A DNA stretch of 64,000 nucleotides from Acidimicrobiales bacterium. Its GTDB lineage: Bacteria > Actinomycetota > Acidimicrobiia > Acidimicrobiales > Aldehydirespiratoraceae. The translations under genes and the position numbers were made by a program. The stretch spans positions 1 to 64,000 of the forward strand of contig JAJCXZ010000049.1 in NCBI GenBank assembly GCA_029263175.1, in the 5' to 3' direction. The notes beneath the pieces are model-generated. The model was not told the DNA's origin. It saw nothing but the letters and a program-made list of their open reading frames with translations, and did no database searches. Positions 1 through 64,000 of this stretch are shown here, piece after piece. Position 1 is the stretch's first letter, and each line of letters starts with the position of its first letter.

Positions 1-411
1 AAACACGACCGCTCACGAGAACACGGCGCATTCGCCAACGCCGGAGGCCGACCATCACGATCCAACGCCGCCTGAAACCCCCACGCCGACCGGAACACAG
101 CTACCGGAGCCAACCCGGAACACGGGTACCGGGACTTGACACGATCTCGGGATCGTTGAGTTTGCGAGGGTCGGGTCGGCAGGTGTCCACCGGTTCGCGG
201 CGTGGAGGAGTTCGGCGGTATCTCAGTGAGCTGGGCGAGAACGCGTTGAGCGTCGCTGCGGGCGGGCCCGCAGTGGTGCCACTTCCCCCGTTCGCTGCGG
301 TGATGTCTGCCACCGAGACCCATCGGCTCACCGGGTCATCAACCCGAAGGTCAACGGACGATCCGCGTTCTGGTTGGTGGGCCTGGTGGCGCGGCGGGCC
401 GGGCGGAGTGC
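1..411. other. No confident gene (left edge)
   Basis: I see no convincing gene here. A Pro/Thr-rich plus-strand reading frame is open from base 2 to a TGA near 140 and could be the tail of a gene beginning outside the window, but it has no recognisable domain. Short frames on both strands beyond it are compositional. A small hairpin (CGGGT/ACCCG) lies near 330-345, before the end of the TetR gene on the other strand. Confidence 0.4.
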
Positions 412-1023
412 CTACGGGTCGATGTCGGCGAGGCCGGTGTCGAGTTGGTCGAAGCAGTGTTGCACGAGTGCGGGGAGCGGGGTTTGTTGGCCGGTGGCGA
501 TCCAGCGGCGTTGTGAGGATCGCATGGCGCTGAGGGCGGAGGATGCGAGTAGTCGGGGGCCGAGGTTTTCGGGGTCACAGCCCATGCGCTCGGCCAGGGC
601 GGCGGCGAGGGCGTCTTCCCAGCCGGCTTGGAGTTGGAGGTTGCGGGCGTAGACCGAGGGGGTGGTGGCCATGATTCGAAAGCGGCGTGTCAGTTGCTCG
701 CGTTCGGTGTCGTAGTCGGCGGCGACGACGAGGAACGATGCTCGTAGCGCGGCCCATGGGTGTTCGGTGTGGGGTCGTTCGCGGAGTTGTTCGACGATCC
801 GGTTGAGGCGGTCGGCGTAGTCGGCGAGGACGACGTCTTCTTTGGTGGGGAAGTAGTAGAAGAACGTCCTCGGGGCGATGTCGGCGCCGGCGGCGATGGC
901 CTCGGTGGTGGTTCCGTCGAAGCCGTCGCGCTCGAAGAGCTCGAATGCAGCGGTCTCGATGCGTTGTCGGGTCTGCAGTTTCTTGCGGGCCCGCAAGCCG
1001 AGCGGTTCGTTCATGACAGCCAT
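412..1023 (-). CDS. TetR family transcriptional regulator
   Basis: One-component repressor, predicted to control the divergent MMPL/ABC export operon. The N-terminal helix-turn-helix is clear at about residues 28-60 (TTEAIAAGADIAPRTFFYYF, then PTKEDVV). The C-terminal ligand domain is typical in size for a protein of about 203 aa. I chose the ATG at 1023 (MAVMNEPL); an in-frame ATG at 1014 is equally possible, and neither has a strong ribosome site. Upstream in-frame sequence to 1269 is antisense to the exporter and not coding. The gene faces MMPL across about 80 bp that holds a 23-bp inverted repeat, the usual autoregulatory layout. The effector is unknown. Confidence 0.9.
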   Translation of the reverse strand: MAVMNEPLGLRARKKLQTRQRIETAAFELFERDGFDGTTTEAIAAGADIAPRTFFYYFPTKEDVVLADYADRLNRIVEQLRERPHTEHPWAALRASFLVVAADYDTEREQLTRRFRIMATTPSVYARNLQLQAGWEDALAAALAERMGCDPENLGPRLLASSALSAMRSSQRRWIATGQQTPLPALVQHCFDQLDTGLADIDP

Positions 1024-1048
1024 CTTGACAGAAACACGCAGGTAATGC

Positions 1049-1071
1049 AATATTGCAGTGACTGCGATATT
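1049..1071. promoter_or_regulatory. Probable TetR operator, 23-bp inverted repeat
   Basis: The arms AATATTGCAGT and ACTGCGATATT are inverted repeats matching at 10 of 11 positions around a central G. The left arm also lies in a perfect 12-bp palindrome (TGCAATATTGCA, 1046-1057). The site is 26 bp upstream of the TetR start and 32 bp upstream of the MMPL start, so binding would cover both promoters. AT-rich sequence here stands out from the GC-rich surroundings. Confidence 0.75.
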
Positions 1072-1103
1072 ATGATCGTAGTTCTTCTCAAGGAGATGGT
1101 GAT

Positions 1104-3359
1104 ATGTCGAACTGGCTCTACCGGATAGGCAGGTTCTCCGCTCGCCATCGCGGCTGGGTGGTGGCCGGCTGGATCGTGCTGGCGTCCGCTGCGGTGTTGA
1201 TGAACCGCACGGTCGATGCCGGAACGGTCGACAACTTCGAGGTCCCCGGCGTCGAATCCCAGGAAGCAATCGACCTCCTGGACGAACGGTTCCCGGAACG
1301 ATCGGGCGCCACCGCCATGGTCGTCTTCCACACGACCGTCGGCTCGGTCACCGACGACGACGCCTCGGCGGGGATCGTCGCCACCGTCGCCGAGGTCCGG
1401 GCCCTGCCCGAAGTCGTGGCCGTCACCGAACCCCTGGCCAGTGAGCGCTCGATCTCCGCCGACGGGACCACCGCGTTTGCGGCGGTGCAGTTCGACGACT
1501 CGGCTGCCGAGCTCGGCACTGACGTCCTCGACGCCCTACTCGACATCGCCCCCGCAGCCGAAGCAGCGGGCGTTCAGGTCGAATACGGCGGAGAGCTCCC
1601 CACCATCTTGAAGGAACGCACGACCGGGCCGGCCGAGATGATCGGAATCATCGCCGCCCTGATCATCTTGTTCGTCACCTTCCGCTCCGTCTACTCGGCG
1701 ATCCTGCCGCTTGGCGTCGCGGTGCTGGGTCTCGCGGTCGGGCTCTCCCTGGTCGGCTTGATGGGCTCACTGATCGACATCCCGTCGGTGGCCCCTCGAC
1801 TGGGCACCATGATCGGCCTCGGCGTCGGCATCGACTACGCCCTGTTCATCCTCAGCCGCCACCGAGACCACCTCGAAGCGGGGATGGCCCTCGAGGAATC
1901 GATCGGCCGCACCAACGCCACCGCCGGACAAGCTGTCGTGGTCGCCGGTGGGACCGTCGTGGTCGCCATCCTCGGCCTGCAGTTGGCCGGGATCCCCTTC
2001 GTCGCCGCGCTCGGCTACTCGGCCTCGCTCGTTGTCGCCATCGCCGTCGCCGTCGCCATCACGCTGCTCCCCGCCCTGCTTGGCTTCGCCGGGCCCCGCG
2101 TGCTCGCCAAGACCCACCGCCAACCGGCGGAGCGGGCCGCGGTGGCGGTTGCCTCAGGCGACGCCGTCGAAGAGACAGGCCACAGCGGCTGGGTCCGGTG
2201 GGCTCACTGGGTCGCCCACCACCCCTGGCGCTCCGGGCTCGCCGCCACCCTGGTGTTGTTGACCCTGTCGATCCCGGTGCTCGACATGCGCCTCGGCCAA
2301 GCCGACGCCGGCACCGACCCCACCTCCACCACCCACCGACAGGCCTATGACCTTCTCGCCGAGGGCTTCGGCGACGGCTTCAACGGCCCCCTGCTGTTGA
2401 CCATCGACCTCGGCGAATCCGCTGACCCGGCGGTGCTCGAGGTGATCTCGGCCGCTGTGGCAGCCGACCCCGGCATCGCCGCGGTCTCGCCTGCCGAGCT
2501 CAACGCCGTTGGCGATACCGCGATCATCACCGCCATCCCCACCACCACGCCCCAGGACGAAGCCACCAGCGACCTCGTGCACCGGCTCCGTGACACCACC
2601 TTGCCCGACGCGACCGAGGGCACCGACGCCACCGCCCTCGTCGGCGGACCCACCGCCGGGTTCATCGATCAGTCCGACAAGATCGCCGACCGGCTGCCCT
2701 GGTTCATCGCCGCCGTCGTGACCCTGTCGTTCCTGCTGTTGATGACGGTGTTCCGCTCCATCCTCGTCCCCCTCAAAGCGGCACTGCTCAACCTCTTGTC
2801 GATCGGCGCCGCCTACGGCGTGGTCGTCGCCGTGTTCCAGTGGGGCTGGGGCCGGTCATTGATCGGCCTCGACGAGGCTGTCCCGATCGCCTCGTTCGTT
2901 CCCATGATGATGTTCGCCATCCTCTTCGGGCTCTCGATGGACTACGAGGTCTTCATCCTCTCCCGCATCCGCGAGGAATACCACCGGGGCCACACCAACA
3001 TCGACAGCGTCGTCGAAGGCCTCGGCGCCACCGCCAAAGTCATCACCGCTGCCGCTCTGATCATGATCAGCGTCTTTCTCGGATTCGTGGCCTCCGACGA
3101 TCCCGTCGTCAAGATGATGGGCGTCGGCTTGGCCACCGCCGTCGCCGTCGACGCCACCATCGTGCGCATGGTCCTGGTCCCCTCCACCATGGCCCTGGTT
3201 GGTGACCCCAACTGGTGGCTCCCCCGCTGGCTCGACCGCCTCCTCCCCACCCTCGACATCGAGGGCGACCGCGACACCAACCCGCCGGCGACCCTCACCG
3301 CCGCGGTCGGCGAAGACCCGCCCGAGTCCGCCACCGACGTCTTCGAGGTCCAGACATGA
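1104..3359 (+). CDS. MMPL/RND family membrane exporter
   Basis: A 751-aa membrane transporter of the MMPL branch of the RND superfamily, expected to export a lipid or hydrophobic compound using the proton gradient. The layout is classic: TM1 at about 17-35 after MSNWLYRIGRF, a soluble loop, a TM bundle from about residue 178, then a second half with TM at about 380 and a bundle from about 535. Signature segments include GVGIDYALFILSRHR and FGLSMDYEVFILSRIREEY. The ATG at 1104 follows a strong ribosome site (AAGGAGATGG, 1090-1099). It is the first gene of the operon under the divergent TetR. The stop overlaps the ABC ATPase start by 4 nt (ATGA), implying coupled translation. The substrate cannot be told from sequence. 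Confidence 0.93.
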   Translation: MSNWLYRIGRFSARHRGWVVAGWIVLASAAVLMNRTVDAGTVDNFEVPGVESQEAIDLLDERFPERSGATAMVVFHTTVGSVTDDDASAGIVATVAEVRALPEVVAVTEPLASERSISADGTTAFAAVQFDDSAAELGTDVLDALLDIAPAAEAAGVQVEYGGELPTILKERTTGPAEMIGIIAALIILFVTFRSVYSAILPLGVAVLGLAVGLSLVGLMGSLIDIPSVAPRLGTMIGLGVGIDYALFILSRHRDHLEAGMALEESIGRTNATAGQAVVVAGGTVVVAILGLQLAGIPFVAALGYSASLVVAIAVAVAITLLPALLGFAGPRVLAKTHRQPAERAAVAVASGDAVEETGHSGWVRWAHWVAHHPWRSGLAATLVLLTLSIPVLDMRLGQADAGTDPTSTTHRQAYDLLAEGFGDGFNGPLLLTIDLGESADPAVLEVISAAVAADPGIAAVSPAELNAVGDTAIITAIPTTTPQDEATSDLVHRLRDTTLPDATEGTDATALVGGPTAGFIDQSDKIADRLPWFIAAVVTLSFLLLMTVFRSILVPLKAALLNLLSIGAAYGVVVAVFQWGWGRSLIGLDEAVPIASFVPMMMFAILFGLSMDYEVFILSRIREEYHRGHTNIDSVVEGLGATAKVITAAALIMISVFLGFVASDDPVVKMMGVGLATAVAVDATIVRMVLVPSTMALVGDPNWWLPRWLDRLLPTLDIEGDRDTNPPATLTAAVGEDPPESATDVFEVQT

Positions 3360-4324
3360 CCGTCACGACGACCCCCAGCCCCTTGGCGATACGACCAGAT
3401 CCGTCGGGCCCAGTGGTCCGCGTCGAGGCCCTGACCAAAGACTTCGGCCCGACCCGGGCCGTGAACGAGCTCAGCTTCGAGATCCCCGCCGGGGGTGTCA
3501 CCGGGTTCGTCGGCCCCAACGGCTCGGGCAAGAGCACGACGTTTCGGATGCTGCTGGGCCTGATCCGCCCCAGCGCCGGGAATGGCTGGGTGTTGGGCCA
3601 TCCAATCAGCGACCCCCGCCGCTACCTCCACCAGGTCGGCGCCCTGGTTGAAGCGCCCGCCCTGTACCCCAAGCTGTCGGGACACAAGAACCTCCTTGCT
3701 CTGGCCCGCCTCGGGGGCTTCCCGGCCAGCCGGATCGGTGAGGTCCTCGACGTCGTCGACCTGACCGATCGAGCCGGTGACCGCTATGAGAACTACTCCC
3801 TGGGCATGAAACAGCGGCTCGGCATCGCTGCTGCCCTGTTGCCCCAACCCAAACTGCTGATGCTCGACGAACCGACCAACGGTCTGGACCCCGCCGGCAC
3901 CGTGGAGGTCCGGGCCCTGTTTCGCCGACTGGCCGAGTCCGGAACCGCGGTCGTGGTATCCAGCCACCTGTTGTCGGAGATACAGGCGGCCAGCGACCGC
4001 CTCGTGATGATCCAAGCCGGCCGCCTTGTCTTCTCTGGTGCGCTCGACGAGCTCTTGGCGGCCCAGCGCAGCAGCGTCACCGCCGTGACGGCCGACCCCG
4101 CCGACGCGTGCCGACTCGCCGAACTCGCCCAAGTAGCCGGCCGGCCGGCCACGGTCTGCGGCGCACGTATCGAGGTAGACGCCGACGCCGACTGGGTATC
4201 ACAACTGAGCCGCCTCGCCATCGACGCCGACATCGTCCTGCGCGAACTCCGGGCAGTCCAACCGGACCTCGAAACCACCTTCCTGGAAATGACCTCCCCG
4301 ACCGACCCTGAGGCAACACCATGA
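3356..4324 (+). CDS. ABC transporter ATP-binding protein
   Basis: ATPase subunit (322 aa) of an ABC-2 type exporter. Walker A GPNGSGKST is at about 53-61, the signature is the SLGMKQR variant at about 147-153, Walker B is LLMLDEPTNGLDP at about 167-178, and the H-loop is SSHLLSE near 202. The C-terminal extension after about 225 is typical of DrrA/CcmA-like drug or lipid export ATPases. I chose the ATG at 3356 because it overlaps the MMPL stop as ATGA; longer readings into MMPL are an artefact. The stop TGA at 4322-4324 overlaps an ATG at 4321, the expected start region of the permease. MMPL and an ABC exporter in one TetR-controlled operon suggest detoxification or lipid export. Confidence 0.93.
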   Translation: MTVTTTPSPLAIRPDPSGPVVRVEALTKDFGPTRAVNELSFEIPAGGVTGFVGPNGSGKSTTFRMLLGLIRPSAGNGWVLGHPISDPRRYLHQVGALVEAPALYPKLSGHKNLLALARLGGFPASRIGEVLDVVDLTDRAGDRYENYSLGMKQRLGIAAALLPQPKLLMLDEPTNGLDPAGTVEVRALFRRLAESGTAVVVSSHLLSEIQAASDRLVMIQAGRLVFSGALDELLAAQRSSVTAVTADPADACRLAELAQVAGRPATVCGARIEVDADADWVSQLSRLAIDADIVLRELRAVQPDLETTFLEMTSPTDPEATP

Positions 4325-4348
4325 TCAACTCCGCTGCGCTCAGAGCTC

Positions 4349-5119
4349 GTGAAACTCCGCCGCCCCACCGCCATCGTCGGCTACGCGGGAGCAGCCATCG
4401 GCGTCACCGCACTGATGACCGTCGTGTCCATCGCCAACGCCGACAACCCAGACGCCCGCGGCCCCGGCGCCGCCGAAGGCCTCACCCTCGCTCAACTGGC
4501 CGAACCGGGCGGCTACCTGGCCGGATTCGAAGCCGCCGGCAGCTTCCTCGGCATCATCGCCCTGGCCCTGTTCGCCTCCAACATCGCGGCCGAGTTCTCC
4601 ACCGGCACCATCCGCGCCCTACTTGCCGTCGACCCTCGACGCCGACGCCTACTCGCCGGAAAGACCCTCGGGCTCGCCGCCTTCCTCATCGCCACCGTCA
4701 CCGCCGCTTCCATTGTCGGCGGGATCGTGGCGACAGCGCTCAGCGGACCCCAAGGCATCGACACCGCAGCGTGGGCCACCGCCGACGGATTCACCGAAGG
4801 CGCCGCCACCTGGGCCAACCTGGCCGCCGCAACCATCGTGTGGGGACTCTTCGGCGCCCTCGTAGCCATGGTCTCACGATCAGCCGCCATCTCCATCGCC
4901 GCCGGCATCGGCTACTTCCTCATCGGCGAACACCTCATCCTCCAATCGCTGTGGCCATCCACCGCTGAGTGGCTCCCCGCCGGGCTGCTCAACGCGCTCG
5001 CCGAAGGCGGCACCACCGCCGTCAGCTTCACCGTCGCATTGGCGCTATCCGCTCTCTACGCCGCCACCGCCTACACCCTCACCTCGCTCGTGTTCGCACG
5101 ACGCGACATCACTGACTAA
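4349..5119 (+). CDS. ABC-2 type transporter permease
   Basis: Membrane subunit paired with the preceding ATPase. It is about 256 aa with six probable TM helices (about 9-28, 72-90, 110-132, 152-175, 178-200 and 228-250). The start is uncertain. The GTG at 4349 leaves only MKLRRPTAIVG, yet the same frame just upstream encodes LRSELVKLRRP, a normal N-terminus for this family. No ATG, GTG or TTG occurs between the ATPase stop (4324) and 4349. The coupled ATG at 4321 is in another frame and would fit if one base after it were removed. This is either a short N-terminus from GTG, a start at CTG 4334, or a one-base indel. A 26-bp gap separates it from the DUF2202 gene. Confidence 0.88.
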   Translation: MKLRRPTAIVGYAGAAIGVTALMTVVSIANADNPDARGPGAAEGLTLAQLAEPGGYLAGFEAAGSFLGIIALALFASNIAAEFSTGTIRALLAVDPRRRRLLAGKTLGLAAFLIATVTAASIVGGIVATALSGPQGIDTAAWATADGFTEGAATWANLAAATIVWGLFGALVAMVSRSAAISIAAGIGYFLIGEHLILQSLWPSTAEWLPAGLLNALAEGGTTAVSFTVALALSALYAATAYTLTSLVFARRDITD

Positions 5120-5145
5120 CCCCCCCTAAGACAAGGACCCCAGAC

Positions 5146-5916
5146 GTGGCACCCCCAACCACCCCTCCCAAACAGAGCCCGTTGCGGCGGCTCCGACTCC
5201 TGCTCGCCGCCATTGTCGCCGTTGCCGTGGTCGCATCGGCCTGCAGCGACGACGACACCGCAACGTCGGACCCGACCGAACAAGGCGCCAGCGAACAGGC
5301 AACCGACGGCACTTCGGTAACTTCGACCGACGACGAAGGCACCACCTCAGTTGACAACGGACTCCTCGCCGATGAGTTGGCCGAGCTGCCCACCACCACA
5401 CTCTCTGACGCCGATCGCGACGCACTGATCTTCATGCGCGAAGAAGAGAAACTTGCCCTCGACGTCTACGAGGAGCTCTATGACGTCTGGGAACTCCGGA
5501 TCTTCGACAACATCTCAGCCGCCGAACAAACCCACACCGACTCGGTGGCAACCCTTCTCGACCGCTTCGACATCCACGACCCCGCGCTCGACCAACCAGT
5601 CGGCGTCTTCGACGACGCCGACCTCCAAGCCCTCTACAACGACCTCGTCGCCCGAGGTAGCGAATCAATCACCGAAGCACTCCTCGTCGGAGCCCTCATC
5701 GAAGACCTCGACATCGCCGACCTCCAAGCCCGAGCCAGCAACGACCCCGCCATCGCCCTCGTGTTCTCCAACCTCGAGAAAGGCTCTCGCAACCACCTCC
5801 GGGCTTTCATCAACCAACTCGAAACCCGCGGCGAGACCTACACGCCCAGCCACATCAGCCAAGCGGACTTCGACGCCATCGTGTCCTCAGAGATCGAACG
5901 AGGCCACGGCCGATGA
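5146..5916 (+). CDS. DUF2202 (ferritin-like) lipoprotein
   Basis: Secreted lipoprotein of 256 aa. The signal peptide and lipobox are clear (LLAAIVAVAVVASAC, Cys about 33), followed by an acidic, Thr-rich linker to about 75. The domain from about 85 to 235 matches DUF2202, a four-helix ferritin-like fold. It contains FMREEEKLALDVYEELY and EQTHTDSVATLLDRF, whose Glu and His residues could be metal ligands, and NLEKGSRNHLRAFINQLE. The start is GTG at 5146 with AAGGA at 5133-5137. It sits in the TetR operon downstream of the ABC exporter, and its stop overlaps the ATG of the damaged DUF1971 gene. The biochemical role of the family is unknown. Confidence 0.88.
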   Translation: MAPPTTPPKQSPLRRLRLLLAAIVAVAVVASACSDDDTATSDPTEQGASEQATDGTSVTSTDDEGTTSVDNGLLADELAELPTTTLSDADRDALIFMREEEKLALDVYEELYDVWELRIFDNISAAEQTHTDSVATLLDRFDIHDPALDQPVGVFDDADLQALYNDLVARGSESITEALLVGALIEDLDIADLQARASNDPAIALVFSNLEKGSRNHLRAFINQLETRGETYTPSHISQADFDAIVSSEIERGHGR

Positions 5917-6169
5917 GCGACAACTCCGCTGACACCCCGCATCACTACGCAACCCCAATCAAGTGGAGCCCGGGGACTGGGGCCGACCCGTCGTCACCCA
6001 AGGAGCGCTCGACCTCGAATTCGAAGACCGACCGGGCAAGCCGCACCGGGTCGCGCACGGCGACTCGTTCGTCATCCCACCACAACGACCACACAAGGTC
6101 ATCATCACCGGACCAATGCACTTCTACGTCGAACTCCACCGGACGCCCCAAGCCCAACAGCGAGCCTGA
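5913..6169 (+). pseudogene. DUF1971 (tellurite-resistance-like cupin) remnant, frame broken
   Basis: Downstream of the DUF2202 gene an ATG at 5913 overlaps its stop (ATGA) and begins MSDNSADTPHHYATPIKW, which resembles the start of DUF1971 proteins. The body of the domain is in another frame, from about 5960 to 6169: GDWGRPVVTQGALDLEF, FVIPPQRPHKV and GPMHFYVELHR. In intact proteins of this family about 20 residues join the two parts. Here they are missing and the frame shifts, so a small deletion near 5966 is likely. A GTG at 5963 could still start a 68-aa product with most of the beta-barrel. I call it a broken gene; a functional short form is possible. Confidence 0.6.
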
Positions 6170-6318
6170 CGCACCTCCCTCCACACGAGCCTGCGGTGGC
6201 CCGACGTGGCCGACCTACGGCGCCGTAGGCTGAACCGCGGCGAGTCGGCCGCGACAATGGACGACCCCGGCGTACCCTCACCAAGGGCCGAGCGATACTC
6301 AGATCCAGGCACCTGACA

Positions 6319-6921
6319 ATGGCGAACAAATCCAAGAACTCTGGCGAATCGGTGAAAGCCCGCTACGAGTATCGAGTGTGGGGCCAGCATCGCAAGGCCC
6401 GCAAGCTGCTGGCACAGCTCGCCTCATCGACGACACGTGAGCGCATCGAGGACTGCTATCTCCTGGTGGCCGACCCGTCGTGGAACGCGAAGGTCCGAAA
6501 CGACGCCTTGAAGATCAAACAGCTCGTCGCCGAGGACGAGGGCTTCGAGCGTTGGGCATCGGCAACGCACCGATCGTCCGATACCGCGCCGTCGCCATTT
6601 GACACCCTGTTCGATGAGCTGCAGTTGGACCGGCTACGGCCCGGGAAACCCAAGGACCTCGTCAAAGCTGTCAGCAAGCTCGATCCTGAGTCAGGCGTAC
6701 GGACCGTGTTCGTGACCAAGCACCGCCGTCGCTACCGCGTCGGCAACCTCCGAGCCGAAGTCACCGACGTCACGATCACCGAGACGAACGACACAATCCG
6801 CACCCTCTCGATCGAGGGTGATGATCTCGATGAACTGGTCGCGCTGCGAAAGAAGCTCGGTCTCCGAGATGCACCCAACACTCCAGTTCACCAGGCCATT
6901 GACTCCGAGAACGAGCTCTGA
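6319..6921 (+). CDS. CYTH-superfamily-like protein
   Basis: Soluble protein of 200 aa, no signal peptide. The N-terminal half (ARYEYRVWGQ, then NAKVRNDALKIKQLV) and C-terminal half (VTKHRRRYRVGNLRAEVTDV, then RTLSIEGDDLDEL) recall the beta-strands of CYTH or triphosphate-tunnel enzymes, with several basic and acidic residues in register. The typical ExExK start motif is not obvious, so enzymatic function is unproven. The last part LRDAPNTPVHQAID is well formed, and the 3' end overlaps the convergent YHYH remnant by about 34 nt. The ATG at 6319 follows a weak ribosome site. No operon partner is evident. Confidence 0.65.
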   Translation: MANKSKNSGESVKARYEYRVWGQHRKARKLLAQLASSTTRERIEDCYLLVADPSWNAKVRNDALKIKQLVAEDEGFERWASATHRSSDTAPSPFDTLFDELQLDRLRPGKPKDLVKAVSKLDPESGVRTVFVTKHRRRYRVGNLRAEVTDVTITETNDTIRTLSIEGDDLDELVALRKKLGLRDAPNTPVHQAIDSENEL

Positions 6922-7472
6922 GCCGGTACCAAGCACCCGGTGACCCCGAAAGTCGCGCAGCCCTCTGTCTCTTCGCCGGGTGGCGTCCCGTCGGGTCGCT
7001 CACCGCCAGCGGGACGTCCACCGGCAGCATCTCCACCGGCGACGGTCTGGCCGACCAGGCATTCGACAACCTGGTTCTGGTCGGCGCTGTTGGCGTGGTA
7101 GTGGTAGCCGGCCTCGTCAGTCGTGTGTCCGTTGCACTCGTCGAGACCGGCGGTCTCGAGCGCGGCATCGTCCTCGAACGGACTGTGGAGCGGGTAGCCG
7201 TCCATCGCGTAGCCGAACATCGCCGGATCATCTGCCGAGGAGTCAACGACCTCCGAGCAGCCGACGGCACCGTGCATGTGATATCCCTCGAACGGGTTGA
7301 AGTGGGCACCGCAATCGTCGAATGCCGCGATCGTGTACGCGCCGAGAATCGCGTCGACCGGCGCCGATGCGGCGATCACGACGCCGTCGAGGGTGACGCC
7401 GTTGTTGCCCTGTGACGAGCTGTTGCCGCCACCGCTTCGAGATTCGAACCCGTGGGGTGTGCCTCGCCGCAT
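6888..7472 (-). pseudogene. YHYH-domain protein, 5'-truncated
   Basis: The YHYH domain core is clear: PVDAILGAYTIAAFDDCGAH, NPFEGYHMHGAVGC, AMDGYPLHSPF, LDECNGHTTDEAGYHYHAN. Members are normally secreted with a signal peptide and an extra N-terminal beta region. Here the domain begins abruptly after a Gly/Ser stretch (SGGGNSSSQGNN) and no signal peptide can be found in any upstream frame. Possible starts (ATG 7472 or 7568) lie in sequence that does not look coding. At the break, about 7436-7455, the minus strand resembles a tRNA T-arm. The C-terminus is Gly/Pro-rich and runs 34 nt into the convergent CYTH-like gene. It is probably a remnant, but a cytosolic or mis-started functional gene cannot be excluded. 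Confidence 0.55.
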
Positions 7473-7671
7473 CGACGGCCGCTTCGTGGAGGGCCCATGA
7501 CCCTGACGAGTCAGCAGGAAGTGGGATGACAAGCCTCTCCGACACCCTCCCGAAAACCAGCACACCATTCACGATCTGATCACGTCGCTCGATCACTGGG
7601 AACGCTCTTGGCAGGCTGCTGCAAGTTGAACCCAACGGGCCAGGGTGAACGCGAGGTCGGCACGCCCCGCG

Positions 7672-9231
7672 TCAGCTGGCGATTTCGGCGCAGCCGGTCG
7701 CGACGATCGTGCCGCGTAATTCGGCCTCGATTTCGATATCGGTGCATGCTGACGCTGCTTCTCCGAGGCTCTGAAGGGTGCCGAACGGGTCGAGTGCGGT
7801 TTCGAGATTGGAGAAGAATTCGCCCGCGGGCGCGTCCGGGTCGTCGGCGAGAGCCGCCCGAATCGCCGCAACGCCGTCGGCTCGCGTCGCCACCGCCGCA
7901 GTGAAACTCGCGATCACTTGTTCGTGCGATGCGGCGAACAGGGCTGGCGGGTCGAGTTGGCTCAGCGAGGCGACGAATACCTCCATGGCTTCGAAGAGCC
8001 CGTCAACTGCGACCGCCGGTGTGTCGCCGAGGTCACCGACAGTGAGTGAATCGTTGTCGTCGTCGAACCCGGCGAGAGTGATGAAAGCGCGTTCCATGGA
8101 CGCTTCGAGCGTGGCGCCGTGAGTCGAGACGGCATCGATGTAGTCGGCCTCGGCCGGGCTGAGCGCCGCGGGGGTGATGGCACGGCCACCCGACAAGACA
8201 TCGACAAAGCTCTGAGCGAACGCTGCTGGATCTGCAGCGACGGCGACCCGTATTGGTGCGCCATCGGGGTCCGCGAGCGTGGCGCCGGCGTCGTCGACCG
8301 AGATGGTCATCTCCTCGATGGTGACGACGGATTCGTCGATGGCAGCCACGGCCGCGAGTTCGTCCCAGAAGAACCAGCCTGGCGATGTGATCGCGCCGAG
8401 ATTGGCTGCGAAGAGTTGGCGTACCGCCTCCCCGCCGGGCTCCAGATCGGATGCTCGCTCGAGCTGGATCGGGATTTGGCGACCACCGGGGACGGAGGCT
8501 GTGGCGTCGAGGGGCACGAGCAGGGTCGGCACTCCCGAGCCGATGACGAGGCGCACCGACTCAGGGTCGATGTAGAGATTCCACTCGGCCGTCGGTGCGG
8601 TGTCGACGTTGCCGCCCACATCTACGGCTCCGCCCATCGTCACGACGCGTGCGATGCGCTCGACGAGGTCAGGACGCTCGCTGACGAGCGCGCCGATGTT
8701 CGTGAGCGGTCCCAACGTGACGATGACCACCGGCTCGTCGGCCTGCTCGAGCACGTCGCCCAAGACGTCGATTGCGCCGCGGGGTGGTGATGGCACGGTC
8801 ACGCTCGGGAGCACGACACCGACGATGTTGTTGGCCGACTCGCGCCACGGCTCGGGCCAGTCGCGGTCACCGACCAGAGGTGCCTCTCGACCGCAGGCGA
8901 CCGGTACGTCGGACTGCCCCACGATGGCGAGCAGTGCGAGGGTGTTTCGTACCCCGGGACCGCAGTCGGACTCTCCCGTTCCGGCCAGGGTCACTGCCAC
9001 GAGATCGACGTCAGGGTGCGAGGCGATGTACATCATCGCCGGGACATCCGACAAGGTCGGGCTGTAGTCGACAATGACCGGCCGGCGTGCCGAGGCATCC
9101 GGTGTCACTTCTTCTGGCATGGCGGTGTCCGCGGTGGCTTCGTCGGGCCCCGACGCGCAGGCGCTGGCCACCAAAGAGACGGCCGCGATCGCAGCCACTA
9201 TGCGGTTGTTGGAGACACGGATCTTGATCAT
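7672..9231 (-). CDS. Nucleoside hydrolase-like lipoprotein
   Basis: Exported lipoprotein of about 519 aa related to inosine/uridine-preferring nucleoside hydrolases. The signal peptide ends at LVASAC (Cys25). The family core is present: GTGESDCGPGVRNTLALLA, VTLGPLTNIGALV, VTMGGAVDVGGN and AEWNLYIDPE. The N-terminal calcium motif, normally DxDxxxDD, reads DYSPTLSD (55-62), so two expected Asp residues are replaced. Catalysis may be altered or lost. A C-terminal region of about 190 aa after the hydrolase core has no recognised domain. I chose ATG 9231 because it places the signal peptide correctly. The gene is divergent from the cyclase-like pseudogene at 9363. Confidence 0.82.
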   Translation of the reverse strand: MIKIRVSNNRIVAAIAAVSLVASACASGPDEATADTAMPEEVTPDASARRPVIVDYSPTLSDVPAMMYIASHPDVDLVAVTLAGTGESDCGPGVRNTLALLAIVGQSDVPVACGREAPLVGDRDWPEPWRESANNIVGVVLPSVTVPSPPRGAIDVLGDVLEQADEPVVIVTLGPLTNIGALVSERPDLVERIARVVTMGGAVDVGGNVDTAPTAEWNLYIDPESVRLVIGSGVPTLLVPLDATASVPGGRQIPIQLERASDLEPGGEAVRQLFAANLGAITSPGWFFWDELAAVAAIDESVVTIEEMTISVDDAGATLADPDGAPIRVAVAADPAAFAQSFVDVLSGGRAITPAALSPAEADYIDAVSTHGATLEASMERAFITLAGFDDDNDSLTVGDLGDTPAVAVDGLFEAMEVFVASLSQLDPPALFAASHEQVIASFTAAVATRADGVAAIRAALADDPDAPAGEFFSNLETALDPFGTLQSLGEAASACTDIEIEAELRGTIVATGCAEIAS

Positions 9232-9362
9232 TACCCCAACAGACGCACTCCACCCGTTCGCGGGTGACAACCGATATCAGATTCCAGCCCAATCCCAGCC
9301 GGACCGCGCTGAACGGTTCGGTCCTCTACGAAGTCGACATGACCGACGGCTACGCTTCGGGC

Positions 9363-10301
9363 GTGAGCGTGATCGACTGGTTGCTGGACGGAGATCCTTC
9401 CATCCGTTGGCAGGCGCTGAACGACCTTGTGAGTGCACCGGCCGACGACGTTGCCGCCGAGCGCGCCTGTGTCGAACACGAGGGCTGGGGTGCCCGGCTG
9501 CTCGCCGCCGCGGGACCCGATGGACTGTGAGGCGGTGGCGCCTGCTTCCCCGCCGACTACCAGGGTGGTGAGCCGGGGCAACCCTGGACGCCGACGATGC
9601 ACACGTTGCAGACCCTGCAGCTGTTGGGGCTCGATCCGACGTCGGAGTCGGCGCGTCGTGCCGTCGCACTCGTGGCGCAGAACTGTCGTTGGGAACACGA
9701 CGGGCAGCACTTCTTCGATGGCGAGGTCGAGCCGTGCATCAATGGGCGCACCATCGAGACCGGGGCCTATTTCGGTGTGGATGTCTCAGCCGTGATCGAC
9801 CGGATCCTCGACGAGGGTCTTGGCGACGGCGGCTGGAACTGTGAGGCCGAGAATGGGTCGGTGCGGTCGTCGTTCGACACCACGATCAACGTGCTCGAAG
9901 GTCTGGCCGAGTTCGAACGGACATTCAGTACCGCGGCCGAGGTGAGCGCAGCGCGGCGTCGAGGTGAGGAGTATCTGCTCGAGCGCAGCCTGTTCCGTCG
10001 CCAGAGCACGGGCGAGATCGTCAACCACGGCTATCTCGAGTTCGCGTTTCCGTACTACTGGCACTACGACGTGCTGCGGGCGCTCGACTACTTCCGTCGT
10101 GCCGGCGGTGACCCGGACCCTCGGATGCGCGAAGCGGTCGAAGTGGTGCGATCAAAGCAACAGTCAGACGGCCGTTGGCTGCTCGATTGCGTCTATCCGG
10201 GCCGTGTGCATTTCGACATCGAAGCCGACGTTGGAGCCCCGAGCCGCTGGATCACGCTCCGAGCGATGCGAGTGCTCGACTGGTGGGACAACGCTTCGTG
10301 A
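9363..10301 (+). pseudogene. Squalene-cyclase/prenyltransferase-fold protein split by in-frame TGA
   Basis: Two parts in the same frame form one terpenoid-cyclase-like alpha/alpha-barrel protein of about 312 codons. It starts at GTG 9363 (MSVIDWLLDGDPSIRWQ). Codon 56 is TGA (9528-9530) where the family has Trp in a DGxWGGGxYFP-type motif: the reading is GPDGL, stop, GGGACFPADYQ. Downstream repeats include HTLQTLQLLGLDP, GDGGWNCE, SSFDTTINVLEGL and DGRWLLDC. TGG to TGA is a one-base change. Sequence on both sides stays coding, so the lesion is recent, a sequencing error, or read through. Restart at ATG 9597 would give a 234-aa fragment. Function unknown: the family lacks assigned activity in this short form. 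Confidence 0.78.
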
Positions 10302-10352
10302 ACTGTCTCTCGAGCCAGCGTCCGCGTGGCACCTGAACGGAGCAACGACGCC

Positions 10353-10832
10353 GTGACCACAGAACGCGACCTGCTGCTCGCCCGCCTCGACGCACAACGC
10401 GCCCACGTCCTCGGTGCCATCGACGGTTTGACCGATGTTCAATTGCGGCAGGCGGTGCTGCCGTCGGGCTGGTCCTGCGTAGGCATGATCAAGCACCTCG
10501 CCCTGGCCGACGAGCACTACTGGTTCCGTTCCATCGTCGGTGGCGAGTCCCTCGACTTCTTCCCAAGCGAACCAGGGGCCGACTTTGCCGTTGGCTCAGC
10601 GGAGTCCGCTGATGAGGTGATCGCGATGTATCGAGGAGAGATCGAACGCTCCAATACGATCCTGTTATCGGTCTCCCTGGACGACCCGCCCCGACAGGTC
10701 GACCCCGATTGGGCGGAATGGGGCATCGAGTTCCCGACCGTGCGCTCGGTCGTTGTTCATATGCTGGTGGAGACGGCGTGTCACGCCGGGCACCTGGACG
10801 CGGCGCGAGAACTCCTCGACGGCAAGCAATGA
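10353..10832 (+). CDS. DinB/DUF664 family protein
   Basis: Four-helix-bundle protein of 159 aa of the DUF664 branch of the DinB superfamily, in which actinobacterial members are thiol-dependent enzymes using mycothiol. Typical segments are TTERDLLLARLDAQR, VLPSGWSCVGMIKHLALADEHYWF and MLVETACHAGHLDAARELLDG. Three His residues in these (KHLA, DEHYW, CHAGH) are in the usual metal-binding places. GTG 10353 gives the family's normal N-terminus and is preceded by GGAGC at 10339-10343; a GTG at 10326 is less likely. The gene lies 51 bp after the cyclase-like gene and ends 20 bp before the convergent heliorhodopsin. Confidence 0.88.
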   Translation: MTTERDLLLARLDAQRAHVLGAIDGLTDVQLRQAVLPSGWSCVGMIKHLALADEHYWFRSIVGGESLDFFPSEPGADFAVGSAESADEVIAMYRGEIERSNTILLSVSLDDPPRQVDPDWAEWGIEFPTVRSVVVHMLVETACHAGHLDAARELLDGKQ

Positions 10833-10852
10833 CTTGTCATGGACTGAGTGGC

Positions 10853-11611
10853 CTATGCGGCGAGGGTTCCGGCGAAGACCTGCCAGGCCAGGGCCGACTT
10901 CGCGACCAGGCTGAGCACGATGTAGCGGCGTTCGCCGTAGAGATAGTCGGCCCACTTGCCTTTGGCCCGGTACTGCTTCCATTGCACGATCGCGAAGCAG
11001 TTGAACAGCAGGAACAGCGACACGACGATGCCGTAGACGAACCCCGGCGTGGTCGCCTCCGCGGGGCCCTTGGGTGAGATCAAGCTCATGAGGACGACGA
11101 GCCAAGGGATGGCTCCGGCGAAGCATCCGAAGATGAACGGCATCCAGTCGCCGTCGCCGGGAGTGGTGTATCTCTCCTGCAGCCAGCCGAACAGGATCAT
11201 GCACACGTTCACGGCGAAGATGCCCGTGAGCGCGATGTAGTCCGCGGTGCCATTGAGCTGCAGGATCACCACGATCATCAGCGACGACGAGATGGAGTAC
11301 TCCACCCATCTGAACGTGTTGTGATTCCGCTGTAGACCGGCGGCGTAGCGCGTGAAGAACCTGGGCGAGATCACCAGAAAATGGAAGCCGGCTGACAGGG
11401 CCAGGAACGCGGCCACCATGTAGCTGATGTTCAGATCGAACAGATTGACCGGATCAGAGAACGAATCTCTCGACGGCGCGTCAGTGAGGTAGGTCGCTCG
11501 AACCGGGAGCGATACGTCGTTCGAGAGCAACAAGATCCCGACTAACGACGCGAGGTGCAGGACAGCGGCGGCGAGGTTGAGCCGCCGCAGTTTGATGAGC
11601 GCCGTATCCAT
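10853..11611 (-). CDS. Heliorhodopsin
   Basis: Seven-helix retinal protein of 252 aa of the heliorhodopsin family, which inserts with the N-terminus inside and is not a classical ion pump; proposed roles are light sensing or modulation of partner proteins. The retinal lysine is K238 in LSLVAKSALAWQVFAG (TM7). The counterion Glu is E104 in FRWVEYSISSS (TM3), with R101 three residues before, matching R104/E107/K241 of HeR-48C12. H19 and H77 match the conserved histidines, and S234 the Ser near the Schiff base. ATG 11611 has a good ribosome site (GGGGAG) inside a CCCCGCGGGG palindrome. No retinal or carotenoid gene is nearby. Upstream lie two direct repeats that may belong to its promoter. Confidence 0.96.
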   Translation of the reverse strand: MDTALIKLRRLNLAAAVLHLASLVGILLLSNDVSLPVRATYLTDAPSRDSFSDPVNLFDLNISYMVAAFLALSAGFHFLVISPRFFTRYAAGLQRNHNTFRWVEYSISSSLMIVVILQLNGTADYIALTGIFAVNVCMILFGWLQERYTTPGDGDWMPFIFGCFAGAIPWLVVLMSLISPKGPAEATTPGFVYGIVVSLFLLFNCFAIVQWKQYRAKGKWADYLYGERRYIVLSLVAKSALAWQVFAGTLAA

Positions 11612-11631
11612 GGAGTCTCCCCGCGGGGTCG

Positions 11632-11655
11632 TACGTACCTAACCCTTACGTACCT
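11632..11655 (-). promoter_or_regulatory. Direct repeats upstream of heliorhodopsin gene
   Basis: On the coding (minus) strand the 9-mer AGGTACGTA occurs twice, separated by 6 nt (plus-strand copies TACGTACCT at 11632-11640 and 11647-11655). They lie 21-44 nt before the ATG, where a promoter or activator site would be. Perfect 9-mers with a 15-nt period suggest a head-to-tail dimer or tandem operator. No assignment to a known factor is possible from sequence. Confidence 0.5.
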
Positions 11656-11731
11656 GCCGGCTGCTTTGGATGCACTGTCTGCGGGGAATGTCCAGGTCTG
11701 GCGTCGGGATCGGCTGAGGACGTCGCAGCGT

Positions 11732-12244
11732 TCAGGCGCTCGGGCCGGCGTCCCTGACGCGCCTGACTTCTTCGAGCGCTTCGGCGAGCTCGGCTATCCA
11801 GTCGCTTTCGTGCTGACCGACCAGGCGCACGCACCAGGCGAGCGCTTCGCTGCATGATCGGGCGATGCCACCTTCGATCAGCGAGTCGAGCACGGCCCGC
11901 TCGTCGAGCCGAAGCCGCGTCATCGCGGGTGCATTGAGTGTCGTGAACAGCACTTGGGCGTCGCCGCACTCGACGCCCCAGCTGACGACACGGCAAAACT
12001 GGGTCTGAGCGCGATCGGCGATCTCCATACGTTGATCGCGCGTCGCTTCGCGAAACGCGACGATCTGCTGCTCGGGGTCGAGACCGGCTCCCGGCTCGCC
12101 GAGGTCGCCCGTGACGAGGATCTCATCGGCGTCGTGGCGCAGATGAGGCCCACTCGAGAACCAACCGTCGGGAAGGGCGTCGGTGAACCAGGCGAGCAGC
12201 TCTTCGGCTGTGGGCTGCGGGATTGAGGCGGACTTGGTGCGCAT
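11732..12244 (-). CDS. Conserved hypothetical protein
   Basis: Soluble protein of 170 aa, not recognised as a named family. The C-terminal third (MTRLRLDERAVLDSLIEGG, ARSCSEALAWCVRLVGQHE, WIAELAEALEEVRRVRD) resembles a helical ribbon-helix-helix-like segment seen in actinobacterial hypothetical proteins. The N-terminal part (ELLAWFTDALPDGWF, HLRHDADEILVTGDL) looks like a small alpha/beta domain. It lies 120 bp upstream of the heliorhodopsin on the same strand and could be co-transcribed, although the repeats between them suggest a separate promoter. ATG 12244 is the only good start. Two tandem 8-bp repeats lie 43-58 bp upstream. Confidence 0.7.
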   Translation of the reverse strand: MRTKSASIPQPTAEELLAWFTDALPDGWFSSGPHLRHDADEILVTGDLGEPGAGLDPEQQIVAFREATRDQRMEIADRAQTQFCRVVSWGVECGDAQVLFTTLNAPAMTRLRLDERAVLDSLIEGGIARSCSEALAWCVRLVGQHESDWIAELAEALEEVRRVRDAGPSA

Positions 12245-12286
12245 ATGAGTCGTCCTGATCGGTGGATAGCAAACACCTTAGTCATG

Positions 12287-12302
12287 TGTAATCATGTAAT
12301 CA
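12287..12302 (-). promoter_or_regulatory. Tandem 8-bp repeats upstream of 11732-12244 gene
   Basis: TGTAATCA occurs twice in immediate succession (12287-12294 and 12295-12302). It is AT-rich against a high-GC background and sits 43-58 bp before the ATG at 12244, so it may be an operator or part of the promoter. No transcription factor can be assigned. Confidence 0.4.
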
Positions 12303-12343
12303 AGAACGCCCACCGATGTAATTCCAAGCAGCCAAAGACTCCT

Positions 12344-13354
12344 CTAGTGCGGCGAGTACGAGGCCAGATTCGCCATGTAGTTGGTGCGCTCGAACGAGGA
12401 TGGATCGGGTGACGATTTCTGGCTGAGGCTGCCTCGGGCCTGGGTCAACGAGCGGTATTCCCGCTCCGTAAACCAGTGGGAGAGTCCGTCCAGCACCGTC
12501 GTCACATGCTCGGGACCGTGCATCAGCAGGGCGGAGGTCATCATTGTCACGTCCGCGCCGGCCAGGATGAGTTTGATGGCAGCCTCAGCATCGTGGATGC
12601 CGGTGGTGGCGGCGAGCGATGCTTCCAGCTGGCCGTGCAGGATGGCGACCCATCGAAGAACCAAGCGCATCTCGTTCGGTGAGCTCAAGACGAGATTGGG
12701 CGTGGTCGACAGCTGGTCGAGGTCGATATCTGGTTGGTAGAAGCGATTGAACAGCACGAGCCCGTCGGCCCCGGCGTCGACCAACCGTCGCGCCATGTTG
12801 GCGGGCGAGCTGAAGAAGGGGCCGATCTTCACCGCGAGAGGGATCTCGACCGTGCTTCTCACGGCCGCGACAAGCTGGAGATATTGGTCTTCGACGTCGG
12901 CGGCCGACGCGTTCGCATCGGCCGCGATGAGGTAGATGTTCAACTCCAGCGCGTCGGCACCTTCATCTTCGAGAAGCTTGGCGTAGTGGGTCCACCCTCC
13001 GGTCGATGTGCCGTTGAGGCTGGCGATCACCGGGATCGTCAGCTCGTTCTTGGCCGCGATCAGGGTGCGGAGGTAGCGATCGGGCCCGGTGTTGTAGGAG
13101 TCGAGCTCCGGAAAATAGCCGCCGAACACCTCCCCGTGCTGATCGGCGCCGGTATCGAGTCCGCGATGGAGTCCCATCGCGTCGTGCTCGATCTGCTCCT
13201 CGAACAACGAAGGCAACACGATGGCCGCGGCTCCGGCCTCCTGCAGCGCGACGAGCGTGTCGATCTGACCCGTGAGTGGTGAGGACGACGCCACGATGGG
13301 ATTGGCGAGATCGAGGCCCATGTAGTGAGTACGGAGGTCGGTGGTTGGGGTCAT
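12344..13354 (-). CDS. Dihydroorotate dehydrogenase-like protein (PFOR-associated)
   Basis: FMN-binding TIM-barrel protein of 336 aa of the dihydroorotate-dehydrogenase-like family. Typical segments: MGLDLANPIVASSSPLTG, IPVIASLNGTSTGGW, GADALELNIYLIAAD, LAVKIGPFFSSPANMARRL and ATTGIHDAEAAIKLILAGAD (phosphate-binding end). These proteins are commonly encoded beside pyruvate:ferredoxin oxidoreductase, and their substrate is not settled; de novo pyrimidine synthesis is not the likely role. ATG 13354 overlaps the PFOR stop by 4 nt, so translation is coupled and a shared function (flavin/ferredoxin redox) is likely. The 3' end has an unusual polar tail (SLSQKSSPDPSSFERTNY). Confidence 0.88.
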   Translation of the reverse strand: MTPTTDLRTHYMGLDLANPIVASSSPLTGQIDTLVALQEAGAAAIVLPSLFEEQIEHDAMGLHRGLDTGADQHGEVFGGYFPELDSYNTGPDRYLRTLIAAKNELTIPVIASLNGTSTGGWTHYAKLLEDEGADALELNIYLIAADANASAADVEDQYLQLVAAVRSTVEIPLAVKIGPFFSSPANMARRLVDAGADGLVLFNRFYQPDIDLDQLSTTPNLVLSSPNEMRLVLRWVAILHGQLEASLAATTGIHDAEAAIKLILAGADVTMMTSALLMHGPEHVTTVLDGLSHWFTEREYRSLTQARGSLSQKSSPDPSSFERTNYMANLASYSPH

Positions 13355-16300
13355 TCTTCTACCTGTCCGAACGTTGCGGTGTGCTCGACATCGACCATCT
13401 GTTGGTAGAGATGCCAACGGTCGTCGATGTCTTGCTGGGCCTCGGTGAAGAGCCGCTCGGCGACCTGGGGGTTGGACCGGGCGAGCATGGCGAAACGGCC
13501 TTCGGTCATGGCGAAGTCGCGGAACGCGACCTTGGGCGGGCGGCTGTCGAGGTGCAGGGCGTGTTCGCCGGCAGCCTCGCGTCCCGGGTCGTAGCGGTAC
13601 ATCGGCCAATAGCCGCTTTCCACCGCCATCTTCTGGTGTTCCATCATGTGGGTCAGGTCGAAACCGTGGGCGATGCAGGGGCTGTAGGCGATTATCAGCG
13701 ACGGCCCCGGATGGGCCTCGGCTTCGGCGAACGCCTTGATGACCTGGGTCATGTTCGCGCCCATCGCCACCTGAGCCACATACACGCCGCCGTAGGCCAT
13801 GGCGATCATGCCGAGGTCCTTCTTGGCGGTGGTCTTGCCCCCGGCGGAGAACTTGGCGATCGCGGCGCGTGGCGTGGCTTTGGACGTCTGGCCGCCTGTG
13901 TTGGAGTAGACCTCGGTGTCGAGCACCAGGATGTTCACATTGCGCCCCGATGCGAGCACGTGATCGAGGCCGCCGAAGCCGATGTCGTACGCCCAGCCGT
14001 CACCGCCCACGATCCATACGCCGGTGTCGACGAGATAGTCGCTGAGTGAGCGAAGGCGCGACGCCAGCGGTGTCGTCTCGGGATCGGCCAGCTGATCGAG
14101 ACGAGCCCGCAGAGCCGCGACCCGTTCGCGTTGGTCGGCGATGCCGCGCTCGTGGCTCTGGTCGGCTTCGAGGATGTCGGCCGCCACCGGTCCCACCTCG
14201 GAGGCCAGCGAGGCGAGTAGCCGGCGAGCTTCGGCCTCGTGATGGTCGAGCGCGAGCCGCATCCCGAGCCCGAACTCGGCATTGTCCTCGAACAGCGAGT
14301 TGGCCCATGCGGGACCGCGGCCGTCGGCGTTCGTGGCCCACGGAGTGGTGGGTAGATTGGCGCCATAGATCGACGAACAGCCGGTGGCATTGGCCACGGT
14401 GATCCGATCACCGAATTGTTGGGTGAGCAGCTTCAGGTAGGGGGTCTCGCCGCAGCCGAGGCACGCGCCGGAGAACTCGAAGAGAGGTTGGGCCTGCTGA
14501 GTCCCCTTGATCGTGAGGAGGTCGAGAGAACTCCGATCGGCTTCGGGGAGGTCGAGGAAATGGGCGAAGTTGATGCGCTCCGCGTCCAAGTGATCGGCCT
14601 TGGCCTCCATGTTGATCGCCCGATGCTTGACGACCTCTTTGCTCTTTGCCGGGCAGATGCTGACGCAGACCCCGCAGCCGGTGCAGTCATCGGGGGCAAC
14701 CTGGATGACGAGGCGTTGATCGGGCGTGCTGTGCCGGTCGCCGGTCCAGTCCTTGTCGCGGAATCCTTCGGGCGCGTCGGTGAGGGTCTCCGCCGGCAAC
14801 ACCTTCATGCGGATGGCGGCGTGGGGGCACACCAGGGTGCAACGGCCGCAGTCGATGCAGATGTCGGGATCCCAGATCGGGATGTCGATGGCGAGGCTTC
14901 GTTTCTCCCACTGTGCGGTTCCCATCGGGAACGAGCCGTCGACGGGCATGGCACTGACGGGGAGAAGATCGCCCTTCCCGTCCATCATCATGGCGGTGAC
15001 CCGTTGCACGAAATCGGGAGCCTCCTCCGGCACGGGTCGCCGAAGGCGTCTCGTCCCGACCATCTCGGCAGGAGTTTCGACCCGGACCAGAGCCGCCACG
15101 GCCTGGTCGACCGCCGCGAAGTTGCGGTCGAGCACGAGTTGGCCTCGCTTCTGGTAGCTCCTGGAGATGGCGTCCTTGACAGCAGCCACGGCTTCATCGG
15201 GGGGCAGGACTCCTGCCAGGAAAAAGAAGCAGGTCTGCAGCACGGTGTTGACGTGGCCGCCCAACCCCGCCTCCGTGGCGACGCGCCCGCCGTCCACGAT
15301 CCAGAGGGCCAGGTCCTTGTCGATGATCTGGCGTTGGGTTTCGATGGGCAGGCTGCGCCACACCGTTTCGGGACCGTGGTGGGTGTTGAGCAGGAAGGTC
15401 GCCCCTCGGCGGGCGATCCTCAGAACATCGACCTGGTCAAGGAGACTCGTGTGATGACAGGCGACGAAGTCGGCCTCACCGATCAGATAGGTGGAGCGGA
15501 TCGGCTCCGGCCCGAACCGAAGGTGTGACACGGTCATCGACCCGGACTTCTTGGAGTCGTAGACGAAGTAGCCCTGAGCAAACTGCGTTGTGGATTCACC
15601 GATGATCTTCACCGAGTTCTTGTTCGCCCCCACGGTGCCGTCGCTGCCGAGGCCGTAGAAGACCGCTCGGTTGACGTTGTCGGGTTCGCTCCAACGAGAC
15701 TCATCGACGTCGAGGCTGAGGTGGGTGACGTCGTCGATGATGCCGACGGTGAAATGGGGCCGCGGAGTCGCCCCGTCGAGTTCGTCGAGGATCGACAGCG
15801 CCATCGCCGGCGTGAACTCCTTCGATGAGAGGCCGTAGCGACCACCGATCACACTGGGCATCGACTTCTGGTGCCGCTCGAACAACGCGGTCACGACGTC
15901 GCTGTAGAGGGGTTCACCGACCGAACCGGGCTCCTTGGTGCGATCCAACACCGCGATCGAACGGACGGACGCGGGAAGCGCGGCGACGAATGCCTCGGAA
16001 TCGAATGGCCGGTAGAGCCGTACGGCCACAACCCCGACCTTGGCCCCTGCCGCGGCCTCGCGCTCGACGGCTTCGATGGCCGCGCCGACCCCGGAGCCCA
16101 TCATGACGATGACCCGTTCAGCGTCAGGTGCCCCCCAGTAGTCGAACAGGTGATACGCCCGGCCCGTCAGGTCAGCGAGGCGATCCATTTCCGTCTGCAC
16201 CGCGTTCGGCGTGGCCAGGTGAAATGGGTTGGCGGCCTCGCGGGCCTGGAAGAAGACATCCGGGTTCTGGGCGGTGCGTCGAAGCACCGGATGATTCGGG

Positions 16301-16938
16301 TTCAAGCCGCGGGTCCGGTGTTGCTCGACCAGGCTGTCGTCGATCATCTCGCGAATCGTGTCGTCAGAGACGCTCTCGATCTTCGACACCTCGTGGGAGG
16401 TGCGGAATCCGTCGAAGAAGTGCAGGAATGGGACCCTGGTCCGCAGCGTCGACGCGTGGGCGACCAGCGCCAGGTCCTGGGCCTCCTGCACCGACGACGA
16501 TGCCAACATGGCCATCCCGGTCTGGCGGACAGCCATCACATCGCTGTGGTCGCCGAAGATGCTCAGAGCGTGCGTGGCGAGCGAACGCGCCGCCACATGG
16601 ACAACCGCTGGCGTGAGCTCGCCCGCGATCTTGTACAGGTTCGGGATCATCAACAACAGGCCCTGCGAGGCCGTGAACGTTGTCGTCAGTGCTCCGGCCT
16701 GCAACGCACCGTGAACGGCGCCTGCGGCTCCGCCCTCGCTCTGCATCTCGATCACGTCGGGCACCGCGCCCCACGCGTTCGTCCTTCCCTGCTGAGACCA
16801 GGCGTCCGCCAGCTCGCCCATTGCCGACGCCGGCGTGATCGGGTAGATCGCGATCACCTCGCTCGCCTGATGGGCGACGCGGGCAGCCGCCTCGTTCCCA
16901 TCAACAGTGACCCACGACGTCGTGTCAGCGCCTCGCAT
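13351..16938 (-). CDS. nifJ: Pyruvate:ferredoxin (flavodoxin) oxidoreductase
   Basis: Single-chain PFOR of 1195 aa, the normal length for homodimeric enzymes. It converts pyruvate and CoA to acetyl-CoA and CO2 and reduces ferredoxin. Domains in order: N-terminal TPP/substrate domain (YPITPASAMGELAD at about 32, EMQSEGGAAGAVHGAL at about 64), domain II, gamma domain (YGLGSDGTVGANKNSVKIIG at about 430), a ferredoxin domain with two 4Fe-4S motifs (CIDCGRCTLVCP at about 694 and CTGCGVCVSICP at about 754), and the C-terminal TPP domain (CLGCGETPYLK, GDGWAYDIGFGGLDH, NTGGQ). ATG 16938 follows GGGAGGA. It heads an operon with the DHOD-like gene. Oxygen sensitivity is usual, so microaerobic metabolism or a protected form is implied. 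Confidence 0.97.
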   Translation of the reverse strand: MRGADTTSWVTVDGNEAAARVAHQASEVIAIYPITPASAMGELADAWSQQGRTNAWGAVPDVIEMQSEGGAAGAVHGALQAGALTTTFTASQGLLLMIPNLYKIAGELTPAVVHVAARSLATHALSIFGDHSDVMAVRQTGMAMLASSSVQEAQDLALVAHASTLRTRVPFLHFFDGFRTSHEVSKIESVSDDTIREMIDDSLVEQHRTRGLNPNHPVLRRTAQNPDVFFQAREAANPFHLATPNAVQTEMDRLADLTGRAYHLFDYWGAPDAERVIVMMGSGVGAAIEAVEREAAAGAKVGVVAVRLYRPFDSEAFVAALPASVRSIAVLDRTKEPGSVGEPLYSDVVTALFERHQKSMPSVIGGRYGLSSKEFTPAMALSILDELDGATPRPHFTVGIIDDVTHLSLDVDESRWSEPDNVNRAVFYGLGSDGTVGANKNSVKIIGESTTQFAQGYFVYDSKKSGSMTVSHLRFGPEPIRSTYLIGEADFVACHHTSLLDQVDVLRIARRGATFLLNTHHGPETVWRSLPIETQRQIIDKDLALWIVDGGRVATEAGLGGHVNTVLQTCFFFLAGVLPPDEAVAAVKDAISRSYQKRGQLVLDRNFAAVDQAVAALVRVETPAEMVGTRRLRRPVPEEAPDFVQRVTAMMMDGKGDLLPVSAMPVDGSFPMGTAQWEKRSLAIDIPIWDPDICIDCGRCTLVCPHAAIRMKVLPAETLTDAPEGFRDKDWTGDRHSTPDQRLVIQVAPDDCTGCGVCVSICPAKSKEVVKHRAINMEAKADHLDAERINFAHFLDLPEADRSSLDLLTIKGTQQAQPLFEFSGACLGCGETPYLKLLTQQFGDRITVANATGCSSIYGANLPTTPWATNADGRGPAWANSLFEDNAEFGLGMRLALDHHEAEARRLLASLASEVGPVAADILEADQSHERGIADQRERVAALRARLDQLADPETTPLASRLRSLSDYLVDTGVWIVGGDGWAYDIGFGGLDHVLASGRNVNILVLDTEVYSNTGGQTSKATPRAAIAKFSAGGKTTAKKDLGMIAMAYGGVYVAQVAMGANMTQVIKAFAEAEAHPGPSLIIAYSPCIAHGFDLTHMMEHQKMAVESGYWPMYRYDPGREAAGEHALHLDSRPPKVAFRDFAMTEGRFAMLARSNPQVAERLFTEAQQDIDDRWHLYQQMVDVEHTATFGQVEE

Positions 16939-16950
16939 TGTGTTCCTCCC

Positions 16951-16968
16951 GAAGGCGGTGATGCCTTC
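16951..16968. terminator. Small hairpin between PAP2 gene and PFOR
   Basis: GAAGGC and GCCTTC form a 6-bp stem with a 6-nt loop in the 72-bp gap before PFOR. With no T-tract it is weak as a terminator and could instead belong to the PFOR leader. The same gap also holds a CCCTC/AGGGG pairing at about 16981-16995. Confidence 0.35.
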
Positions 16969-17010
16969 AGGTTCCAGGGTCCCTCGTCGGAGGGGTTCGG
17001 CGGGAGGGGC

Positions 17011-17637
17011 CTAGGTCCCGACCACCATCCTTCTCCGGTGGGTGGCGTGTCGTTCCCGGCCGCAGCGCTCACGATGGACGAGGCGTCGTCTTCGCCCTCG
17101 AGATACTCGAGAAGCCGCCACCACGGCGATCGCCCAGCCGCCGGCAATGTCGGCGGGCAGGTGTGCGCCGACATACATCCTCGAAGCGCCGGTGACGGCC
17201 GCACCCGCGACCAGCACCCGCCGCAGAGGTGGAGGCACGTCGGCAACGAGGGCAACGCCGAGGGAGACAGCCGAGTGACCCGAGGGCCAGCCCCGTCCTT
17301 GCTGTGGTTGTCCTCGGACGGTCACATCGTCGAGCAGGTCTGGCGGTCGACCTCGACCTCCGACCAGCCGCTTTACTCCCTTTACACCAGCCCAGAGGGC
17401 GACTCCGGTGCCGAGAGTTGTCGTTCGCCCGGTCTGACGCCGATCGATCACTCCGACAGCAACTGCGCCGGCAAGCGATCCGAGCTGCATCACCGGCCAG
17501 GCAACGGGGTGCAGTTGATCCGGGAGTTGATTCCATGACCGAAACAGCTGCTCCTCCCACGGTCCGACCTTCCGGGAACGGCCCGGACGAGCGGACGCGA
17601 CGGCGACAACGGTGGCTACGGCGACAGTGGGGGTCAT
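17011..17637 (-). CDS. PAP2 family phosphatase
   Basis: Membrane phosphatase of 208 aa, PAP2/acid-phosphatase superfamily, likely acting on a lipid phosphate or polyprenyl pyrophosphate at the membrane. All three catalytic motifs are intact: K89xxxxxxxRP98 (KRLVGGRGRP), PSGH at 118-121, and SRMYVGAHLPAD at 152-163. Helices flank these. ATG 17637 overlaps the stop of the upstream lipoprotein gene by 4 nt, making it the last gene of a five-gene coupled operon that also contains a PAP2-kinase fusion. The C-terminus is very Arg-rich (RVSRGRRRRLVHRERCGRER), suggesting contact with acidic lipid headgroups. Confidence 0.88.
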   Translation of the reverse strand: MTPTVAVATVVAVASARPGRSRKVGPWEEQLFRSWNQLPDQLHPVAWPVMQLGSLAGAVAVGVIDRRQTGRTTTLGTGVALWAGVKGVKRLVGGRGRPPDLLDDVTVRGQPQQGRGWPSGHSAVSLGVALVADVPPPLRRVLVAGAAVTGASRMYVGAHLPADIAGGWAIAVVAASRVSRGRRRRLVHRERCGRERHATHRRRMVVGT

Positions 17638-18089
17638 AGCTCGGCGTCCTCGATGAAACCCGCACGTACGTCAGCCTGGATCTCGGCGCGTGTGGTCCAC
17701 AACACGAGTGCCTCGAGTTCTTGGCGAACCTGGTCGTCGATATCGGCGGCGAAGTCCCACGAAACGCATCCGCCTTCCCTCAAAGTGACTGCGTCGGCGC
17801 CGGACCTGCACGCATCCTCGAATATGAGGGTGGCGGCCGTGCCATGCCGGTCCGAGAGCAGGGTGACGCTGACGTGACCGGCTCGGATCGTCGCGTCGCT
17901 CTGGGTGAAGCCGTCTGGGAGGTCGTCGAGGCAGGGCACCGCGTCGGAGGTGGGTATGGCTTGGGTCATCAAGAGCGCCGGTGAGCGACGTCCGCAGGAG
18001 AGGCCATCCGGGTATGCATCGCCCGTGGCGCAGGCCGTGGTGATGAGCGCCGCCAGGATGGCGGCGAGGATGGCCCGTCGGGCGCTCAT
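17634..18089 (-). CDS. Small lipoprotein in lipid-kinase operon
   Basis: Exported lipoprotein of 151 aa: signal peptide with lipobox (AILAALITTAC, Cys about 20). The mature part has four further Cys (GLSCGR, VPCLDD, EDACRSG, GGCVSWDF), enough for two disulfides. No domain recognised. ATG 18089 overlaps the PAP2-kinase stop, and its own stop overlaps the PAP2 start, both as 4-nt ATGA, so it is clearly part of the same unit. The position suggests an extracytoplasmic accessory factor for the RND/PAP2 machinery. Confidence 0.8.
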   Translation of the reverse strand: MSARRAILAAILAALITTACATGDAYPDGLSCGRRSPALLMTQAIPTSDAVPCLDDLPDGFTQSDATIRAGHVSVTLLSDRHGTAATLIFEDACRSGADAVTLREGGCVSWDFAADIDDQVRQELEALVLWTTRAEIQADVRAGFIEDAEL

Positions 18090-19717
18090 CCGAAGTACCC
18101 GAGCTCTTGGAACCCGTCGACGGTTGCGAGCGTGGCAGCGATCCCACCGGCAATCATCGCCAGGGTGAGCCCGATCCGTCGCCAGGACCACCGCTGGATA
18201 CTCACGGAGTCTCGAGCAGGAACGAGGGCGCGGAAGTCGGCGACGAGTTCGTCGCCGCGGGTCTTGAGCTCTCGTCGCAATCCGGAGGGCAGAGTCACGC
18301 CGGTCGATGCGGCGAACGCCTCGGCCAGCTCGTCGTCGGTGAAGACGAGACGTGCCCGCTGATGGACGAGCGGCGCGGACGATTGGAGAGCCAAGACAAG
18401 CATCATGTTGGCGAGATCGACGGCTTGGCGCCACGGGGTTGGGCGGATGGCCGCGAAGGCGACGTCGATGAGCCACAGCTGGTCTCTGGAATTGAGCATG
18501 ACGTTTGCGGGCTTGATGTCGCGGTGCGCCAATCCGTTGTCCCACATGCGCCTGATCATCAGCAGAGCGCTGTCGATCGTCTCGGCGGTCACCGCGACCT
18601 CGCCGAGTTCGGTCGCGTCGTCCAGCAGTGCCATGACCACCAGATACTCACGATCCGGCGTGATCTCGACGATGCCCTTCGGTTCGGGCACGGCCAGGCC
18701 AACGTCGCGAAATGTCCGCAGCATGTGATCTTCATGGCCGACGAGCCGCCGGACCGATGTGAACCGGTGCTCGTCCTCCAGACGTCCGTACATCAAGGTG
18801 CGGCCGAGCTTGTACCACCGATCGGACCGGAGATGGCTGGTGGCGTAGAGCTTTGCGAAGACGTGGTTCCCATTTCGAAGCGTGATCTTCAGTGGGGTGG
18901 ATCCGGACGACCCGTCGAGCCCGACATAGGTGATGGTCGCGGCCTCGAGCCCCAGCTGGCGGTCCAAGGCGGCGCTGATGGCGGTGCCGCGGGCACCGGT
19001 GATGTCGAGGTGGGCATGGCGGGCGCCGGTGTAGGCGATGGGGAAGACCCGTTCGGGAGCAAAGACCCGAAACGCGAGCAGCGTGACCGCCACGCCCATG
19101 GCGACGCTGACTGCGACGTCGGTGGGGTGTTCGACACCGACATAGATCTGCGCGAATCCGACGAGGGCGAGTAGCGCGCCCGTTGCCGCGTAGGCGCGGT
19201 GTCGGAGTGGTCCGGCCGGAGCCACCATGAGGGCGAGGGCGATCAGCATCGGCGTGATCAGCGCGATCGGCCGTGACGGATGGGCGTAGCTCTCCCACGC
19301 ACCGATGATTTCGACGTTGATCGGTCGGGGCCGTTGGATCTCGGCGGCCACGATCGCCCACAGCGTGGCGATCACGCACAGCACCGCCAGGTGGATGACC
19401 AGATGCCGGAATCTACGGGTGACGACACCGGCGACGATCGTTGTCCAGCCGAAGAGCGGGACGGCCCAGTCGAGCGTGAACAGGTTGAGTGCTCGCATGG
19501 CCGGATCGAGCCAGCCGGCCCGATGTCCCACGATCGGACCCATGGCCTCCAGGTCTCGCTTGGTGATCCAGACGCCCAGTTCATCGCCGCCGAAGACGAA
19601 GAACCACGCCCACACAATCACCCAGAAGCCGAACACCGCGGCCCAGAGAAGGGCGGCGGTGTCCAGCTCCCGGGGGAGGGGGGGCGGTTCTCCCGAGGGG
19701 CGGCGACGCTGATTCAC
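18086..19717 (-). CDS. PAP2-like membrane domain fused to protein-kinase-fold domain
   Basis: A 543-aa fusion. Residues about 20-225 are a membrane domain of PAP2 type: QRPRP at 128-132, and YVGVEHPTD at 192-200 corresponds to motif 3. The PSGH motif is replaced by HPSRP (146-150), so the phosphatase half may be inactive. Residues about 255-510 have the kinase fold: K289 (VFAKL), HRDIKPANVML at 398-408 with catalytic D400 and N405, and DVA at 418-420 in place of DFG. A final TM is at about 520-536. GTG 19717 overlaps the RND transporter stop (GTGA). A lipid kinase or regulatory kinase is possible. A related kinase is fused to a different membrane domain at 52784-55141. Confidence 0.85.
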   Translation of the reverse strand: MNQRRRPSGEPPPLPRELDTAALLWAAVFGFWVIVWAWFFVFGGDELGVWITKRDLEAMGPIVGHRAGWLDPAMRALNLFTLDWAVPLFGWTTIVAGVVTRRFRHLVIHLAVLCVIATLWAIVAAEIQRPRPINVEIIGAWESYAHPSRPIALITPMLIALALMVAPAGPLRHRAYAATGALLALVGFAQIYVGVEHPTDVAVSVAMGVAVTLLAFRVFAPERVFPIAYTGARHAHLDITGARGTAISAALDRQLGLEAATITYVGLDGSSGSTPLKITLRNGNHVFAKLYATSHLRSDRWYKLGRTLMYGRLEDEHRFTSVRRLVGHEDHMLRTFRDVGLAVPEPKGIVEITPDREYLVVMALLDDATELGEVAVTAETIDSALLMIRRMWDNGLAHRDIKPANVMLNSRDQLWLIDVAFAAIRPTPWRQAVDLANMMLVLALQSSAPLVHQRARLVFTDDELAEAFAASTGVTLPSGLRRELKTRGDELVADFRALVPARDSVSIQRWSWRRIGLTLAMIAGGIAATLATVDGFQELGYFG

Positions 19718-22551
19718 ACGTGCGCCTCAGCGGCGGAACGTGTCGCCGTGCTCCGGCTGTGAGGGTCGTACTCGCTACCCAACCCGACGAGGTCGAGCAG
19801 CGACTCGCGTTCGTCTCCGGTCCGGGACCGGGTGACGACGAGCAAGAGGCTCGGCAGGACCATGAGCGACACGAGAAGGGAGAACACGATCATCACGGCG
19901 GTGAGGGTTCCGAAGACCGCGAAGATCGGCATCGGGGCGAGGGCCATGACCGAGAACCCGATGATCGATGACAGCGCCGAGATCGCCAAGGCACCGCCCG
20001 TACCTTCGCCGGCCCGCCGAAGGGCCGGGAACCGACTGGGCTCGTCTTCGAACTCCTCTCGGAACCGCATCGTGAAATGCGTGGAAAAGTCGATACCGAC
20101 GCCGACCGCAATTGCCGCGATGGTGGCGGTGACGACGTTGATCTTGTAGTCGGCGATGTACATGAACCCGTAGACCCAGCCGACCACCAGCAGGATTGGC
20201 ACAACTGACGCCACCCCGTACCTGATCGACCGCATGAACACGGAGGCGATCAGGGCACAGAGCAAAAGCGCGACCGGGAGGGCCACGACCATGGCGCTGG
20301 TAAACGCGTCGAGGCTGTCCTTGCTGGTGATGGTCTCTCCGGACACTGCGATTCGCTCGAGGTCGCTTCCTGCTGGTCCGCTTTCCAGACCGGCGGCAGC
20401 GGCCTCGAGGGCGGACCGTGCATCGGTGATGATCTCGTCGTCGGTGAGACTGGCTATCCCCACCAAGAGCCGAGTTGCGTGGCTCCCGTCGCCTTTGGCC
20501 CGGATGATCTCGGGAATCGCCTCGGCCTGGAACGCGAGATCACCAGAGGCATTGAGAATCCCGTGGGCGAACGCGACGTCGTAGATCGCACGAATCTGCT
20601 GAGGGGTGTCGGCGAGTCCGTCGCCGTCGGTGTCGGTGATCGTCACGCCGGTTACGGAGGCGATTGCGTCGATCGCCGCGGCTGAGCCGGTAGCGGTTCG
20701 CACGATCGTGACTGCGCTGTCACCGGTTTCGAGTGCTCCATCGACGTTTCGGGACAGGAAGCCGCTGTCGTCCGCCGCGTCTGCCGCGGCCACATCGGCT
20801 TCGGCCTGCCCGATAGCGAGCAGTACCGATGGCTGAGTCAGATCACCCTCGATGTAGATGTAGCCGTCCTCGGTACCTCCACCGGCGCCGAAGTTGCGTT
20901 CCTGCGCATCCATGCCCTGGATGAACCCGCTGTCGGAGTTGAAGAAGTCACTGAACGAGAATTCCGACTCCACCTGGGTGAATCCGACCACGCCCAGCAC
21001 GGCGAGAGCAACTGTCACCGGCAGGGTGAAGACCCGCCAGCGGGCCAGGAAGTGGACCACGTCGCCGGCAGCCTTGAATCCATGGCCGGCACCCTTGATC
21101 TCCACCCCGGTGGGGCGCCCGTCCGCGGCAGCCTTTCCATAGCTGCCTTGCGTGACCCGGTAAGGGATCGCGAGGAACAGTCCGAGGAACACGATCAACA
21201 GGACACCGCCTGCGGGCGGCATGACGATGCTCATCGTGACCATGGTCCCGGCGGCGATGGCCATGACGGTGAAGCCCAACTTGTGGAGAATCATCCGTCC
21301 TCTGTCGAGCGGCGGGTCACCGAGTCCGTCCTCCACAGCAAGTAGGGCTTTCGGAGCGACGATGCCCAAGACCGCGAACGCCAGGAACAGGGCGAGGGCC
21401 GACCCGAGGCCGAACTGCACGATGGCCTCGATACCTGCGACGCTGTTGGAGATGAAGGCAGCAATCGATGAGACCACGGCGAGCAGCAGCGCGGGGAATA
21501 CTGCCCCGAGCCCTCGCGTGTATGCCGCTCGACGCGTAGCGCCGGCGAGCTGTTCCTCTCTGGCTCGTCCACTGGCGTGTACAAAGAAGTCGACGCCGAA
21601 GCTGATCGTGGCGATCGGGGCAACGAACCCCAGCAGCATCCCGCCCTTGAACCCGAGCATTTCGAGAAGTGCGCCGTACCAGAGCATTGTCACGCCAAGT
21701 CCGACGGCGACGACCGCAGCCGCCCAGTACGAGCGCAGCAGGGCGCCGACCAGCAACAACACACCGACGATCGCAAACAGAATGAACGGCGATGCGTTGG
21801 TCAGCTGCTCATCGAACGTCAGCGATCCATCGAAGCCGACCCCCCACGCGGTGTAGCTCGCCTCGTCGCCCTTGAGTGCAGACTGAACGTCGCGCATGAA
21901 CTCCTGAGCGTCTTCGTCGAGGTTGCTGAAGTCGTTCACGACACCGTCGAAGCTTGCGTCGTTCACCAGGACCCGAGCCATGAAGGCCGGCGATTCCCAC
22001 ACCGCAAGCGCCTCTCCCGCAACCGGCTGCGTCGTGGCAGCCGCGCCGAGGGCAAGGGTTGTGCGAAGCGGTGGGCCCACCGCACCGTCGCCGAGAACGT
22101 CGAGAAGCGCCTGTTTCACTTCGGCCTCGGTTGCGTTCACGAGTCCGTCCGGCAACTCTGCATCGACCGCGTCGGCGACCGAGTAGATGCCTGACACCTC
22201 GACATCGAGATCGAAAGCGAACTCGGTGGCGAGGTGTTCGGCGAACGCCGGGTCGGACCGGACCTTGTCGCTGTTGGTCTTCCACTCGATGAGGACGTCC
22301 CGCGAGAGAGCGTCGCCGCCGTCTCGGGCCTCGACCACCACGGGAACGGTGACGACAGAGCTGTCGGACACGAAGGTCGCGTCCGAGAGAGCCTGGATGT
22401 CGTAGAGCTCGCCCGTCGGGTCGAAGTTCGGCTCTTCGGCGTCGATTCGCATCGATGCGAATGGCACCGCGGCGACGGTGATGATGGCGACGGTGGCAAG
22501 AACTCGGCCGAGGTGGTCGCCGATCCATCGGAAGGTACTTTGGGTCTTCAT
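19714..22551 (-). CDS. RND/MMPL family transporter
   Basis: Large RND-superfamily transporter of 945 aa with two similar halves: TM1 at about 13-30, a periplasmic-side loop to about 235, a bundle from about 242, TM7 at about 510, a second loop, then a bundle from about 755. Signature segments are ATISFGVDFFVHASGRAREE and GVGIDFSTHFTMRFREEFED, each with an Asp typical of proton coupling. It resembles hydrophobic-molecule exporters of the HpnN/MMPL type; substrate unknown. ATG 22551 overlaps the small upstream gene's stop (ATGA), and its stop overlaps the GTG of the PAP2-kinase fusion. The operon context suggests transport of a lipid or polyprenol. Confidence 0.92.
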   Translation of the reverse strand: MKTQSTFRWIGDHLGRVLATVAIITVAAVPFASMRIDAEEPNFDPTGELYDIQALSDATFVSDSSVVTVPVVVEARDGGDALSRDVLIEWKTNSDKVRSDPAFAEHLATEFAFDLDVEVSGIYSVADAVDAELPDGLVNATEAEVKQALLDVLGDGAVGPPLRTTLALGAAATTQPVAGEALAVWESPAFMARVLVNDASFDGVVNDFSNLDEDAQEFMRDVQSALKGDEASYTAWGVGFDGSLTFDEQLTNASPFILFAIVGVLLLVGALLRSYWAAAVVAVGLGVTMLWYGALLEMLGFKGGMLLGFVAPIATISFGVDFFVHASGRAREEQLAGATRRAAYTRGLGAVFPALLLAVVSSIAAFISNSVAGIEAIVQFGLGSALALFLAFAVLGIVAPKALLAVEDGLGDPPLDRGRMILHKLGFTVMAIAAGTMVTMSIVMPPAGGVLLIVFLGLFLAIPYRVTQGSYGKAAADGRPTGVEIKGAGHGFKAAGDVVHFLARWRVFTLPVTVALAVLGVVGFTQVESEFSFSDFFNSDSGFIQGMDAQERNFGAGGGTEDGYIYIEGDLTQPSVLLAIGQAEADVAAADAADDSGFLSRNVDGALETGDSAVTIVRTATGSAAAIDAIASVTGVTITDTDGDGLADTPQQIRAIYDVAFAHGILNASGDLAFQAEAIPEIIRAKGDGSHATRLLVGIASLTDDEIITDARSALEAAAAGLESGPAGSDLERIAVSGETITSKDSLDAFTSAMVVALPVALLLCALIASVFMRSIRYGVASVVPILLVVGWVYGFMYIADYKINVVTATIAAIAVGVGIDFSTHFTMRFREEFEDEPSRFPALRRAGEGTGGALAISALSSIIGFSVMALAPMPIFAVFGTLTAVMIVFSLLVSLMVLPSLLLVVTRSRTGDERESLLDLVGLGSEYDPHSRSTATRSAAEAHV

Positions 22552-22796
22552 TGCATTTCCCCCTGCGGGTGTTCGGAAAGTTGGATGGCGGCGACGTCGG
22601 GTTCGTCCTCGATGGCGACGGTTTCGAAAGCGATGTGAAGGTCACCGAGGCGCACGAGGAGCCCGGTCAGCTGCGGCTGATCCACGTAGTCAGTGGTCAG
22701 CCACACGCCTTGTTCGCGCACGACCCAGCAGCCGAGCGCTTCTGCGGTCGCATCAGCAAGATCGCCATTGAGTTGAATCGAGAGCCGTCGGGGCAC
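22548..22796 (-). CDS. Small conserved protein, first gene of RND operon
   Basis: 82-aa soluble protein starting at GTG 22796. The segment DQPQLTGLLVRLGDLHI resembles the DQxALxGLLxRLxxLG segment found in many small actinobacterial proteins of unknown function. The preceding VREQGVWLTTDYV supports a small alpha/beta fold. Overlap of the stop with the RND start (ATGA) shows it is a real gene translated with the transporter. It probably heads the five-gene operon, with its promoter in the 160-bp gap to the divergent LuxR gene. A regulatory or assembly role is a guess. Confidence 0.7.
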   Translation of the reverse strand: MPRRLSIQLNGDLADATAEALGCWVVREQGVWLTTDYVDQPQLTGLLVRLGDLHIAFETVAIEDEPDVAAIQLSEHPQGEMQ

Positions 22797-22956
22797 GTGG
22801 GTGGCCTTTCATCGCCGTGTCGCCACGATCGAACATGGGTGGGTGGGGCGGCACCACCCCGCCGGGTTCCTGGGTGGGTGGACTGGCTTCCACGTACGAG
22901 TCAGCACTCGGTTGGCCCTCACTGTCCGACCTAAGGTGGAATCGGATGGAACGGCG
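22797..22956. promoter_or_regulatory. Divergent intergenic region, RND operon / LuxR gene
   Basis: About 160 bp separates the GTG of the small RND-operon gene (minus) from the LuxR start (plus). It must hold promoters for both. It contains repeated GTGGGTGG/GGGTGG blocks at about 22834-22844 and 22870-22880, but no clean palindrome. A reading frame through it joined to LuxR has non-coding character. Confidence 0.4.
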
Positions 22957-25179
22957 ATGACCGGGCCGGTCGTATTGGCCTCGAAGCTTCAGCCCCCGAC
23001 GTCGCGCCCCGACGCAGTTGCGCGACCCCAACTCGTGGCAGCGCTCGATGCCCGGAGGGACGGTGCACTCTCAGTGATCGTTGCGCCGACCGGGTGGGGG
23101 AAGTCCCAGCTCGTGGCCCAGTGGATCGATGGTCAACACTCGCCGGTTGCGTATGTCGGTCTGGACCGCGCCGACAACGATCCGACCCGCTGTTGGGCTC
23201 ACATCTTGGCGGCCGTCGGTCGCGCCGCAGGGCTGGATCCGGCCCCACTGGCCACCGCTCTGAGGGCGCCGGCGCTCCCCGTGCTCTCTGAAATCGTGGA
23301 GCCCCTTGTCGCCCAGCTCGACGGCGTCGAGCTGCGAGTTGTGCTCGAGGACTTTCACCTCATCACCAGCCCGGCCGTCATCGAGTCCGTAGAGGCTCTG
23401 GTCGACCTGGCTCCGCCCAAGGTCTCCGTGCTGATCGTGACACGAACGGAACCGTCGCTGCATCTGCCGCGGCGACGGGTCAGCGGTTCCCTCAACGAGA
23501 TCCGGCTGGACGATCTCAGGATGGATGTGGCCCTGGCGGGCGATGTCATCTCGGATGCGATCGGGTATGCCCTCGACCCAGACCTCGTTCGACAGCTCGT
23601 GAATCTCACCGAGGGCTGGGCAGCGGGGCTGTACCTGGCCGGCCTCTCGCTGCGCGCCGCTGTTGATCCCCGCGCTTTCGTCGAGTCGTTTGCCGGGGAT
23701 GATCACCTCATCAGCGACTACTTGTCCTCCGAGGTGCTTGCTGGGCTCTCTGACGAGGATCGCCGTTTCCTTCTCGGTACTGCGGTGCTTTCCGAGCTCG
23801 AGCCCGGCCTCTGCGACGAGCTTCTCGGCCGGTCGGACTCAGCCGCGGCCCTCGACCGACTGAGTCGCGTCAACCTCTTCCTCATTCCGATCGATCAAGC
23901 GGGCCGGACGTTTCGCTACCATCAGCTCTTCAGCGATTGGCTCCAGCTCGAGGTCGACCGGATCGACCCGACTGCGCTCCGGGTTGCTCACACGAGAGTC
24001 GCCGAGATCCACGCGGCGCGGGGTGAGCATCTTCTCGCCGTCGACCACGCCCTGTCCGCCGGGGCGGCCGATCTGGCCTTCCAGCTCGTCGGCAGCTCGG
24101 GCATCAGCCTGATCGACGCTGGGCATCACAGCACCGTGGCGCGCTGGTGTTCTCAGCTCCCGGCTACCGACGACCCTGACCAGATGGCTGACCTCGCAGG
24201 GATGCGGGCATGGCTTGGAATCATCGACGGCGATGTCGACGAGGTCGAGCGTCAGTGTGGAGCCGCTCAGCGCGTCCTCAACGGCAAGCCGTGGGAGTCG
24301 CGCTTCGGTCTCGGACGGCCGGGGGAGCTCGACGTCCTACGGAGCTACGCCTATCTGCTGGGCGGATCGTTCCACGCGTCGGTCTCCGCTGCGGAACTCG
24401 CTCGGAAAGGCGGGATGTCTCGGCGAACCGAGGTCGCGCTTGGATACGTGGAAGCCGCCGTCGGGTATTGGTTGGGCGAGCCCGATATGGCTGCCTTCGA
24501 GTCGGCACGGTCGCTCTCCCAGGAGATGCACGATCCGTACGCCGTTCTGCTCGCCGACGCATACCTCGCACTGATCGCACTCGACAGCTTCGACACGCAT
24601 ACGGCGGAACCGCTGATCCAGGCTGCGTTCGACACTGCGCGCGAGGCAGGACTCGAGAGTTTCGGATACGCCGCCGTCTGCCATCTCGCTCGGGCCCGAC
24701 TTCGAATCCTGGTCGGTGACGGATCCGGTGCTGTCGAAGACGCACTCCGTGCCACGGACTTGGCACAGCGGCGCAACGATCTCCCGATCGGGTGCCTCGC
24801 GGGCATGGTCGTGGCTGAAGCGCGGCACGGACTGGGAGATCCGGCTGCATCTGAATCGCTGCAACCGGTGACCGCGGACATCGTCACACTCCCGGATCCG
24901 GGGATTCTCGAAGCCCGGCTCGTCGTCACCGAACGACAGCTCCGGCTTCCTGTTCGTGCGCGATCAGCCCGGTTGAGCGCACCGATCGAAGCGTTGACCG
25001 ATCGCGAGATGCGATTGCTTCGCCTCCTCCCGGGAACACTGAGCCAACGTGAGCTCGGTGACGCCCTCTACGTCTCGTTCAATACGGTCAAGACCTACAA
25101 CCGACAGATCTATCGCAAGCTCGGCGTCTCCTCCCGGGACGGAGCGGTCGCCGCGGCCAGAGAATTCGGGCTGCTCTGA
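22957..25179 (+). CDS. MalT-type LuxR family regulator (LAL)
   Basis: Large ATP-binding regulator of 740 aa. The NTPase has Walker A APTGWGKSQ at 43-51. Walker B is RVVLEDFHLI and a sensor region is VTRTEPSLHLPRRR. Middle residues about 350-640 are helical, TPR-like repeats. The C-terminal LuxR HTH is at about 680-735 (LTDREMRLLRLL, then SQRELGDALYVSFNTVKTYN). I chose ATG 22957 since MTGPVVLASKLQPPTSRP is the normal family start; upstream frame to 22801 is intergenic. It is divergent from the RND/PAP2-kinase operon and is a candidate regulator of it. A hairpin follows the gene. Confidence 0.92.
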   Translation: MTGPVVLASKLQPPTSRPDAVARPQLVAALDARRDGALSVIVAPTGWGKSQLVAQWIDGQHSPVAYVGLDRADNDPTRCWAHILAAVGRAAGLDPAPLATALRAPALPVLSEIVEPLVAQLDGVELRVVLEDFHLITSPAVIESVEALVDLAPPKVSVLIVTRTEPSLHLPRRRVSGSLNEIRLDDLRMDVALAGDVISDAIGYALDPDLVRQLVNLTEGWAAGLYLAGLSLRAAVDPRAFVESFAGDDHLISDYLSSEVLAGLSDEDRRFLLGTAVLSELEPGLCDELLGRSDSAAALDRLSRVNLFLIPIDQAGRTFRYHQLFSDWLQLEVDRIDPTALRVAHTRVAEIHAARGEHLLAVDHALSAGAADLAFQLVGSSGISLIDAGHHSTVARWCSQLPATDDPDQMADLAGMRAWLGIIDGDVDEVERQCGAAQRVLNGKPWESRFGLGRPGELDVLRSYAYLLGGSFHASVSAAELARKGGMSRRTEVALGYVEAAVGYWLGEPDMAAFESARSLSQEMHDPYAVLLADAYLALIALDSFDTHTAEPLIQAAFDTAREAGLESFGYAAVCHLARARLRILVGDGSGAVEDALRATDLAQRRNDLPIGCLAGMVVAEARHGLGDPAASESLQPVTADIVTLPDPGILEARLVVTERQLRLPVRARSARLSAPIEALTDREMRLLRLLPGTLSQRELGDALYVSFNTVKTYNRQIYRKLGVSSRDGAVAAAREFGLL

Positions 25180-25184
25180 GACAT

Positions 25185-25212
25185 TCACCCAGGCCTCTTC
25201 CAGGCCGGGTGA
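25185..25212 (+). terminator. Hairpin after LuxR gene
   Basis: TCACCC and GGCCT (25185-25196, one A bulged) pair with AGGCC and GGGTGA (25202-25212), an 11-bp stem with a 5-nt loop, starting 5 nt after the LuxR stop. A second smaller palindrome GGTGA/TCACC follows at 25213-25224. No T-run, but the position fits termination. Confidence 0.6.
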
Positions 25213-25273
25213 GGTGAACTCACCCGACCGGCGGCGAGAATAGCGTCACCACGAAAACATCGAAGGGTCAACA

Positions 25274-25600
25274 ATGTCGCCCACCTATCAGGATCGTCGA
25301 ATCGTCATCGACAATGAACGGATTCAGGTCCGCTCCTTCCCAAGGACCCGTGAGATCGCGCTCGCCGACGTCCTCGGAGCCGATCTCATCGAGCTCGGCA
25401 TCCTCCGCTACCAACTCGTCGGGATCGGGGTGACTCGGCCGCGGACCTGGTTCACGGCCGATCCCCGCCGTCGCCGTTGTCGGCACGGCATCGAGCTTGA
25501 TGTCGGCAGGATGCTTCGGATCGGCATCACTCCTGATGATCCGGAAGCAGCGCTTGCCGCTATTCGGAGTTTCGCTCGAGCTGAGAGCGACGCCACCTGA
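25274..25600 (+). CDS. Small PH-like domain protein
   Basis: Soluble protein of 108 aa. Alternating strands ending in a helix (RIVIDNERIQVRSF, IALADVLGADLIEL, GIELDVGRMLRIGITPDDPE, AALAAIRSFARAE) resemble bacterial PH-like domains, where the phrase about an exponent or protein lookup ends in a helix such as PEAALAAI. No catalytic motif. ATG 25274 follows GAAGGG at 25262-25267. It is isolated: a hairpin lies upstream and the convergent decarboxylase ends 38 bp downstream. Confidence 0.65.
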   Translation: MSPTYQDRRIVIDNERIQVRSFPRTREIALADVLGADLIELGILRYQLVGIGVTRPRTWFTADPRRRRCRHGIELDVGRMLRIGITPDDPEAALAAIRSFARAESDAT

Positions 25601-25637
25601 TAGGTGGCAGTGCGTGGGATGGGCGGACCCTGGTTGG

Positions 25638-26990
25638 CTACTCCAGCGTCCCCAAGATGAGTTCGACGTCGTCCATGGTGGTGCGGGGGTTGATGAAACA
25701 GAACCGCAGGGCGGTTTCGCCGTCGACCTTGGTGGGGGTGACGAACGCCAGCCCGCGGCGCAGAAGGCGCTCCGACCACTCGTCGTAGGCGGCAGCACTC
25801 CACCCCTTCCGGCGGAAGACCACGATCGACAGGCCGCTCGGCTCGATCAGCTCGAGCTCGGGCTTCTCGGCGATCATCGCCCGGGTCTGTGCGGCGAGGT
25901 CGAGCCCGACCGCGACCGCATCGCGATAGGCGCCCATGCCGTACGCGGCCAGTGAAAACCAGAACGGCAGGCCGCGCGCCCGGCGGGAGAGATGGTGGGC
26001 GAGGTCGCTCGGGTTTCGTTCATCTGCCAGCACATCGAGGTAGCCGGCGTGTTGGGTGTGTGCCGCCGCGGCGAGCTCGGGGTTGCGGTACAGCAGAGCG
26101 CAGCAATCGAACGGGGCGAAGAGCCACTTGTGGGGGTCGACGATGAAACTGTCGGCCCGATCACAGCCGTTGAACAGGTGGCGAGCCTCGGGCACGATGG
26201 CCGCCGCGCCTCCGTAGGCGCCGTCGACATGGAGCCAGAGATCGTTCTCCGCGCACACCGTAGCGATTCCGTCGATGTCGTCGACGATGCCGAGGTTGGT
26301 GCTACCCGCTGTGGCCACCACCGCGAACAACCCTTCGCGATCGGCGCGGCTCATCTGGTCGAGTGCGGCCCGCAGGCCATCGCCGGTGAGCCGCCGGTCG
26401 GCGCCGCTCGGGATGTCGACGAGATCGACATCCATCACGTTCGCGGCTGACTGCACCGATGAGTGGGCTTCCTCGGACGCGGCGATCCTCCACCCGCTTG
26501 CGGGCCGGCCCCTGCGGTTCTTCGCAGTGGTGCGAGCAGCGACGAGCGCCGAGAGGTTCCCTGCGGTTCCGCCACTGACAAAGACCCCGTGCGCCGACTC
26601 CGGCATGCCGATCTCGTCGGCCAGCACGCGTAGAGCTTCGTTCTCGGCGTGCACGGCGCCGGCTCCCTCGAGCCAGCTGCCAGCGAAGATCGAACTGGCG
26701 CCGGTGATCAGGTCGGCAAGGATCGCCGCTTCGGTCGGAGCCGCGGGGATGAACGCGAGGAAACGAGGATGGTCGATCGAGATCGTGGCCGGGGCGAGGA
26801 CATCACCGAACACCCGAAGTGCTTCCATCCCACCGAGACCGTCCTCGGTGATGGTTGGCCCCGCGATCCGGGCGAGCTCCTCGGCCGATCGAGCGCGATC
26901 GAGGGGCGGCGGGTCCATCCGAATGCGGCTGAGCGCATAGTCGATGACCGCCCGTGCCAGTTCGTCGGTTGCCGTGTTGTAGGTGTGCAC
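25638..26990 (-). CDS. Pyridoxal-phosphate-dependent decarboxylase
   Basis: Group II amino-acid decarboxylase of 450 aa (aromatic-L-amino-acid/glutamate decarboxylase superfamily), PLP fold type I. The PLP lysine is in SFIVDPHKWLFAPFDC. Other family segments are GVFVSGGTAGNLSALVAAR, WLHVDGAYGGAAAI and LPFWFSLAAYGMGAYRD. The substrate cannot be fixed; tryptophan, tyrosine or DOPA types are all possible. I chose GTG 26990 because AAGGAGGTG (27002-26994) is a near-perfect ribosome site 5 nt before it. A longer start at 27044 would collide with the ATG of the divergent flavin monooxygenase. The two genes share a 52-bp promoter gap and may act in one pathway. Confidence 0.92.
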   Translation of the reverse strand: MHTYNTATDELARAVIDYALSRIRMDPPPLDRARSAEELARIAGPTITEDGLGGMEALRVFGDVLAPATISIDHPRFLAFIPAAPTEAAILADLITGASSIFAGSWLEGAGAVHAENEALRVLADEIGMPESAHGVFVSGGTAGNLSALVAARTTAKNRRGRPASGWRIAASEEAHSSVQSAANVMDVDLVDIPSGADRRLTGDGLRAALDQMSRADREGLFAVVATAGSTNLGIVDDIDGIATVCAENDLWLHVDGAYGGAAAIVPEARHLFNGCDRADSFIVDPHKWLFAPFDCCALLYRNPELAAAAHTQHAGYLDVLADERNPSDLAHHLSRRARGLPFWFSLAAYGMGAYRDAVAVGLDLAAQTRAMIAEKPELELIEPSGLSIVVFRRKGWSAAAYDEWSERLLRRGLAFVTPTKVDGETALRFCFINPRTTMDDVELILGTLE

Positions 26991-26993
26991 CGC

Positions 26994-27002
26994 CACCTCC
27001 TT
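26994..27002 (-). promoter_or_regulatory. Strong ribosome binding site deciding the decarboxylase start
   Basis: Coding-strand AAGGAGGTG sits 3 nt before GTG 26990 (5 nt from the end of AGGAGG). It decides that start over the upstream in-frame ATG at 27044, which overlaps the start of the opposite gene. Confidence 0.75.
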
Positions 27003-27042
27003 CGCTGTCAGGTTCGACTGTAATGGTCCAGACTCTCTAGCC

Positions 27043-28272
27043 ATGAGCGGTGTGGCGGTGATCGGAGCGGGCGCGGCCGGCCTGGTGACGGCCGCGGAAC
27101 TCCGTGCTGCCGGCCATCGGGTCAGTGTGTTCGAACGGTCATCACATGTCGGCGGCGTCTGGGTCTACGACGAGGGCCCCGGCCGCACGATGTATGCCTC
27201 GTTGCGGACCAACCTGCCTCGTGACCTGATGGCGTTTCGCAGCTACCCGTTCGATTCTCGTGGAGGTGGCGATGACGACGGGCTCCGGTTCCCGTCGCAC
27301 CAGCACGTGCTGGAATACCTGCAGCGATTCGCACAGGCCCGCCAGCTCGGATCCCTGATCGAGTTCGACACGGCGGTGGAGCGAGTTGCGCCCCGCGCAG
27401 ACGGCTGGGCCGTCACGGTCCGTCGGAACGGTGAAACGGAGACCCGTCGGTTCGATGCGGTGGCTGTGTGCAACGGCCACTTCTCGAATCCCCGCTGGCC
27501 GAAGATCGAGGGTGTCGCCGAATTCGAAGGCCTGGTGACGCACAGCCGGGACTATCGACAACCCCAGCCGTTCGAAGGCCGGCGGGTCGCTGTCGTCGGT
27601 ACCGGATCATCCGGGTTCGATCTGGCGGTCGAGATCGCGTCCGTTGCCAGGGAGGTCTTCTGGTGTGGCCGGGACTTCACGGCTGTCCGCCCCTTTCCCG
27701 GGGTGGACAACCTGGCCACCGTGCCGATGCCGGACCTCCTCTCCCGGGACGGCATGGTCGCGGCCGGAGAATCGATCGACCTCGATGCCGTGGTCCTCTG
27801 CACCGGGTTTCACTACGACTTGTCGATCGTCGATGGCCAGGTCGTGTCGGGGGAGGATGCGCCCGGGCTGTATCGGCACCTGCTCCCCATCGCGCACCCG
27901 ACGATGGCGCTGATCGGTATCCCGCAGCGGATCATCCCGTTTCCGTTGTTCGAAATGCAGGCCAAGTGGTTCGGTGCGCTGCTGTCCGGCCATATCGAAC
28001 TCCCGAGCAGAGACCAACGGCGGGTGTGGCTTTTCGACTGGGAGCGTCACTGTCTGGCTACCGGCCGCGAGCCGTACCAGTTCCGGAACATCGGCGAGGA
28101 GCAGTTCGACTACATCGATCAGTTGGCGCTCGAGTGCGGTGCCGACGTGCTGCCGGACTGGTATCGAGCGCTCGCCCACGAAACCCGGGAGAGTCGGATC
28201 GCTCACCCCCTCGACTACCGCGCTCGGCCGATAGCCGTGCGAGGCGACTCTCGGGTCCCGCCGGACAGCTGA
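27043..28272 (+). CDS. Flavin-containing monooxygenase
   Basis: FAD- and NADPH-dependent monooxygenase of 409 aa. The FAD Rossmann motif GAGAAG is at 8-13. The FMO-identifying sequence FEGLVTHSRDY is near 160, and the NADPH motif VVGTGSSG is near 186. The late ATG-motif equivalent is VVLCTGFHYDL near 248. Such enzymes oxygenate N or S atoms of small molecules. Starting ATG 27043 gives the dinucleotide motif at the proper place. It is divergent from the PLP decarboxylase, so amine metabolism is a plausible theme. The MFS exporter follows in the same orientation. Confidence 0.9.
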   Translation: MSGVAVIGAGAAGLVTAAELRAAGHRVSVFERSSHVGGVWVYDEGPGRTMYASLRTNLPRDLMAFRSYPFDSRGGGDDDGLRFPSHQHVLEYLQRFAQARQLGSLIEFDTAVERVAPRADGWAVTVRRNGETETRRFDAVAVCNGHFSNPRWPKIEGVAEFEGLVTHSRDYRQPQPFEGRRVAVVGTGSSGFDLAVEIASVAREVFWCGRDFTAVRPFPGVDNLATVPMPDLLSRDGMVAAGESIDLDAVVLCTGFHYDLSIVDGQVVSGEDAPGLYRHLLPIAHPTMALIGIPQRIIPFPLFEMQAKWFGALLSGHIELPSRDQRRVWLFDWERHCLATGREPYQFRNIGEEQFDYIDQLALECGADVLPDWYRALAHETRESRIAHPLDYRARPIAVRGDSRVPPDS

Positions 28273-28401
28273 GTCGGGAATGGGTGGACACGCTGCCCTC
28301 GCGTAGGGTGCGAGATCACACGTTTTCCGGCACTCGCGTCCTTTGACTTTCGACGGCTGTTCACGAACGGGTTTTTCAGCACCGCATCCCGATGGGCGCA
28401 G

Positions 28402-29592
28402 GTGCTGGCTCGCGGTTGGCTGGTACACGATCTCACCGGCGGATCGGCCACGGCGGTTGGCTGGGTCACGTTCGCCAGCTTCTTCCCGTTCATCGTTGTC
28501 GGACCTGTGGTGGGTGCTCTGGCCGATCGGCTCGATCGCAGGCTCGTGCTCATCTACGGCACTGCGTTCGGCATCCTCGGCGCGGCGACATTGGCGGCGA
28601 TCACCATCGCCGATGTGGTTCAGGTCTGGCATGTGGGAGTTCTTGCGTTCCTGACCGGATCGGCGCAGGCGGCCACGGTTCCGGCGCGGCAGGCGCTCAT
28701 CGCGAACGTGGTGCCCGACGAAGACCTGTTGAACGCGATCGCGCTGGGCGGGATCGCCCAGCACGGGTCTCGCGTCATCGGCCCGCTGTTCGGTGCGGCC
28801 TTCCTCGCTCGCTACGGCACCGAATCGGTGTTCGTCCTTTCGACAGTGCTGTTGTCTTTCGGGCTGGTGGAGCTGTTTCGGATGCGGTATCGCATGGAGC
28901 CCGTCGATCGCTCCGGTGATGACGCCGGCATCCCTGCCGCGATCGTGCGAATTGGTCGAGACCTCGCCCTCGCGGGACGCCACGTCCGTGCCGACCGCAG
29001 GCTGCTGACGATCATTGGTCTGGTCGGTGTTCACTGCAGCTTCACGATGGCGTTCGACGCCATGATGCCGACGCTCGCCGAGAAGGTCGGGGGCTCGTCG
29101 GGCCTCTACAGCTCGATCCTGATCGGGCTCGGCGCCGGTGCGTTGATCGGCACGTTGGGCGTGTCACAGCTCCGACGAGATTCACTGCGGGGGGCCGTGT
29201 TCCTCGTGGTGGGGCTGGGTTCAGGCGCGGCGATGCTCGTGCTCGGCATGGCATCGACCAGATGGGCGGTGCTGCTGGGTGCCGCGCTGGCCGGGCTCAC
29301 CCAGGCCAGCTACATGACGATGTCGGCTACGTTCGTGCAGAAGGTCGTGCCCGACGAACTGCGTGGTCGAGTGATGTCCTTCTACATCATGATCGCGGCC
29401 GGACACATGGCATTCATGAACCTCGGCTTTGGGCGACTCGCCGACATCGTCGACGTACGCCTGCTCCTGGTGGTGCCGGGCATCGTCTGGATGGTCGTGT
29501 TCGCGCTGGCCGGGGCCACGCTGCCGGAGGCTCGCAGCATCCTCCGTTCAGGAGCATTCACGAACACCGCCGTTCGACCGGTGACGGTGTGA
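28402..29592 (+). CDS. MFS transporter (start uncertain)
   Basis: MFS exporter of the MFS_3 (enterobactin-exporter-like) type, about 396 aa from GTG 28402, more if extended. The motif A loop is GALADRLDRRLVLIYG. TM segments are strong throughout. In the same frame upstream, 28318-28401 encodes FPALASFDFRRLFTNGFFS then TASRWAQV, the expected N-terminus and first part of TM1. There is no ATG, GTG or TTG in frame between the FMO stop (28272) and 28402. ATC at 28315, preceded by AGGGTG, would start MTRFPAL, an exact fit. So the gene uses a rare start, or a G was miscalled, or TM1 is truncated. The stop overlaps the hydrolase start. Confidence 0.85.
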   Translation: MLARGWLVHDLTGGSATAVGWVTFASFFPFIVVGPVVGALADRLDRRLVLIYGTAFGILGAATLAAITIADVVQVWHVGVLAFLTGSAQAATVPARQALIANVVPDEDLLNAIALGGIAQHGSRVIGPLFGAAFLARYGTESVFVLSTVLLSFGLVELFRMRYRMEPVDRSGDDAGIPAAIVRIGRDLALAGRHVRADRRLLTIIGLVGVHCSFTMAFDAMMPTLAEKVGGSSGLYSSILIGLGAGALIGTLGVSQLRRDSLRGAVFLVVGLGSGAAMLVLGMASTRWAVLLGAALAGLTQASYMTMSATFVQKVVPDELRGRVMSFYIMIAAGHMAFMNLGFGRLADIVDVRLLLVVPGIVWMVVFALAGATLPEARSILRSGAFTNTAVRPVTV

Positions 29593-30161
29593 GAACCACC
29601 GTCGGGCCGAGCGTGCTGGTGCTGCCCGGGCTAGCCGCGTCCGATACATCGACGATCGCCATTCGCAGCGCACTCTCGGCGCAACGGTGTCGGGTGCATC
29701 GCTGGAATCTCGGACGCAACGTGGGGCCCACTCCTGAGGTCGTCGAGGCCCTCCAGGCGCGGTTCCTCGACCTTGTCGGCCGGGCCGGCGAGCCCATCGC
29801 GTTGGTGGGGTGGAGTATGGGTGGGCTCTACGCCCATCGTCTGGCAGCCCGTTTCCCCGAGCACGTTCGGTCGGTCTCCACCCTCGGCAGTCCACTCGGT
29901 CAGGGTGAGATTCGTCCGTCTCTCGAAGTCCCCACGACGTCGATCTACTCGCGTAACGACAGCGTCGTTGCGTGGCAGAACTCGCTGGTCGATGACCGGG
30001 TGCCACGGCACGAAAACGTTGAAGTGCGCCCCCCACATCTGTTGCTCGGCTTCGACCCTGCAGTGATCTTCGCCGTCGTCGACCGCGTTCGGCAGGATCC
30101 CGGCCGGTGGGAGCCGTTCCGGGCGCCCTTGGCTCTCCGCGCCGCGTTTCCCGTGCGGTAG
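29589..30161 (+). CDS. Alpha/beta hydrolase
   Basis: Small alpha/beta hydrolase of 190 aa. Nucleophile elbow GWSMGG (about 76-81, Ser78) follows EPIALV. The N-terminal VLVLPGLAASD holds the oxyanion region. A C-terminal His is present in RPPHLLLGF, with Asp/Asn in IYSRNDSVV acting as the acid. It resembles triacylglycerol-lipase-like esterases. GTG 29589 overlaps the MFS stop (GTGTGAG, 29587-29593), so it is coupled to the exporter. Confidence 0.85.
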   Translation: MRTTVGPSVLVLPGLAASDTSTIAIRSALSAQRCRVHRWNLGRNVGPTPEVVEALQARFLDLVGRAGEPIALVGWSMGGLYAHRLAARFPEHVRSVSTLGSPLGQGEIRPSLEVPTTSIYSRNDSVVAWQNSLVDDRVPRHENVEVRPPHLLLGFDPAVIFAVVDRVRQDPGRWEPFRAPLALRAAFPVR

Positions 30162-30244
30162 CCCCAGATCGCCTTCCAGACGCCCACCATCTACCCGGCG
30201 CGGCCCCTTAGGCTTCCCCGAGTACTGCATCGTCTGGAGATGTC

Positions 30245-31393
30245 ATGAGAGTCGCGATTCTGACCGGTGGTGGAGACGTCCCCGGGCTCAATCCGTGTAT
30301 CAAAGCGGCCGTCAACCGCATCGCCGACTCGGGCGGTGAGGTCGTGGGTATTCGTCGCGGATGGGGTGGCCTGCTGCACTGCAACCCCGATGACCCGGCG
30401 ACGCTCGATGCGAACACGCTCGCGCTCGATCCGGGTGTCGTGCGTACCATCGACCGCAGTGGCGGCACGTTCCTGCACACGTCTCGGACCAACCCGGGAC
30501 GGGTCGCGGATGCCGAAGTGCCCGACTTCCTCCGAGGTCAGGTGTCCGGCGATCGCCCGCACGACCTGACGCCACACGTCATGCGGGTGTTGGATGTTCT
30601 GGGGATCGATGCGCTGTTGCCGATCGGTGGTGACGACACGTTGTCATACGGGCTGCGGATGCACACCGAGGGCGTGCCGGTCATCGCGATTCCGAAAACC
30701 ATGGACAACGATGTGCATGGCACGGACTACTGCATCGGCTTCTCCACCGCGGTGAGTCGCGGCGTCGAGTTCATCCACAACCTGCGCACGAGCACCGGCT
30801 CCCACGAACGCATTGCAGTCGTCGAGTTGTTCGGGCGCTACTCGGGCGAGACCTCGCTCGTCACGGCGTACCTGGCCGGCGCCGACCGGGCTCTCATCTC
30901 CGAGATCCCGTTCGACATCGATCTGCTCGGCGAGATGGTGCAAAAGGACAAGGCCGACAACCCGTCGAACTACGCCATGATCACGATCTCGGAAGGCGCG
31001 ACCATCGACGGTGGCGAACTCCATCTCAGCGGGGATGCAGACGCGTACGGCCACCGGAAGCTGGGCGGAATCGGGAGGACCACCGGTGACCTTCTCGCGG
31101 AGAAGACCGGTCACGGGATCATCCTCCAGGAGGTTGCGTACCTGATGCGCTCCGGGCGTCCGGACAGCCTCGATCTCATGGTCGCCACCAACTACGCCGT
31201 GATGGCCGCCGATCTGGCTCTGGAGGGTTCGTCGGGCCGCATGGTCGCGCTGCGCTCAGGCACCTACACCAACGTGCCGATCTCGGTCACCGGCGATGGC
31301 GTCAAGCGTGTCGACGTGGACGAACTCTACGACATCAGCCAATACCGGCCGAAGGTGCGCCACGTCGGCGGGAAGCCGATGTTCCTGTACTGA
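30245..31393 (+). CDS. 6-phosphofructokinase, probably PPi-dependent
   Basis: Phosphofructokinase of 382 aa that phosphorylates fructose-6-phosphate. It starts [16 protein letters not shown]. The residues that separate phosphate donors are those of PPi enzymes: GGDDT (Asp where ATP types have Gly) at about 124-128 and PKTMDND (Lys where ATP types have Gly) near 150. The [19 protein letters not shown] and GRYSGETSL segments are conserved. The reaction would be reversible, serving glycolysis and gluconeogenesis. ATG 30245 is preceded by TGGAGA. A hairpin lies downstream. Confidence 0.92.
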
Positions 31394-31422
31394 GTTGGTC
31401 GCCGACTGGCTCTCGACCTCAA

Positions 31423-31451
31423 CCCGCCTGAAGGCGCCTGACAGGCGCGGG
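31423..31451. terminator. Hairpin between phosphofructokinase and GNAT genes
   Basis: GCGCCT (31434-31439) and AGGCGC (31443-31448) form a perfect 6-bp stem around GAC. A longer alternative pairs CCCGCCTG (31423-31430) with CAGGCG and CGGG. It lies in the 75-bp gap between two convergent genes and could terminate both. Confidence 0.5.
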
Positions 31452-31468
31452 ATGCTCTCCACCAATCG

Positions 31469-32110
31469 TCAGCCGAGACCCGGCGTCTTGTTGCCGAGAG
31501 CACACAACAGTTCGTAGAGCGCGCCCAGGGGAACATCCAGCGCCGATGCGGCCGGGACGTCGAGGCGATACTCGACGACCAATGCGTCGCCGTCGATTCG
31601 ATGCGCGCTGGCACTGGTGGCTGAGATGAGGCGCAGCATCGGCCGATTCGCCCGGAGGATCTCGAACCGGAGCGTGTCGACTCCGATGTCTGCTGCGGTG
31701 TGGACGAGTAGCTCGATCAGGAATCGGCCGATACCGCGGCCGTGGTATGCGTCGACGACTGCGAGCGCCGCCTCGGCTGTGGTCGGGTCGGTGTCCCGGA
31801 CCAGTCGAGCTGATGCGATCCCCAGCCCGGAAGTGTCGCCGACCTCTGATGGCTCGCTCGGATCGAAGACGCCCCAGGCATAGTGATTCTGGTGGTCCAG
31901 ATCTGTCAGCGCAGTCGCCATCTGGTCGTTCAGCTCGGGTCGCGCCGCAAAGAAGCGGAAGTATCTGGACTCCTGAGACAGGCGTTGGAAGCCCGCCTGT
32001 AGCGCAGCAACGTCGTCAGCTCGGACAGGCCTGACCCGTACGGTCTCGCCGCTCCGAAGGACGAAGTCCATACCAGCACGAGAGAGGGGTAGCTCCCAGA
32101 CAGGTTCCAT
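31469..32110 (-). CDS. GNAT family acetyltransferase
   Basis: Acetyltransferase of about 213 aa. The acetyl-CoA loop is VVDAYHGRGIGRFLIELL (QxxGxG/A form RGIGR), followed by ANRPMLRLISATSAS. The N-terminal half (VRVRPVRADDVAALQAGF, SRYFRFFAARPEL) is the Pat/GNAT domain often joined to acyl-CoA synthetase-like domains, though here it is alone. I chose ATG 32110 (MEPVWELPLS); GTG 32128 is in frame. It is the last gene of the GerW-permease operon, 39 bp after the permease stop. Substrate unknown. Confidence 0.85.
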   Translation of the reverse strand: MEPVWELPLSRAGMDFVLRSGETVRVRPVRADDVAALQAGFQRLSQESRYFRFFAARPELNDQMATALTDLDHQNHYAWGVFDPSEPSEVGDTSGLGIASARLVRDTDPTTAEAALAVVDAYHGRGIGRFLIELLVHTAADIGVDTLRFEILRANRPMLRLISATSASAHRIDGDALVVEYRLDVPAASALDVPLGALYELLCALGNKTPGLG

Positions 32111-32149
32111 CGCTTCAGCATGGCGCACCGGAGGGACACATCGTCGCGG

Positions 32150-33394
32150 TCACACCAGGTCGAGAAGTCGGGCGACTTCGGCCAGGAACATCCCGGTCGA
32201 CGCAATGATGCCGACGACCGGCACCCAGGCCGGCACTTGGAACGTCGCAGTCGGGCCGTCCTGGCGCTTGATGTCGATCAACGCCGCGTTGACGATGATG
32301 AAGACTCCCAGGGTCACTGCGGACGTGATGCGAGCGAGCCATTCGACGTCAACGCTCAAGGCCAGAGCGGCGATGACGATCGCAGCGACGACGGTGGCGC
32401 GCACGGGAGTGTTCGTTCGTGGTGAGATTGCGCCGGCAGAAGCCGGGAGCAGCCCGAGGTTGCTGAGTCCGTACGTCACGCGAGGAATCATCATCAGCTG
32501 CACGAGCGCCCCGTTGATCATGGCGAGGGCCGCGATGAGTGCGAGAACGTCGGCGTTGCCGCCCGCCTGCTCGTAGATGAGAGCGAGCGGGGCATCGGAC
32601 TCGCTCAGCAGATGTGGCGAGACCTCGAGAACCGCCACCGCCGCCACGGTCATGTACAAGACCGTCGTCACCGCCAGCGTGATGACGATGGCTCGCGGAA
32701 GCGTCACCGGCGCGTCCTCGGTCTCCTCGGCGATGGAGTCCATGTCCTCGAATCCCAAGAACGCGAAGAAGGCAAGGAAGGCGCCACCAAGGACGCCGGA
32801 CCATCCAGCAGTCGTTGTCGGTGGTCCGAGCAGGTCGCCACCGTGTGACACCAGGTCTCCGAAGCTGTCCCGGCCGGCCCACAGAACAAGACCGAGGCCG
32901 AAGATCTCGATGATCGTGAAGGCCCCGGCGGTCATCACCGACTCCTTCGCTCCGCTCACCGCCACCGCGCTCAGGATCACGATGAGTCCCGCGACCAACA
33001 GCCACTGGGGGGCGTCGATCAGTTCGGCGACGTAGCCCCCGAAAGCGTTCGTGACCGTCGCCGCGGCGACCACCCCGGCCAGAAGGACCGCAACTCCGAC
33101 GACCCCGGTCAACGACCTCCGCCCGAAAGCATGGCTGACGAAGACTGCTTCGCCGGCTGCCCGCGGAAGTCGGCCGGCTAGTTCGGCGAACCCGATTCCC
33201 GTGACTCCCGCCAGGAGCGCGGACACCAGAAAGGCCAACGGCGCTCTCATGCCGGCTTCGCCGGCAACCTCCCCGGTCAGGGCGTAGATTCCCGCGCCGA
33301 TCGTCGTGCCGAGCCCGTACAGCACGAGCATCGGCAGCGAGACCTCGCGGCGCAGTTCCGCAGGGGCGCGAGCCCCTGGTCGTGGTGATGTCAC
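32150..33394 (-). CDS. APC family amino-acid permease
   Basis: Amino-acid/polyamine/organocation permease of 414 aa with about 12 TM helices. The N-terminal motif LYGLGTTIGAGIYALTGE in TM1 is diagnostic. FLAFFAFLGFEDMDSIAEE in the middle and a conserved Glu pair are typical, as is the SNLGLLP loop. ATG 33394 overlaps the GerW-like stop (ATGA). The specific amino acid is not predictable. The operon partners, GerW-like and GNAT, do not reveal a pathway. Confidence 0.9.
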   Translation of the reverse strand: MTSPRPGARAPAELRREVSLPMLVLYGLGTTIGAGIYALTGEVAGEAGMRAPLAFLVSALLAGVTGIGFAELAGRLPRAAGEAVFVSHAFGRRSLTGVVGVAVLLAGVVAAATVTNAFGGYVAELIDAPQWLLVAGLIVILSAVAVSGAKESVMTAGAFTIIEIFGLGLVLWAGRDSFGDLVSHGGDLLGPPTTTAGWSGVLGGAFLAFFAFLGFEDMDSIAEETEDAPVTLPRAIVITLAVTTVLYMTVAAVAVLEVSPHLLSESDAPLALIYEQAGGNADVLALIAALAMINGALVQLMMIPRVTYGLSNLGLLPASAGAISPRTNTPVRATVVAAIVIAALALSVDVEWLARITSAVTLGVFIIVNAALIDIKRQDGPTATFQVPAWVPVVGIIASTGMFLAEVARLLDLV

Positions 33395-33774
33395 CGCTGA
33401 CGTCGGAGCAAGACGATGGTGGCACAGATGGTGACGATCCCTGCCAATACTTGTCCGCCCTTGGCGAGACGGTTGACATCGACGGCCGGCTTCCAGCAGA
33501 CGTCTCCATCGCGAACTTCGTATACGCCGACGGGTTGAGCACTGATTCCGAAGCCGGTGCCGAATCCGCTACCACTACCGCCTTCATCGTCGTGATCGGT
33601 GCCCTCGCCTCCGCCACCTCCGCCGCCGCCCGCTACCCGGGCCACCGGGATGATCGTGACGTCGCCGACCGTATATGCGTCCCCGAAGGCTCGACTGACC
33701 GAAAGGGCGTCTCGAGTGCCTCGAAGGTTTTCGATAACGGCGTTCTCGCTCAGCTTCTTGGTGTCGGCCGGCAT
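33391..33774 (-). CDS. GerW/YtfJ-like protein
   Basis: Protein of 127 aa of the spore YtfJ (GerW) family, which also occurs widely in non-sporing actinobacteria. Conserved parts: TVGDVTIIPVARVAGGGGGG, a Gly-rich stretch, and QPVGVYEVRDGDVCWKP. A single TM helix lies at the C-terminus (about 103-122, VLAGIVTICATIVLL). The role is unknown outside Bacillus. Its stop overlaps the permease start, so the two are coupled. The 154-bp gap upstream carries two palindromes. Confidence 0.8.
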   Translation of the reverse strand: MPADTKKLSENAVIENLRGTRDALSVSRAFGDAYTVGDVTIIPVARVAGGGGGGGGEGTDHDDEGGSGSGFGTGFGISAQPVGVYEVRDGDVCWKPAVDVNRLAKGGQVLAGIVTICATIVLLRRQR

Positions 33775-33808
33775 GTTGGCTCCCGTGGGTGGTCTGAAGT
33801 CAGCGTAT

Positions 33809-33824
33809 GAACTCGGCTGAGTTC
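33809..33824. promoter_or_regulatory. Inverted repeat upstream of GerW operon
   Basis: GAACTC and GAGTTC separated by GGCT, an exact 6-bp inverted repeat, 35 bp upstream of the GerW ATG (33774, minus) in the divergent promoter region shared with the alcohol dehydrogenase. Confidence 0.4.
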
Positions 33825-33840
33825 GGACCAGGGCCGTAGG

Positions 33841-33854
33841 TCAGACCGGTCTGA
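33841..33854. promoter_or_regulatory. 14-bp perfect palindrome, operator candidate
   Basis: TCAGACCGGTCTGA is a perfect palindrome, 75 bp upstream of the alcohol dehydrogenase ATG (33929) and 67 bp upstream of the GerW start. GTCnGAC-type cores are common in GntR and TetR operators. No regulator gene is adjacent, so the factor would be encoded elsewhere. Confidence 0.55.
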
Positions 33855-33928
33855 GGAACGAGGTTGATTGGGCGCCGATCTGGTGACTTGAGCCATGATG
33901 GGCAGGTCGCCGACGAAGGAGAAGTCGC

Positions 33929-35017
33929 ATGAAGGCTGCAGTGCTCGAGAGCATTCCGGGAGAACTCGAGATTCAGGATGTCGAAATCGGCACGCCTGGG
34001 CCGCGCGAAGTTCTGGTCAGAACCGCGTCCGCCGGCCTTTGCCACAGTGATCTGCATTTCATGGAGGGCAAGTACCCGTACCCGTGCCCCGCGATCCTGG
34101 GCCACGAGTCGGCAGGCGTCGTCGAAGCCGTCGGCTCGATGGTCAGCTACGTCGAGCCCGGTGACCACGTGATCACCTGTCTGTCGGCGTTCTGTGGCCA
34201 CTGCGAGCAGTGCCTCAGCGGTCATATGTCGCGGTGCGATCTCAAGAACGCCGAGTTGGTGCGAGGCAAGCACGAGCCGCCACGACTTCACCGCCCCGAC
34301 GGCGAGATCGTCAACCAGTTCCTCCACCTGTCGTCGTTCGCCGAGCAGATGCTCGTCCACGAACATGCCCTGGTGAAGATCGACAAGGCCATGCCGCTCG
34401 ATCGAGCTGCACTCATCGGCTGTGGTGTCACCACCGGCCTCGGCGCCGTGTTCCGTACCGCGGAGGTTCGCCCCGGCGAGACCGTTGCCGTGATCGGTTG
34501 CGGTGGCATCGGCCTGTCGGCGATCCAAGGCGCGCGCATCGCCGGCGCGAACCGGATCATCGCGGTGGACATGCTCGACTCGAAGCTCGACCTCGCCAAG
34601 GACCTCGGCGCGACACACGCCATCAATGCGTCATCGGACGACGCGATCCAGGCAGTCAAGGAACTCACCGGTGGAGGCGTCCATCACGCCTTCGAGGCGG
34701 TCGGCGCGAAAGCGACGGCCGAACAGGCATTCAAGATGCTCGGCAACGGCGGTCAGGCCACGGTCATCGGCATGATTCCCGTCGGCGTCACCGTCGAGAT
34801 CCATGGTCCGGAACTCCTCAGCGAGAAGACGTTGACCGGGTCCAACATGGGCTCGAATCAGTTCCGCACCGACATGCCCCGCTTCGTCGACATGTACCTC
34901 GACGGACGGTTGCGTCTCGACGAGATGGTGTCGAAGCACATCGGCCTCGAAGATATCAATGCCGGTTTCGAGGAGATGAAGACCGGCGCGGTCGCTCGCA
35001 GCGTCATCCAGTTCTGA
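33929..35017 (+). CDS. Zinc-dependent alcohol dehydrogenase
   Basis: Medium-chain dehydrogenase of 362 aa, close to class III/aryl-alcohol types. Catalytic zinc ligands C38 (GLCHSD) and H59-E60 (LGHES) are present, with the later Cys in LIGCGVTTGLG. Structural zinc ligands C89, C92, C95 and C103 are intact. The NAD motif is VIGCGGIGLSAIQG. ATG 33929 follows GAAGGAG at 33916-33922. It is followed after 12 bp by an amidohydrolase, implying a shared catabolic pathway. In actinobacteria such enzymes sometimes use mycothiol or mycofactocin as partners, which cannot be judged here. Confidence 0.93.
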   Translation: MKAAVLESIPGELEIQDVEIGTPGPREVLVRTASAGLCHSDLHFMEGKYPYPCPAILGHESAGVVEAVGSMVSYVEPGDHVITCLSAFCGHCEQCLSGHMSRCDLKNAELVRGKHEPPRLHRPDGEIVNQFLHLSSFAEQMLVHEHALVKIDKAMPLDRAALIGCGVTTGLGAVFRTAEVRPGETVAVIGCGGIGLSAIQGARIAGANRIIAVDMLDSKLDLAKDLGATHAINASSDDAIQAVKELTGGGVHHAFEAVGAKATAEQAFKMLGNGGQATVIGMIPVGVTVEIHGPELLSEKTLTGSNMGSNQFRTDMPRFVDMYLDGRLRLDEMVSKHIGLEDINAGFEEMKTGAVARSVIQF

Positions 35018-35029
35018 GCGAGGCTCACC

Positions 35030-36202
35030 ATGGCCTATGTGGAGAACAGAACCATTCACGACGCGGATTCGCATGTGATGGAGCTCCCGAACACGATCGG
35101 CGAGTTCTTCGCGGAGAAGCATCTCGACGAGTTCAAGCCCTACATGAGACATCGGGACGAGACGTGGGTCCGAGAGACAACGGCCAAGCACGACGACGCT
35201 GAGTTTCGGGCCGGTGCCGAGAAAGCGATCATGGCGCGCCGCGGCCACGATGCCCTCGGAGCATTCCGCAAAGAGGACCGTCCGAAGATGCTGGACCTTC
35301 TCGGCTTCACCAGTCAGCTGGTGTTCACCACCGATGCCCTCGACAACTACGGGCTCGAAACAGGCACGACGAACGCGCTCGCGTGTGAAGCAGCCCGGGC
35401 GCACAACCGGATGATGGCCGACTTCTGTGACGTCGATCATCGGCTGCTCGCCACCGGATATGTCCCGTTGGTCGACTTCGACGAGTCCCCGCGAATCGCC
35501 AAAGAAGCACTCGGCCTCGGTTGCAAGGCCCTCGTCATTCCGTCGCGTTGTCCTCCGGGTCACAGCCCCAGCCATGTCGGGTTCGAACCGTTGTGGTCGC
35601 TGGCCGAGGAGGCCGGGATACCGATCCTGTTTCACGTTGGCGGCGAAGAGAAGATGAACTTCGACTACCACAACACCGGTGGTCCGCAGGTGCTCGACTT
35701 CCACGGTGGTGCGGAGAATTTCACCTCGACCAGCTTCATGACGATCCCGCTTTCGCTCTGGCAGACGATGTCGGTGCTCATCATCGACGGCGTGCTCGAT
35801 CGCCATGAGAACCTGAAGTTCGGCGCGATCGAGCTCGGGGCCAGTTGGGTCCCGAGTTGGATGCGCTTCATGGACTCCGGCGCGGCCGCGTTCATGAAGG
35901 GGGAGGAGCGACTCAAGAGGCTCTCGGCCTCGCCGAGCGAGATCGTCCGTCGCCAGTTCCGGGTGACGCCGTACCCCCACGAGCCCACCGGGTGGATCAT
36001 CGAGAACACCGGGCCCGAGGTCTGCCTCTTCTCGTCGGACTTCCCCCACGTGGAAGGTGGCCGCAATCCGCTGAAGCGGTTCGGTACTGCCCTCGAGGGG
36101 ATCTCCGACGCCGATCAGCGCCGCTTCTATCGCGACAACTTCATCGACCTGATGGGCGCCGGACTCGACGAGTCGCTGCACGATCATCCATCAGTGCGGT
36201 AG
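35030..36202 (+). CDS. Amidohydrolase family protein (amidohydrolase 2)
   Basis: TIM-barrel metal-dependent hydrolase of 390 aa. The N-terminal metal motif is HDADSHVME (11-19). LFHVGGEEK supplies another His, and FSSDFPHVEGGRNPLKRF carries the C-terminal Asp/His site. The type is the decarboxylase-like amidohydrolase_2 family (gamma-resorcylate or ACMS decarboxylase-like). GFEPLWSLAEEAGIPILF is typical. It is likely co-transcribed with the alcohol dehydrogenase 12 bp upstream, so degradation of an aromatic or cyclic compound is plausible but unproven. Confidence 0.9.
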   Translation: MAYVENRTIHDADSHVMELPNTIGEFFAEKHLDEFKPYMRHRDETWVRETTAKHDDAEFRAGAEKAIMARRGHDALGAFRKEDRPKMLDLLGFTSQLVFTTDALDNYGLETGTTNALACEAARAHNRMMADFCDVDHRLLATGYVPLVDFDESPRIAKEALGLGCKALVIPSRCPPGHSPSHVGFEPLWSLAEEAGIPILFHVGGEEKMNFDYHNTGGPQVLDFHGGAENFTSTSFMTIPLSLWQTMSVLIIDGVLDRHENLKFGAIELGASWVPSWMRFMDSGAAAFMKGEERLKRLSASPSEIVRRQFRVTPYPHEPTGWIIENTGPEVCLFSSDFPHVEGGRNPLKRFGTALEGISDADQRRFYRDNFIDLMGAGLDESLHDHPSVR

Positions 36203-36226
36203 CACAGTGCGACCAGGTCGACTGCT

Positions 36227-37219
36227 CTACTTGCCGTTGGCGATGAGGTAGTCGGCTGAGGCGATTGCGGCTTCCTTCGGTGTGATGTAGGTGAAACCGA
36301 ACGTGCTCGAGGCCTTCGTCCCGTCGATCGGGTTGTCCCTGCCAAGGCTGTCGGCGACAGTTCGCAGCATCGGCACGAACTTGGCCATGATTCGGATCAG
36401 AACGTCGGGCGCCTTGCGCGTCGAGATCTTTCGGTCGGGGTACTCGGCGGCCAACGTTCTGGCGAGATCCACCATGCTGACGTTCCCCGCGGATGCGATG
36501 AAGCGCTCGCCTGGGGCTTCCGGATGGTCCATGGCGATCACATGCATGAGCGCCACATCTCGCACGTCGACGAAACTGAACGTGATGTTCGGCACCATCG
36601 GATCGGCACCGGAGAGGAATCGTTCGACGTACTCGAGTGAGGTCCCGTAGTTCATGTCGAGGGCAGGGCCGACCACCGCACCCGGGTTGATAGTGGTGAG
36701 CTGCATGTCCGGGTGCTCGGCGACGAAGTCCCACGCCGCCCGTTCGGCCAACGTCTTCGATGCGTCGTAGGCACTGGTCTTGGGCCCCTCCGGGTCGGTC
36801 CAGTCAGACTCGTTGAGTTTCTTGCCGTTGGGCACGTCGGTGCCCTTGTAGACCGCGGCGACACTCGAGGTGAGAATCACCCGATGCACGCCGGCGTTCT
36901 GCGCGGCCTTCAGCGCGCGCATCGTGCCGTCGACCGCGGGGCGGATCAACTCCTGGGGGTCTTTGGGCTGGTCGCCGGGAAACGGCGAAGCGGTGTGCAT
37001 CAAGACGTCGACACCAGCGAGCGCTTCGGTCCAACCGTCATCGCTCGTGAGGTCGAGGGTGACGTGGTCGATATTCGCCTCGGGGAACAGCGAATCGATC
37101 TCGGCGCGCCGCTTCTCGGACCTCGTGCTGGCGCGGACCGTATGACCCTTCTCGAGCAATTCGCGGACGATGTGCTTGGCGATGTAGCCGGATGCGCCGG
37201 TGACCAGAACAGTGCTCAT
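36227..37219 (-). CDS. NAD(P)-dependent epimerase/dehydratase-type SDR
   Basis: Extended short-chain dehydrogenase of 330 aa, similar to dihydroflavonol-4-reductase and 3-beta-HSD types. The coenzyme motif is VTGASGYIAKH (near 5-15). The active-site YDASK is preceded by the Ser region VILTSSVAAVYKG. MPRTVADS and IMAKFVPML lie in the substrate lid. ATG 37219 follows AAGGAGACACCC. It is 14 bp after the VOC gene and probably co-transcribed. An upstream longer frame overlapping the VOC gene is not real. Confidence 0.9.
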   Translation of the reverse strand: MSTVLVTGASGYIAKHIVRELLEKGHTVRASTRSEKRRAEIDSLFPEANIDHVTLDLTSDDGWTEALAGVDVLMHTASPFPGDQPKDPQELIRPAVDGTMRALKAAQNAGVHRVILTSSVAAVYKGTDVPNGKKLNESDWTDPEGPKTSAYDASKTLAERAAWDFVAEHPDMQLTTINPGAVVGPALDMNYGTSLEYVERFLSGADPMVPNITFSFVDVRDVALMHVIAMDHPEAPGERFIASAGNVSMVDLARTLAAEYPDRKISTRKAPDVLIRIMAKFVPMLRTVADSLGRDNPIDGTKASSTFGFTYITPKEAAIASADYLIANGK

Positions 37220-37233
37220 GGGTGTCTCCTTCG

Positions 37234-37806
37234 TCAGATGAGTTTGGTCTGCGGGACCGAGGTCAGGTTTCCGGCGACGAGTTCTGCGACCGCAGGAACC
37301 GGATCGGGGTCCTGGAAAAGGCGTTCGTCGGCGGCGTCGAGATCGCGACCGGTGCCGTCGACAACCCAATACGACGCTTCGAGCGCGATGCCGTTGTTGT
37401 CGGTGAAATAGACCGACTTCATGATGTCGTGATCGACGATCTCGGTCACCTCGCTGCCCGCGGCGAGAAGGCGTTGCCGCAGGAGCTCGAGCGCGTGATC
37501 GTCGGGCACATTGAACGAGAGGTGATCCATCTGCACCGGGTGGGGCGCCGGTGATCCTGCGCCGCTGGCGAAGGTCTCAGCACCCTCGATTTCGAAGAAC
37601 GCAACGGTGTTACCCGGGCTGATCTCGAAGAAGTAGTGCCGCATCGGACCCGCCATGAGCGTGGTGACGAGCGGCATGCCCAGCACACCCGCGTAGAACC
37701 GGACTGTCTCATCCATGTCTGGGGTCACGAGCGCGAGATGGCTCACCCCGCGCCAACTCGGCGGGGGCGGAAGCGGCGAGGGAATGGAGTCCATGGCTCC
37801 ATTCAA
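37234..37806 (-). CDS. VOC family (glyoxalase/extradiol dioxygenase-like) protein
   Basis: Protein of 190 aa with the vicinal oxygen chelate fold. Metal-site positions: H (SHLALVTPDMDETVRFYAG), H (QMDHLSFNVPD), and E (GIALEASYWV). It could be a lactoylglutathione-like lyase, a ring-cleaving dioxygenase, or a resistance protein. The N-terminal start is uncertain (MNGAMDSIPS; the second ATG at 37794 also works). It precedes the SDR gene. Confidence 0.87.
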   Translation of the reverse strand: MNGAMDSIPSPLPPPPSWRGVSHLALVTPDMDETVRFYAGVLGMPLVTTLMAGPMRHYFFEISPGNTVAFFEIEGAETFASGAGSPAPHPVQMDHLSFNVPDDHALELLRQRLLAAGSEVTEIVDHDIMKSVYFTDNNGIALEASYWVVDGTGRDLDAADERLFQDPDPVPAVAELVAGNLTSVPQTKLI

Positions 37807-37883
37807 GCGGACTTTCTGCCCTGGATCGACGCCATGGGTTGTTTCACGATTCAGACAGAGGCTGAGCGATGAGGAGTCCGATG

Positions 37884-38339
37884 ATGGTTGAGTTCGCGAT
37901 AACGGAATTGAAGCCGCAGGCAGCGATGGTTGTTCACGGGCAGGTGTCGGTCGAATCGCTCCCGGAGTTCTTTGGTCGTGCCTTCGGCGAAGTGATGGCG
38001 ATGCTCCAACGAAGCGGGTGTGAGCCGGTCGGTGCGCCGTTCGGCTACTACCCGTCAGCGCCTGGTGAAACGGTCGACTTGTGTGCCGGGTTTCCCGTTG
38101 CGCAGCCCCTACCCGCCGACGGCGACGTCGTGTCGTTGGAACTGCCCGGGGGTCGGGTGGTCACCGGCGTTCACGTGGGTCCGTACGACACGCTCGAGCA
38201 GACATACAACGAAATCATGGGCTGGATGAAGGCAGAGGGCGTCATGCCGGCCGGGTCCATGTGGGAGTGCTACCTCACCGACCCTGCCTCTGCTCCGCCC
38301 GACGAATGGCGTACGGAGATCGTCTGGCCGATTGTGTGA
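37884..38339 (+). CDS. GyrI-like small-molecule binding protein
   Basis: Protein of 151 aa, GyrI/BmrR effector-binding-like domain (SOUL-like fold): QAAMVVHGQVSVESLPEFFG, GVHVGPYDTLEQTYNEIMGWM and MWECYLTDPA are typical. It has no DNA-binding domain, so it probably binds small molecules or detoxifies them. ATG 37884 lies 7 nt after GAGGAG (37871-37876). It is divergent from the VOC gene (78 bp) and its end is 47 bp before the methyltransferase start. Confidence 0.83.
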   Translation: MVEFAITELKPQAAMVVHGQVSVESLPEFFGRAFGEVMAMLQRSGCEPVGAPFGYYPSAPGETVDLCAGFPVAQPLPADGDVVSLELPGGRVVTGVHVGPYDTLEQTYNEIMGWMKAEGVMPAGSMWECYLTDPASAPPDEWRTEIVWPIV

Positions 38340-38385
38340 CCGCTGGTGTGGGATCATCGTTGATCCGAACGGAGTGGAGCGCGGC

Positions 38386-39102
38386 GTGGACAGTCAGCAA
38401 GCATCGGACCTGGTGTTCGCGGGCTCGGTGCCCGAACTGTACGACCGCCTACTCGTACCGCTGATCTTTGAACCGTACGCCGATGATCTCGTCGCTCGAC
38501 TGGCTGCGCTCGGCGTGTCCTCGGTGTTGGAGGTGGCAGCAGGGAGCGGGGTCGTCACCCGGGCCATGGCCGCTGGCCTGCCTTCCTCGGTGGCGCTCAC
38601 CGCGACCGATCTGAACCAGCCGATGATCGATCACGCCCGATCCGTGGGGACCGCGCGGGCGGTGACGTGGCAGGCCGCCGACGTGATGGGCCTCCCGTTC
38701 GAGGCCAACTCGTTCGATGCAGTGGTGTGTCAATTCGGGGTGATGTTCTTTCCTGACCGCGCGGCCGCCTACGCCGAGGTGGCACGAGTGTTGCGGCCGG
38801 GCGGCGTCTTCATCTTCAACGTCTGGGACCGAATCGAGGAAAACGAGTTCGCCGACGCGGTGACTTCGGCCGTGGCCGGCATGTGGCCGGAGGACCCGCC
38901 GGCGTTCCTCTCGCGGACGCCGCATGGCTACTACGACGAGACGACGATGCGCAACGAGATCGAAGCTCGGGACCCGGCGCGGCTTCAGGAGGCCACCGAG
39001 GTGGCGGCTGCGGCGGTCCGAGATCGATTCGGAGCGGTCGATCTCGACAGCAAGATCCGGGGCTACGTGGTCACTGCCTTCGCGACGCCTGATAGGGCTT
39101 GA
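38386..39102 (+). CDS. Class I SAM-dependent methyltransferase
   Basis: Methyltransferase of 238 aa. Motif I is VLEVAAGSGVVTRAM, motif II/III ATDLNQPMIDHARS, and the ubiE-like motif VCQFGVMFFPDRAAAYAEVARVL ends in RPGGVFIFNVWD. It resembles small-molecule (ubiquinone/sterol-type) enzymes. GTG 38386 gives the fitting N-terminus MDSQQASDLVFAG and has GGAG just upstream; a GTG at 38332 would overlap the previous gene. Substrate unknown. Confidence 0.88.
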   Translation: MDSQQASDLVFAGSVPELYDRLLVPLIFEPYADDLVARLAALGVSSVLEVAAGSGVVTRAMAAGLPSSVALTATDLNQPMIDHARSVGTARAVTWQAADVMGLPFEANSFDAVVCQFGVMFFPDRAAAYAEVARVLRPGGVFIFNVWDRIEENEFADAVTSAVAGMWPEDPPAFLSRTPHGYYDETTMRNEIEARDPARLQEATEVAAAAVRDRFGAVDLDSKIRGYVVTAFATPDRA

Positions 39103-39147
39103 TGCCCGGCATCTGACCGGAAGCTGGGTTCGTCGTAGCGTGGCGCC

Positions 39148-39990
39148 ATGGATCTCGGATTGTTCGGCATCAACATGGGGTCGGCGGCAACGCCCGAAGG
39201 AATGGCGGAGATCGCTTCGGCCGCTGAGGCGGTCGGGTTCGAGTCGGTCTGGACCGGCGAGCACATCGTCCTCCCCGATCCACAAGAACCCCCCTCACCG
39301 GCGGCCCCCGAGACACCGATGGTCGACACCGCGGCGACGCTCGCCTACCTCGCGGCGGTGACGTCGACCATCAGGCTGGGGTCGGGCATCATCATCCTCC
39401 CGCAGCGACAACCGGCTGTTCTGGCGAAGAGCCTCGCGTCGGTCGACCATCTGTCAGGGGGACGGCTCATGTTCGGCCTCGGGGTCGGCTACCTCGAACC
39501 GGAGATGACCGCCTGCTCGACCCCGATGGATCGCCGCGGTGAACGAGCCGATGAATACCTTGCCGCCATGCGCACGCTGTGGTGCGGCGACGCAGTCAGC
39601 TTCGAGGGAGAGTTCACCCAGTTCAATTCCGTCTCGGCGAACCCCAAGCCGGTGCAGCCGTCGATCCACACGGTCGTTGGCGGCCATAGCCGTCGGGCCA
39701 AGCGCCGTGCTGTCGAGTTGGCCCACGGCTGGTACGGCTTCATGCGCGACCCCGACACTGCGTCCTCCGATATCGCCGAACTCCGACAAGCCGATCGACA
39801 AAACGAACGGCCGGCAGAGCTGGGGCGGCTCGAGATCTCGATCACGCCGCGCCGGACTCCATCAGTTGAGGAACTGGATCGCTACGAGGCGATGGGGGTC
39901 GACCGTGTCATCCTGCAACCGGGATCCCATCGCACTCTGGAAGAGGTCCTGGCATACATCGAGGCCAACGGCCCGCGCAAGGCGCCGTAG
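39148..39990 (+). CDS. LLM class oxidoreductase, likely F420-dependent
   Basis: Luciferase-like monooxygenase family protein of 280 aa, a TIM barrel. Family features: MDLGLFGINMGSAATPEGMA, VWTGEHIVLP, IRLGSGIIILPQRQPAVLAK, LSGGRLMFGLGVGYLEPEM. These mark the F420-dependent actinobacterial branch rather than bacterial luciferase. The substrate is not predictable. A second LLM enzyme is at 62285-63220. The gene ends 10 bp before a strong bidirectional terminator. Confidence 0.9.
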   Translation: MDLGLFGINMGSAATPEGMAEIASAAEAVGFESVWTGEHIVLPDPQEPPSPAAPETPMVDTAATLAYLAAVTSTIRLGSGIIILPQRQPAVLAKSLASVDHLSGGRLMFGLGVGYLEPEMTACSTPMDRRGERADEYLAAMRTLWCGDAVSFEGEFTQFNSVSANPKPVQPSIHTVVGGHSRRAKRRAVELAHGWYGFMRDPDTASSDIAELRQADRQNERPAELGRLEISITPRRTPSVEELDRYEAMGVDRVILQPGSHRTLEEVLAYIEANGPRKAP

Positions 39991-40000
39991 GAAATACGCG

Positions 40001-40034
40001 ACGAACGTGGCACCCGGTTGGATGCCACGTTCGT
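40001..40034. terminator. Bidirectional terminator, 12-bp perfect stem
   Basis: ACGAACGTGGCA (40001-40012) and TGCCACGTTCGT (40023-40034) form a perfect 12-bp stem with a 10-nt loop, located between the convergent LLM and pilin genes. It is the strongest hairpin I see in the window. Confidence 0.85.
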
Positions 40035-40065
40035 TCAAGGGAGTCTTGAGTTGGGGGGACTTACA

Positions 40066-40548
40066 TCACCACTCAGAGCTGCGGGCTCGGCTCAAAGCCG
40101 AATTGCCGGTGCACGACGCCGATGACGAGCTGCCGTACAGGGTCGAACCGTTCTCCCGGAGCCGGATGTAGAAGCAGGTGCCCGAGTCGGACATCGCCGC
40201 GGCGCCCCATTCGGTGCCGTTGGACCGGGCCGCGATGCTGATGCGCTTGTCGTCGGTCGACGCAGCGTTGGCCGAGAGCCAGGTGAAGCCGGGCTCGCTC
40301 GCTCGCAGGGCCGAGACGTTGGCATCCCGGAAGTCCGCATCGTCGGTGTAGACGATGAGTGCGGCTGACTGGGCGACTCGAGCGCTCGACTGCGCTGAGC
40401 GATCCTGGGCCCGTTCACGGGCTCCGAGGAATGTGGGGACACCGATCGCCAGGAGAACGCCGATGATCAGGACGACGACCATCACTTCGATGAGTGTGAA
40501 ACCGCCGTCCTTCTTCGATGACCCCTGGTCCTTGATCTCTCTGTTCAT
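40066..40548 (-). CDS. pilA: Type IV major pilin
   Basis: Pilin precursor of 160 aa. The prepilin peptidase site is G16-F17 in KKDGGFTLIEVMVVVLIIGV, with the essential Glu at +5 of the mature protein (E21). The hydrophobic helix follows. Two Cys (GTCFYIRL, SASCTGN) could form the usual C-terminal disulfide loop. ATG 40548 follows GAGGAG. It lies 97 bp after the PilC stop in the same direction, so it has its own promoter or is read from the pilC transcript. A terminator lies beyond it. Confidence 0.92.
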   Translation of the reverse strand: MNREIKDQGSSKKDGGFTLIEVMVVVLIIGVLLAIGVPTFLGARERAQDRSAQSSARVAQSAALIVYTDDADFRDANVSALRASEPGFTWLSANAASTDDKRISIAARSNGTEWGAAAMSDSGTCFYIRLRENGSTLYGSSSSASCTGNSALSRARSSEW

Positions 40549-40645
40549 TTTGATCTGCTCCTCGACGGCACCATTCCGGCCGACTTGCGTGTTGTATGCC
40601 TCTCCATCGGCAGGGAACAGTGGCGGGGCAAGATGCCGATGGTCA

Positions 40646-41890
40646 CTATTGGACTAGGTCGATCACCCTGAACATGGGTAGATACAAGGCAACCACCATG
40701 GCGCCGACCACGACGCCGATGAAGGCCATCATCAGAGGTTCTATGAGGGCCGCAAAGCCCGAGACTGCGGCTTCGACTTCCTCTTCGAGCGTGCGTCCGA
40801 CGATGTCGAACATCTCCTCGAGAGCGCCTGTCTCCTCGCCGACAGCGATCAGCTGGATGACCATTGCGGGGAAGATCGACTCCTTCGCCAGGTTGTGGGC
40901 GATCGGTTCACCGTTGCGCACCGCCTCGCGTGTCTCGAGCAGTGATCGGGTGAACACCGCGTTGCCCACGGTGCCTGACGAGATACGCAGTGTCTCCAGC
41001 ACTGGAACACCCGACTTCGTGAGAACCGCCATTGTTCGGCCGAACCGCGCCACGCTGCTCTTGAGAAGCAGGCTTCCCACGAGAGGAATACGGAGCATCA
41101 GCCAGTCCCACCGATAGCGACCCGCCTCGGTCTTCTTCCATTTGCGCACACCGATTGTGACGGCCACAGCTCCGATGACCAGGAGCGGAAGGTTCGCCGT
41201 CGTGGCGGCAGAGACATCGACCAGCACCCGGGTCGGCAAGGGCAGCGTGCCGCCCAGGTCGTTGTAGATCCCGGCGAACGTTGGCACTACGAAGATCAGC
41301 ATCACCATGATGACGACGAACACCATCACCGAGACCGCCATCGGGTAGGCGAGCGCCGATCGGATCTTCTGTCGAGTGGCAACCGATCGCTCGAGTGTCG
41401 CCGCCAACTGGAGGAGGACGCTGTCGAGGGCACCGGCGGTCTCACCAGCACGGACCATCGAGACGAACAGGTAGTCGAAGATCTTGGGATGGCGTGCGAT
41501 CGCGTCACTCAGGGATTCACCGCTCTCCACGTCGAAGCGGACCTGCTCGAGCGTGGACCCGAGCAGCGAACCGCCCGCCTGAGTGGCGATCACGTCGATG
41601 GTGCGCAGAAGGGGCACACCGGCGTTGACCATCGTGGCCAACTGACGGGCCATGATTGCCAGCTCGCCATCCTTGACACGAGGACCGAATCCAGGCATCG
41701 AGTAGTCGCGGCCGAGCGCGGATGACCGCGATTCGGTGATCGACACGGGCCGAAGACCAAGCCGACGCAGCCTGCTGACCGCCTCGGCCTCGGATCGGCA
41801 CACCATCTCGCTCTTGTGAACGGTGCCGTCGTCGTCGAGCGCCTTGTACCGGTAGGTGGCCTCGGGAGTGGGCCGGGTGATGGTGGTCAT
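40646..41890 (-). CDS. pilC: Type IV pilus inner membrane platform protein PilC
   Basis: Platform protein of 414 aa anchoring the pilus motor to the membrane. Two T2SSF domains: about 75-200 (LATMVNAGVPLLRTIDVIA, FDVESGESLSDAI) and about 280-400 (RFGRTMAVLTKSGVPVLETL, LIAVGEETGALEEMFDIVG). Three TM helices are apparent (about 180, 225 and 385). ATG 41890 overlaps the PilT stop (ATGA). Confidence 0.95.
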   Translation of the reverse strand: MTTITRPTPEATYRYKALDDDGTVHKSEMVCRSEAEAVSRLRRLGLRPVSITESRSSALGRDYSMPGFGPRVKDGELAIMARQLATMVNAGVPLLRTIDVIATQAGGSLLGSTLEQVRFDVESGESLSDAIARHPKIFDYLFVSMVRAGETAGALDSVLLQLAATLERSVATRQKIRSALAYPMAVSVMVFVVIMVMLIFVVPTFAGIYNDLGGTLPLPTRVLVDVSAATTANLPLLVIGAVAVTIGVRKWKKTEAGRYRWDWLMLRIPLVGSLLLKSSVARFGRTMAVLTKSGVPVLETLRISSGTVGNAVFTRSLLETREAVRNGEPIAHNLAKESIFPAMVIQLIAVGEETGALEEMFDIVGRTLEEEVEAAVSGFAALIEPLMMAFIGVVVGAMVVALYLPMFRVIDLVQ

Positions 41891-43050
41891 GAGCGGATGA
41901 GTGTTTCGAGATTGGCGGCATCGGCGGCCATGCTGCGTGCGATGGTTGCCTCCACGCGACCGCCACGAACCAGGTCGGCAATCGATTGATCGAACGTGTG
42001 CATGCCGTCTGCAGAACTCGTCTCGAGCACGGACGGCAACTGGTGCACCTTGTCGGTTCGAATGAGATTGCGGACGGCGGAGGTTGCCAACATCACCTCG
42101 GTCGCGGGTACCAGCTTGCCGTTGATCGAGGGCACGAGGCGTTGGCTGATCGAGCCTTCGAGAGACAATGCCAACTGTGAGCGGATCTGAGCCTGCTGAT
42201 CTCCGGGGAACACATCGACGATCCGGTTGATCGCGCTGGTGGCGTCGCTGCTGTGCAGGGTTGCGAAGACGACATGGCCGGTTTCAGCAGCAGTGAGGGC
42301 CACTCGGATTGTCTCCAGATCGCGCAGCTCCCCGATCAGGATCACGTCGGGATCCTGCCGCAGAGCCGAGCGCAGTGCGGTCACATAGCTGGCCGTGTCG
42401 CCGCCGACCTCGCGCTGTTGGATGACCGAGAGTCCGGGGTGGTAGCGGTATTCGACGGGATCCTCGATGGTCACGATGTGCGAAGCCGTCGAGAGGTTGA
42501 TCTCCTGGATCATGCTCGCCAAGGTGGTCGATTTCCCGCTGCCGGTCGGACCGGTAACCAGCACCAGTCCACTCGTGAGGGCGGTGAAACGGCGGACCAC
42601 ATCGGGCAACCCGAGGTCGGTGAGCGCGGGGATGACATTGGGAACGAGTCGGATTGCGGCGGCGAGGCTGCCCGACTGGCGGAAGATGCTGGCCCGGAAG
42701 CGCCGCGGCTCTTTGGTGCCTCCGCCGAAGTCGAGCGCGGTATCGAGGTCGCCGCTCGCCGCAAGGGTGTGACGCTGGTCGACCGTGAGCGGCGCATTGA
42801 GCATCGTCGCGAGATCAGCGGCGGTGAGAGGCGATGTCCCGGCCAGCGGCCGGAGTTCTCCCCGGACACGTATGTGAGGCACCGTGTCCACGGAGACGTG
42901 GAGATCAGACGCCTCGGCGGCGAGGGCCGCATCGAGCAGCTCCCAGAGGCGATCATCACTGGGTCCAGCGGTTCCTGAGAGGGCGTCGGCCAGAAAGGCG
43001 CGACCGTCATCATCGAGTGTCTGCCAGTCCTCGCCGGTTTTGTGGTCCAC
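41887..43050 (-). CDS. pilT: Type IV pilus retraction ATPase PilT
   Basis: Hexameric retraction ATPase, about 387 aa from the proposed start. Motifs: ASDLHVSVDTVPHIRVRGEL near 45, Walker A GPTGSGKST near 170, Asp box VTIEDPVEYRY, Walker B LIGELRDLET near 236, His box TAETGHVVFATLHSSDA. The reading frame runs on to 43557 in antisense of pilB, but that part is not coding. No ATG exists in the plausible region; GTG 43050 (MDHKTGEDWQTL) is my choice with weak support. The gene is divergent from pilB across about 88 bp. PilT indicates twitching or DNA uptake. Confidence 0.92.
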   Translation of the reverse strand: MDHKTGEDWQTLDDDGRAFLADALSGTAGPSDDRLWELLDAALAAEASDLHVSVDTVPHIRVRGELRPLAGTSPLTAADLATMLNAPLTVDQRHTLAASGDLDTALDFGGGTKEPRRFRASIFRQSGSLAAAIRLVPNVIPALTDLGLPDVVRRFTALTSGLVLVTGPTGSGKSTTLASMIQEINLSTASHIVTIEDPVEYRYHPGLSVIQQREVGGDTASYVTALRSALRQDPDVILIGELRDLETIRVALTAAETGHVVFATLHSSDATSAINRIVDVFPGDQQAQIRSQLALSLEGSISQRLVPSINGKLVPATEVMLATSAVRNLIRTDKVHQLPSVLETSSADGMHTFDQSIADLVRGGRVEATIARSMAADAANLETLIRS

Positions 43051-43138
43051 GCTCTGCCGATCGGTCGGGCTGCGGCGGAGTTGAGCGTTCCCAATGCCGA
43101 GCGCCTCAAGTGGACGGCCGCCCGGCCGATGGCTGCCA

Positions 43139-44857
43139 ATGGCAGAACTCGCGGTCGCTACCCGCCGCCGTATCGGCGAGATCCTCGTCGAACTCGACAT
43201 CGTCACCGAGGCCCAGATCACGGCCGCGCTCGAAACGCAGCGGGCGAGCGGGAAACGATTGGGTGATGTACTCCTCGATGAGGGAATTGTCCGTCCTCGG
43301 GATCTGGTCCGGGCATTGGCGACGCAATTCGATCTGCCGTTCGTCGATCTCGATGACCACACGATCGACATCGATCTCGCCCAACTGATCCCCCAGCAGC
43401 TCGCCGCCCGCCATCGAGCCATGCCCGTCTGGCGCGAGGACCAGCAGATCGTCGTTGCGATGGCCAACCCGGTCGATGTTCTGGCCCTGGACGACATCCG
43501 TGCCCTTGTCGGACGACAGGTCAAACCGGTGATGGCCGAGGCGGCACAGATCCTCAATGCGATCGACCGTATGGGTCACAGCGATTCCCGTGTGCGCGAA
43601 ACGATCCAGGCGGCAGTGGGCGAGAACCGTCAGTACGCCGAGATCGCCGACGCCGCCATCCAGCCGGACAACAGCGCTGAGGCGCCGATCGTCCAGTTCA
43701 TCGACCTGCTGCTTGCCAAAGCGGTCCAGGAGAACGCCTCCGACATCCACATCGAACCGAGCTCCGATGACCTACGAATCCGCTTCCGCGTCGACGGCGT
43801 GCTCCACGAAGCGATGGCGCCTCCCAGCTCGCTGCGGGCGGGAATCATCAGCCGGATCAAAGTGATGGCCGACATCGACATTGCGGAGCGGCGGCTTCCC
43901 CAGGACGGACGCCTGACAGCCAGGGTCAACGGGCAGGAATTCGATGTACGGGTGGCGACCATCCCGACCGTGCACGGCGAAGCAGCAGTTCTCCGAATCC
44001 TGCAGAGCACGGCAAGGGGCGGTGGAATCGGGACGATCGGGTTCCTCCCCGAGCAACTCGAACGATTCCGAGCGGCCTACGAACGGCCGTGGGGCGCGAT
44101 TCTGGTCACCGGACCCACCGGATCAGGCAAGTCCACCACCCTCTACGCCACGCTCGAAGAGCTACGCGACCCGACGCGAAACATCATCACGATCGAAGAT
44201 CCGGTCGAATCCCGAATGGACGGCATCAAGCAGGTACAGGTCAACACAAAGGCCGGGATGACGTTTGCCCGGGCCCTGCGATCCTTCCTTCGTGCTGACC
44301 CCGACATCATGCTCGTGGGCGAGATTCGCGACGGTGAGACTGCGACCATCGCCATCGAGGCATCGCTGACCGGTCATCTCGTCCTCTCGACCCTGCACAC
44401 GAACAACAGCTCCGCAGCACCGATGCGTCTGGTGGAGATGGGTGTGGAGCCGTTCCTCGTGGCGTCGTCGGTCTCGGCGGTTCTCGCCCAGCGACTCGCC
44501 CGTCGCCTCTGTGAAAAGTGCCGGGAGCCGCGGGAGGTCCGCCTGGATCAGCTCGGCCTCGACGATCGGGCGTACTCCCTCTTGTCCCCTGACCTCCGCG
44601 ACGAGGGCGCATTCGAGGGCTATCGGGCGGTTGGGTGCGATTCGTGCTCCCACACCGGCTATCGCGGTCGGTTCGCCGTCCACGAGGTCCTGCCCATGAC
44701 CGAGGAGATCTCCGCCCTGGTCCTGGCCCATGCCCGGGCCGAGGAGGTCGAGCGGGTGGCGGTCGATTCCGGCATGATCACCCTACGATCCGATGGGCTC
44801 CGCAAGGTGAAGATGGGTCTCACCACGGTTGAGGAACTCTTCCGGGTCGTGAGCTGA
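43139..44857 (+). CDS. pilB: Type IV pilus assembly ATPase PilB
   Basis: Extension ATPase of 572 aa. The N-terminal MshE-like domain (AELAVATRRRIGEILVELDI) may bind c-di-GMP. The core has Walker A GPTGSGKST near 325, Asp box ITIEDPVE, Walker B LVGEIRDGET near 393, and His box SLTGHLVLSTLHTNNSSAA. A four-Cys zinc site is formed by CEKC (about 458) and CDSC (about 500). I chose ATG 43139 (MAELAV); longer starts enter antisense of pilT. It is convergent with the minor pilin operon. Confidence 0.95.
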   Translation: MAELAVATRRRIGEILVELDIVTEAQITAALETQRASGKRLGDVLLDEGIVRPRDLVRALATQFDLPFVDLDDHTIDIDLAQLIPQQLAARHRAMPVWREDQQIVVAMANPVDVLALDDIRALVGRQVKPVMAEAAQILNAIDRMGHSDSRVRETIQAAVGENRQYAEIADAAIQPDNSAEAPIVQFIDLLLAKAVQENASDIHIEPSSDDLRIRFRVDGVLHEAMAPPSSLRAGIISRIKVMADIDIAERRLPQDGRLTARVNGQEFDVRVATIPTVHGEAAVLRILQSTARGGGIGTIGFLPEQLERFRAAYERPWGAILVTGPTGSGKSTTLYATLEELRDPTRNIITIEDPVESRMDGIKQVQVNTKAGMTFARALRSFLRADPDIMLVGEIRDGETATIAIEASLTGHLVLSTLHTNNSSAAPMRLVEMGVEPFLVASSVSAVLAQRLARRLCEKCREPREVRLDQLGLDDRAYSLLSPDLRDEGAFEGYRAVGCDSCSHTGYRGRFAVHEVLPMTEEISALVLAHARAEEVERVAVDSGMITLRSDGLRKVKMGLTTVEELFRVVS

Positions 44858-44878
44858 CGGCCCCGCCAGCGGGTTCGG

Positions 44879-45922
44879 CTACGTCGGAGTCGTGCGCCGC
44901 AGGTCCACGATGCGCCACGCCGAGTTGCCGAGCCCCTCGACTGATGTGTCAGCGGTGATGTCAACGCGGCCGCGGCGCGGCACCGTCAGCGAGTCCACGG
45001 TGAGAGATCCCACGAGGTCGAGCGCGGTGGTGGTGAGCATGCGGCCGGGGGCGTAAAGCAGCGCATTGAGCTGGGCGCCGGTGGCATCGAACCAATTCAC
45101 CGAGTCGGTTCGGGTGCCGGCGATGAAGAGTTGGAAGTCCGCCGCGGCGCCAGGGCGATTGATACGAGCCGTATCCAGAATCAGCGGCACATCCTCGGAA
45201 ATGTGCACGACGAGGGGTGGGTTGACGATCGTGACATCGCCCACGAATTCGACATCGACAGCGGAATCGCCGCAAACGAACGGCGTTCCCGATCGGCCGT
45301 CGACGACCCCCGCGAATGTCCCGTCGGTGGGACATGCCCGACTGGGGACGGTCGGTGCAACAACCGGCGCGACGGTCCGCGGGCCGTCGAGAGTGATGGA
45401 GTCTGCGCATCCGCTACATGAACCGGCCGGGCGGTAGAGCTCCTGGGTGCTTCCCGGCGATGCACCGATCACCGTCATCGCGCCGTTTGTCCCAACTCGT
45501 CCGAAGATTCGACCGGTGTTGCGTTCGATCGTCGACTCGTCGACGACGAAGAGGCTGTGGGCATGCTGGGGCTCGCGGGCGATGACGGCGGTGAAGGCCC
45601 GCTGAATGTCTGCCCTCGCCGCTTGGGCGTGGATGTCCCAGGATGCAGCACTTTGCGGGGTCGCCGAATACTGGAAGTCTGTCCCATCGATGGAACCCGA
45701 CCCGCTGAAGGCCAGCGATTCGCCGGCATCGATGCGGGCAAAGGCCTCGTGGACCGCGAGTTCGGCCGCGGCCATCGCACTTGCGTCGTTCGTGGTGTTC
45801 TTGCTCCGGTCCAGGGCCAGGTGGGATCGGGCGAACACTGCTGACGCGAGAAGCACGACGATCATGAGGATCGGCATGGTCAGCATCACGTTGCCGCGTT
45901 CGTCGGCGGGGGAAATCAGCAT
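44879..45922 (-). CDS. PilX-like minor pilin/pilus assembly protein
   Basis: Protein of 347 aa with a single N-terminal hydrophobic helix after a short basic leader (ERGNVMLTMPILMIVVLLA), as in PilX-type proteins. The usual Glu at +5 is not present, as seen in some minor pilins. The body is large and soluble with several Cys (GSCSGCADS, RACPTDG, FVCGDS). ATG 45922 overlaps the PilW-like stop by 7 nt. Last gene of the minor-pilin operon, convergent with pilB. It may sit at the pilus tip or prime assembly. Confidence 0.78.
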   Translation of the reverse strand: MLISPADERGNVMLTMPILMIVVLLASAVFARSHLALDRSKNTTNDASAMAAAELAVHEAFARIDAGESLAFSGSGSIDGTDFQYSATPQSAASWDIHAQAARADIQRAFTAVIAREPQHAHSLFVVDESTIERNTGRIFGRVGTNGAMTVIGASPGSTQELYRPAGSCSGCADSITLDGPRTVAPVVAPTVPSRACPTDGTFAGVVDGRSGTPFVCGDSAVDVEFVGDVTIVNPPLVVHISEDVPLILDTARINRPGAAADFQLFIAGTRTDSVNWFDATGAQLNALLYAPGRMLTTTALDLVGSLTVDSLTVPRRGRVDITADTSVEGLGNSAWRIVDLRRTTPT

Positions 45923-46500
45923 CCGTTCCCCCCCGGGGCTCGAGCACGGATCGCCACATTTCGCGTCGCGGTGAGGATCCGATCCGACGCCGGTGCCGTG
46001 AGGGTGATCCTGATGAGCGTGGTGCAGTCGGTCACGATCCCTGCCGGAGTCGTGGTGGGGTCAAGGGCTGAGCCGCTTGCATCGAGGTAGGTGAATGCCG
46101 ATTCCGAGCCCTCTCCAACGGCTGCGACGACGAGTGATCGGTCCCGCTCGCGCAGCGTGGCCGGGTTGTAGGTGATCCGTTCGAGACCGGATGGCCCGAC
46201 TCGCCAGTGGATCAGCTCCTCGACGCCACGTTCATCGATGATGGACAGCGGCAGGGTCGAGGACATGCGAGACCCGACCCGTGGTCGTTCGGTGGGGGTA
46301 CCCGACTTGATGTCGGCCGCGAGGAGCGTCAATGCCCAATCGAGATCGGCGCGGGCATCGGAGCCGCTCGCCTGAGACTGCTCGACCCGGGTCGTGGTGC
46401 CGAGGATGGCGATCAGTGGGAGCGCGAGAAGCGCGGTGATCGCCATGACCACCACCATCTCGGTCATCGAAGTTCCCCGGTCGGTGCGCAGCTCAGACAT
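45916..46500 (-). CDS. PilW-like minor pilin
   Basis: Minor pilin of 194 aa. Prepilin site RG followed by TSMTEMVVVMAITALLALP, with Glu at +5 from T10. Hydrophobic helix to about 32, then a globular domain. Two Cys (TDCTTL and the terminal NGC). It overlaps the flanking genes at both ends (PilV stop by 8 nt, PilX start by 7 nt), so the three are one operon. Confidence 0.85.
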   Translation of the reverse strand: MSELRTDRGTSMTEMVVVMAITALLALPLIAILGTTTRVEQSQASGSDARADLDWALTLLAADIKSGTPTERPRVGSRMSSTLPLSIIDERGVEELIHWRVGPSGLERITYNPATLRERDRSLVVAAVGEGSESAFTYLDASGSALDPTTTPAGIVTDCTTLIRITLTAPASDRILTATRNVAIRARAPGGNGC

Positions 46501-47002
46501 CGTCGTCCGGTCGGTAGAGACCCGTGTCCTGGCGAACCGTGTGGGTGCCGACGCGGTCGGTCCAGGTGACGACGACGGTCACGACCTTGTACCCCTCATC
46601 GATACGGGCCGCGTTGACGGTGATCGATTCCCACGTGACATCGCGCCTGATCGAGTAGTCGATCCCGCCGATGGTCGTGTCGCTGAGCGCCTCGACGCGA
46701 ACAGTGCCCGCGGTCACTGTGCTTCTCGATTCGAACCGCGGACGGAAACCACGACTCGCGGGGCTGATTCCGACGGCCTCGTATGGCCATGATCGCACCG
46801 TCTCGATCTCGGTCGTGGCCACGCCGACCGCGGAGTTGCGGTGATCGGCCGTCGCGGTCGTGTGGGTCGCCGTGTTCAGGGAGACCAGCACCGCCAGGAT
46901 GCCGACACCCAGAAGCATCGACGCGACGATCATCTCGACCACCGTGGTGCCTCGATCGTCTGTCGCGCACGCGCGATGCATCCCTGAGGAGTCCATTGTC
47001 AT
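46493..47002 (-). CDS. PilV-like minor pilin
   Basis: Minor pilin of about 169 aa. The prepilin site is RG then TTVVEMIVASMLLGVGILA, with Glu at +5 (E23 from the ATG at 47002). An ATG at 46996 is equally likely. The rest is a beta-rich globular domain (VTWESITVNAARIDEGYKVV, TWTDRVGTHTVRQD). First gene of the minor-pilin operon, divergent from pilM across about 130 bp. Confidence 0.85.
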   Translation of the reverse strand: MTMDSSGMHRACATDDRGTTVVEMIVASMLLGVGILAVLVSLNTATHTTATADHRNSAVGVATTEIETVRSWPYEAVGISPASRGFRPRFESRSTVTAGTVRVEALSDTTIGGIDYSIRRDVTWESITVNAARIDEGYKVVTVVVTWTDRVGTHTVRQDTGLYRPDDDV

Positions 47003-47132
47003 TCCATCGGCGCGTGAGGCCGCCGGAATGAGAAGTTGTGACCCGATACTCAATCGGCGACGGCTGATCCCGATGGATACGGGTGACTGCACACCGTTCG
47101 GGCCAGTTGAAAGCATTGGACTGGAAGTTCAC

Positions 47133-48761
47133 ATGACCGCGCGCGTCGTGGGGATCGCGCTCGACGACCGCGTGCTGCGCGGCGTCGAACTCCGACGCCG
47201 GCGCCGCCCTGGGCATCGGGAGGCCGAGGTTGTCCGGGTTGGCGCCATCGCCCTACCGGCAGGCGTCGTCGACCAGGGCGAGATTGCCGATTCCGCCGCG
47301 TTCTCCGATCACCTCGGGAAACTCTGGTCGGAGTCCGGATTCTCGACCAAACATGTTGCCGTTGGCCTCGACGCTCGAGCGACCGTGGTTCGGCGGGCCG
47401 ACCTGCCGGCGCTGGCTCCCGCAGAGCTGCGCCAGGCGGCTGCGTTCGAAATCGGCGATCTGCTGAGCTATCCGTTGCCGGAGGCACTGATTTCGGTGCA
47501 GGAACTCGGACGAACGCCAACGCCCTCCGGCGAATCGATCCAAGCCCTCACCCTCGCCGTCAAACAGCAGACGCTTGTCGACATTCACGCCGCGATCGGT
47601 GACGCCGGCCTCCGAAAGACCGAACTCGGTTTGACGCAGTCGGCGCTGGTCACGGCGATCAACGCCGGCGATGACCTGCCTGATCAGTCGGTGGGCCTCA
47701 TCGTCGGAGTGTCGCAATCGACCACCAACGTGATGCTGCACGACAATGCGGGTCTCCTGCTCTCTCGCGTCATCACCGCCGGTGTCGGCAGTGAATCCTC
47801 GCTCGCCGATGAACTCCAAGTCGAGCTGGACAGGCTCGCTGGTTCGGGCGCTGCGCCGGTGGCCGGTACCGCGACGAATTCGTCCGGTGTGGCCACGGTG
47901 ATGGAAGGCATCCGGCGCACGGCGCACTACTTCCGCAGCGAGATCGACGACCGTCAGATCACTCGCATAGTTCTGTGCGGCGAACAATCGAACGCCGGCG
48001 GCCTTGCCGAGGCTCTGGCGGACTCCTTCCCCGAAGCAGACGTACTCCGCCACGAGCGTGCGCAGTGGCCGGTCGAGGGCAGGAGCAACAGCGACTACGA
48101 CGACGCCTTCGCCGTCGCCTTCGCTGCCACCGGGCCCTCCTCAGAGCGGCGTTTCGATCTCGTCCCGACAGTGCACCGCGAGCGACGAGCTCGGGCACTC
48201 CGGGTCGCCGCGGGAGTATCTGCCGCGCTGGCCCTGGCGCCCTTTCTCTACGCGGACGCGATCGATCGGCGCGGCGAGGCTGACGCAGAGATCGAAATCG
48301 TCCAGGGCGCGGAGCGTCGCGTCAGCGATCTCCGACTCGAGCTCGAATCGTTCGATGATCACAGAGAGACCGAGATTCTCGCCCGCCTTCAGAGCGACCG
48401 CGTCGAGGTGCTCCTCGAGGACCGTTACCCGATGAGCTCCGTGATCCGTCAGCTGGCCGAAGCCATGCCGGCCGACACCTTCATCGTTTCGGCCCGCGTG
48501 CAACGGACCGCCCCGGGAGAGACACCAACCGGCTACGCCGGCGCGCAACCACCCGCGGTGCTGACCCTCACAGGCGTCGCTGCCGATCTCGATGGCGTCG
48601 GCCGTTGGATGGAGGCCGCGGCGACGGTCCCGCTGATCGATGGCATCTGGCTCGCCCAGTCCGCGATCGGCCCCTACGACTCGACCGAGCGTGTCGGCGC
48701 CGTCTTCACGGTCGACGCAGTCCTCATCGATCCGACACTTCAAGATGGGGAACCGGAATGA
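47133..48761 (+). CDS. PilM-PilN fusion protein
   Basis: 542 aa. The N-terminal part (about 1-345) is PilM, an actin-like ATPase that in other species binds the cytoplasmic tail of PilN (VVGIALDDRVLRGVELRRRR, LPALAPAELRQAAAFEIGDL, VGLIVGVSQSTTNVML, TRIVLCGEQSNAGGLAEAL). A TM helix at about 352-372 and a coiled coil at about 380-410 follow, then a PilN-like fimbrial assembly domain (VIRQLAEAMPADTFIVS). In most bacteria PilM and PilN are separate genes; the covalent link is unusual and supported by uninterrupted frame. ATG 47133 is preceded by a weak GGAAG. The stop overlaps pilO (4 nt). Confidence 0.88.
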   Translation: MTARVVGIALDDRVLRGVELRRRRRPGHREAEVVRVGAIALPAGVVDQGEIADSAAFSDHLGKLWSESGFSTKHVAVGLDARATVVRRADLPALAPAELRQAAAFEIGDLLSYPLPEALISVQELGRTPTPSGESIQALTLAVKQQTLVDIHAAIGDAGLRKTELGLTQSALVTAINAGDDLPDQSVGLIVGVSQSTTNVMLHDNAGLLLSRVITAGVGSESSLADELQVELDRLAGSGAAPVAGTATNSSGVATVMEGIRRTAHYFRSEIDDRQITRIVLCGEQSNAGGLAEALADSFPEADVLRHERAQWPVEGRSNSDYDDAFAVAFAATGPSSERRFDLVPTVHRERRARALRVAAGVSAALALAPFLYADAIDRRGEADAEIEIVQGAERRVSDLRLELESFDDHRETEILARLQSDRVEVLLEDRYPMSSVIRQLAEAMPADTFIVSARVQRTAPGETPTGYAGAQPPAVLTLTGVAADLDGVGRWMEAAATVPLIDGIWLAQSAIGPYDSTERVGAVFTVDAVLIDPTLQDGEPE

Positions 48762-49381
48762 AGGCTCGCACCCTTGGACAGCTCGCTGGTCCCTCTCTTT
48801 TGGCCCTTGGCGTGTGGTTCGCGCTCGGATGGTTGCCATCTCAATCAGCAGCCGCTGACCTCCGGCTGCTGGATGCCGAGTCCGAACTGACGTTGCTTTC
48901 GGCCGAGCTGAGCGATGCTCGTTCGCTTGAAGCGGAGCTCCCCGGCTTCACAGCCGAGATCGACACCGCGGAGGCGGCCGTACCGATGGACAAGAACGTC
49001 GCCGGATTCGTCCGGGCGACGCACCGTGCCGCCGTGACTTCCGAAGTCGTACTCGATCAGATCGCGCCGCTTGGGGTCTCGTCCGACACCGACCCGGAAA
49101 GCGTCGCCCCGCTACCGACGGGGACGTCATCGATCTCGATCAGCATCGGTGCGACCGGCGCCTACCCGGGATTGGTTGCCTTCGTCGATGCGCTTGTCGC
49201 CGATGATCGACTCGTGCTGGTCGACTCCATCGAGATGCGATCCGACGAGGCGGACTCGTCCATTGTGATCCTCGATCTCGAGGTACGGATCTTCACAACT
49301 GAGAATCTCATCAGCGTGAGTGACTTCGGGTTCGACGAGGACGACGAGTTCTTGGCCGACGACACCGAGGAGGAGTCCTGA
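48758..49381 (+). CDS. pilO: PilO-like pilus alignment protein
   Basis: Protein of 207 aa: N-terminal TM (about 10-30, LAGPSLLALGVWFALGWLPS), a coiled coil (about 37-75), then a ferredoxin-like PilO domain (ISISIGATGAYPGLVAFVDAL, LVLVDSIEMRSDE) and an acidic tail (DEDDEFLADDTEEES). It pairs with the PilN part of the preceding fusion. ATG 48758 overlaps the PilMN stop, and its own stop overlaps the next start by 1 nt. Confidence 0.88.
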   Translation: MKARTLGQLAGPSLLALGVWFALGWLPSQSAAADLRLLDAESELTLLSAELSDARSLEAELPGFTAEIDTAEAAVPMDKNVAGFVRATHRAAVTSEVVLDQIAPLGVSSDTDPESVAPLPTGTSSISISIGATGAYPGLVAFVDALVADDRLVLVDSIEMRSDEADSSIVILDLEVRIFTTENLISVSDFGFDEDDEFLADDTEEES

Positions 49382-49680
49382 TGACCGCCACCAAGACCGG
49401 CATGCCGTCCCGGAAGCTCCTTTTCCTTCTGGTGGTCTCGCTCATGCTCGCGGGCGTCACCGTCGGCCGGTCCTATCTCGCAGGGTCGACGGACGATCAG
49501 CCCGAGGAGTTCTTCGAGACGTTCGATCCCCTGGTTGGTTCCGGTACCGAGCGCGTTGTCGCCGATGAGTGGGAACCGCCTCTCATTCCACGAGATCCGT
49601 TCGTGCAGGTCGATATCGGGGGCCCGCCACCAACCGACGATCCTGACGATCCGGACGACCCGGACACGTTGTCGGAGTGA
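49381..49680 (+). CDS. Small membrane protein, PilP position
   Basis: Protein of 99 aa with one TM helix (about 13-32, LLFLLVVSLMLAGVTVG) and a short extracytoplasmic segment (RDPFVQVDIG) ending in an acidic DDPDDPDDPD tail. The place after pilO is that of PilP, but it is too short for the PilP fold and not a lipoprotein. RDPF is the segment seen in PilP-type and related proteins that contact PilQ, here lacking. Function is inferred from position only. Confidence 0.65.
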   Translation: MTATKTGMPSRKLLFLLVVSLMLAGVTVGRSYLAGSTDDQPEEFFETFDPLVGSGTERVVADEWEPPLIPRDPFVQVDIGGPPPTDDPDDPDDPDTLSE

Positions 49681-49759
49681 GCGCCGCGCTTCCCAGGAAC
49701 GAAACCCGGATGGACCCAGTAACCGGATGGCTCGAACCGATCGGGAGTAAGAAGATGGG

Positions 49760-50878
49760 ATGAGCAACAACTCGACCATGCTTCGATCGACCGTGACCGA
49801 CGATGGGGTGGTGCGACTCACCCTCATCGAGGAACCCATTCCCGAAGCCGGACCGGACGAGGTGGTGGTGGCGGTGGAGGCGTCGCCGATCAACCCGTCG
49901 GACCTCGGAATGTTGCTGGCCGGCGCAAAGCCGGAATCGTTGAGCAGCCATGGCGATGCTCTCGTCGGCCAACTCGGCGGTGGGGCCGTTGCGGCCAATG
50001 CTGCCCGCCTCGGACAGGCGATGCCGGCAGGCAACGAGGGCTCCGGCATCGTGGTCGCCGCCGGTGCATCTGGCGCCGCTCAGGCATTGATGGGCAAACG
50101 CGTGGCCGCCCTGAGCGGGGCCATGTACGCGACCCATTCCAGGGTCTCCACCGCGATGTGCGTTGAGATGCCGGAGTCGGTCACCGCCGAGCAGGCGGCG
50201 TCCTGTTTCGTCAACCCGCTCACCGCGTTGGGAATGACCGAGACGATGCGCATGGAAGGTCACACCGCGCTCGTCCACACGGCGGCAGCGTCGAACCTCG
50301 GTCAGATGCTCCAGCGGATCTGCCTTGATGACGGCATCGCGCTGGTCAACATCGTGCGTCGAGAGGAGCAGGCCGAACTGTTGCGGTCACAGGGTGCGGA
50401 GTGGGTCGTCGATTGGTCGGCCGACTCGTCGCGCGACGATCTGACCGACGCGCTCGCGGCCACCGGAGCCACGATCGCGTTCGACGCGATCGGCGGCGGG
50501 CAGCAGGTCGATACGATTCTCGGGTGCATGGAGGCGGCCGCTTCACGGGGCGCAGGCTTCAGCCGCTACGGGTCCGACACTCACAAGCAGGTCTACATCT
50601 ACGGCGGGCTCGACCGTTCCCCCACGCCGTTGACCCGCACGTACGGCATGTCATGGGGAGTGGGTGGCTGGCTCCTCACTCCGTTCCTGGGCCGGATCGG
50701 CCTCGAGGGCATCGTGCGCTTGCGTGAGCGCGTCACCGCCGAGATCACCACCACCTTCGCCAGTCACTACGCCGAGACGATCTCGCTCGAGGAGATGCTC
50801 GACCCCGAGGTTGCTCGCCGCTATGCCGTCCCGACCACGGGGGAGAAACGACTGGTGACGCCGGGCAAACACGCCTGA
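49760..50878 (+). CDS. Medium-chain dehydrogenase/reductase (quinone-oxidoreductase-like)
   Basis: Zinc-free MDR protein of 372 aa. Substrate-domain start VVVAVEASPINPSDLGMLL is typical of quinone oxidoreductases, and the structural zinc Cys cluster is absent. NADPH-region LVHTAAASNLGQMLQRI, with GATIAFDAIGGG. Start ATG 49760 is preceded by AGAAGATGGG. It is a stand-alone gene after the pilus cluster. Confidence 0.87.
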   Translation: MSNNSTMLRSTVTDDGVVRLTLIEEPIPEAGPDEVVVAVEASPINPSDLGMLLAGAKPESLSSHGDALVGQLGGGAVAANAARLGQAMPAGNEGSGIVVAAGASGAAQALMGKRVAALSGAMYATHSRVSTAMCVEMPESVTAEQAASCFVNPLTALGMTETMRMEGHTALVHTAAASNLGQMLQRICLDDGIALVNIVRREEQAELLRSQGAEWVVDWSADSSRDDLTDALAATGATIAFDAIGGGQQVDTILGCMEAAASRGAGFSRYGSDTHKQVYIYGGLDRSPTPLTRTYGMSWGVGGWLLTPFLGRIGLEGIVRLRERVTAEITTTFASHYAETISLEEMLDPEVARRYAVPTTGEKRLVTPGKHA

Positions 50879-50931
50879 GTCGAGGACGTCGTGCCCTATC
50901 GGTGGGCAGCGCCGTCGGTGATGATCAGACC

Positions 50932-52065
50932 ATGGACACTGGTCTCACGCTTGTGCACATTCGAGGGATCGAGATCCGGCTCAGCGGGAGCGTGGTGGTC
51001 ATCGTGGCGCTGGTGACGTGGTCGCTCGCCGTCAACATGCTGCCGGAGGTGGCCGAGGGATACGGCGATGGCGCCTACTGGAGTGTGGCTGCGCTCCTGG
51101 CCGTGGCCCTCCTGGCCGGACTCGTCGCCCACGAACTCGGCCATTCGATCGTCGCGGCACGCGAAGGGGTCGGTGTCTCGAGCATCACCCTCTGGATGTT
51201 CGGCGGCGTCGCTCGGCTCGAGTCGCAACCGAAGACCGCACGCAGTGCAGGCCGGATCGCGATCGCCGGTCCGGCAGTGAGCGCAGCGATCGGGGTGGCG
51301 GCGCTCGCGGTAGAGCCGCTGTTCGACGGGCTCACCGCAGCCGCCATCGCGTGGTACGGCGTGATCAATCTGGCCCTCGCGGTGTTCAACCTGCTCCCCG
51401 CCTTTCCCATGGATGGCGGGAGGATGTACCAAGCATGGTGGTGGGCGCGGACACAGGACCAGGACGATGCGACTCGGCGAGCGGTCTCCCTGGGGAGAAC
51501 GATGGGTGCGATCATGATCGGCTTGGGAGCGCTCGAAGCGCTCTCCGGTGCTGCAGTGGGCGGGGTTTGGTTGATCCTCATCGGCTGGTTCGTGCGAGAG
51601 GCCGGACGGGCGGAGCTGGATCAGGTCACGATCCTCGACCCGCTGAGCAAGCTTTGTGTCGCCCAGGTCATGACGGCCGATCCCGAGTCGGTGGTCGAGA
51701 CCGCGACGCTGGATTCGTTCGTTTCGCACTCCGTTCTCGGCGGGCGTCATACGACGTACCCGGTGGTGGCGGTCGAGGGTCACGTGGTCGGTCTGGTCAA
51801 TCTCCAGGCGATCCGATCCGTCGATCGCGAGCGCTGGGCGCAAACGACCGTCGGATCGGTGGCTACGCCGCTCGCCGAGGTTGCCACGATCGATGTTGCC
51901 GCGTCGGTCGCTGACGTGATGGAGCTCATGGCCGGCGACGCTCGCCGTCGCACTCTCGTCTTCGACAGCACCCGCCTGGTCGGGATCATCGCCCCCGCCG
52001 ATCTCACCCGGTTGGTTGCCGCTGTGCAGCTCGCGGGACCGGAAGCGTTCGAGCTGCCCAACTGA
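50932..52065 (+). CDS. Site-2 protease (M50) with CBS domains
   Basis: Integral membrane zinc metalloprotease of 377 aa. Metal motif HELGH at 67-71 (HExxH) in TM3, and the third ligand in LLPAFPMDGGRM near 160-166. Several TM helices to about 215. C-terminal part (about 240-372) holds paired CBS domains (VAQVMTADPESVVETATL, then EVATIDVAASVADVMELMAG), which bind adenosyl nucleotides. It resembles Rip3/SpoIVFB-like intramembrane proteases. I chose ATG 50932; GTG 50902 is an alternative. The PAP2 gene follows after 53 bp. Confidence 0.9.
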   Translation: MDTGLTLVHIRGIEIRLSGSVVVIVALVTWSLAVNMLPEVAEGYGDGAYWSVAALLAVALLAGLVAHELGHSIVAAREGVGVSSITLWMFGGVARLESQPKTARSAGRIAIAGPAVSAAIGVAALAVEPLFDGLTAAAIAWYGVINLALAVFNLLPAFPMDGGRMYQAWWWARTQDQDDATRRAVSLGRTMGAIMIGLGALEALSGAAVGGVWLILIGWFVREAGRAELDQVTILDPLSKLCVAQVMTADPESVVETATLDSFVSHSVLGGRHTTYPVVAVEGHVVGLVNLQAIRSVDRERWAQTTVGSVATPLAEVATIDVAASVADVMELMAGDARRRTLVFDSTRLVGIIAPADLTRLVAAVQLAGPEAFELPN

Positions 52066-52118
52066 CGCAAAGGGAACACAGTTGGAGGGCATCCAGGGTT
52101 CGGGACGTTGAGTGCCCT

Positions 52119-52784
52119 ATGGGACCAGATGATCGCCGACCGTTCGTGCTCTGCCACGCACTCTCACGTCGGGCATCGGCGATTGTCGTCGCTTCTGCGG
52201 TGCTGACTCTGATCGTGACATCGGCCGTGGCCTGGGGTGGGCGCGTACCGGGCTGGGAAGTCGAGATTCTCGAGTTCATCAACGGCTGGCCGGATTGGCT
52301 CGAGCCTCCGATGTGGGCGCTACAGCAGGTCGGTGTACTGGCCTCGCCGGTCATTGCCGGACTGATCATCGTGTGGTTCACGCGGAACTGGCGACACCTG
52401 GTGCCCTTTGTTCTGGTTCTGCCGCTAAAGCTCGGAATCGAGAAGGGTCTGGTCAAACAGTTGGTCGAACGGGAGCGGCCGTTTGTGTCGGTGGGGCCAG
52501 ACGTGAACGTGCGAGGCCCGGCATTCGAAGGCCTGAGCTTTCCATCGGGCCACGCCACCACTGCCTTTGCTGTCGCAATTCTCGTCTCAGCGTTCTTGCC
52601 GCGACGCTGGCGCCCGGTTGCGTTGGCGTGGGCGACCATCGTGGCGATCGCCCGTCTCTACTACGGCGAGCACAATGCCCTCGACGTGGTCGCCGGGGCA
52701 GCGATGGGCACCGCGTTCGCGGTTGTCTTGTGGTTCGCATTCCTGAACCGACACGTCGATCCCGCCTGCGATTGCGAGCGCTGA
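52119..52784 (+). CDS. PAP2 family phosphatase
   Basis: Membrane phosphatase of 221 aa. All motifs intact: K113-QLVERERP-121, FPSGH at 141-145, and ARLYYGEHNALD at 178-189 with H185 and D189. TM helices around them. The stop overlaps the next ATG by 1 nt, so it is coupled to the kinase/LPG-synthase fusion. Compared with 17011-17637 it is the second PAP2 next to a kinase-fold membrane protein. Confidence 0.9.
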   Translation: MGPDDRRPFVLCHALSRRASAIVVASAVLTLIVTSAVAWGGRVPGWEVEILEFINGWPDWLEPPMWALQQVGVLASPVIAGLIIVWFTRNWRHLVPFVLVLPLKLGIEKGLVKQLVERERPFVSVGPDVNVRGPAFEGLSFPSGHATTAFAVAILVSAFLPRRWRPVALAWATIVAIARLYYGEHNALDVVAGAAMGTAFAVVLWFAFLNRHVDPACDCER

Positions 52785-55141
52785 TGCATCGCGCCCACGT
52801 CCGATCCCCTGTCGACGTCCTGCGCCTTGTGGTCGGAGGGATCCTTGTCACGGGTGGCCTCGCCGTTGCGAACATCTTCGACTCGACCCTTCTCGGTCTG
52901 AGTGAGGACGGCGCTTCCGCCATCGAACCACTCCCTGACTGGGCGCATGATTTGCCCGCAGCAATCCTCGCCGTGGGAGTTGCTGTCGCGGTTGGTGGTG
53001 CACTTGCGTGGGCGCTGGCCACGACTCGATTTCGTCGCTTCGGCATGCTCGCCTCGGGATTCGTGGGAGCGTCGCTCCTCAGCCTCGGGGTCGGAGAGCT
53101 GATCTTTGACCTTGTCGACGTGTCAGTTCGCGCAGTGTTCCAAGCCGAGGATGGAGACTTCGCTCTCCCATTCGCCGGTGAAGAACGGCCCGGTGACCCT
53201 CTTCTCGCTGGAGCGGTCGCGATGCTGGTGGTGTCAGGTTCCTTTCTACCGCGTGGGACCACTCGTCGGCTCGGCGGGCTTCTCGCGCTCTACGCGGCGA
53301 TCTCGATCTGGTCATCGGGCTTGCCGGCACTCGGCCTCGTCGCCGATCTCGGAAGCGGGATGCTGGTGGCATCGGTGATGTTGCTCGTATTTGGCCGCCA
53401 CGACCTTGCTCCCGACGAGCAGGAGATAGCAGCGGCACTGCGATCGGTCGGCCTCGACCTACAGCACCTCGGGCGACTCGATGTCGACGCCCGCGCGTCT
53501 GCTCCCTGGGTCGGAACGACAGAGGAGGGCAGTCAGGTCTTTGTCAAAGCGCTTGGGCGCGACGAACGCAGCGCAGACCTTCTCTTCCGCGCGTACCGTT
53601 GGATCCGACTCCGCAAGACCGGAGACCATCGCCCTTTCGTGAGCCTTCAACGGGCCGTTGAGCATGAAGCGCTCGTCTCGCTTCAGGCCGCGGCCCTCGG
53701 CATTCGAACCCCGCGGATCGTCGGGGTCGCCGATGCGGGCGTCGACGGAATGGTGCTCGCCTATGAGGCGATTGATGGCGGCTCAGCCGACGGCTTCGAC
53801 GAGCTCGACGATGATGCCCTGGTCGCCATTTGGTCCATGGTGAGCCGGCTGCACAAGAAGCGAATCGCACACCGAGATCTGCGTCTGGCCAACATCTTCA
53901 TCGACGATTCTGGGATCCCATGGCTGATCGACTTCGGCTTCTCGGAGCTGGCTGCATCCGATCAACTACTCGGCACGGATGTCGCCGAGCTACTGGCCTC
54001 CACGGCCGCAGTCGTGGGCCCTGAGCGCGCCGTTGGTGCCGCCCACGTTGCCACCGGTCTCGCCGAACTCACCCGGGCGATGCCCTGGCTTCAGCCGAAT
54101 GCGCTGAGCTCCGCGACACGGCAGGCAGTCGGCGGCGAGAAAGGACTTGCTCCGATCCGTTCCCTGCTGATCCACGGCTGCGGTGTGCCGGAGGAAGACC
54201 CGGTCAAGCTCGAACGAGTCGATGGCAAGACCCTGTTCCTGCTGGCCACCATCGGGCTGAGCGCCTGGTTCCTCATCCCCCAACTTGCCGACATCGACAG
54301 TCTCTGGGAGCAAGCGCGCACGGCGTCCGCACCATGGGCGGCCACCGCGGTCGGGTTGTCGTTGCTGACCTATGTCGCCGCAACGGCCGCATTGTTGGGT
54401 GCCATCCCAATCCGCCTTCGGTTCGGCCCTGCGCTCGCAGCTCAGATAGCGTCGTCGTTCGCCAACCGTGTCACACCGGCCAAGATTGGCGGCGTGGCGA
54501 CGAACATTCGCTATTTCCAACGCCAGGGCGTTCCGGTTGCCGTCAGTGTGACAGCGGTCGGCCTGAATGCGATCGCCGGCTTGGTGATGCACGTCTCGCT
54601 GACCCTGGTGTTCTTGCTACTCGCAAGTGGAGACGACGACGCCACGCTGGCCATCGTGTCGCCGGCGACGATTGCGGTGGCAGTGGCAGTTCTGGTTGTC
54701 GTCATCCTCGGGTCGTCAGCTCTCCCGGTCACCCGTCGTTTGCTGACGACACATGTCGTCCCGCAGCTCCAGGCCGGCTGGGTTTCCATCCGGGCGATCG
54801 GGAGGAGTCCCTCCCGGTTGGTGCTGTTGTTGGGCGGATCGGGCGTGATCACCCTGGCCTACCTGGGCGCCATGGTCGCGAGTCTCGAGGCATTCGGATC
54901 GACGGCATCGTTTCCCATCGTGGCGCTGCTCTTTCTCACCGCGAGCGCGGTGGCCAACGCCGCGCCGACCCCCGGTGGTATCGGGGCCGCGGAGGCCGCG
55001 CTCATCGCCGCGTTCAGCACAGTCGAGGAAGCAACGATCGCCATCCCTGCGGTGTTCCTCTACCGGCTGGTGACATTCTGGCTTCCGATCCTGCCCGGCT
55101 GGGCCGCTATGTCGTACCTGCGGCGGACAGAGAGGATCTGA
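52784..55141 (+). CDS. Kinase-fold domain fused to LPG-synthase-type membrane domain
   Basis: 785-aa fusion. Residues about 15-205 are hydrophobic with about six TM helices. About 215-470 is a kinase fold with Lys in VFVKALGRDE (about 254), HRDLRLANIFI near 362-372 (catalytic Asp) and LIDFGFSE near 385 (full DFG). About 485-780 is the flippase-like LPG_synthase_TM (UPF0104) domain with about eight TM helices, including SSFANRVTPAKIGGVATNIR and NAAPTPGGIGAAEAALIAAF. It begins at ATG 52784, 1 nt overlapping the PAP2 stop; a longer frame back to 52295 is antisense-like noise in the PAP2 gene. The C-terminus is convergent with the SRPBCC gene by 35 nt. A lipid phosphorylation and translocation role is an inference. 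Confidence 0.85.
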   Translation: MHRAHVRSPVDVLRLVVGGILVTGGLAVANIFDSTLLGLSEDGASAIEPLPDWAHDLPAAILAVGVAVAVGGALAWALATTRFRRFGMLASGFVGASLLSLGVGELIFDLVDVSVRAVFQAEDGDFALPFAGEERPGDPLLAGAVAMLVVSGSFLPRGTTRRLGGLLALYAAISIWSSGLPALGLVADLGSGMLVASVMLLVFGRHDLAPDEQEIAAALRSVGLDLQHLGRLDVDARASAPWVGTTEEGSQVFVKALGRDERSADLLFRAYRWIRLRKTGDHRPFVSLQRAVEHEALVSLQAAALGIRTPRIVGVADAGVDGMVLAYEAIDGGSADGFDELDDDALVAIWSMVSRLHKKRIAHRDLRLANIFIDDSGIPWLIDFGFSELAASDQLLGTDVAELLASTAAVVGPERAVGAAHVATGLAELTRAMPWLQPNALSSATRQAVGGEKGLAPIRSLLIHGCGVPEEDPVKLERVDGKTLFLLATIGLSAWFLIPQLADIDSLWEQARTASAPWAATAVGLSLLTYVAATAALLGAIPIRLRFGPALAAQIASSFANRVTPAKIGGVATNIRYFQRQGVPVAVSVTAVGLNAIAGLVMHVSLTLVFLLLASGDDDATLAIVSPATIAVAVAVLVVVILGSSALPVTRRLLTTHVVPQLQAGWVSIRAIGRSPSRLVLLLGGSGVITLAYLGAMVASLEAFGSTASFPIVALLFLTASAVANAAPTPGGIGAAEAALIAAFSTVEEATIAIPAVFLYRLVTFWLPILPGWAAMSYLRRTERI

Positions 55142-55598
55142 GCGCTTCGAGATGCTCGTGCACGTGGTCCTCGAACGCTCGACGCACCCCGGTGAGCGCA
55201 AGTGGCGCAGTCCAGAGGCCGCCCCGAAGCCTGAACTGGCCGGTGTGAGTCAGCTGCGTGCCGGATTCGATCGAGTCGAGTTGGAACCGTTCCTCGCAGA
55301 CTGCGAACGGTCCGGCGAGATGCTCGAAGGTGACGGCATCGGTCTCGTAGGTGACGAGCTCGATCGTGCGATACGGAAACGGCCCGGCGCGGCCCGCGAA
55401 CCTGCGGACGAGTCGGTGGCCTTCGTCGGCGACGATGTCATTGTCGGCATCTGCGAATCGTTTTCGAAAGTGGGCGAGCACGTCCTGTGGCGAGATTGGG
55501 AGATCGACCGAGTCGGGGCGAAGAGTCACTGTGGGACCCACGGCGAGACCGCCGAGCGCGCCGACGAACGCAAGGATGGCTGTCGGAGTCCTTGTCAC
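55107..55598 (-). CDS. SRPBCC-like protein, membrane anchored
   Basis: Protein of 163 aa with an N-terminal hydrophobic segment (ILAFVGALGGLAVGPTV) and a START/SRPBCC-type polyketide-cyclase-like body (AHFRKRFADADND, TIELVTYETDAVTFEHLAGP, GTQLTHTGQFRLRGG). No catalytic motif. ATG 55598 overlaps the channel gene's stop (ATGA), so it is the third gene of the malic-enzyme operon. Its 3' end overlaps the kinase/LPG-synthase gene by 35 nt tail to tail. Confidence 0.75.
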   Translation of the reverse strand: MTRTPTAILAFVGALGGLAVGPTVTLRPDSVDLPISPQDVLAHFRKRFADADNDIVADEGHRLVRRFAGRAGPFPYRTIELVTYETDAVTFEHLAGPFAVCEERFQLDSIESGTQLTHTGQFRLRGGLWTAPLALTGVRRAFEDHVHEHLEALRSSLSAAGTT

Positions 55599-56437
55599 GG
55601 GTTGGCCAGCCGTCGAGAGTTGACGAACCAGAAGGGCAAAGCGACGAGCAAGAACGCTCCGAGGATGTTGCCGATCGCGGCTGGCGCGATCCCCCAGGAG
55701 AGTGCGTCGCCCCAGCCGGGTCCGCGGCCGAGGGGATGGAGCAGCGAGAAATAGGCCATGTTGGCCGGACTGTGGAGAAACCCGGTTGCAACGAATGCCA
55801 TCACAGTGACCAGCACGGGGATGTATTTCCCGATGACGGTGCGGCCCATCGTGGCAAGGAATGCCGCCATGCCGACGAGCCAGTTGCCGAGCATGCCGGA
55901 TACCACGGCTCGGAAGAAGCCATCGGCTCCCCCGATGCGCTGATACCGCATCTTGGAATCAGCGATCTCGCCGAGGAGGTCTTCGTATTCTGCGCCATAG
56001 CTCTGCGTGTAGTTGACGACTTGTCCGATGATGAACGCGCCGAGCAGGTTCCCAGCGGCCGCGAGTACCCACAGGCGAAGGATCGAGGAGCGGATCGTCG
56101 CCGAGTTCCGGCTGAGAAGTGTGGCGGGCATCTCGACATTGACTTCCGTGAACAGAAGGGCGCCGCTGAGAACAACGAGGAAGAAGCCGGTCGAAAAGCC
56201 GAATCCTTCGAGCAGGCGTTTGACGCCCTCATTGTCGGTGCCGGTGGCGATGAGGGTGCTGAAGAGCGCACCAATCGTGATGAACCCTCCTGCGATCGTG
56301 CTGAGGACGAGGACTTGCCAAGTCGACAGCGAAAGTGCTCGTTTGGCGCCCGCGTCGGCCATCTCGATGAGTACGGCCTCGGGTGGGAGGTACTGCGCGG
56401 CTGGAGCGTCGCCGTTGATCTCATGGTTGGTCGTCAC
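55595..56437 (-). CDS. Formate/nitrite transporter family channel
   Basis: FNT-family membrane protein of 280 aa with about six TM helices. Typical parts: EVNVEMPATLLSRN, AAGNLLGAFIIGQVVNY, GNWLVGMAAFLA and FLHSPANMAYFSLL. These channels carry formate, nitrite or small monocarboxylates. I chose GTG 56437, which overlaps the malic enzyme stop (GTGA); a longer start at 56488 lies within malic enzyme. Beside malic enzyme, a monocarboxylate (pyruvate, lactate or formate) is a reasonable guess. Confidence 0.88.
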   Translation of the reverse strand: MTTNHEINGDAPAAQYLPPEAVLIEMADAGAKRALSLSTWQVLVLSTIAGGFITIGALFSTLIATGTDNEGVKRLLEGFGFSTGFFLVVLSGALLFTEVNVEMPATLLSRNSATIRSSILRLWVLAAAGNLLGAFIIGQVVNYTQSYGAEYEDLLGEIADSKMRYQRIGGADGFFRAVVSGMLGNWLVGMAAFLATMGRTVIGKYIPVLVTVMAFVATGFLHSPANMAYFSLLHPLGRGPGWGDALSWGIAPAAIGNILGAFLLVALPFWFVNSRRLANP

Positions 56438-58131
56438 GATGTTGGCGGCGCTGGTAACGGCTGGACTGGTGCGTAGGTAGGAGCCCACCAGGTTGCATCG
56501 ATACGACGATTGATCTCGTCCTCGTCGAGCGCTGGTGCTACACCGTCGGCCACTGCGGCCTGAGCGACCGCGGCGGCGATGCGACGACTGACGGAGTGGA
56601 GATCATCAAGTCGGGGGAGAACCCCCGCGTTGGGAGTCCGTGGAGTGCACGGACTCTGATCGGCTACTGCTTGAGCAGCCGCGAGGAGCATCGAGTCGGT
56701 GACCTTGGTGGCACGGCACACGAGTGTGCCGAGCCCGATGCCGGGGAAGACGTAGACGTTGTTGGCCTGGGAGATGTGATGGGTGACGCCGTCGAATTCG
56801 ATGTCATCGAAAGGGCTACCGGTGGCGATCAGCGCGGCGCCCGCCGTCCACTCGACGAGGTCGCTCGGGAGTGCTTCAGCGTGGTCGGTGGGGTTGGAGA
56901 GCGGAAGGATGACGGGGTGCGTGGTCGTCGATGCCATGGACCGGATGATCTGCTCGGTGAAGAGCCCCGGCTGGCCTGACACTCCCACCAGCACTGTTGG
57001 TCGAGCGTGCTCGACGACGACGGACAGAGGTTTGCAGCCCGAAGGACTCGCCCACGGAGCGACGCGTTCCCAGCGCTGGGCGAATGGTTTCTGGAAATCG
57101 CGGAGATCGGTGCGCCGATCGTGAAGCAGTCCTTCTGAATCGGTCAGGAAGAGGCGAGACCCGGGGTCGACGACGCCGTCCGCCTCGAGAGCGTCGCTCA
57201 ACATCGCGGCGATACCGCTTCCGGCCGAGCCGGCACCCACGATGCAGATGGTTTGGTCCGCAAGTTTGGAACCTGTTGCGTGCACGGCGGCGTGGATTGC
57301 CGCCAGAGCGACAGCGGCAGTGCCTTGGATGTCGTCATTGAAGCTCAGAATGCGGTCGCGGTAGCGATGGAGGAGTGGGGTGGCATGGTGCCCGGCGAAG
57401 TCCTCCCATTGCAGCAGCACCCCTGGGAAGCGGCGCCCCAGCGCGGTCACGAATTGTTCGATGAATTCGTCGTAGTCCTCGCCGGTTACCCGCTCGTGTC
57501 GCCAGCCCAGGTAGAGCGGATCATTCAGCAGGGTCTCGTTGTTTGTGCCCACGTCGAGGAAAATCGGGAGCGTTCGGCCCGGGTCGACGCCGCCGGCTGC
57601 CGTGTAGAGCGAGAGCTTGCCGATGGGAATCCCCATGCCGCCGATGCCGAGGTCGCCGAGCCCCAGGATGCGCTCGCCGTCGGTGACGACCACAACATCG
57701 ATGTCGTCGTCGATGGCATCAAATTGCGCATGGATCCGATCTCGATCGGGCCAACTCAGGAAGAGGCCGTGCGGTCGTCGATAGACATGGCTGAACTCCT
57801 GGCACGCCTGGCCCACGGTCGGCGTGTAGAGCAAGGGCAGCATCTCGGCGAGGTGAGTTTCGACGAAGGCGTAGAACAGCACGGTGTTCGTGTCGTGAAG
57901 CGCCCGCAGATAGATGTGTCTCTCGAGATCGTCGTGGAGGCGGTCGAACTTCTCGCGAACCCGCTCGCATTGTTCGCCAATGGACTCGACGCGTGCCGGA
58001 AGCAGGCCATCGAGGCCAAGCAGAGCTCGCTCCGTGAGCGTGAAGGCCGTGCCTTTGTTCAGCGACGGATCATTGAGGACCGATCGCCCCCGGAGAGGCG
58101 TCGAGTGAGGCGGAGTGGTGCGGGTCATCAA
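56434..58131 (-). CDS. NAD-dependent malic enzyme
   Basis: Large-subunit-type malic enzyme of 565 aa; oxidative decarboxylation of malate to pyruvate. N-terminal malic domain: LLYTPTVGQACQEFSHVYRR, GLGDLGIGGMGIPIGKLSLY, and QWEDFAGHHATPLLHRY. Metal/active residues in SFNDDIQGTAA. NAD-binding motif VGAGSAGSGIA. The length and YTPTVG motif identify the ScfA/eukaryote-like NAD type. Operon: malic enzyme, FNT channel, SRPBCC protein. Confidence 0.95.
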   Translation of the reverse strand: MMTRTTPPHSTPLRGRSVLNDPSLNKGTAFTLTERALLGLDGLLPARVESIGEQCERVREKFDRLHDDLERHIYLRALHDTNTVLFYAFVETHLAEMLPLLYTPTVGQACQEFSHVYRRPHGLFLSWPDRDRIHAQFDAIDDDIDVVVVTDGERILGLGDLGIGGMGIPIGKLSLYTAAGGVDPGRTLPIFLDVGTNNETLLNDPLYLGWRHERVTGEDYDEFIEQFVTALGRRFPGVLLQWEDFAGHHATPLLHRYRDRILSFNDDIQGTAAVALAAIHAAVHATGSKLADQTICIVGAGSAGSGIAAMLSDALEADGVVDPGSRLFLTDSEGLLHDRRTDLRDFQKPFAQRWERVAPWASPSGCKPLSVVVEHARPTVLVGVSGQPGLFTEQIIRSMASTTTHPVILPLSNPTDHAEALPSDLVEWTAGAALIATGSPFDDIEFDGVTHHISQANNVYVFPGIGLGTLVCRATKVTDSMLLAAAQAVADQSPCTPRTPNAGVLPRLDDLHSVSRRIAAAVAQAAVADGVAPALDEDEINRRIDATWWAPTYAPVQPLPAPPTS

Positions 58132-58215
58132 CGTCGGTAACCCGCCGTGGCCCTCTCACGTTCCGCTTCGTGCCAAAATGGGGAAGCCTTCGCTGGTTCG
58201 GAGGGTTCTCACCCC

Positions 58216-58506
58216 ATGATCCGTGCAGTGTTCGATGGTGTCGTATTGGCGGAAAGCGATGACGTTCGTGTTGTCGAAGGGATGTCGTATTTTCCGCGGG
58301 ACAGCGTGAAGGACGGCGCCCTCAACGAGAGCGCCACCACGAGCCGCTGCTTCTGGAAGGGCAAGGCCACCTACTGGGACGTCGCCGGTGAATCAGTGAT
58401 CGGCAAGGACGCTGCGTTCGGCTACGAGCACCCGTGGCCCCTCGCCCGGCGCTTGGTAAACGACCGGGTCGCCTTCTGGCGCGGCGTCGAGATCCAACGC
58501 GATTGA
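58216..58506 (+). CDS. DUF427 domain protein
   Basis: Small protein of 96 aa, DUF427: RAVFDGVVLAESDDVRVVEG, YFPRDSVKDGAL, CFWKGKATYWDV and YEHPWPLARRLVNDRVAFW cover the whole domain. A beta-fold of unknown function widespread in actinobacteria. ATG 58216 is preceded by GGAGGGTT at 58199-58206. Divergent from malic enzyme. Confidence 0.9.
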   Translation: MIRAVFDGVVLAESDDVRVVEGMSYFPRDSVKDGALNESATTSRCFWKGKATYWDVAGESVIGKDAAFGYEHPWPLARRLVNDRVAFWRGVEIQRD

Positions 58507-58537
58507 GGCCGATCGCGCATACCCATCGACGCGCCGG

Positions 58538-59563
58538 CTACATCCCGCAATCGACCGACGTCGGCGGCCTCGAGATGTAGAAGTCGGAGATCTGTACCTC
58601 AGCGCCGTAGTCGGCAAAGTCGCCGTCGGCGCGGGCCTGGCGAAAGTCTCCCCAGTTGATCAAGCCATAGCGAGGGCTGTCGCCCACGCCGATTGAACCT
58701 GGCAGCGGGAAGTAGTCTGTCGAGTAGCTCGGGTTGAAGAAGTACGGCAACGAGTAGCGAACACGGTCGGTTCGAGGGACCACCCGGTGCAGCGCAGCCT
58801 GGTAGCGGTCGTTCGACCAGACCTGCATCATGTCGCCGGTGTTGATGACGATCGCACCCTCGATCGGCTCGACATCGATCCATGTGTCGTTGTGCTCGAC
58901 CTGCAGCCCGCCGACATCATCTTGAATGAGGAGCGTGAGCGCACCCGCATCGCTGTGATGGTGAAGTGCCATGTCGCCGAGGGCGGTGACGGCCGCGGCT
59001 TCGGTCTTGTCGAGCGGATCGTGCAGTGGGTAGTAGTTGAGCCGGACAAAGCTCGTGTGCTCATCGCCGAAACTCGATGCCAAGTGATCGGCGTGCTCGC
59101 CCAGCCCCCGGCAGAACGCTTGCAGCAGCCAATGGGATAGTCGCTCGCACGCCTGGAGGTACTCGACGAACGTGGTCCGGAAGCCTTCGAGATCCGGCCA
59201 TTGGTTCACGCCATCGACAGTGTGGAAGTTCGTGGGGTGATCATCGGCCAACTCGGGGTGGGGGACATGAGCGATGTCCAACACCTCCTTGAGATCGCGG
59301 GCATTCTTGGTGAGTTCGCGGTCGTAGTAGCCGCGCGAATTCTCCTTGGTTCGCAGGATCTGCCGCTTCTCGTCCATCGTCTGGGCAAAGAAGGAGTGGG
59401 TGGCGTCCCAGACCGTGGCCAGCTGAGCCGACGAAAGGCCGTGGTTGACGACCTGGAAGAATCCGAAGTCCTCCGCCGCTGCCGCGACGGCATCCACGGT
59501 CTCGGCCGATGGCGGCGCGGCTGCTCCACCGAGATCGAGAATGGGAACGGCGGGTCGGCTCAC
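58538..59563 (-). CDS. 2-oxoglutarate/Fe(II)-dependent oxygenase
   Basis: Oxygenase of 341 aa of the isopenicillin N synthase-like family. Metal ligands: H and D in ALHHHSDAGALTLL, and H in YQAALHRVVPR; the 2-oxoglutarate Arg is in RVRYSLPYFF. The N-terminal domain (PILDLGG, GFFQVVNHGLSSAQL) is the DIOX_N fold. It is 26 bp after the cation antiporter, so the two may be one transcript. Substrate unknown. Confidence 0.92.
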   Translation of the reverse strand: MSRPAVPILDLGGAAAPPSAETVDAVAAAAEDFGFFQVVNHGLSSAQLATVWDATHSFFAQTMDEKRQILRTKENSRGYYDRELTKNARDLKEVLDIAHVPHPELADDHPTNFHTVDGVNQWPDLEGFRTTFVEYLQACERLSHWLLQAFCRGLGEHADHLASSFGDEHTSFVRLNYYPLHDPLDKTEAAAVTALGDMALHHHSDAGALTLLIQDDVGGLQVEHNDTWIDVEPIEGAIVINTGDMMQVWSNDRYQAALHRVVPRTDRVRYSLPYFFNPSYSTDYFPLPGSIGVGDSPRYGLINWGDFRQARADGDFADYGAEVQISDFYISRPPTSVDCGM

Positions 59564-59589
59564 CCGACGAGCCTACGCACCCGGAAGCA

Positions 59590-60516
59590 CTAGAGAAGGA
59601 CCAGGAAGAACGCTCCGTACCCGGCGACCAGGATCAAGCCGGATCGCCAATCGTGCTCGGAGATCCGCGTGATCAGAATTGTGACGCCGGCGATGGCGAC
59701 GAGCGCGGCGAGGGTGGCGGGAACAACCTCGTCTGCAGTGACCGCAACAGGGAAGAGCACCGGCCCGGCGGCGACCGACAAGGTGGCATCGGCGAACGAC
59801 GAGCCGAAGAGGTCGCCAACGGCAAGGTCGACTTCGCCGCGGCGAACAGCAGTGATGGCGAAGATGAGCTCGGGGAGCGATGTGCCGAGCGCGGCGAGGA
59901 AAAAGCTCATGGCGAACTCCGGGGCGTTCCATTCTTCGGCCAGTCCGATGAGTCCCCAGAGAGCGATCATCGATGCTGCCCCAACCATGCTGAGGGCCAA
60001 GATGGTGCGCAGGACGAGGCGACCCCGGGGAGAACGTTCCTCCGGGAGTGTGAGCTGATGCGGATGACGGATCAGCCGGTACGTGATCCACGAACCGGCC
60101 ACCCAAAGACCGATCAGTAGAAGCGCATCGGAGCGGGAAAACCAGTCGTCGTTGGTCACGAAGGCAACGCCGCCAAGACCGCAGACGGCGAGCCAGCCGG
60201 TGGCGGCCAGACCCCGGGCGGTGACGAGAATCGTTCCGACGAACAACGGAAGCAGTCCGAGGACGAGAGTGATCTGCGTGGCCGCCGATCCGACGGAGTC
60301 GCCGACGTTCACATCGCCATGACCTGTCCACGACGCGACGATCGAATTTGCGATCTCCGGGAGATCGGTGCCGATCGCCAACACCGTCATGCCGATCAGA
60401 AACGGCGGCACTCGCGTGCCGGCGACGAGTTCGACCGCGGAGTCGACGGCGCGGCGAGCGGCCAGAACCATCACAGTGAATCCGGCGGCCATCGCGGCCA
60501 GGAAGATGAGGAACAC
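59590..60516 (-). CDS. Sodium/calcium exchanger-like antiporter
   Basis: CaCA-family antiporter of 308 aa, two inverted repeats with ten TM helices. Alpha repeats: IGTDLPEIANSIV at about 50-60, and ALGTSLPELIFAI at about 205-215, each with the ion-binding Glu. Similar to YrbG/CaxA-type exchangers. Divergent from cytidine deaminase by about 70 bp. Confidence 0.92.
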   Translation of the reverse strand: MFLIFLAAMAAGFTVMVLAARRAVDSAVELVAGTRVPPFLIGMTVLAIGTDLPEIANSIVASWTGHGDVNVGDSVGSAATQITLVLGLLPLFVGTILVTARGLAATGWLAVCGLGGVAFVTNDDWFSRSDALLLIGLWVAGSWITYRLIRHPHQLTLPEERSPRGRLVLRTILALSMVGAASMIALWGLIGLAEEWNAPEFAMSFFLAALGTSLPELIFAITAVRRGEVDLAVGDLFGSSFADATLSVAAGPVLFPVAVTADEVVPATLAALVAIAGVTILITRISEHDWRSGLILVAGYGAFFLVLL

Positions 60517-60585
60517 GATGCGTTGAACCTACTTCGCTGCTTTCATGCGAGGATGTTCGGCCCACGGTGAGAAGAGGAGTCTGTT

Positions 60586-60996
60586 GTGCAACGACTTGAC
60601 TGGTCGGCGCTTCGTATCGCCGCTCGCAACGCGGCAGCCATGGCCTATGCGCCATACAGCGGTTTGCACGTAGGTGCCGCGGGCCTGTCGTCCTCCGGCA
60701 CCGTTTTCACCGGCTGCAACGTCGAGAACGTCTCCTACGGATTGACGCTCTGCGCTGAGTGCGGACTGGTTTCCGCATTGCGGCAGGCAGGCGAGGATTC
60801 CCTGGTTGCGGTGGCCGCCGTGGACGGCGATGGGAACTGCCTCACGCCCTGTGGCCGTTGCCGTCAGCTCCTCCTCGAGCACGGCGGACCATCGATGCTG
60901 ATCGATGCTCTGCCCGTGCCGGTGGCCTTGAGCGAGCTCCTCCCGGGAGCCTTCGATGCCGCTTCGCTGCCGTCTCGTTCGGAGGACCAGGCATGA
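60586..60996 (+). CDS. cdd: Cytidine deaminase
   Basis: Tetramer-type cytidine deaminase of 136 aa, hydrolysing cytidine to uridine. Zinc site: C-A-E in TLCAECGLVSA and PCGRC in LTPCGRCRQLLLE; FTGCNVENVSYGLTLCAE is the substrate region. Start GTG 60586 with GAAGAGGAG upstream. The stop overlaps the thymidine phosphorylase start (ATGA): a pyrimidine salvage operon. Confidence 0.95.
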   Translation: MQRLDWSALRIAARNAAAMAYAPYSGLHVGAAGLSSSGTVFTGCNVENVSYGLTLCAECGLVSALRQAGEDSLVAVAAVDGDGNCLTPCGRCRQLLLEHGGPSMLIDALPVPVALSELLPGAFDAASLPSRSEDQA

Positions 60997-62270
60997 GGGC
61001 CCACGACGTCATCGTCACCAAGCGGGATGGTGGTCGACTCAGCGACGAGCAGATCGATTGGTTCATCTCGACCTACTCGGCCTCGGACGAGATCGCTGAC
61101 GAGCAGGCGGCCGCGCTCATCATGGCCATCTTTCTCAACGGCATGGAGCCCGACGAACTCGCGCACTGGACCGGCGCCATGATCGATTCCGGCGACCGAC
61201 TCGATCTCTCCTCGATCGATCGTCCGACCGTCGACAAGCACTCGACCGGCGGGGTGGGCGACAAGGTCTCGCTGATCGTCGTTCCCCTGCTCGCGGCCTG
61301 TGGTGCCGCAGTGCCACAGCTCTCCGGCCGCGGTCTCGGCCACACCGGGGGCACGCTCGACAAGATGGAGTCGATTCCCGGCTGGCGAGCCGAGATGTCG
61401 CTCGATCAGATGAGACGACAGCTCGGATCCATTGGCGGTGTGATCGCGGGCGCGTCGGCATCGCTCGCGCCGGCGGACCGGAAGCTCTATGCGCTGCGAG
61501 ACGTCACCGGCACAGTCGAGTCGATTCCGCTGATTGCCAGCTCGATCATGTCGAAGAAGATTGCCGAGGGAACCCAAGCCCTGACCCTCGATGTGAAGGT
61601 GGGAAGCGGAGCGTTCATGCCCGACCTGGAGTCGGCCGACGCACTTGCCCGCGCCATGGTTCGCATCGGCGAGGCGCACGGCGTGGCCACGTCGGCATTG
61701 GTGACCCGCATGGACAACGTCCTCGGCATGACTGCCGGCAATGCGCTCGAGGTCACCGAAGCCATCGATGTTTTGAGCGGCGGCGGTCCACCCGACGTGG
61801 TTGATCTCTCGCTGGCGCTGGCCGGAGACATGGCTCGGCTCGCCGGGATCGATGTCGACGTGGCCGCCGTGCTCGCGTCGGGAGCTGCTCTGGAGTCTTT
61901 CGAGGCGATGGTCACGGCACAGGGCGGTGACCTCTCAGCCGGACTCCCCGTGGCGCGCCATGTCCGCCATGTCCATGCGGTGGAACCGGGCGTCGTGCAG
62001 CGGGTGGACGCCCGACGCGTCGGAGTGGCCGCCTGGCTCCTCGGCGCGGGCCGAGCTCGTAAGGAGGACCCCGTCAGCGCCACCGCTGGTGTGGTCACCC
62101 TCGTTCGTCCTGGCGACGAGGTTGAAGGCGGACAACCGGTGCTGGCGCTGCATGCCGACGACGAGGCTCGCTTCGACCGTGCTGAGCGTGAGCTGGAGGG
62201 CTGCGTAGGCATCGGCCCGGCGTCGATCGACGCACTCCCGATCGTGATCGAGACCATCTCGGGTCACTGA
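60993..62270 (+). CDS. deoA: Thymidine phosphorylase
   Basis: Pyrimidine-nucleoside phosphorylase of 425 aa. Phosphate site VDKHSTGGVGDKVSL and the GRGLGHTGGTLDKMESI stretch are the signature. The end of the second domain is DVKVGSGAFMPD. C-terminal PYNP domain from about 350. ATG 60993 overlaps cdd by 4 nt, supporting coupling of cytidine deamination and thymidine/uridine phosphorolysis. Confidence 0.95.
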   Translation: MRAHDVIVTKRDGGRLSDEQIDWFISTYSASDEIADEQAAALIMAIFLNGMEPDELAHWTGAMIDSGDRLDLSSIDRPTVDKHSTGGVGDKVSLIVVPLLAACGAAVPQLSGRGLGHTGGTLDKMESIPGWRAEMSLDQMRRQLGSIGGVIAGASASLAPADRKLYALRDVTGTVESIPLIASSIMSKKIAEGTQALTLDVKVGSGAFMPDLESADALARAMVRIGEAHGVATSALVTRMDNVLGMTAGNALEVTEAIDVLSGGGPPDVVDLSLALAGDMARLAGIDVDVAAVLASGAALESFEAMVTAQGGDLSAGLPVARHVRHVHAVEPGVVQRVDARRVGVAAWLLGAGRARKEDPVSATAGVVTLVRPGDEVEGGQPVLALHADDEARFDRAERELEGCVGIGPASIDALPIVIETISGH

Positions 62271-62284
62271 TCTAGCGTGGGTCG

Positions 62285-63220
62285 ATGGCAGAGAACTCGA
62301 AAACGCGGATGAAGATCGGGGTGCAACTCCCTGAGGTTGAGTGGGAGGTGCCGTTCCCGGAGCTGATCGAGATGGCACAGGCGGCGGAGACCGTCGGTTT
62401 CGACTCCGTTTGGTGCGGCGACCACCTCATCTATGATCTGCCTGTTGGCGCACGTGGCCCGTGGGAGGCATGGACCACGCTCGCCGCGATAGCAGCGAGC
62501 ACCACGACGATCGAACTCGGGCCCCTGGTCGCCTCGACCAGCTTCCACGCACCGGCCATGCTCGCCAAACAGGCGGCAACGGTCGACGCGATCTCCGCAG
62601 GGCGACTGATCGTTGGTCTGGGCGCCGGCTGGAATCGTCGCGAGTACGAAGCGTTCGGCTTCCCCTACGACCGACGGGTGAGCCGGTTCGCCGAGGCGTT
62701 CACCATCATCCGGGCTCTGCTGAGCGACGGCGCGATCGACTTCCACGGCGACTACTACGACGTCGATCACTGTGTGCTGCATCCGCGCTCCCCGCGCCCT
62801 GGCGGCCCTCCCCTGATGATCGGGTCGATCGGCGAACGCATGCTCGGCATTGCCCTGCCCTACGTGGACTCCTGGAACATGTGGTGGAGCCACTACGGCA
62901 ACAGTGCGGCGGGTTTCGCAACGGAGAAAGCGCGAGTCGACAGTCTGCTCGGCGCCATCGGCCGCCCGTTGGATGCGGTCGAGGCGACAGCCGCCGTGCT
63001 TGTGCGCCTCGAGGGCGGGGCCGGACGTCAGATGGGCGACTACGACGGCGACCTGGCGGTTGAGCCCCTTGTTGGCTCGGCCGGTGAACTTGCCGATCAG
63101 CTGCGTGAATGGGAAACGGCGGGCGCGGCTCACGTACAGCTTTGCGTCGACCCCATCACCAGGGCCAGCATCGAGTTCCTCGGCGACGTTCTGACGGAAT
63201 TTCGCCGGCCGCGCCCATAG
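62285..63220 (+). CDS. LLM class F420-dependent oxidoreductase
   Basis: Luciferase-like TIM-barrel enzyme of 311 aa: KIGVQLPEVEWEVPFPEL, VWCGDHLIYDLP, IELGPLVASTSFHAPAMLAK, GRLIVGLGAGWNRREYEAFG. Similar architecture to 39148-39990 but only the general family is shared. 14 bp after deoA. ATG 62285. Confidence 0.9.
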   Translation: MAENSKTRMKIGVQLPEVEWEVPFPELIEMAQAAETVGFDSVWCGDHLIYDLPVGARGPWEAWTTLAAIAASTTTIELGPLVASTSFHAPAMLAKQAATVDAISAGRLIVGLGAGWNRREYEAFGFPYDRRVSRFAEAFTIIRALLSDGAIDFHGDYYDVDHCVLHPRSPRPGGPPLMIGSIGERMLGIALPYVDSWNMWWSHYGNSAAGFATEKARVDSLLGAIGRPLDAVEATAAVLVRLEGGAGRQMGDYDGDLAVEPLVGSAGELADQLREWETAGAAHVQLCVDPITRASIEFLGDVLTEFRRPRP

Positions 63221-63246
63221 GGTTCGGACGTCGAAAGGTAACCCTG

Positions 63247-63849
63247 ATGAACGCTCGCACACTTGAAAGCACGGTCGAGGACTTTCTCGGCAATGTCCGC
63301 TCGATTGAGACGGAGCAGGGGATCACCCGAGCATCCCTCGACGAGATCGGTGAGCTCGCTTCGGGGTTGGCCGAGCACAAGGACCTCTTCGACAAGGAGC
63401 GTTTCCCGCCTCCGGGCGACGATGTGCGATCGGCGCTCTATCTCCTCAACGAGGACGACGATCACGGCTATGCCATGTACCTCTCATGTACGCAGCCCGG
63501 CAACGGCGCGCCGCCGCACGACCACACCACCTGGGCCGTCATCGTTGGATTCGAGGGCGATGAGGAGAACGTTCTCTGGGAGCGCGTCGACGACGGTTCG
63601 ATCCCTGGCAAGGCCGAGATCCGCGAGACGGGGCGAGTGGTGCTGAGCGAAGGCGACAGCATCGCGTTCGGACCCGACGACATCCACAGCATCATGAGTG
63701 TCTCCGACGGTTCGACTCGTCACATCCATCTGTACGGCAAGTGCTTCGATCAGCAGACGGAACGAGTGTTCTTCAACGTCGAGGAAGGCACGGTGCGAAA
63801 CCTCCCGCCCGGCCTCCTGCCGATCGACGTCAGCCGTCGAGTGTTCTGA
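63247..63849 (+). CDS. Cysteine dioxygenase-like cupin
   Basis: Cupin of 200 aa resembling cysteine dioxygenase (and PCO-like) enzymes: metal His in PPHDHTTWAVIVGFEG (HxH at about 91-93) and a later His in FGPDDIHSIMSVS, plus RHIHLYG. It would oxidise cysteine or a related thiol, or another acid. ATG 63247 is 26 bp after the LLM gene. It sits 1 nt before the rhodanese start, an arrangement that suggests sulfur-compound metabolism. Confidence 0.82.
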   Translation: MNARTLESTVEDFLGNVRSIETEQGITRASLDEIGELASGLAEHKDLFDKERFPPPGDDVRSALYLLNEDDDHGYAMYLSCTQPGNGAPPHDHTTWAVIVGFEGDEENVLWERVDDGSIPGKAEIRETGRVVLSEGDSIAFGPDDIHSIMSVSDGSTRHIHLYGKCFDQQTERVFFNVEEGTVRNLPPGLLPIDVSRRVF

Positions 63850-63850
63850 G

Positions 63851-64000
63851 GTGAGTGCCAACTCGGTTACCCCCGCACAGGTTCACGCCGCCCTCGTCGG
63901 TGACGACGAGCTCGCAATCATCGACGTTCGCGAGATCCAGCCCTTTGACGAGGGTCATCTCCTGTGGGCGCTGTGCTTGCCGCTGAGCCAGCTCGAGCTG
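63851..64000 (+). CDS. Rhodanese-like protein (partial, runs off the window)
   Basis: The first 50 codons are visible. GTG 63851 (MSANSVTPAQVHAALVG) with the rhodanese N-terminus AIIDVREIQPFDEGH and LPLSQLEL. Continues beyond 64000, so the catalytic Cys is not visible. It follows the cupin directly and is likely co-transcribed; a sulfurtransferase role is suggested. Confidence 0.8.
   Translation, partial: MSANSVTPAQVHAALVGDDELAIIDVREIQPFDEGHLLWALCLPLSQLEL

Follow-up and report, generated by a model that had tools for sequence, protein, structure and literature searches.

Conserved tandem octamer boxes, very probably an autoregulatory operator, upstream of an abmR gene that adjoins a heliorhodopsin gene

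AbmR, the Rv1265 product of Mycobacterium tuberculosis, reportedly binds DNA better with ATP, inhibits itself and depends on C-terminal arginines for DNA binding. Rv1265 binds both ATP and DNA and induces the RNA Mcr11; the abmR promoter and the -35 element of Mcr11 coincide (review, PMC8628891). Although AbmR controls an abundant small RNA of M. tuberculosis, its DNA target code and its fold class are apparently undescribed. Among regulators whose targets are contiguous short boxes, MetJ binds 8-bp met boxes, arrayed contiguously in one register. ParB/omega of plasmid pSM19035, a ribbon-helix-helix protein, likewise binds contiguous short boxes, both direct and inverted (PMC9499535). We describe here an array of octamer boxes upstream of an abmR gene that lies, on the same strand and 120 bp away, just before a heliorhodopsin gene. 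The setting is a 64,000-nucleotide stretch of DNA, hereafter the window, whose features of interest are collected in Table 1. No paper turned up when the literature was searched for the box sequence, the primary AbmR footprints lying outside the comparison, and the octamer motif is likely to be new.

Table 1. Features of the abmR-heliorhodopsin locus, in window coordinates or, for protein domains, in AbmR residues.
Feature	Position	Strand	Basis and remarks
Heliorhodopsin gene	10853..11611	(-)	252 aa; PF18761, NF038020, 48C12 alignment
AGGTACGTA near copy	11632..11640	(-)	21-29 nt before heliorhodopsin ATG; probably incidental
AGGTACGTA far copy	11647..11655	(-)	36-44 nt before heliorhodopsin ATG; probably incidental
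abmR-family gene	11732..12244	(-)	170 aa; NF058631; AlphaFold model
Predicted abmR promoter	12275..12303	(-)	TTGATT (12303-12298), 17-nt spacer, TAAGGT (12280-12275); loose consensus match, inferred
Putative operator box 1, TGTAATCA	12287..12294	(+)	8-bp-register GTAAT pairs at abmR loci; unique in own genome
Putative operator box 2, TGTAATCA	12295..12302	(+)	Abuts box 1 directly; basis as for box 1
AbmR N-terminal alpha/beta domain	residues about 9-96		AlphaFold model
AbmR C-terminal ribbon-helix-helix-like domain	residues about 106-170		ParD/PrpA antitoxin matches, each weak

The gene upstream of heliorhodopsin had been taken for an uncharacterised neighbour, wrongly. Its product finds no family name in a Pfam search and scores 193.9 bits against the AbmR equivalog model NF058631, above the curated cut-off of 160, with residues 13-169 aligned to positions 2-166 of the 167-position profile. 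By this match it is AbmR, of the Rv1265 family of ATP-binding regulators, and the full-length match above the curated cut-off is also what it shares with Rv1265 of M. tuberculosis.

The original prediction placed tandem TGTAATCA repeats upstream of this gene, and two copies are indeed there. The same word recurs upstream of abmR in other genomes. We assembled 107 distinct abmR loci by searches of the order and the phylum, and found the pattern GTAA[TC]nnnGTAA[TCG] in 88 of their upstream regions against none in 397 kb of flanking DNA. When converging and diverging arrangements are included, GTAAT pairs in an 8-bp register occur at 96 of the 107 loci and nowhere in 395 kb of flanks; 50 dinucleotide shuffles gave a mean of 1.06 and at most 3. 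The remaining 11 loci lack a register pair. Boxes of the same orientation are spaced by 8 bp in 91 cases and by 16 bp in 13, all other values occurring at most three times. Inverted pairs, with offsets mainly of +9 and +17, keep to the same 8-bp register. In most relatives the boxes read along abmR; those of the window read opposite to it.

To examine uniqueness, we searched nine whole genomes. Eight of them contain exact GTAATnnnGTAAT and the ninth does not; seven of the eight hold it as a single site, each time at abmR and 11-80 bp away from the first abmR codon that the profile matches, while the eighth has its abmR site and one more. A reversed-pattern control gave no match in the eight genomes that have GTAATnnnGTAAT. 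In the window's own genome, no second site was found for the 16-mer formed by the two boxes with up to 2 mismatches allowed. By conservation and genome-wide uniqueness, then, the TGTAATCA pair evidently exceeds chance, and by the same sequence comparisons these operator-like octamers are conserved through Actinomycetota at close to one site per genome.

Position adds to this picture. Read directly, the predicted abmR promoter has the two boxes in its -35 element and spacer; it is a loose match to consensus, though well placed, and a strict sigma-70 scan returned no promoter for either abmR or the heliorhodopsin gene. Several relatives have TTGACG and TAATCT around their abmR boxes or overlapping them, and in many others the box array extends into the abmR start codon. 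Boxes that lie in the -35 element and spacer, or that reach the start codon, suit repression of abmR itself. Their position, conservation and uniqueness lead us to infer that AbmR binds the boxes, and the tandem TGTAATCA array is very probably the operator of AbmR itself. The earlier idea of light- or stress-regulatory repeats at the neighbour survives in part: a regulatory role is strongly supported by conservation and genome-wide uniqueness, not as a light element but as a probable autoregulatory AbmR operator.

Motif conservation alone does not identify a binding protein, and the small RNA beside abmR in M. tuberculosis also depends on CRP (PMC3207917); both points would fit boxes bound by a different regulator that controls abmR, for example a global factor. 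We consider this unlikely, since a global factor is expected at many sites, while a genome holds the exact motif about once, at abmR, and the mismatch-tolerant search of the own genome returned the abmR site only. The direct and inverted pairs in octamer register, moreover, suit a ribbon-helix-helix protein.

That AbmR carries such a domain is suggested by its predicted structure. An AlphaFold model built from an alignment of 88 AbmR proteins has a mean pLDDT of 90.5 and two domains. The N-terminal one resembles KH-, RbfA-, FSCA- and cation-transporter-like alpha/beta domains only moderately, with Z up to 7.1. The C-terminal one begins with an invariant MTRLR stretch, followed by helices at residues 113-124 and 131-166. 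Modelled alone, the C-terminus matches antitoxins in all of its 15 best Foldseek rows and all of its ten best VIA rows. Most of them are ParD, a family described as ribbon-helix-helix, and taken one by one the matches are weak (Foldseek E no lower than 0.5; VIA Z below 6). Pfam ParD_antitoxin matches, also weak (E 0.003-0.1), occur in 9 of 52 AbmR members; a PDB sequence search with AbmR gave no match, and in the monomer models the ribbon strand is not formed. The C-terminus is likely to adopt a ribbon-helix-helix fold, judging from these models. The ParD-like antitoxins 5ceg, 7ycs and 8c24 are its best structural matches and share its predicted order of fold elements; AbmR differs from them in its large N-terminal domain, in having no toxin gene seen beside it, and in sequence matches that fall below the curated cut-offs.

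The abmR array resembles the parS heptad repeats of ParB/omega and the met boxes of MetJ, with which it shares contiguous short boxes, direct and inverted, in one register. The abmR boxes differ from those of ParB/omega in being GTAAT octamers rather than heptads, and abmR arrays differ from the targets of both proteins in having mostly two or three boxes, at one gene. In the mechanism that we propose, the ATP-binding transcription factor encoded by abmR would have an operator of its own, made up of tandem 8-bp boxes with the consensus TGTAATCA. AbmR dimers would sit side by side on the boxes through the C-terminal ribbon-helix-helix, one dimer per box, and binding would depend on the 8-bp spacing in the TGTAATCATGTAATCA duplex. 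Bound AbmR would shut its own promoter by blocking RNA polymerase, and ATP, whose effect is known for Rv1265 only, would modulate it. The octamer register offers an operator that can be tested at once, suggests a structural class for the part of the protein that binds DNA, and predicts a regulon of essentially one site.

The putative operator is also found at AbmR loci of probable mycobacteria. Neither Mcr11 (RF02341) nor any other Rfam RNA was found in the window at gathering thresholds. The window differs in this from 4 of 20 AbmR loci scanned, where Mcr11 lies past the boxes and on the other strand from abmR. All four come from a single genus; as RF02341 is an RNA of mycobacteria, this is probably Mycobacterium. 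A wider reading, which we advance tentatively and regard as possible rather than probable, is that AbmR is a nearly single-target factor across Actinomycetota: its own promoter would be the only strong site, bound by the ribbon-helix-helix on tandem octamers, and the divergent Mcr11 would be a later mycobacterial addition. If true, the main job of AbmR would lie elsewhere and the operator would just set its dose.

The heliorhodopsin gene itself was correctly recognized in the original prediction, including residues K238, E104 and R101. Its product scores 308.8 bits against PF18761 (Pfam cut-off 26.7), covering profile positions 1-242 of 242, and 319.4 bits against NF038020. The 48C12 heliorhodopsin (6su3) is a close solved relative (E 4.6e-89); in the alignment with it R101, E104 and K238 stand opposite R104, E107 and K241, so that the Schiff-base lysine K238 and the glutamate counterion E104 are both present. 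Freshwater actinobacterial heliorhodopsins are 70-75% identical to the window protein. Family, counterion and Schiff-base lysine are shared with 48C12 and with freshwater acidimicrobial heliorhodopsins, and the sole difference of the window gene is its gene neighbourhood. By these profile and alignment matches the protein is an ordinary member of PF18761.

The neighbour had been put forward as a candidate functional partner of heliorhodopsin. With a shared strand and a 120-bp gap, AbmR and heliorhodopsin might respond to light or energy as a unit, for instance if transcription from the abmR promoter reads through, and operon-linked modulation of other heliorhodopsins has been described (PMC11109279; PMC9529153). 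Yet AbmR lies near none of about 150 other heliorhodopsins, among which it is thus no conserved neighbour, and different genes recur beside related heliorhodopsins; nor does AbmR belong to the ten frequent neighbour groups of PMC11109279. A sample of 198 genomes from the order has heliorhodopsin in 53, AbmR in 52 and both in 16, where about 14 are expected by chance. The two genes are never adjacent in the other 15 genomes with both, being on different contigs or, in the single-contig genome G089, 1.27 Mb apart. Three genomes of the same genus have no AbmR at all. A joint unit is thus highly improbable, the adjacency appears from gene order to be coincidental, and a false lead is closed: AbmR is not worth pursuing as a heliorhodopsin partner. 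Taken as a whole, the locus can with good confidence be read from its sequence as an ordinary heliorhodopsin gene beside an unrelated abmR that would be autorepressed through its tandem octamer boxes, the two having come together by coincidence.

A second repeat, the AGGTACGTA pair, had been reported 21-44 nt upstream of the heliorhodopsin gene and is present there as described. We compared 135 distinct upstream regions of heliorhodopsin loci drawn from the order, the family and named genomes. None of the other 134 has the pair, which rules it out as a conserved heliorhodopsin promoter element; it is missing even from relatives whose proteins are 75% identical and from the same-genus locus L084. 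With up to 3 mismatches allowed, a search of the own genome gave a single further match for the pair, and its reversed control also gave a single one. Such repeats are common: 191 of 6892 control windows of 120 bp (2.8%) contain an exact 9-mer direct repeat at the same distance, and in the 64-kb window they begin at 27 places. Enrichment of k-mers across the 135 upstream regions revealed no common element, just mixed AT-containing words owed partly to near-identical relatives. Because it is neither conserved nor recurrent in the genome, and because repeats of this kind are common, the pair is probably incidental. Two exact 9-mers, 15 bp apart and so close to the ATG, might still form a real heliorhodopsin operator peculiar to one species; we give this little credence in the face of the 134 regions without it, those of the closest relatives included, of a genomic match that needs 3 mismatches and is equalled by the reversed control, and of the frequency of comparable repeats in control windows. 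The proposed role of AGGTACGTA as a light- or stress-responsive promoter element finds no support in these comparisons. Neither the AGGTACGTA repeats nor the neighbour is conserved beside heliorhodopsins, an outcome by which the proposed partnership of neighbour and heliorhodopsin falls on its own terms.

A different word, TGCATCC, was seen upstream of five heliorhodopsin genes, namely that of the window (near 11668-11674) and those of L085, L096, L097 and L024; the L085 and L096 regions have two copies each.

The statement that retinal has to be supplied from outside appears to hold for the window only. Carotenoid oxygenases (PF03055) are encoded by three genes of the own genome; one lies on the window's contig and the others on contigs C84 and C85. 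An outside source of retinal is not established genome-wide, because the gene on the same contig (G000 C49:174559-175941, L185) matches apocarotenoid-15,15'-oxygenase, about equally with lignostilbene dioxygenase; it is a possible retinal source. A search for the retinal-forming dioxygenase Blh/Brp (PF15461) in four genomes of the genus gave no match, but its controls were silent too and absence is not shown.

Several further genes surround the pair. Window positions 12344-16938 (-) hold a dihydroorotate-dehydrogenase-like gene (NF005741) that overlaps a pyruvate:ferredoxin-oxidoreductase-like gene by 4 bp; the former had no match in six genomes of the same family, in a synteny search that is uninformative for want of a positive control. 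At 9264-10301 (+) a cyclase-like frame with a weak squalene/oxidosqualene cyclase match contains an in-frame TGA at 9528-9530, so that the gene is broken unless the sequencing is at fault. Elsewhere in the genus, every genome with an intact heliorhodopsin (G216 and G218; L099 and L100) also has a second, stop-containing remnant. Convergent with the heliorhodopsin gene of the window is a mycothiol-S-transferase/DinB gene (PF04978; 10326-10832, +). A distant relative adjoins heliorhodopsin in L140, L146, L147 and L155, but there it lies upstream and on the other strand.

Follow-up and report, generated by a model that had tools for sequence, protein, structure and literature searches.

The proteins of the locus described here have their closest described relatives in separate families. 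Members of the PAP2 superfamily (PgpB/YodM, SepP, LpxT-like) resemble the membrane half of a PAP2-kinase and the product of the last gene, which carries all three PAP2 motifs. The fusion differs from them by the family-wide loss of the PSGH His and a partly eroded C3 motif. The RIO/Bud32/Kdo group of eukaryotic-like small-molecule kinases (WaaP, WaaY, KdkA) has catalytic residues, a β3-αC insert, the absence of an activation segment and the fold in common with the kinase domain. In contrast to this group, the kinase domain is fused to a PAP2-derived bundle and to a transmembrane (TM) helix with an ectodomain. HAE3/MMPL RND exporters (HpnN, BstA, MmpL) share the MMPL domain and the RND architecture with the transporter of the locus, which scores below the cut-offs of the HAE3, HpnN and BstA models. 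The known role of the named HAE3/MMPL members is lipid export. MalT/LAL-type LuxR regulators resemble the divergent regulator in the MalT-like ATPase region and the GerE DNA-binding domain, but the regulator described here has an 82-aa protein from an unnamed family as its partner. Actinobacterial PAP2-kinase-LPG_synthase_TM fusions ('flippase-like domain' proteins) hold in one chain the three kinds of domain that occur in the module. Their kinases are only 24-33% alike, and their PAP2 domain, where present, scores above the Pfam cut-off, unlike that of the fusion at this locus.

Gene order and overlaps

The window, a stretch of 64,000 nucleotides from an Acidimicrobiales bacterium, contains the following features in and around the operon.

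22957..25179, plus strand: divergent MalT/LAL-type LuxR regulator (GerE match, MalT-like; start from coding score)
22797..22956, no strand: divergent intergenic region, likely regulatory (imperfect repeats, candidate sites only)
22548..22796, minus strand: small82, 82 aa, of an unnamed small-protein family
19714..22551, minus strand: RND/MMPL-type transporter, 945 aa, HAE3/HpnN-like (PF03176 match)
18086..19717, minus strand: PAP2-kinase, 543 aa (domain matches, motif conservation, fold comparison of the kinase part, hydropathy)
17634..18089, minus strand: lipoprotein, 151 aa, Cys-containing predicted extracytoplasmic partner of the kinase
17011..17637, minus strand: PAP2 phosphatase with complete motifs, 208 aa (PF01569 match and sequence)
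13351-16938, minus strand: pyruvate:ferredoxin oxidoreductase (PFOR), 72 nt past the operon

The five minus-strand genes and their four 4-nt overlaps agree exactly, in reading frames and positions, with the original prediction. The overlap is ATGA at the small82/RND (22551/22548), PAP2-kinase/lipoprotein (18089/18086) and lipoprotein/PAP2 (17637/17634) junctions and GTGA at the RND/PAP2-kinase junction (19717/19714). Among the 664 genes called with a simple in-house scorer, 41% have ends that permit a 4-nt overlap, and about 14% when the right frame is demanded as well. Four consecutive overlaps are therefore far above chance.

The LuxR gene starts more likely at ATG 22957 than at GTG 22801, as judged by the coding score, which leaves a divergent gap of 160 nt. 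Downstream, 72 nt separate the operon from PFOR on the same strand, and a terminator scan found no terminator-like site in this gap; the transcript may thus extend past 17011. PFOR and a dihydroorotate dehydrogenase-like gene (window 12344-16938, minus strand) are themselves joined by a 4-nt overlap, with possible read-through from the operon. Nothing useful was otherwise obtained from the promoter and terminator scans.

The PAP2-kinase and its lipoprotein partner

The PAP2-kinase consists of a PAP2-derived membrane half, the kinase domain and a C-terminal TM helix (about 515-533, by hydropathy). The membrane half matches PgpB/YodM (5jki) with an E-value of 1.7e-12. Its C2 motif reads HPSRP, and PF01569 scores 21.4, below the cut-off of 27.2. 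The loss of the PSGH His, which the original prediction had noted in this protein, is real and family-wide: the residue is lost in 48 of 49 relatives and kept in one, while the C3 His is kept in 34/49. Read from these alignments, the PAP2 half of the kinase has lost the phosphatase acid His family-wide. The last gene (17011-17637) reads WPSGHS and has the RGRP, PSGH and SRMYVGAHLPAD motifs all intact (RP, PSGH and SR..H..D); its PF01569 score of 47.5 bits exceeds the cut-off of 27.2. The operon thus supplies an intact PAP2, as had been claimed, and a separate PAP2 gene also occurs in 20 of the 27 well-flanked kinase loci.

Homologues of the kinase that are 41-57% identical over nearly the full length made up the bulk of the matches in genome searches. 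Matches were obtained in 31/396 Actinomycetota genomes, weaker partial ones included. Within the order the kinase is present in 12/248 genomes, often in several copies per genome. A further scan of genome contigs revealed only two true relatives of the kinase, one of them from a genome already counted. Lys289, Glu329, His398-Arg399-Asp400 (HRDxKPxN), Asn405 and Asp418 are invariant across 47-49 aligned homologues. Since the catalytic residues never vary across the family, the kinase domain looks active by its sequence. Lys289 and Glu329 are separated by 40 residues, which implies a long β3-αC insert before the C-helix. Only 16 residues lie between Asp418 and the next invariant Asp, Asp434, and APE is absent, so that no room is left for an activation segment. 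According to PMC4702295, Kdo, Rio, MTRK and UbiB kinases have inserts before the C-helix, and only protein kinases have the activation loop.

The window kinase passes the Pfam cut-offs for RIO1 (25.3, cut-off 22) and Kdo (24.5, cut-off 21.3); its relatives score just under them. Pkinase reached 23.0 against a cut-off of 31.7, and the domain, without activation segment, falls outside the PknB-type receptor Ser/Thr kinases. It also stayed far below the NCBIfam equivalog model of KdkA (30.8 against 142 bits) and below Bud32 (26.8 against 125). In the comparison of a predicted model with known structures, RIO and Bud32 were the best fold matches of the kinase part (Z 11-14), and WaaP/Kdo kinases were not among the fold matches listed. 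The model is of modest quality, with pLDDT mostly 60-90 in the kinase part and a poor membrane half, which limits the fold comparison to the kinase part. Since RIO and Bud32 kinases have proteins as substrates or work as ATPases, such a fold is no proof of a lipid substrate. As the nearest folds are partly ATPases, the domain might instead serve as a Bud32/RIO-like switch that uses ATP for conformational work on the membrane part, without phosphotransfer. Kdo/WaaY-type sugar kinase profiles match about as well, which argues against a switch, while the complete conservation of the transfer residues suits both views; a pure ATPase function is regarded as improbable.

The lipoprotein has a signal peptide with a Cys after a small residue, MSARRAILAAILAALITTAC, and a hydrophobic segment at residues 3-21; lipidation is predicted. 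It has no match in Pfam or NCBIfam, and its predicted model is not usable for a fold search because of a pLDDT of 42. Kinase loci were compared in draft genomes, one per species, many of them with short contigs. Among the 54 loci examined, 27 have at least 3 kb of sequence on both sides, and the lipoprotein adjoins or joins the kinase in all 27. In 17 loci the two are one protein, with the lipoprotein domain at the C-terminus of the kinase. Among the 28 loci with two genes, the kinase stop and a start codon share 4 nt in 25, against about 14% expected from gene ends; this overlap is thus conserved in relatives, as the original prediction requires. The lipoprotein-PAP2 junction is likewise tight in most codirectional loci. 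The invariable presence, the fusions and the overlaps strongly indicate a stoichiometric partnership of kinase and lipoprotein.

The obligate partner outside the cytoplasm, often joined to the kinase by a single TM helix, also matches the layout of receptor kinases. PAP2-kinase and lipoprotein could accordingly form a transmembrane sensor of the lipid or envelope state, with the kinase signalling via protein phosphorylation. The several kinase paralogues per genome and the OpuAC solute-binding lipoprotein that frequently adjoins would fit a sensor. The missing activation segment and the RIO/Kdo-like features are unlike PknB-type receptor kinases, and the neighbouring genes encode phosphatases and transporters, not evident targets of signalling. 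A sensor is considered possible, though less likely than not.

In the 27 well-flanked loci, PAP2 occurs 20 times, LPG_synthase_TM 16 times, OpuAC 15 times and RND twice. By this count the conserved object is PAP2-kinase plus lipoprotein, with an intact PAP2, LPG_synthase_TM and OpuAC as usual neighbours. The flippase-like LPG_synthase_TM protein and the OpuAC binding protein had no place in the original prediction. Two OpuAC genes from other parts of the genome gave very low or no scores against the module's OpuAC model, and two unlinked LPG_synthase_TM genes did not match the module's LPG_TM model. A single lineage (L033, L034, L039 and L052) carries, upstream of an OpuAC-kinase-lipoprotein-PAP2 unit, conserved proteins of about 790, 89 and 313 aa. 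No description of the module came up in a search of open-licence papers.

The RND transporter, small82 and the divergent regulator

The RND gene product has a clear MMPL domain (PF03176, 79.4 bits against a cut-off of 20.5). Its best NCBIfam model is TIGR00921 (HAE3), with 127.8 bits, well below the cut-off of 351.9. Orthologues with 60-64% identity occur in two genomes, G414 and G476, from other families of the same order. An RND gene lies within 5 kb of a kinase in 3 of 54 loci, namely in the window, in G414 (contig C147) and, as a C-terminal remnant, in G414:C94. A further copy stands beside a kinase truncated by the contig end (G476:C288). All of these belong to this order. The RND/kinase overlap is confined to the window. 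In one contig each of G414 and G476, the RND gene is followed by an OpuAC gene on the opposite strand and then by the kinase; owing to the intervening gene, these relatives do not have the RND-kinase operon. On contig G476:C207, another close RND copy stands without any kinase. In a tree, the window kinase groups with full support with kinases from G439, G476 and G414, and no RND was found in the readable surroundings of the G439 locus and two G476 loci. At L152:8163-8445 (G414:C94), fragments of the RND C-terminus, apparently from a decayed gene, stand beside a distant LPG_TM-PAP2-kinase-lipoprotein locus.

These distributions speak against the RND transporter as a core part, which the original prediction had made it. 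That prediction depended on conserved overlaps and on RND staying with the kinase and PAP2 genes; the kinase/lipoprotein overlap is kept, but RND is mostly apart. The RND-kinase link is recent and local. A local assembly is conceivable, in which a LuxR/small-protein cassette and the RND gene joined, on its upstream side, a kinase-lipoprotein-PAP2 module already in place, and RND is functionally unlinked. The rarity of RND near the kinase and its restriction to a single order, the opposite-strand gene between the two in relatives, and LuxR/small-protein pairs elsewhere beside MFS and other genes agree with such an assembly, which would be compatible with either kinase reading. On the other side, several genomes from different families have RND next to the kinase, and a remnant lies beside a more distant kinase locus. 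Close RND orthologues were found in 3/248 genomes of the order, and all three carry the kinase, present in only 12 of the 248; the hypergeometric chance of this co-occurrence is about 1e-4, a value that does not count as independent evidence because the three genomes are related and share an order. A purely local assembly is possible, if somewhat less than probable.

Small82 was detected, with an E-value of 1e-6, by a family profile built without small82 itself. Its domain also forms the N-terminus of the PAP2-kinase in G414:C94 (L152). A search with the single small82 sequence gave only chance matches, antisense to other genes. A profile of small82 and the G414:C94 copy yielded matches in 23/198 genomes. 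The classification of small82 as an orphan was rejected on account of the fused copy and the relatives found with this two-row profile. The family comprises proteins of about 65-111 aa with a typical C-terminal stretch like VDQAALHGLLRKVRDLGLPLISV; neither Pfam nor NCBIfam has a model for it.

The LuxR protein passes the GerE cut-off with 35.1 bits and reaches 242 bits with the MalT model, below its cut-off of 537. Of the 20 small-protein loci (L197-L216), 17 hold a large MalT-type LuxR gene, as against 0/68 controls, which comprised almost four times the amount of sequence. This proximity suggests that the divergent LuxR and small82 are a conserved pair, and it makes a regulatory role of small82 likelier than one as a subunit of the pump. 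The regulatory role that had been assigned to the divergent LuxR becomes plausible in the same way, as the family of small82 sits beside such genes. A description of the pair was not found in open-licence papers. The genes downstream of the small-protein/LuxR loci differ, e.g. MFS in L198. An unnamed small-protein family beside large LuxR regulators would offer a handle on how LuxR proteins sense their signals.

Proposed function and related fusions

The reading tentatively favoured here, at somewhat under an even chance, is a cytoplasmic kinase for a lipid or lipid carrier with an obligate extracytoplasmic subunit, an outer-face PAP2 and a local RND transporter, in which phosphorylation would be coupled to transport. 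Its core would be a two-part membrane kinase, with a PAP2-derived bundle without phosphatase chemistry, a cytoplasmic kinase of the small-molecule type and a last TM helix, together with the extracytoplasmic lipoprotein made in coupling with the kinase or fused to it. The kinase would phosphorylate a membrane lipid or a polyprenyl-type carrier at the inner leaflet, and the outside lipoprotein may act as gate or sensor. The intact PAP2 would strip the phosphate on the outer face. Movement of the lipid may be accomplished by the flippase-like protein at other loci and by the RND exporter here, with export as the presumed direction. In this genome, the divergent LuxR and small82 probably control expression together.

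Lipid phosphorylation and export, as the original prediction had it, may reasonably be supposed. More doubtful is the complete picture of a patchily distributed actinobacterial complex that combines a dead-PAP2-bundle lipid or lipid-carrier kinase, an obligate outside subunit, phosphate addition inside and removal outside and, in this genome, RND transport with a new LuxR/small-protein pair. The phosphorylation and recycling of lipid carriers in actinobacteria is incompletely known, and a conserved membrane kinase whose obligate subunit lies outside, encoded near PAP2 and a flippase-like protein, is a direct candidate for it. The unit worth study would be kinase plus lipoprotein instead of kinase plus RND.

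Other proteins combine PAP2, LPG_synthase_TM and kinase domains differently, e.g. as PAP2-kinase-LPG_TM and LPG_TM-PAP2. No lipoprotein partner was found beside those PAP2-kinase-LPG_synthase_TM fusions whose surroundings were read. Further fusions comprise an intact PAP2 with a kinase (L060:12031-13308), PAP2-kinase-LPG_TM (L068:3272-5746) and LPG_TM-PAP2 (L108:2555-4495). The window itself contains a related unit at 52200-55141 on the plus strand: a PAP2 gene that looks intact and, after it, a gene for a kinase with LPG_synthase_TM in the same chain (52784-55141). This kinase is 24% identical to the PAP2-kinase at 18086-19717 and has relatives in 17/149 Actinomycetota genomes.
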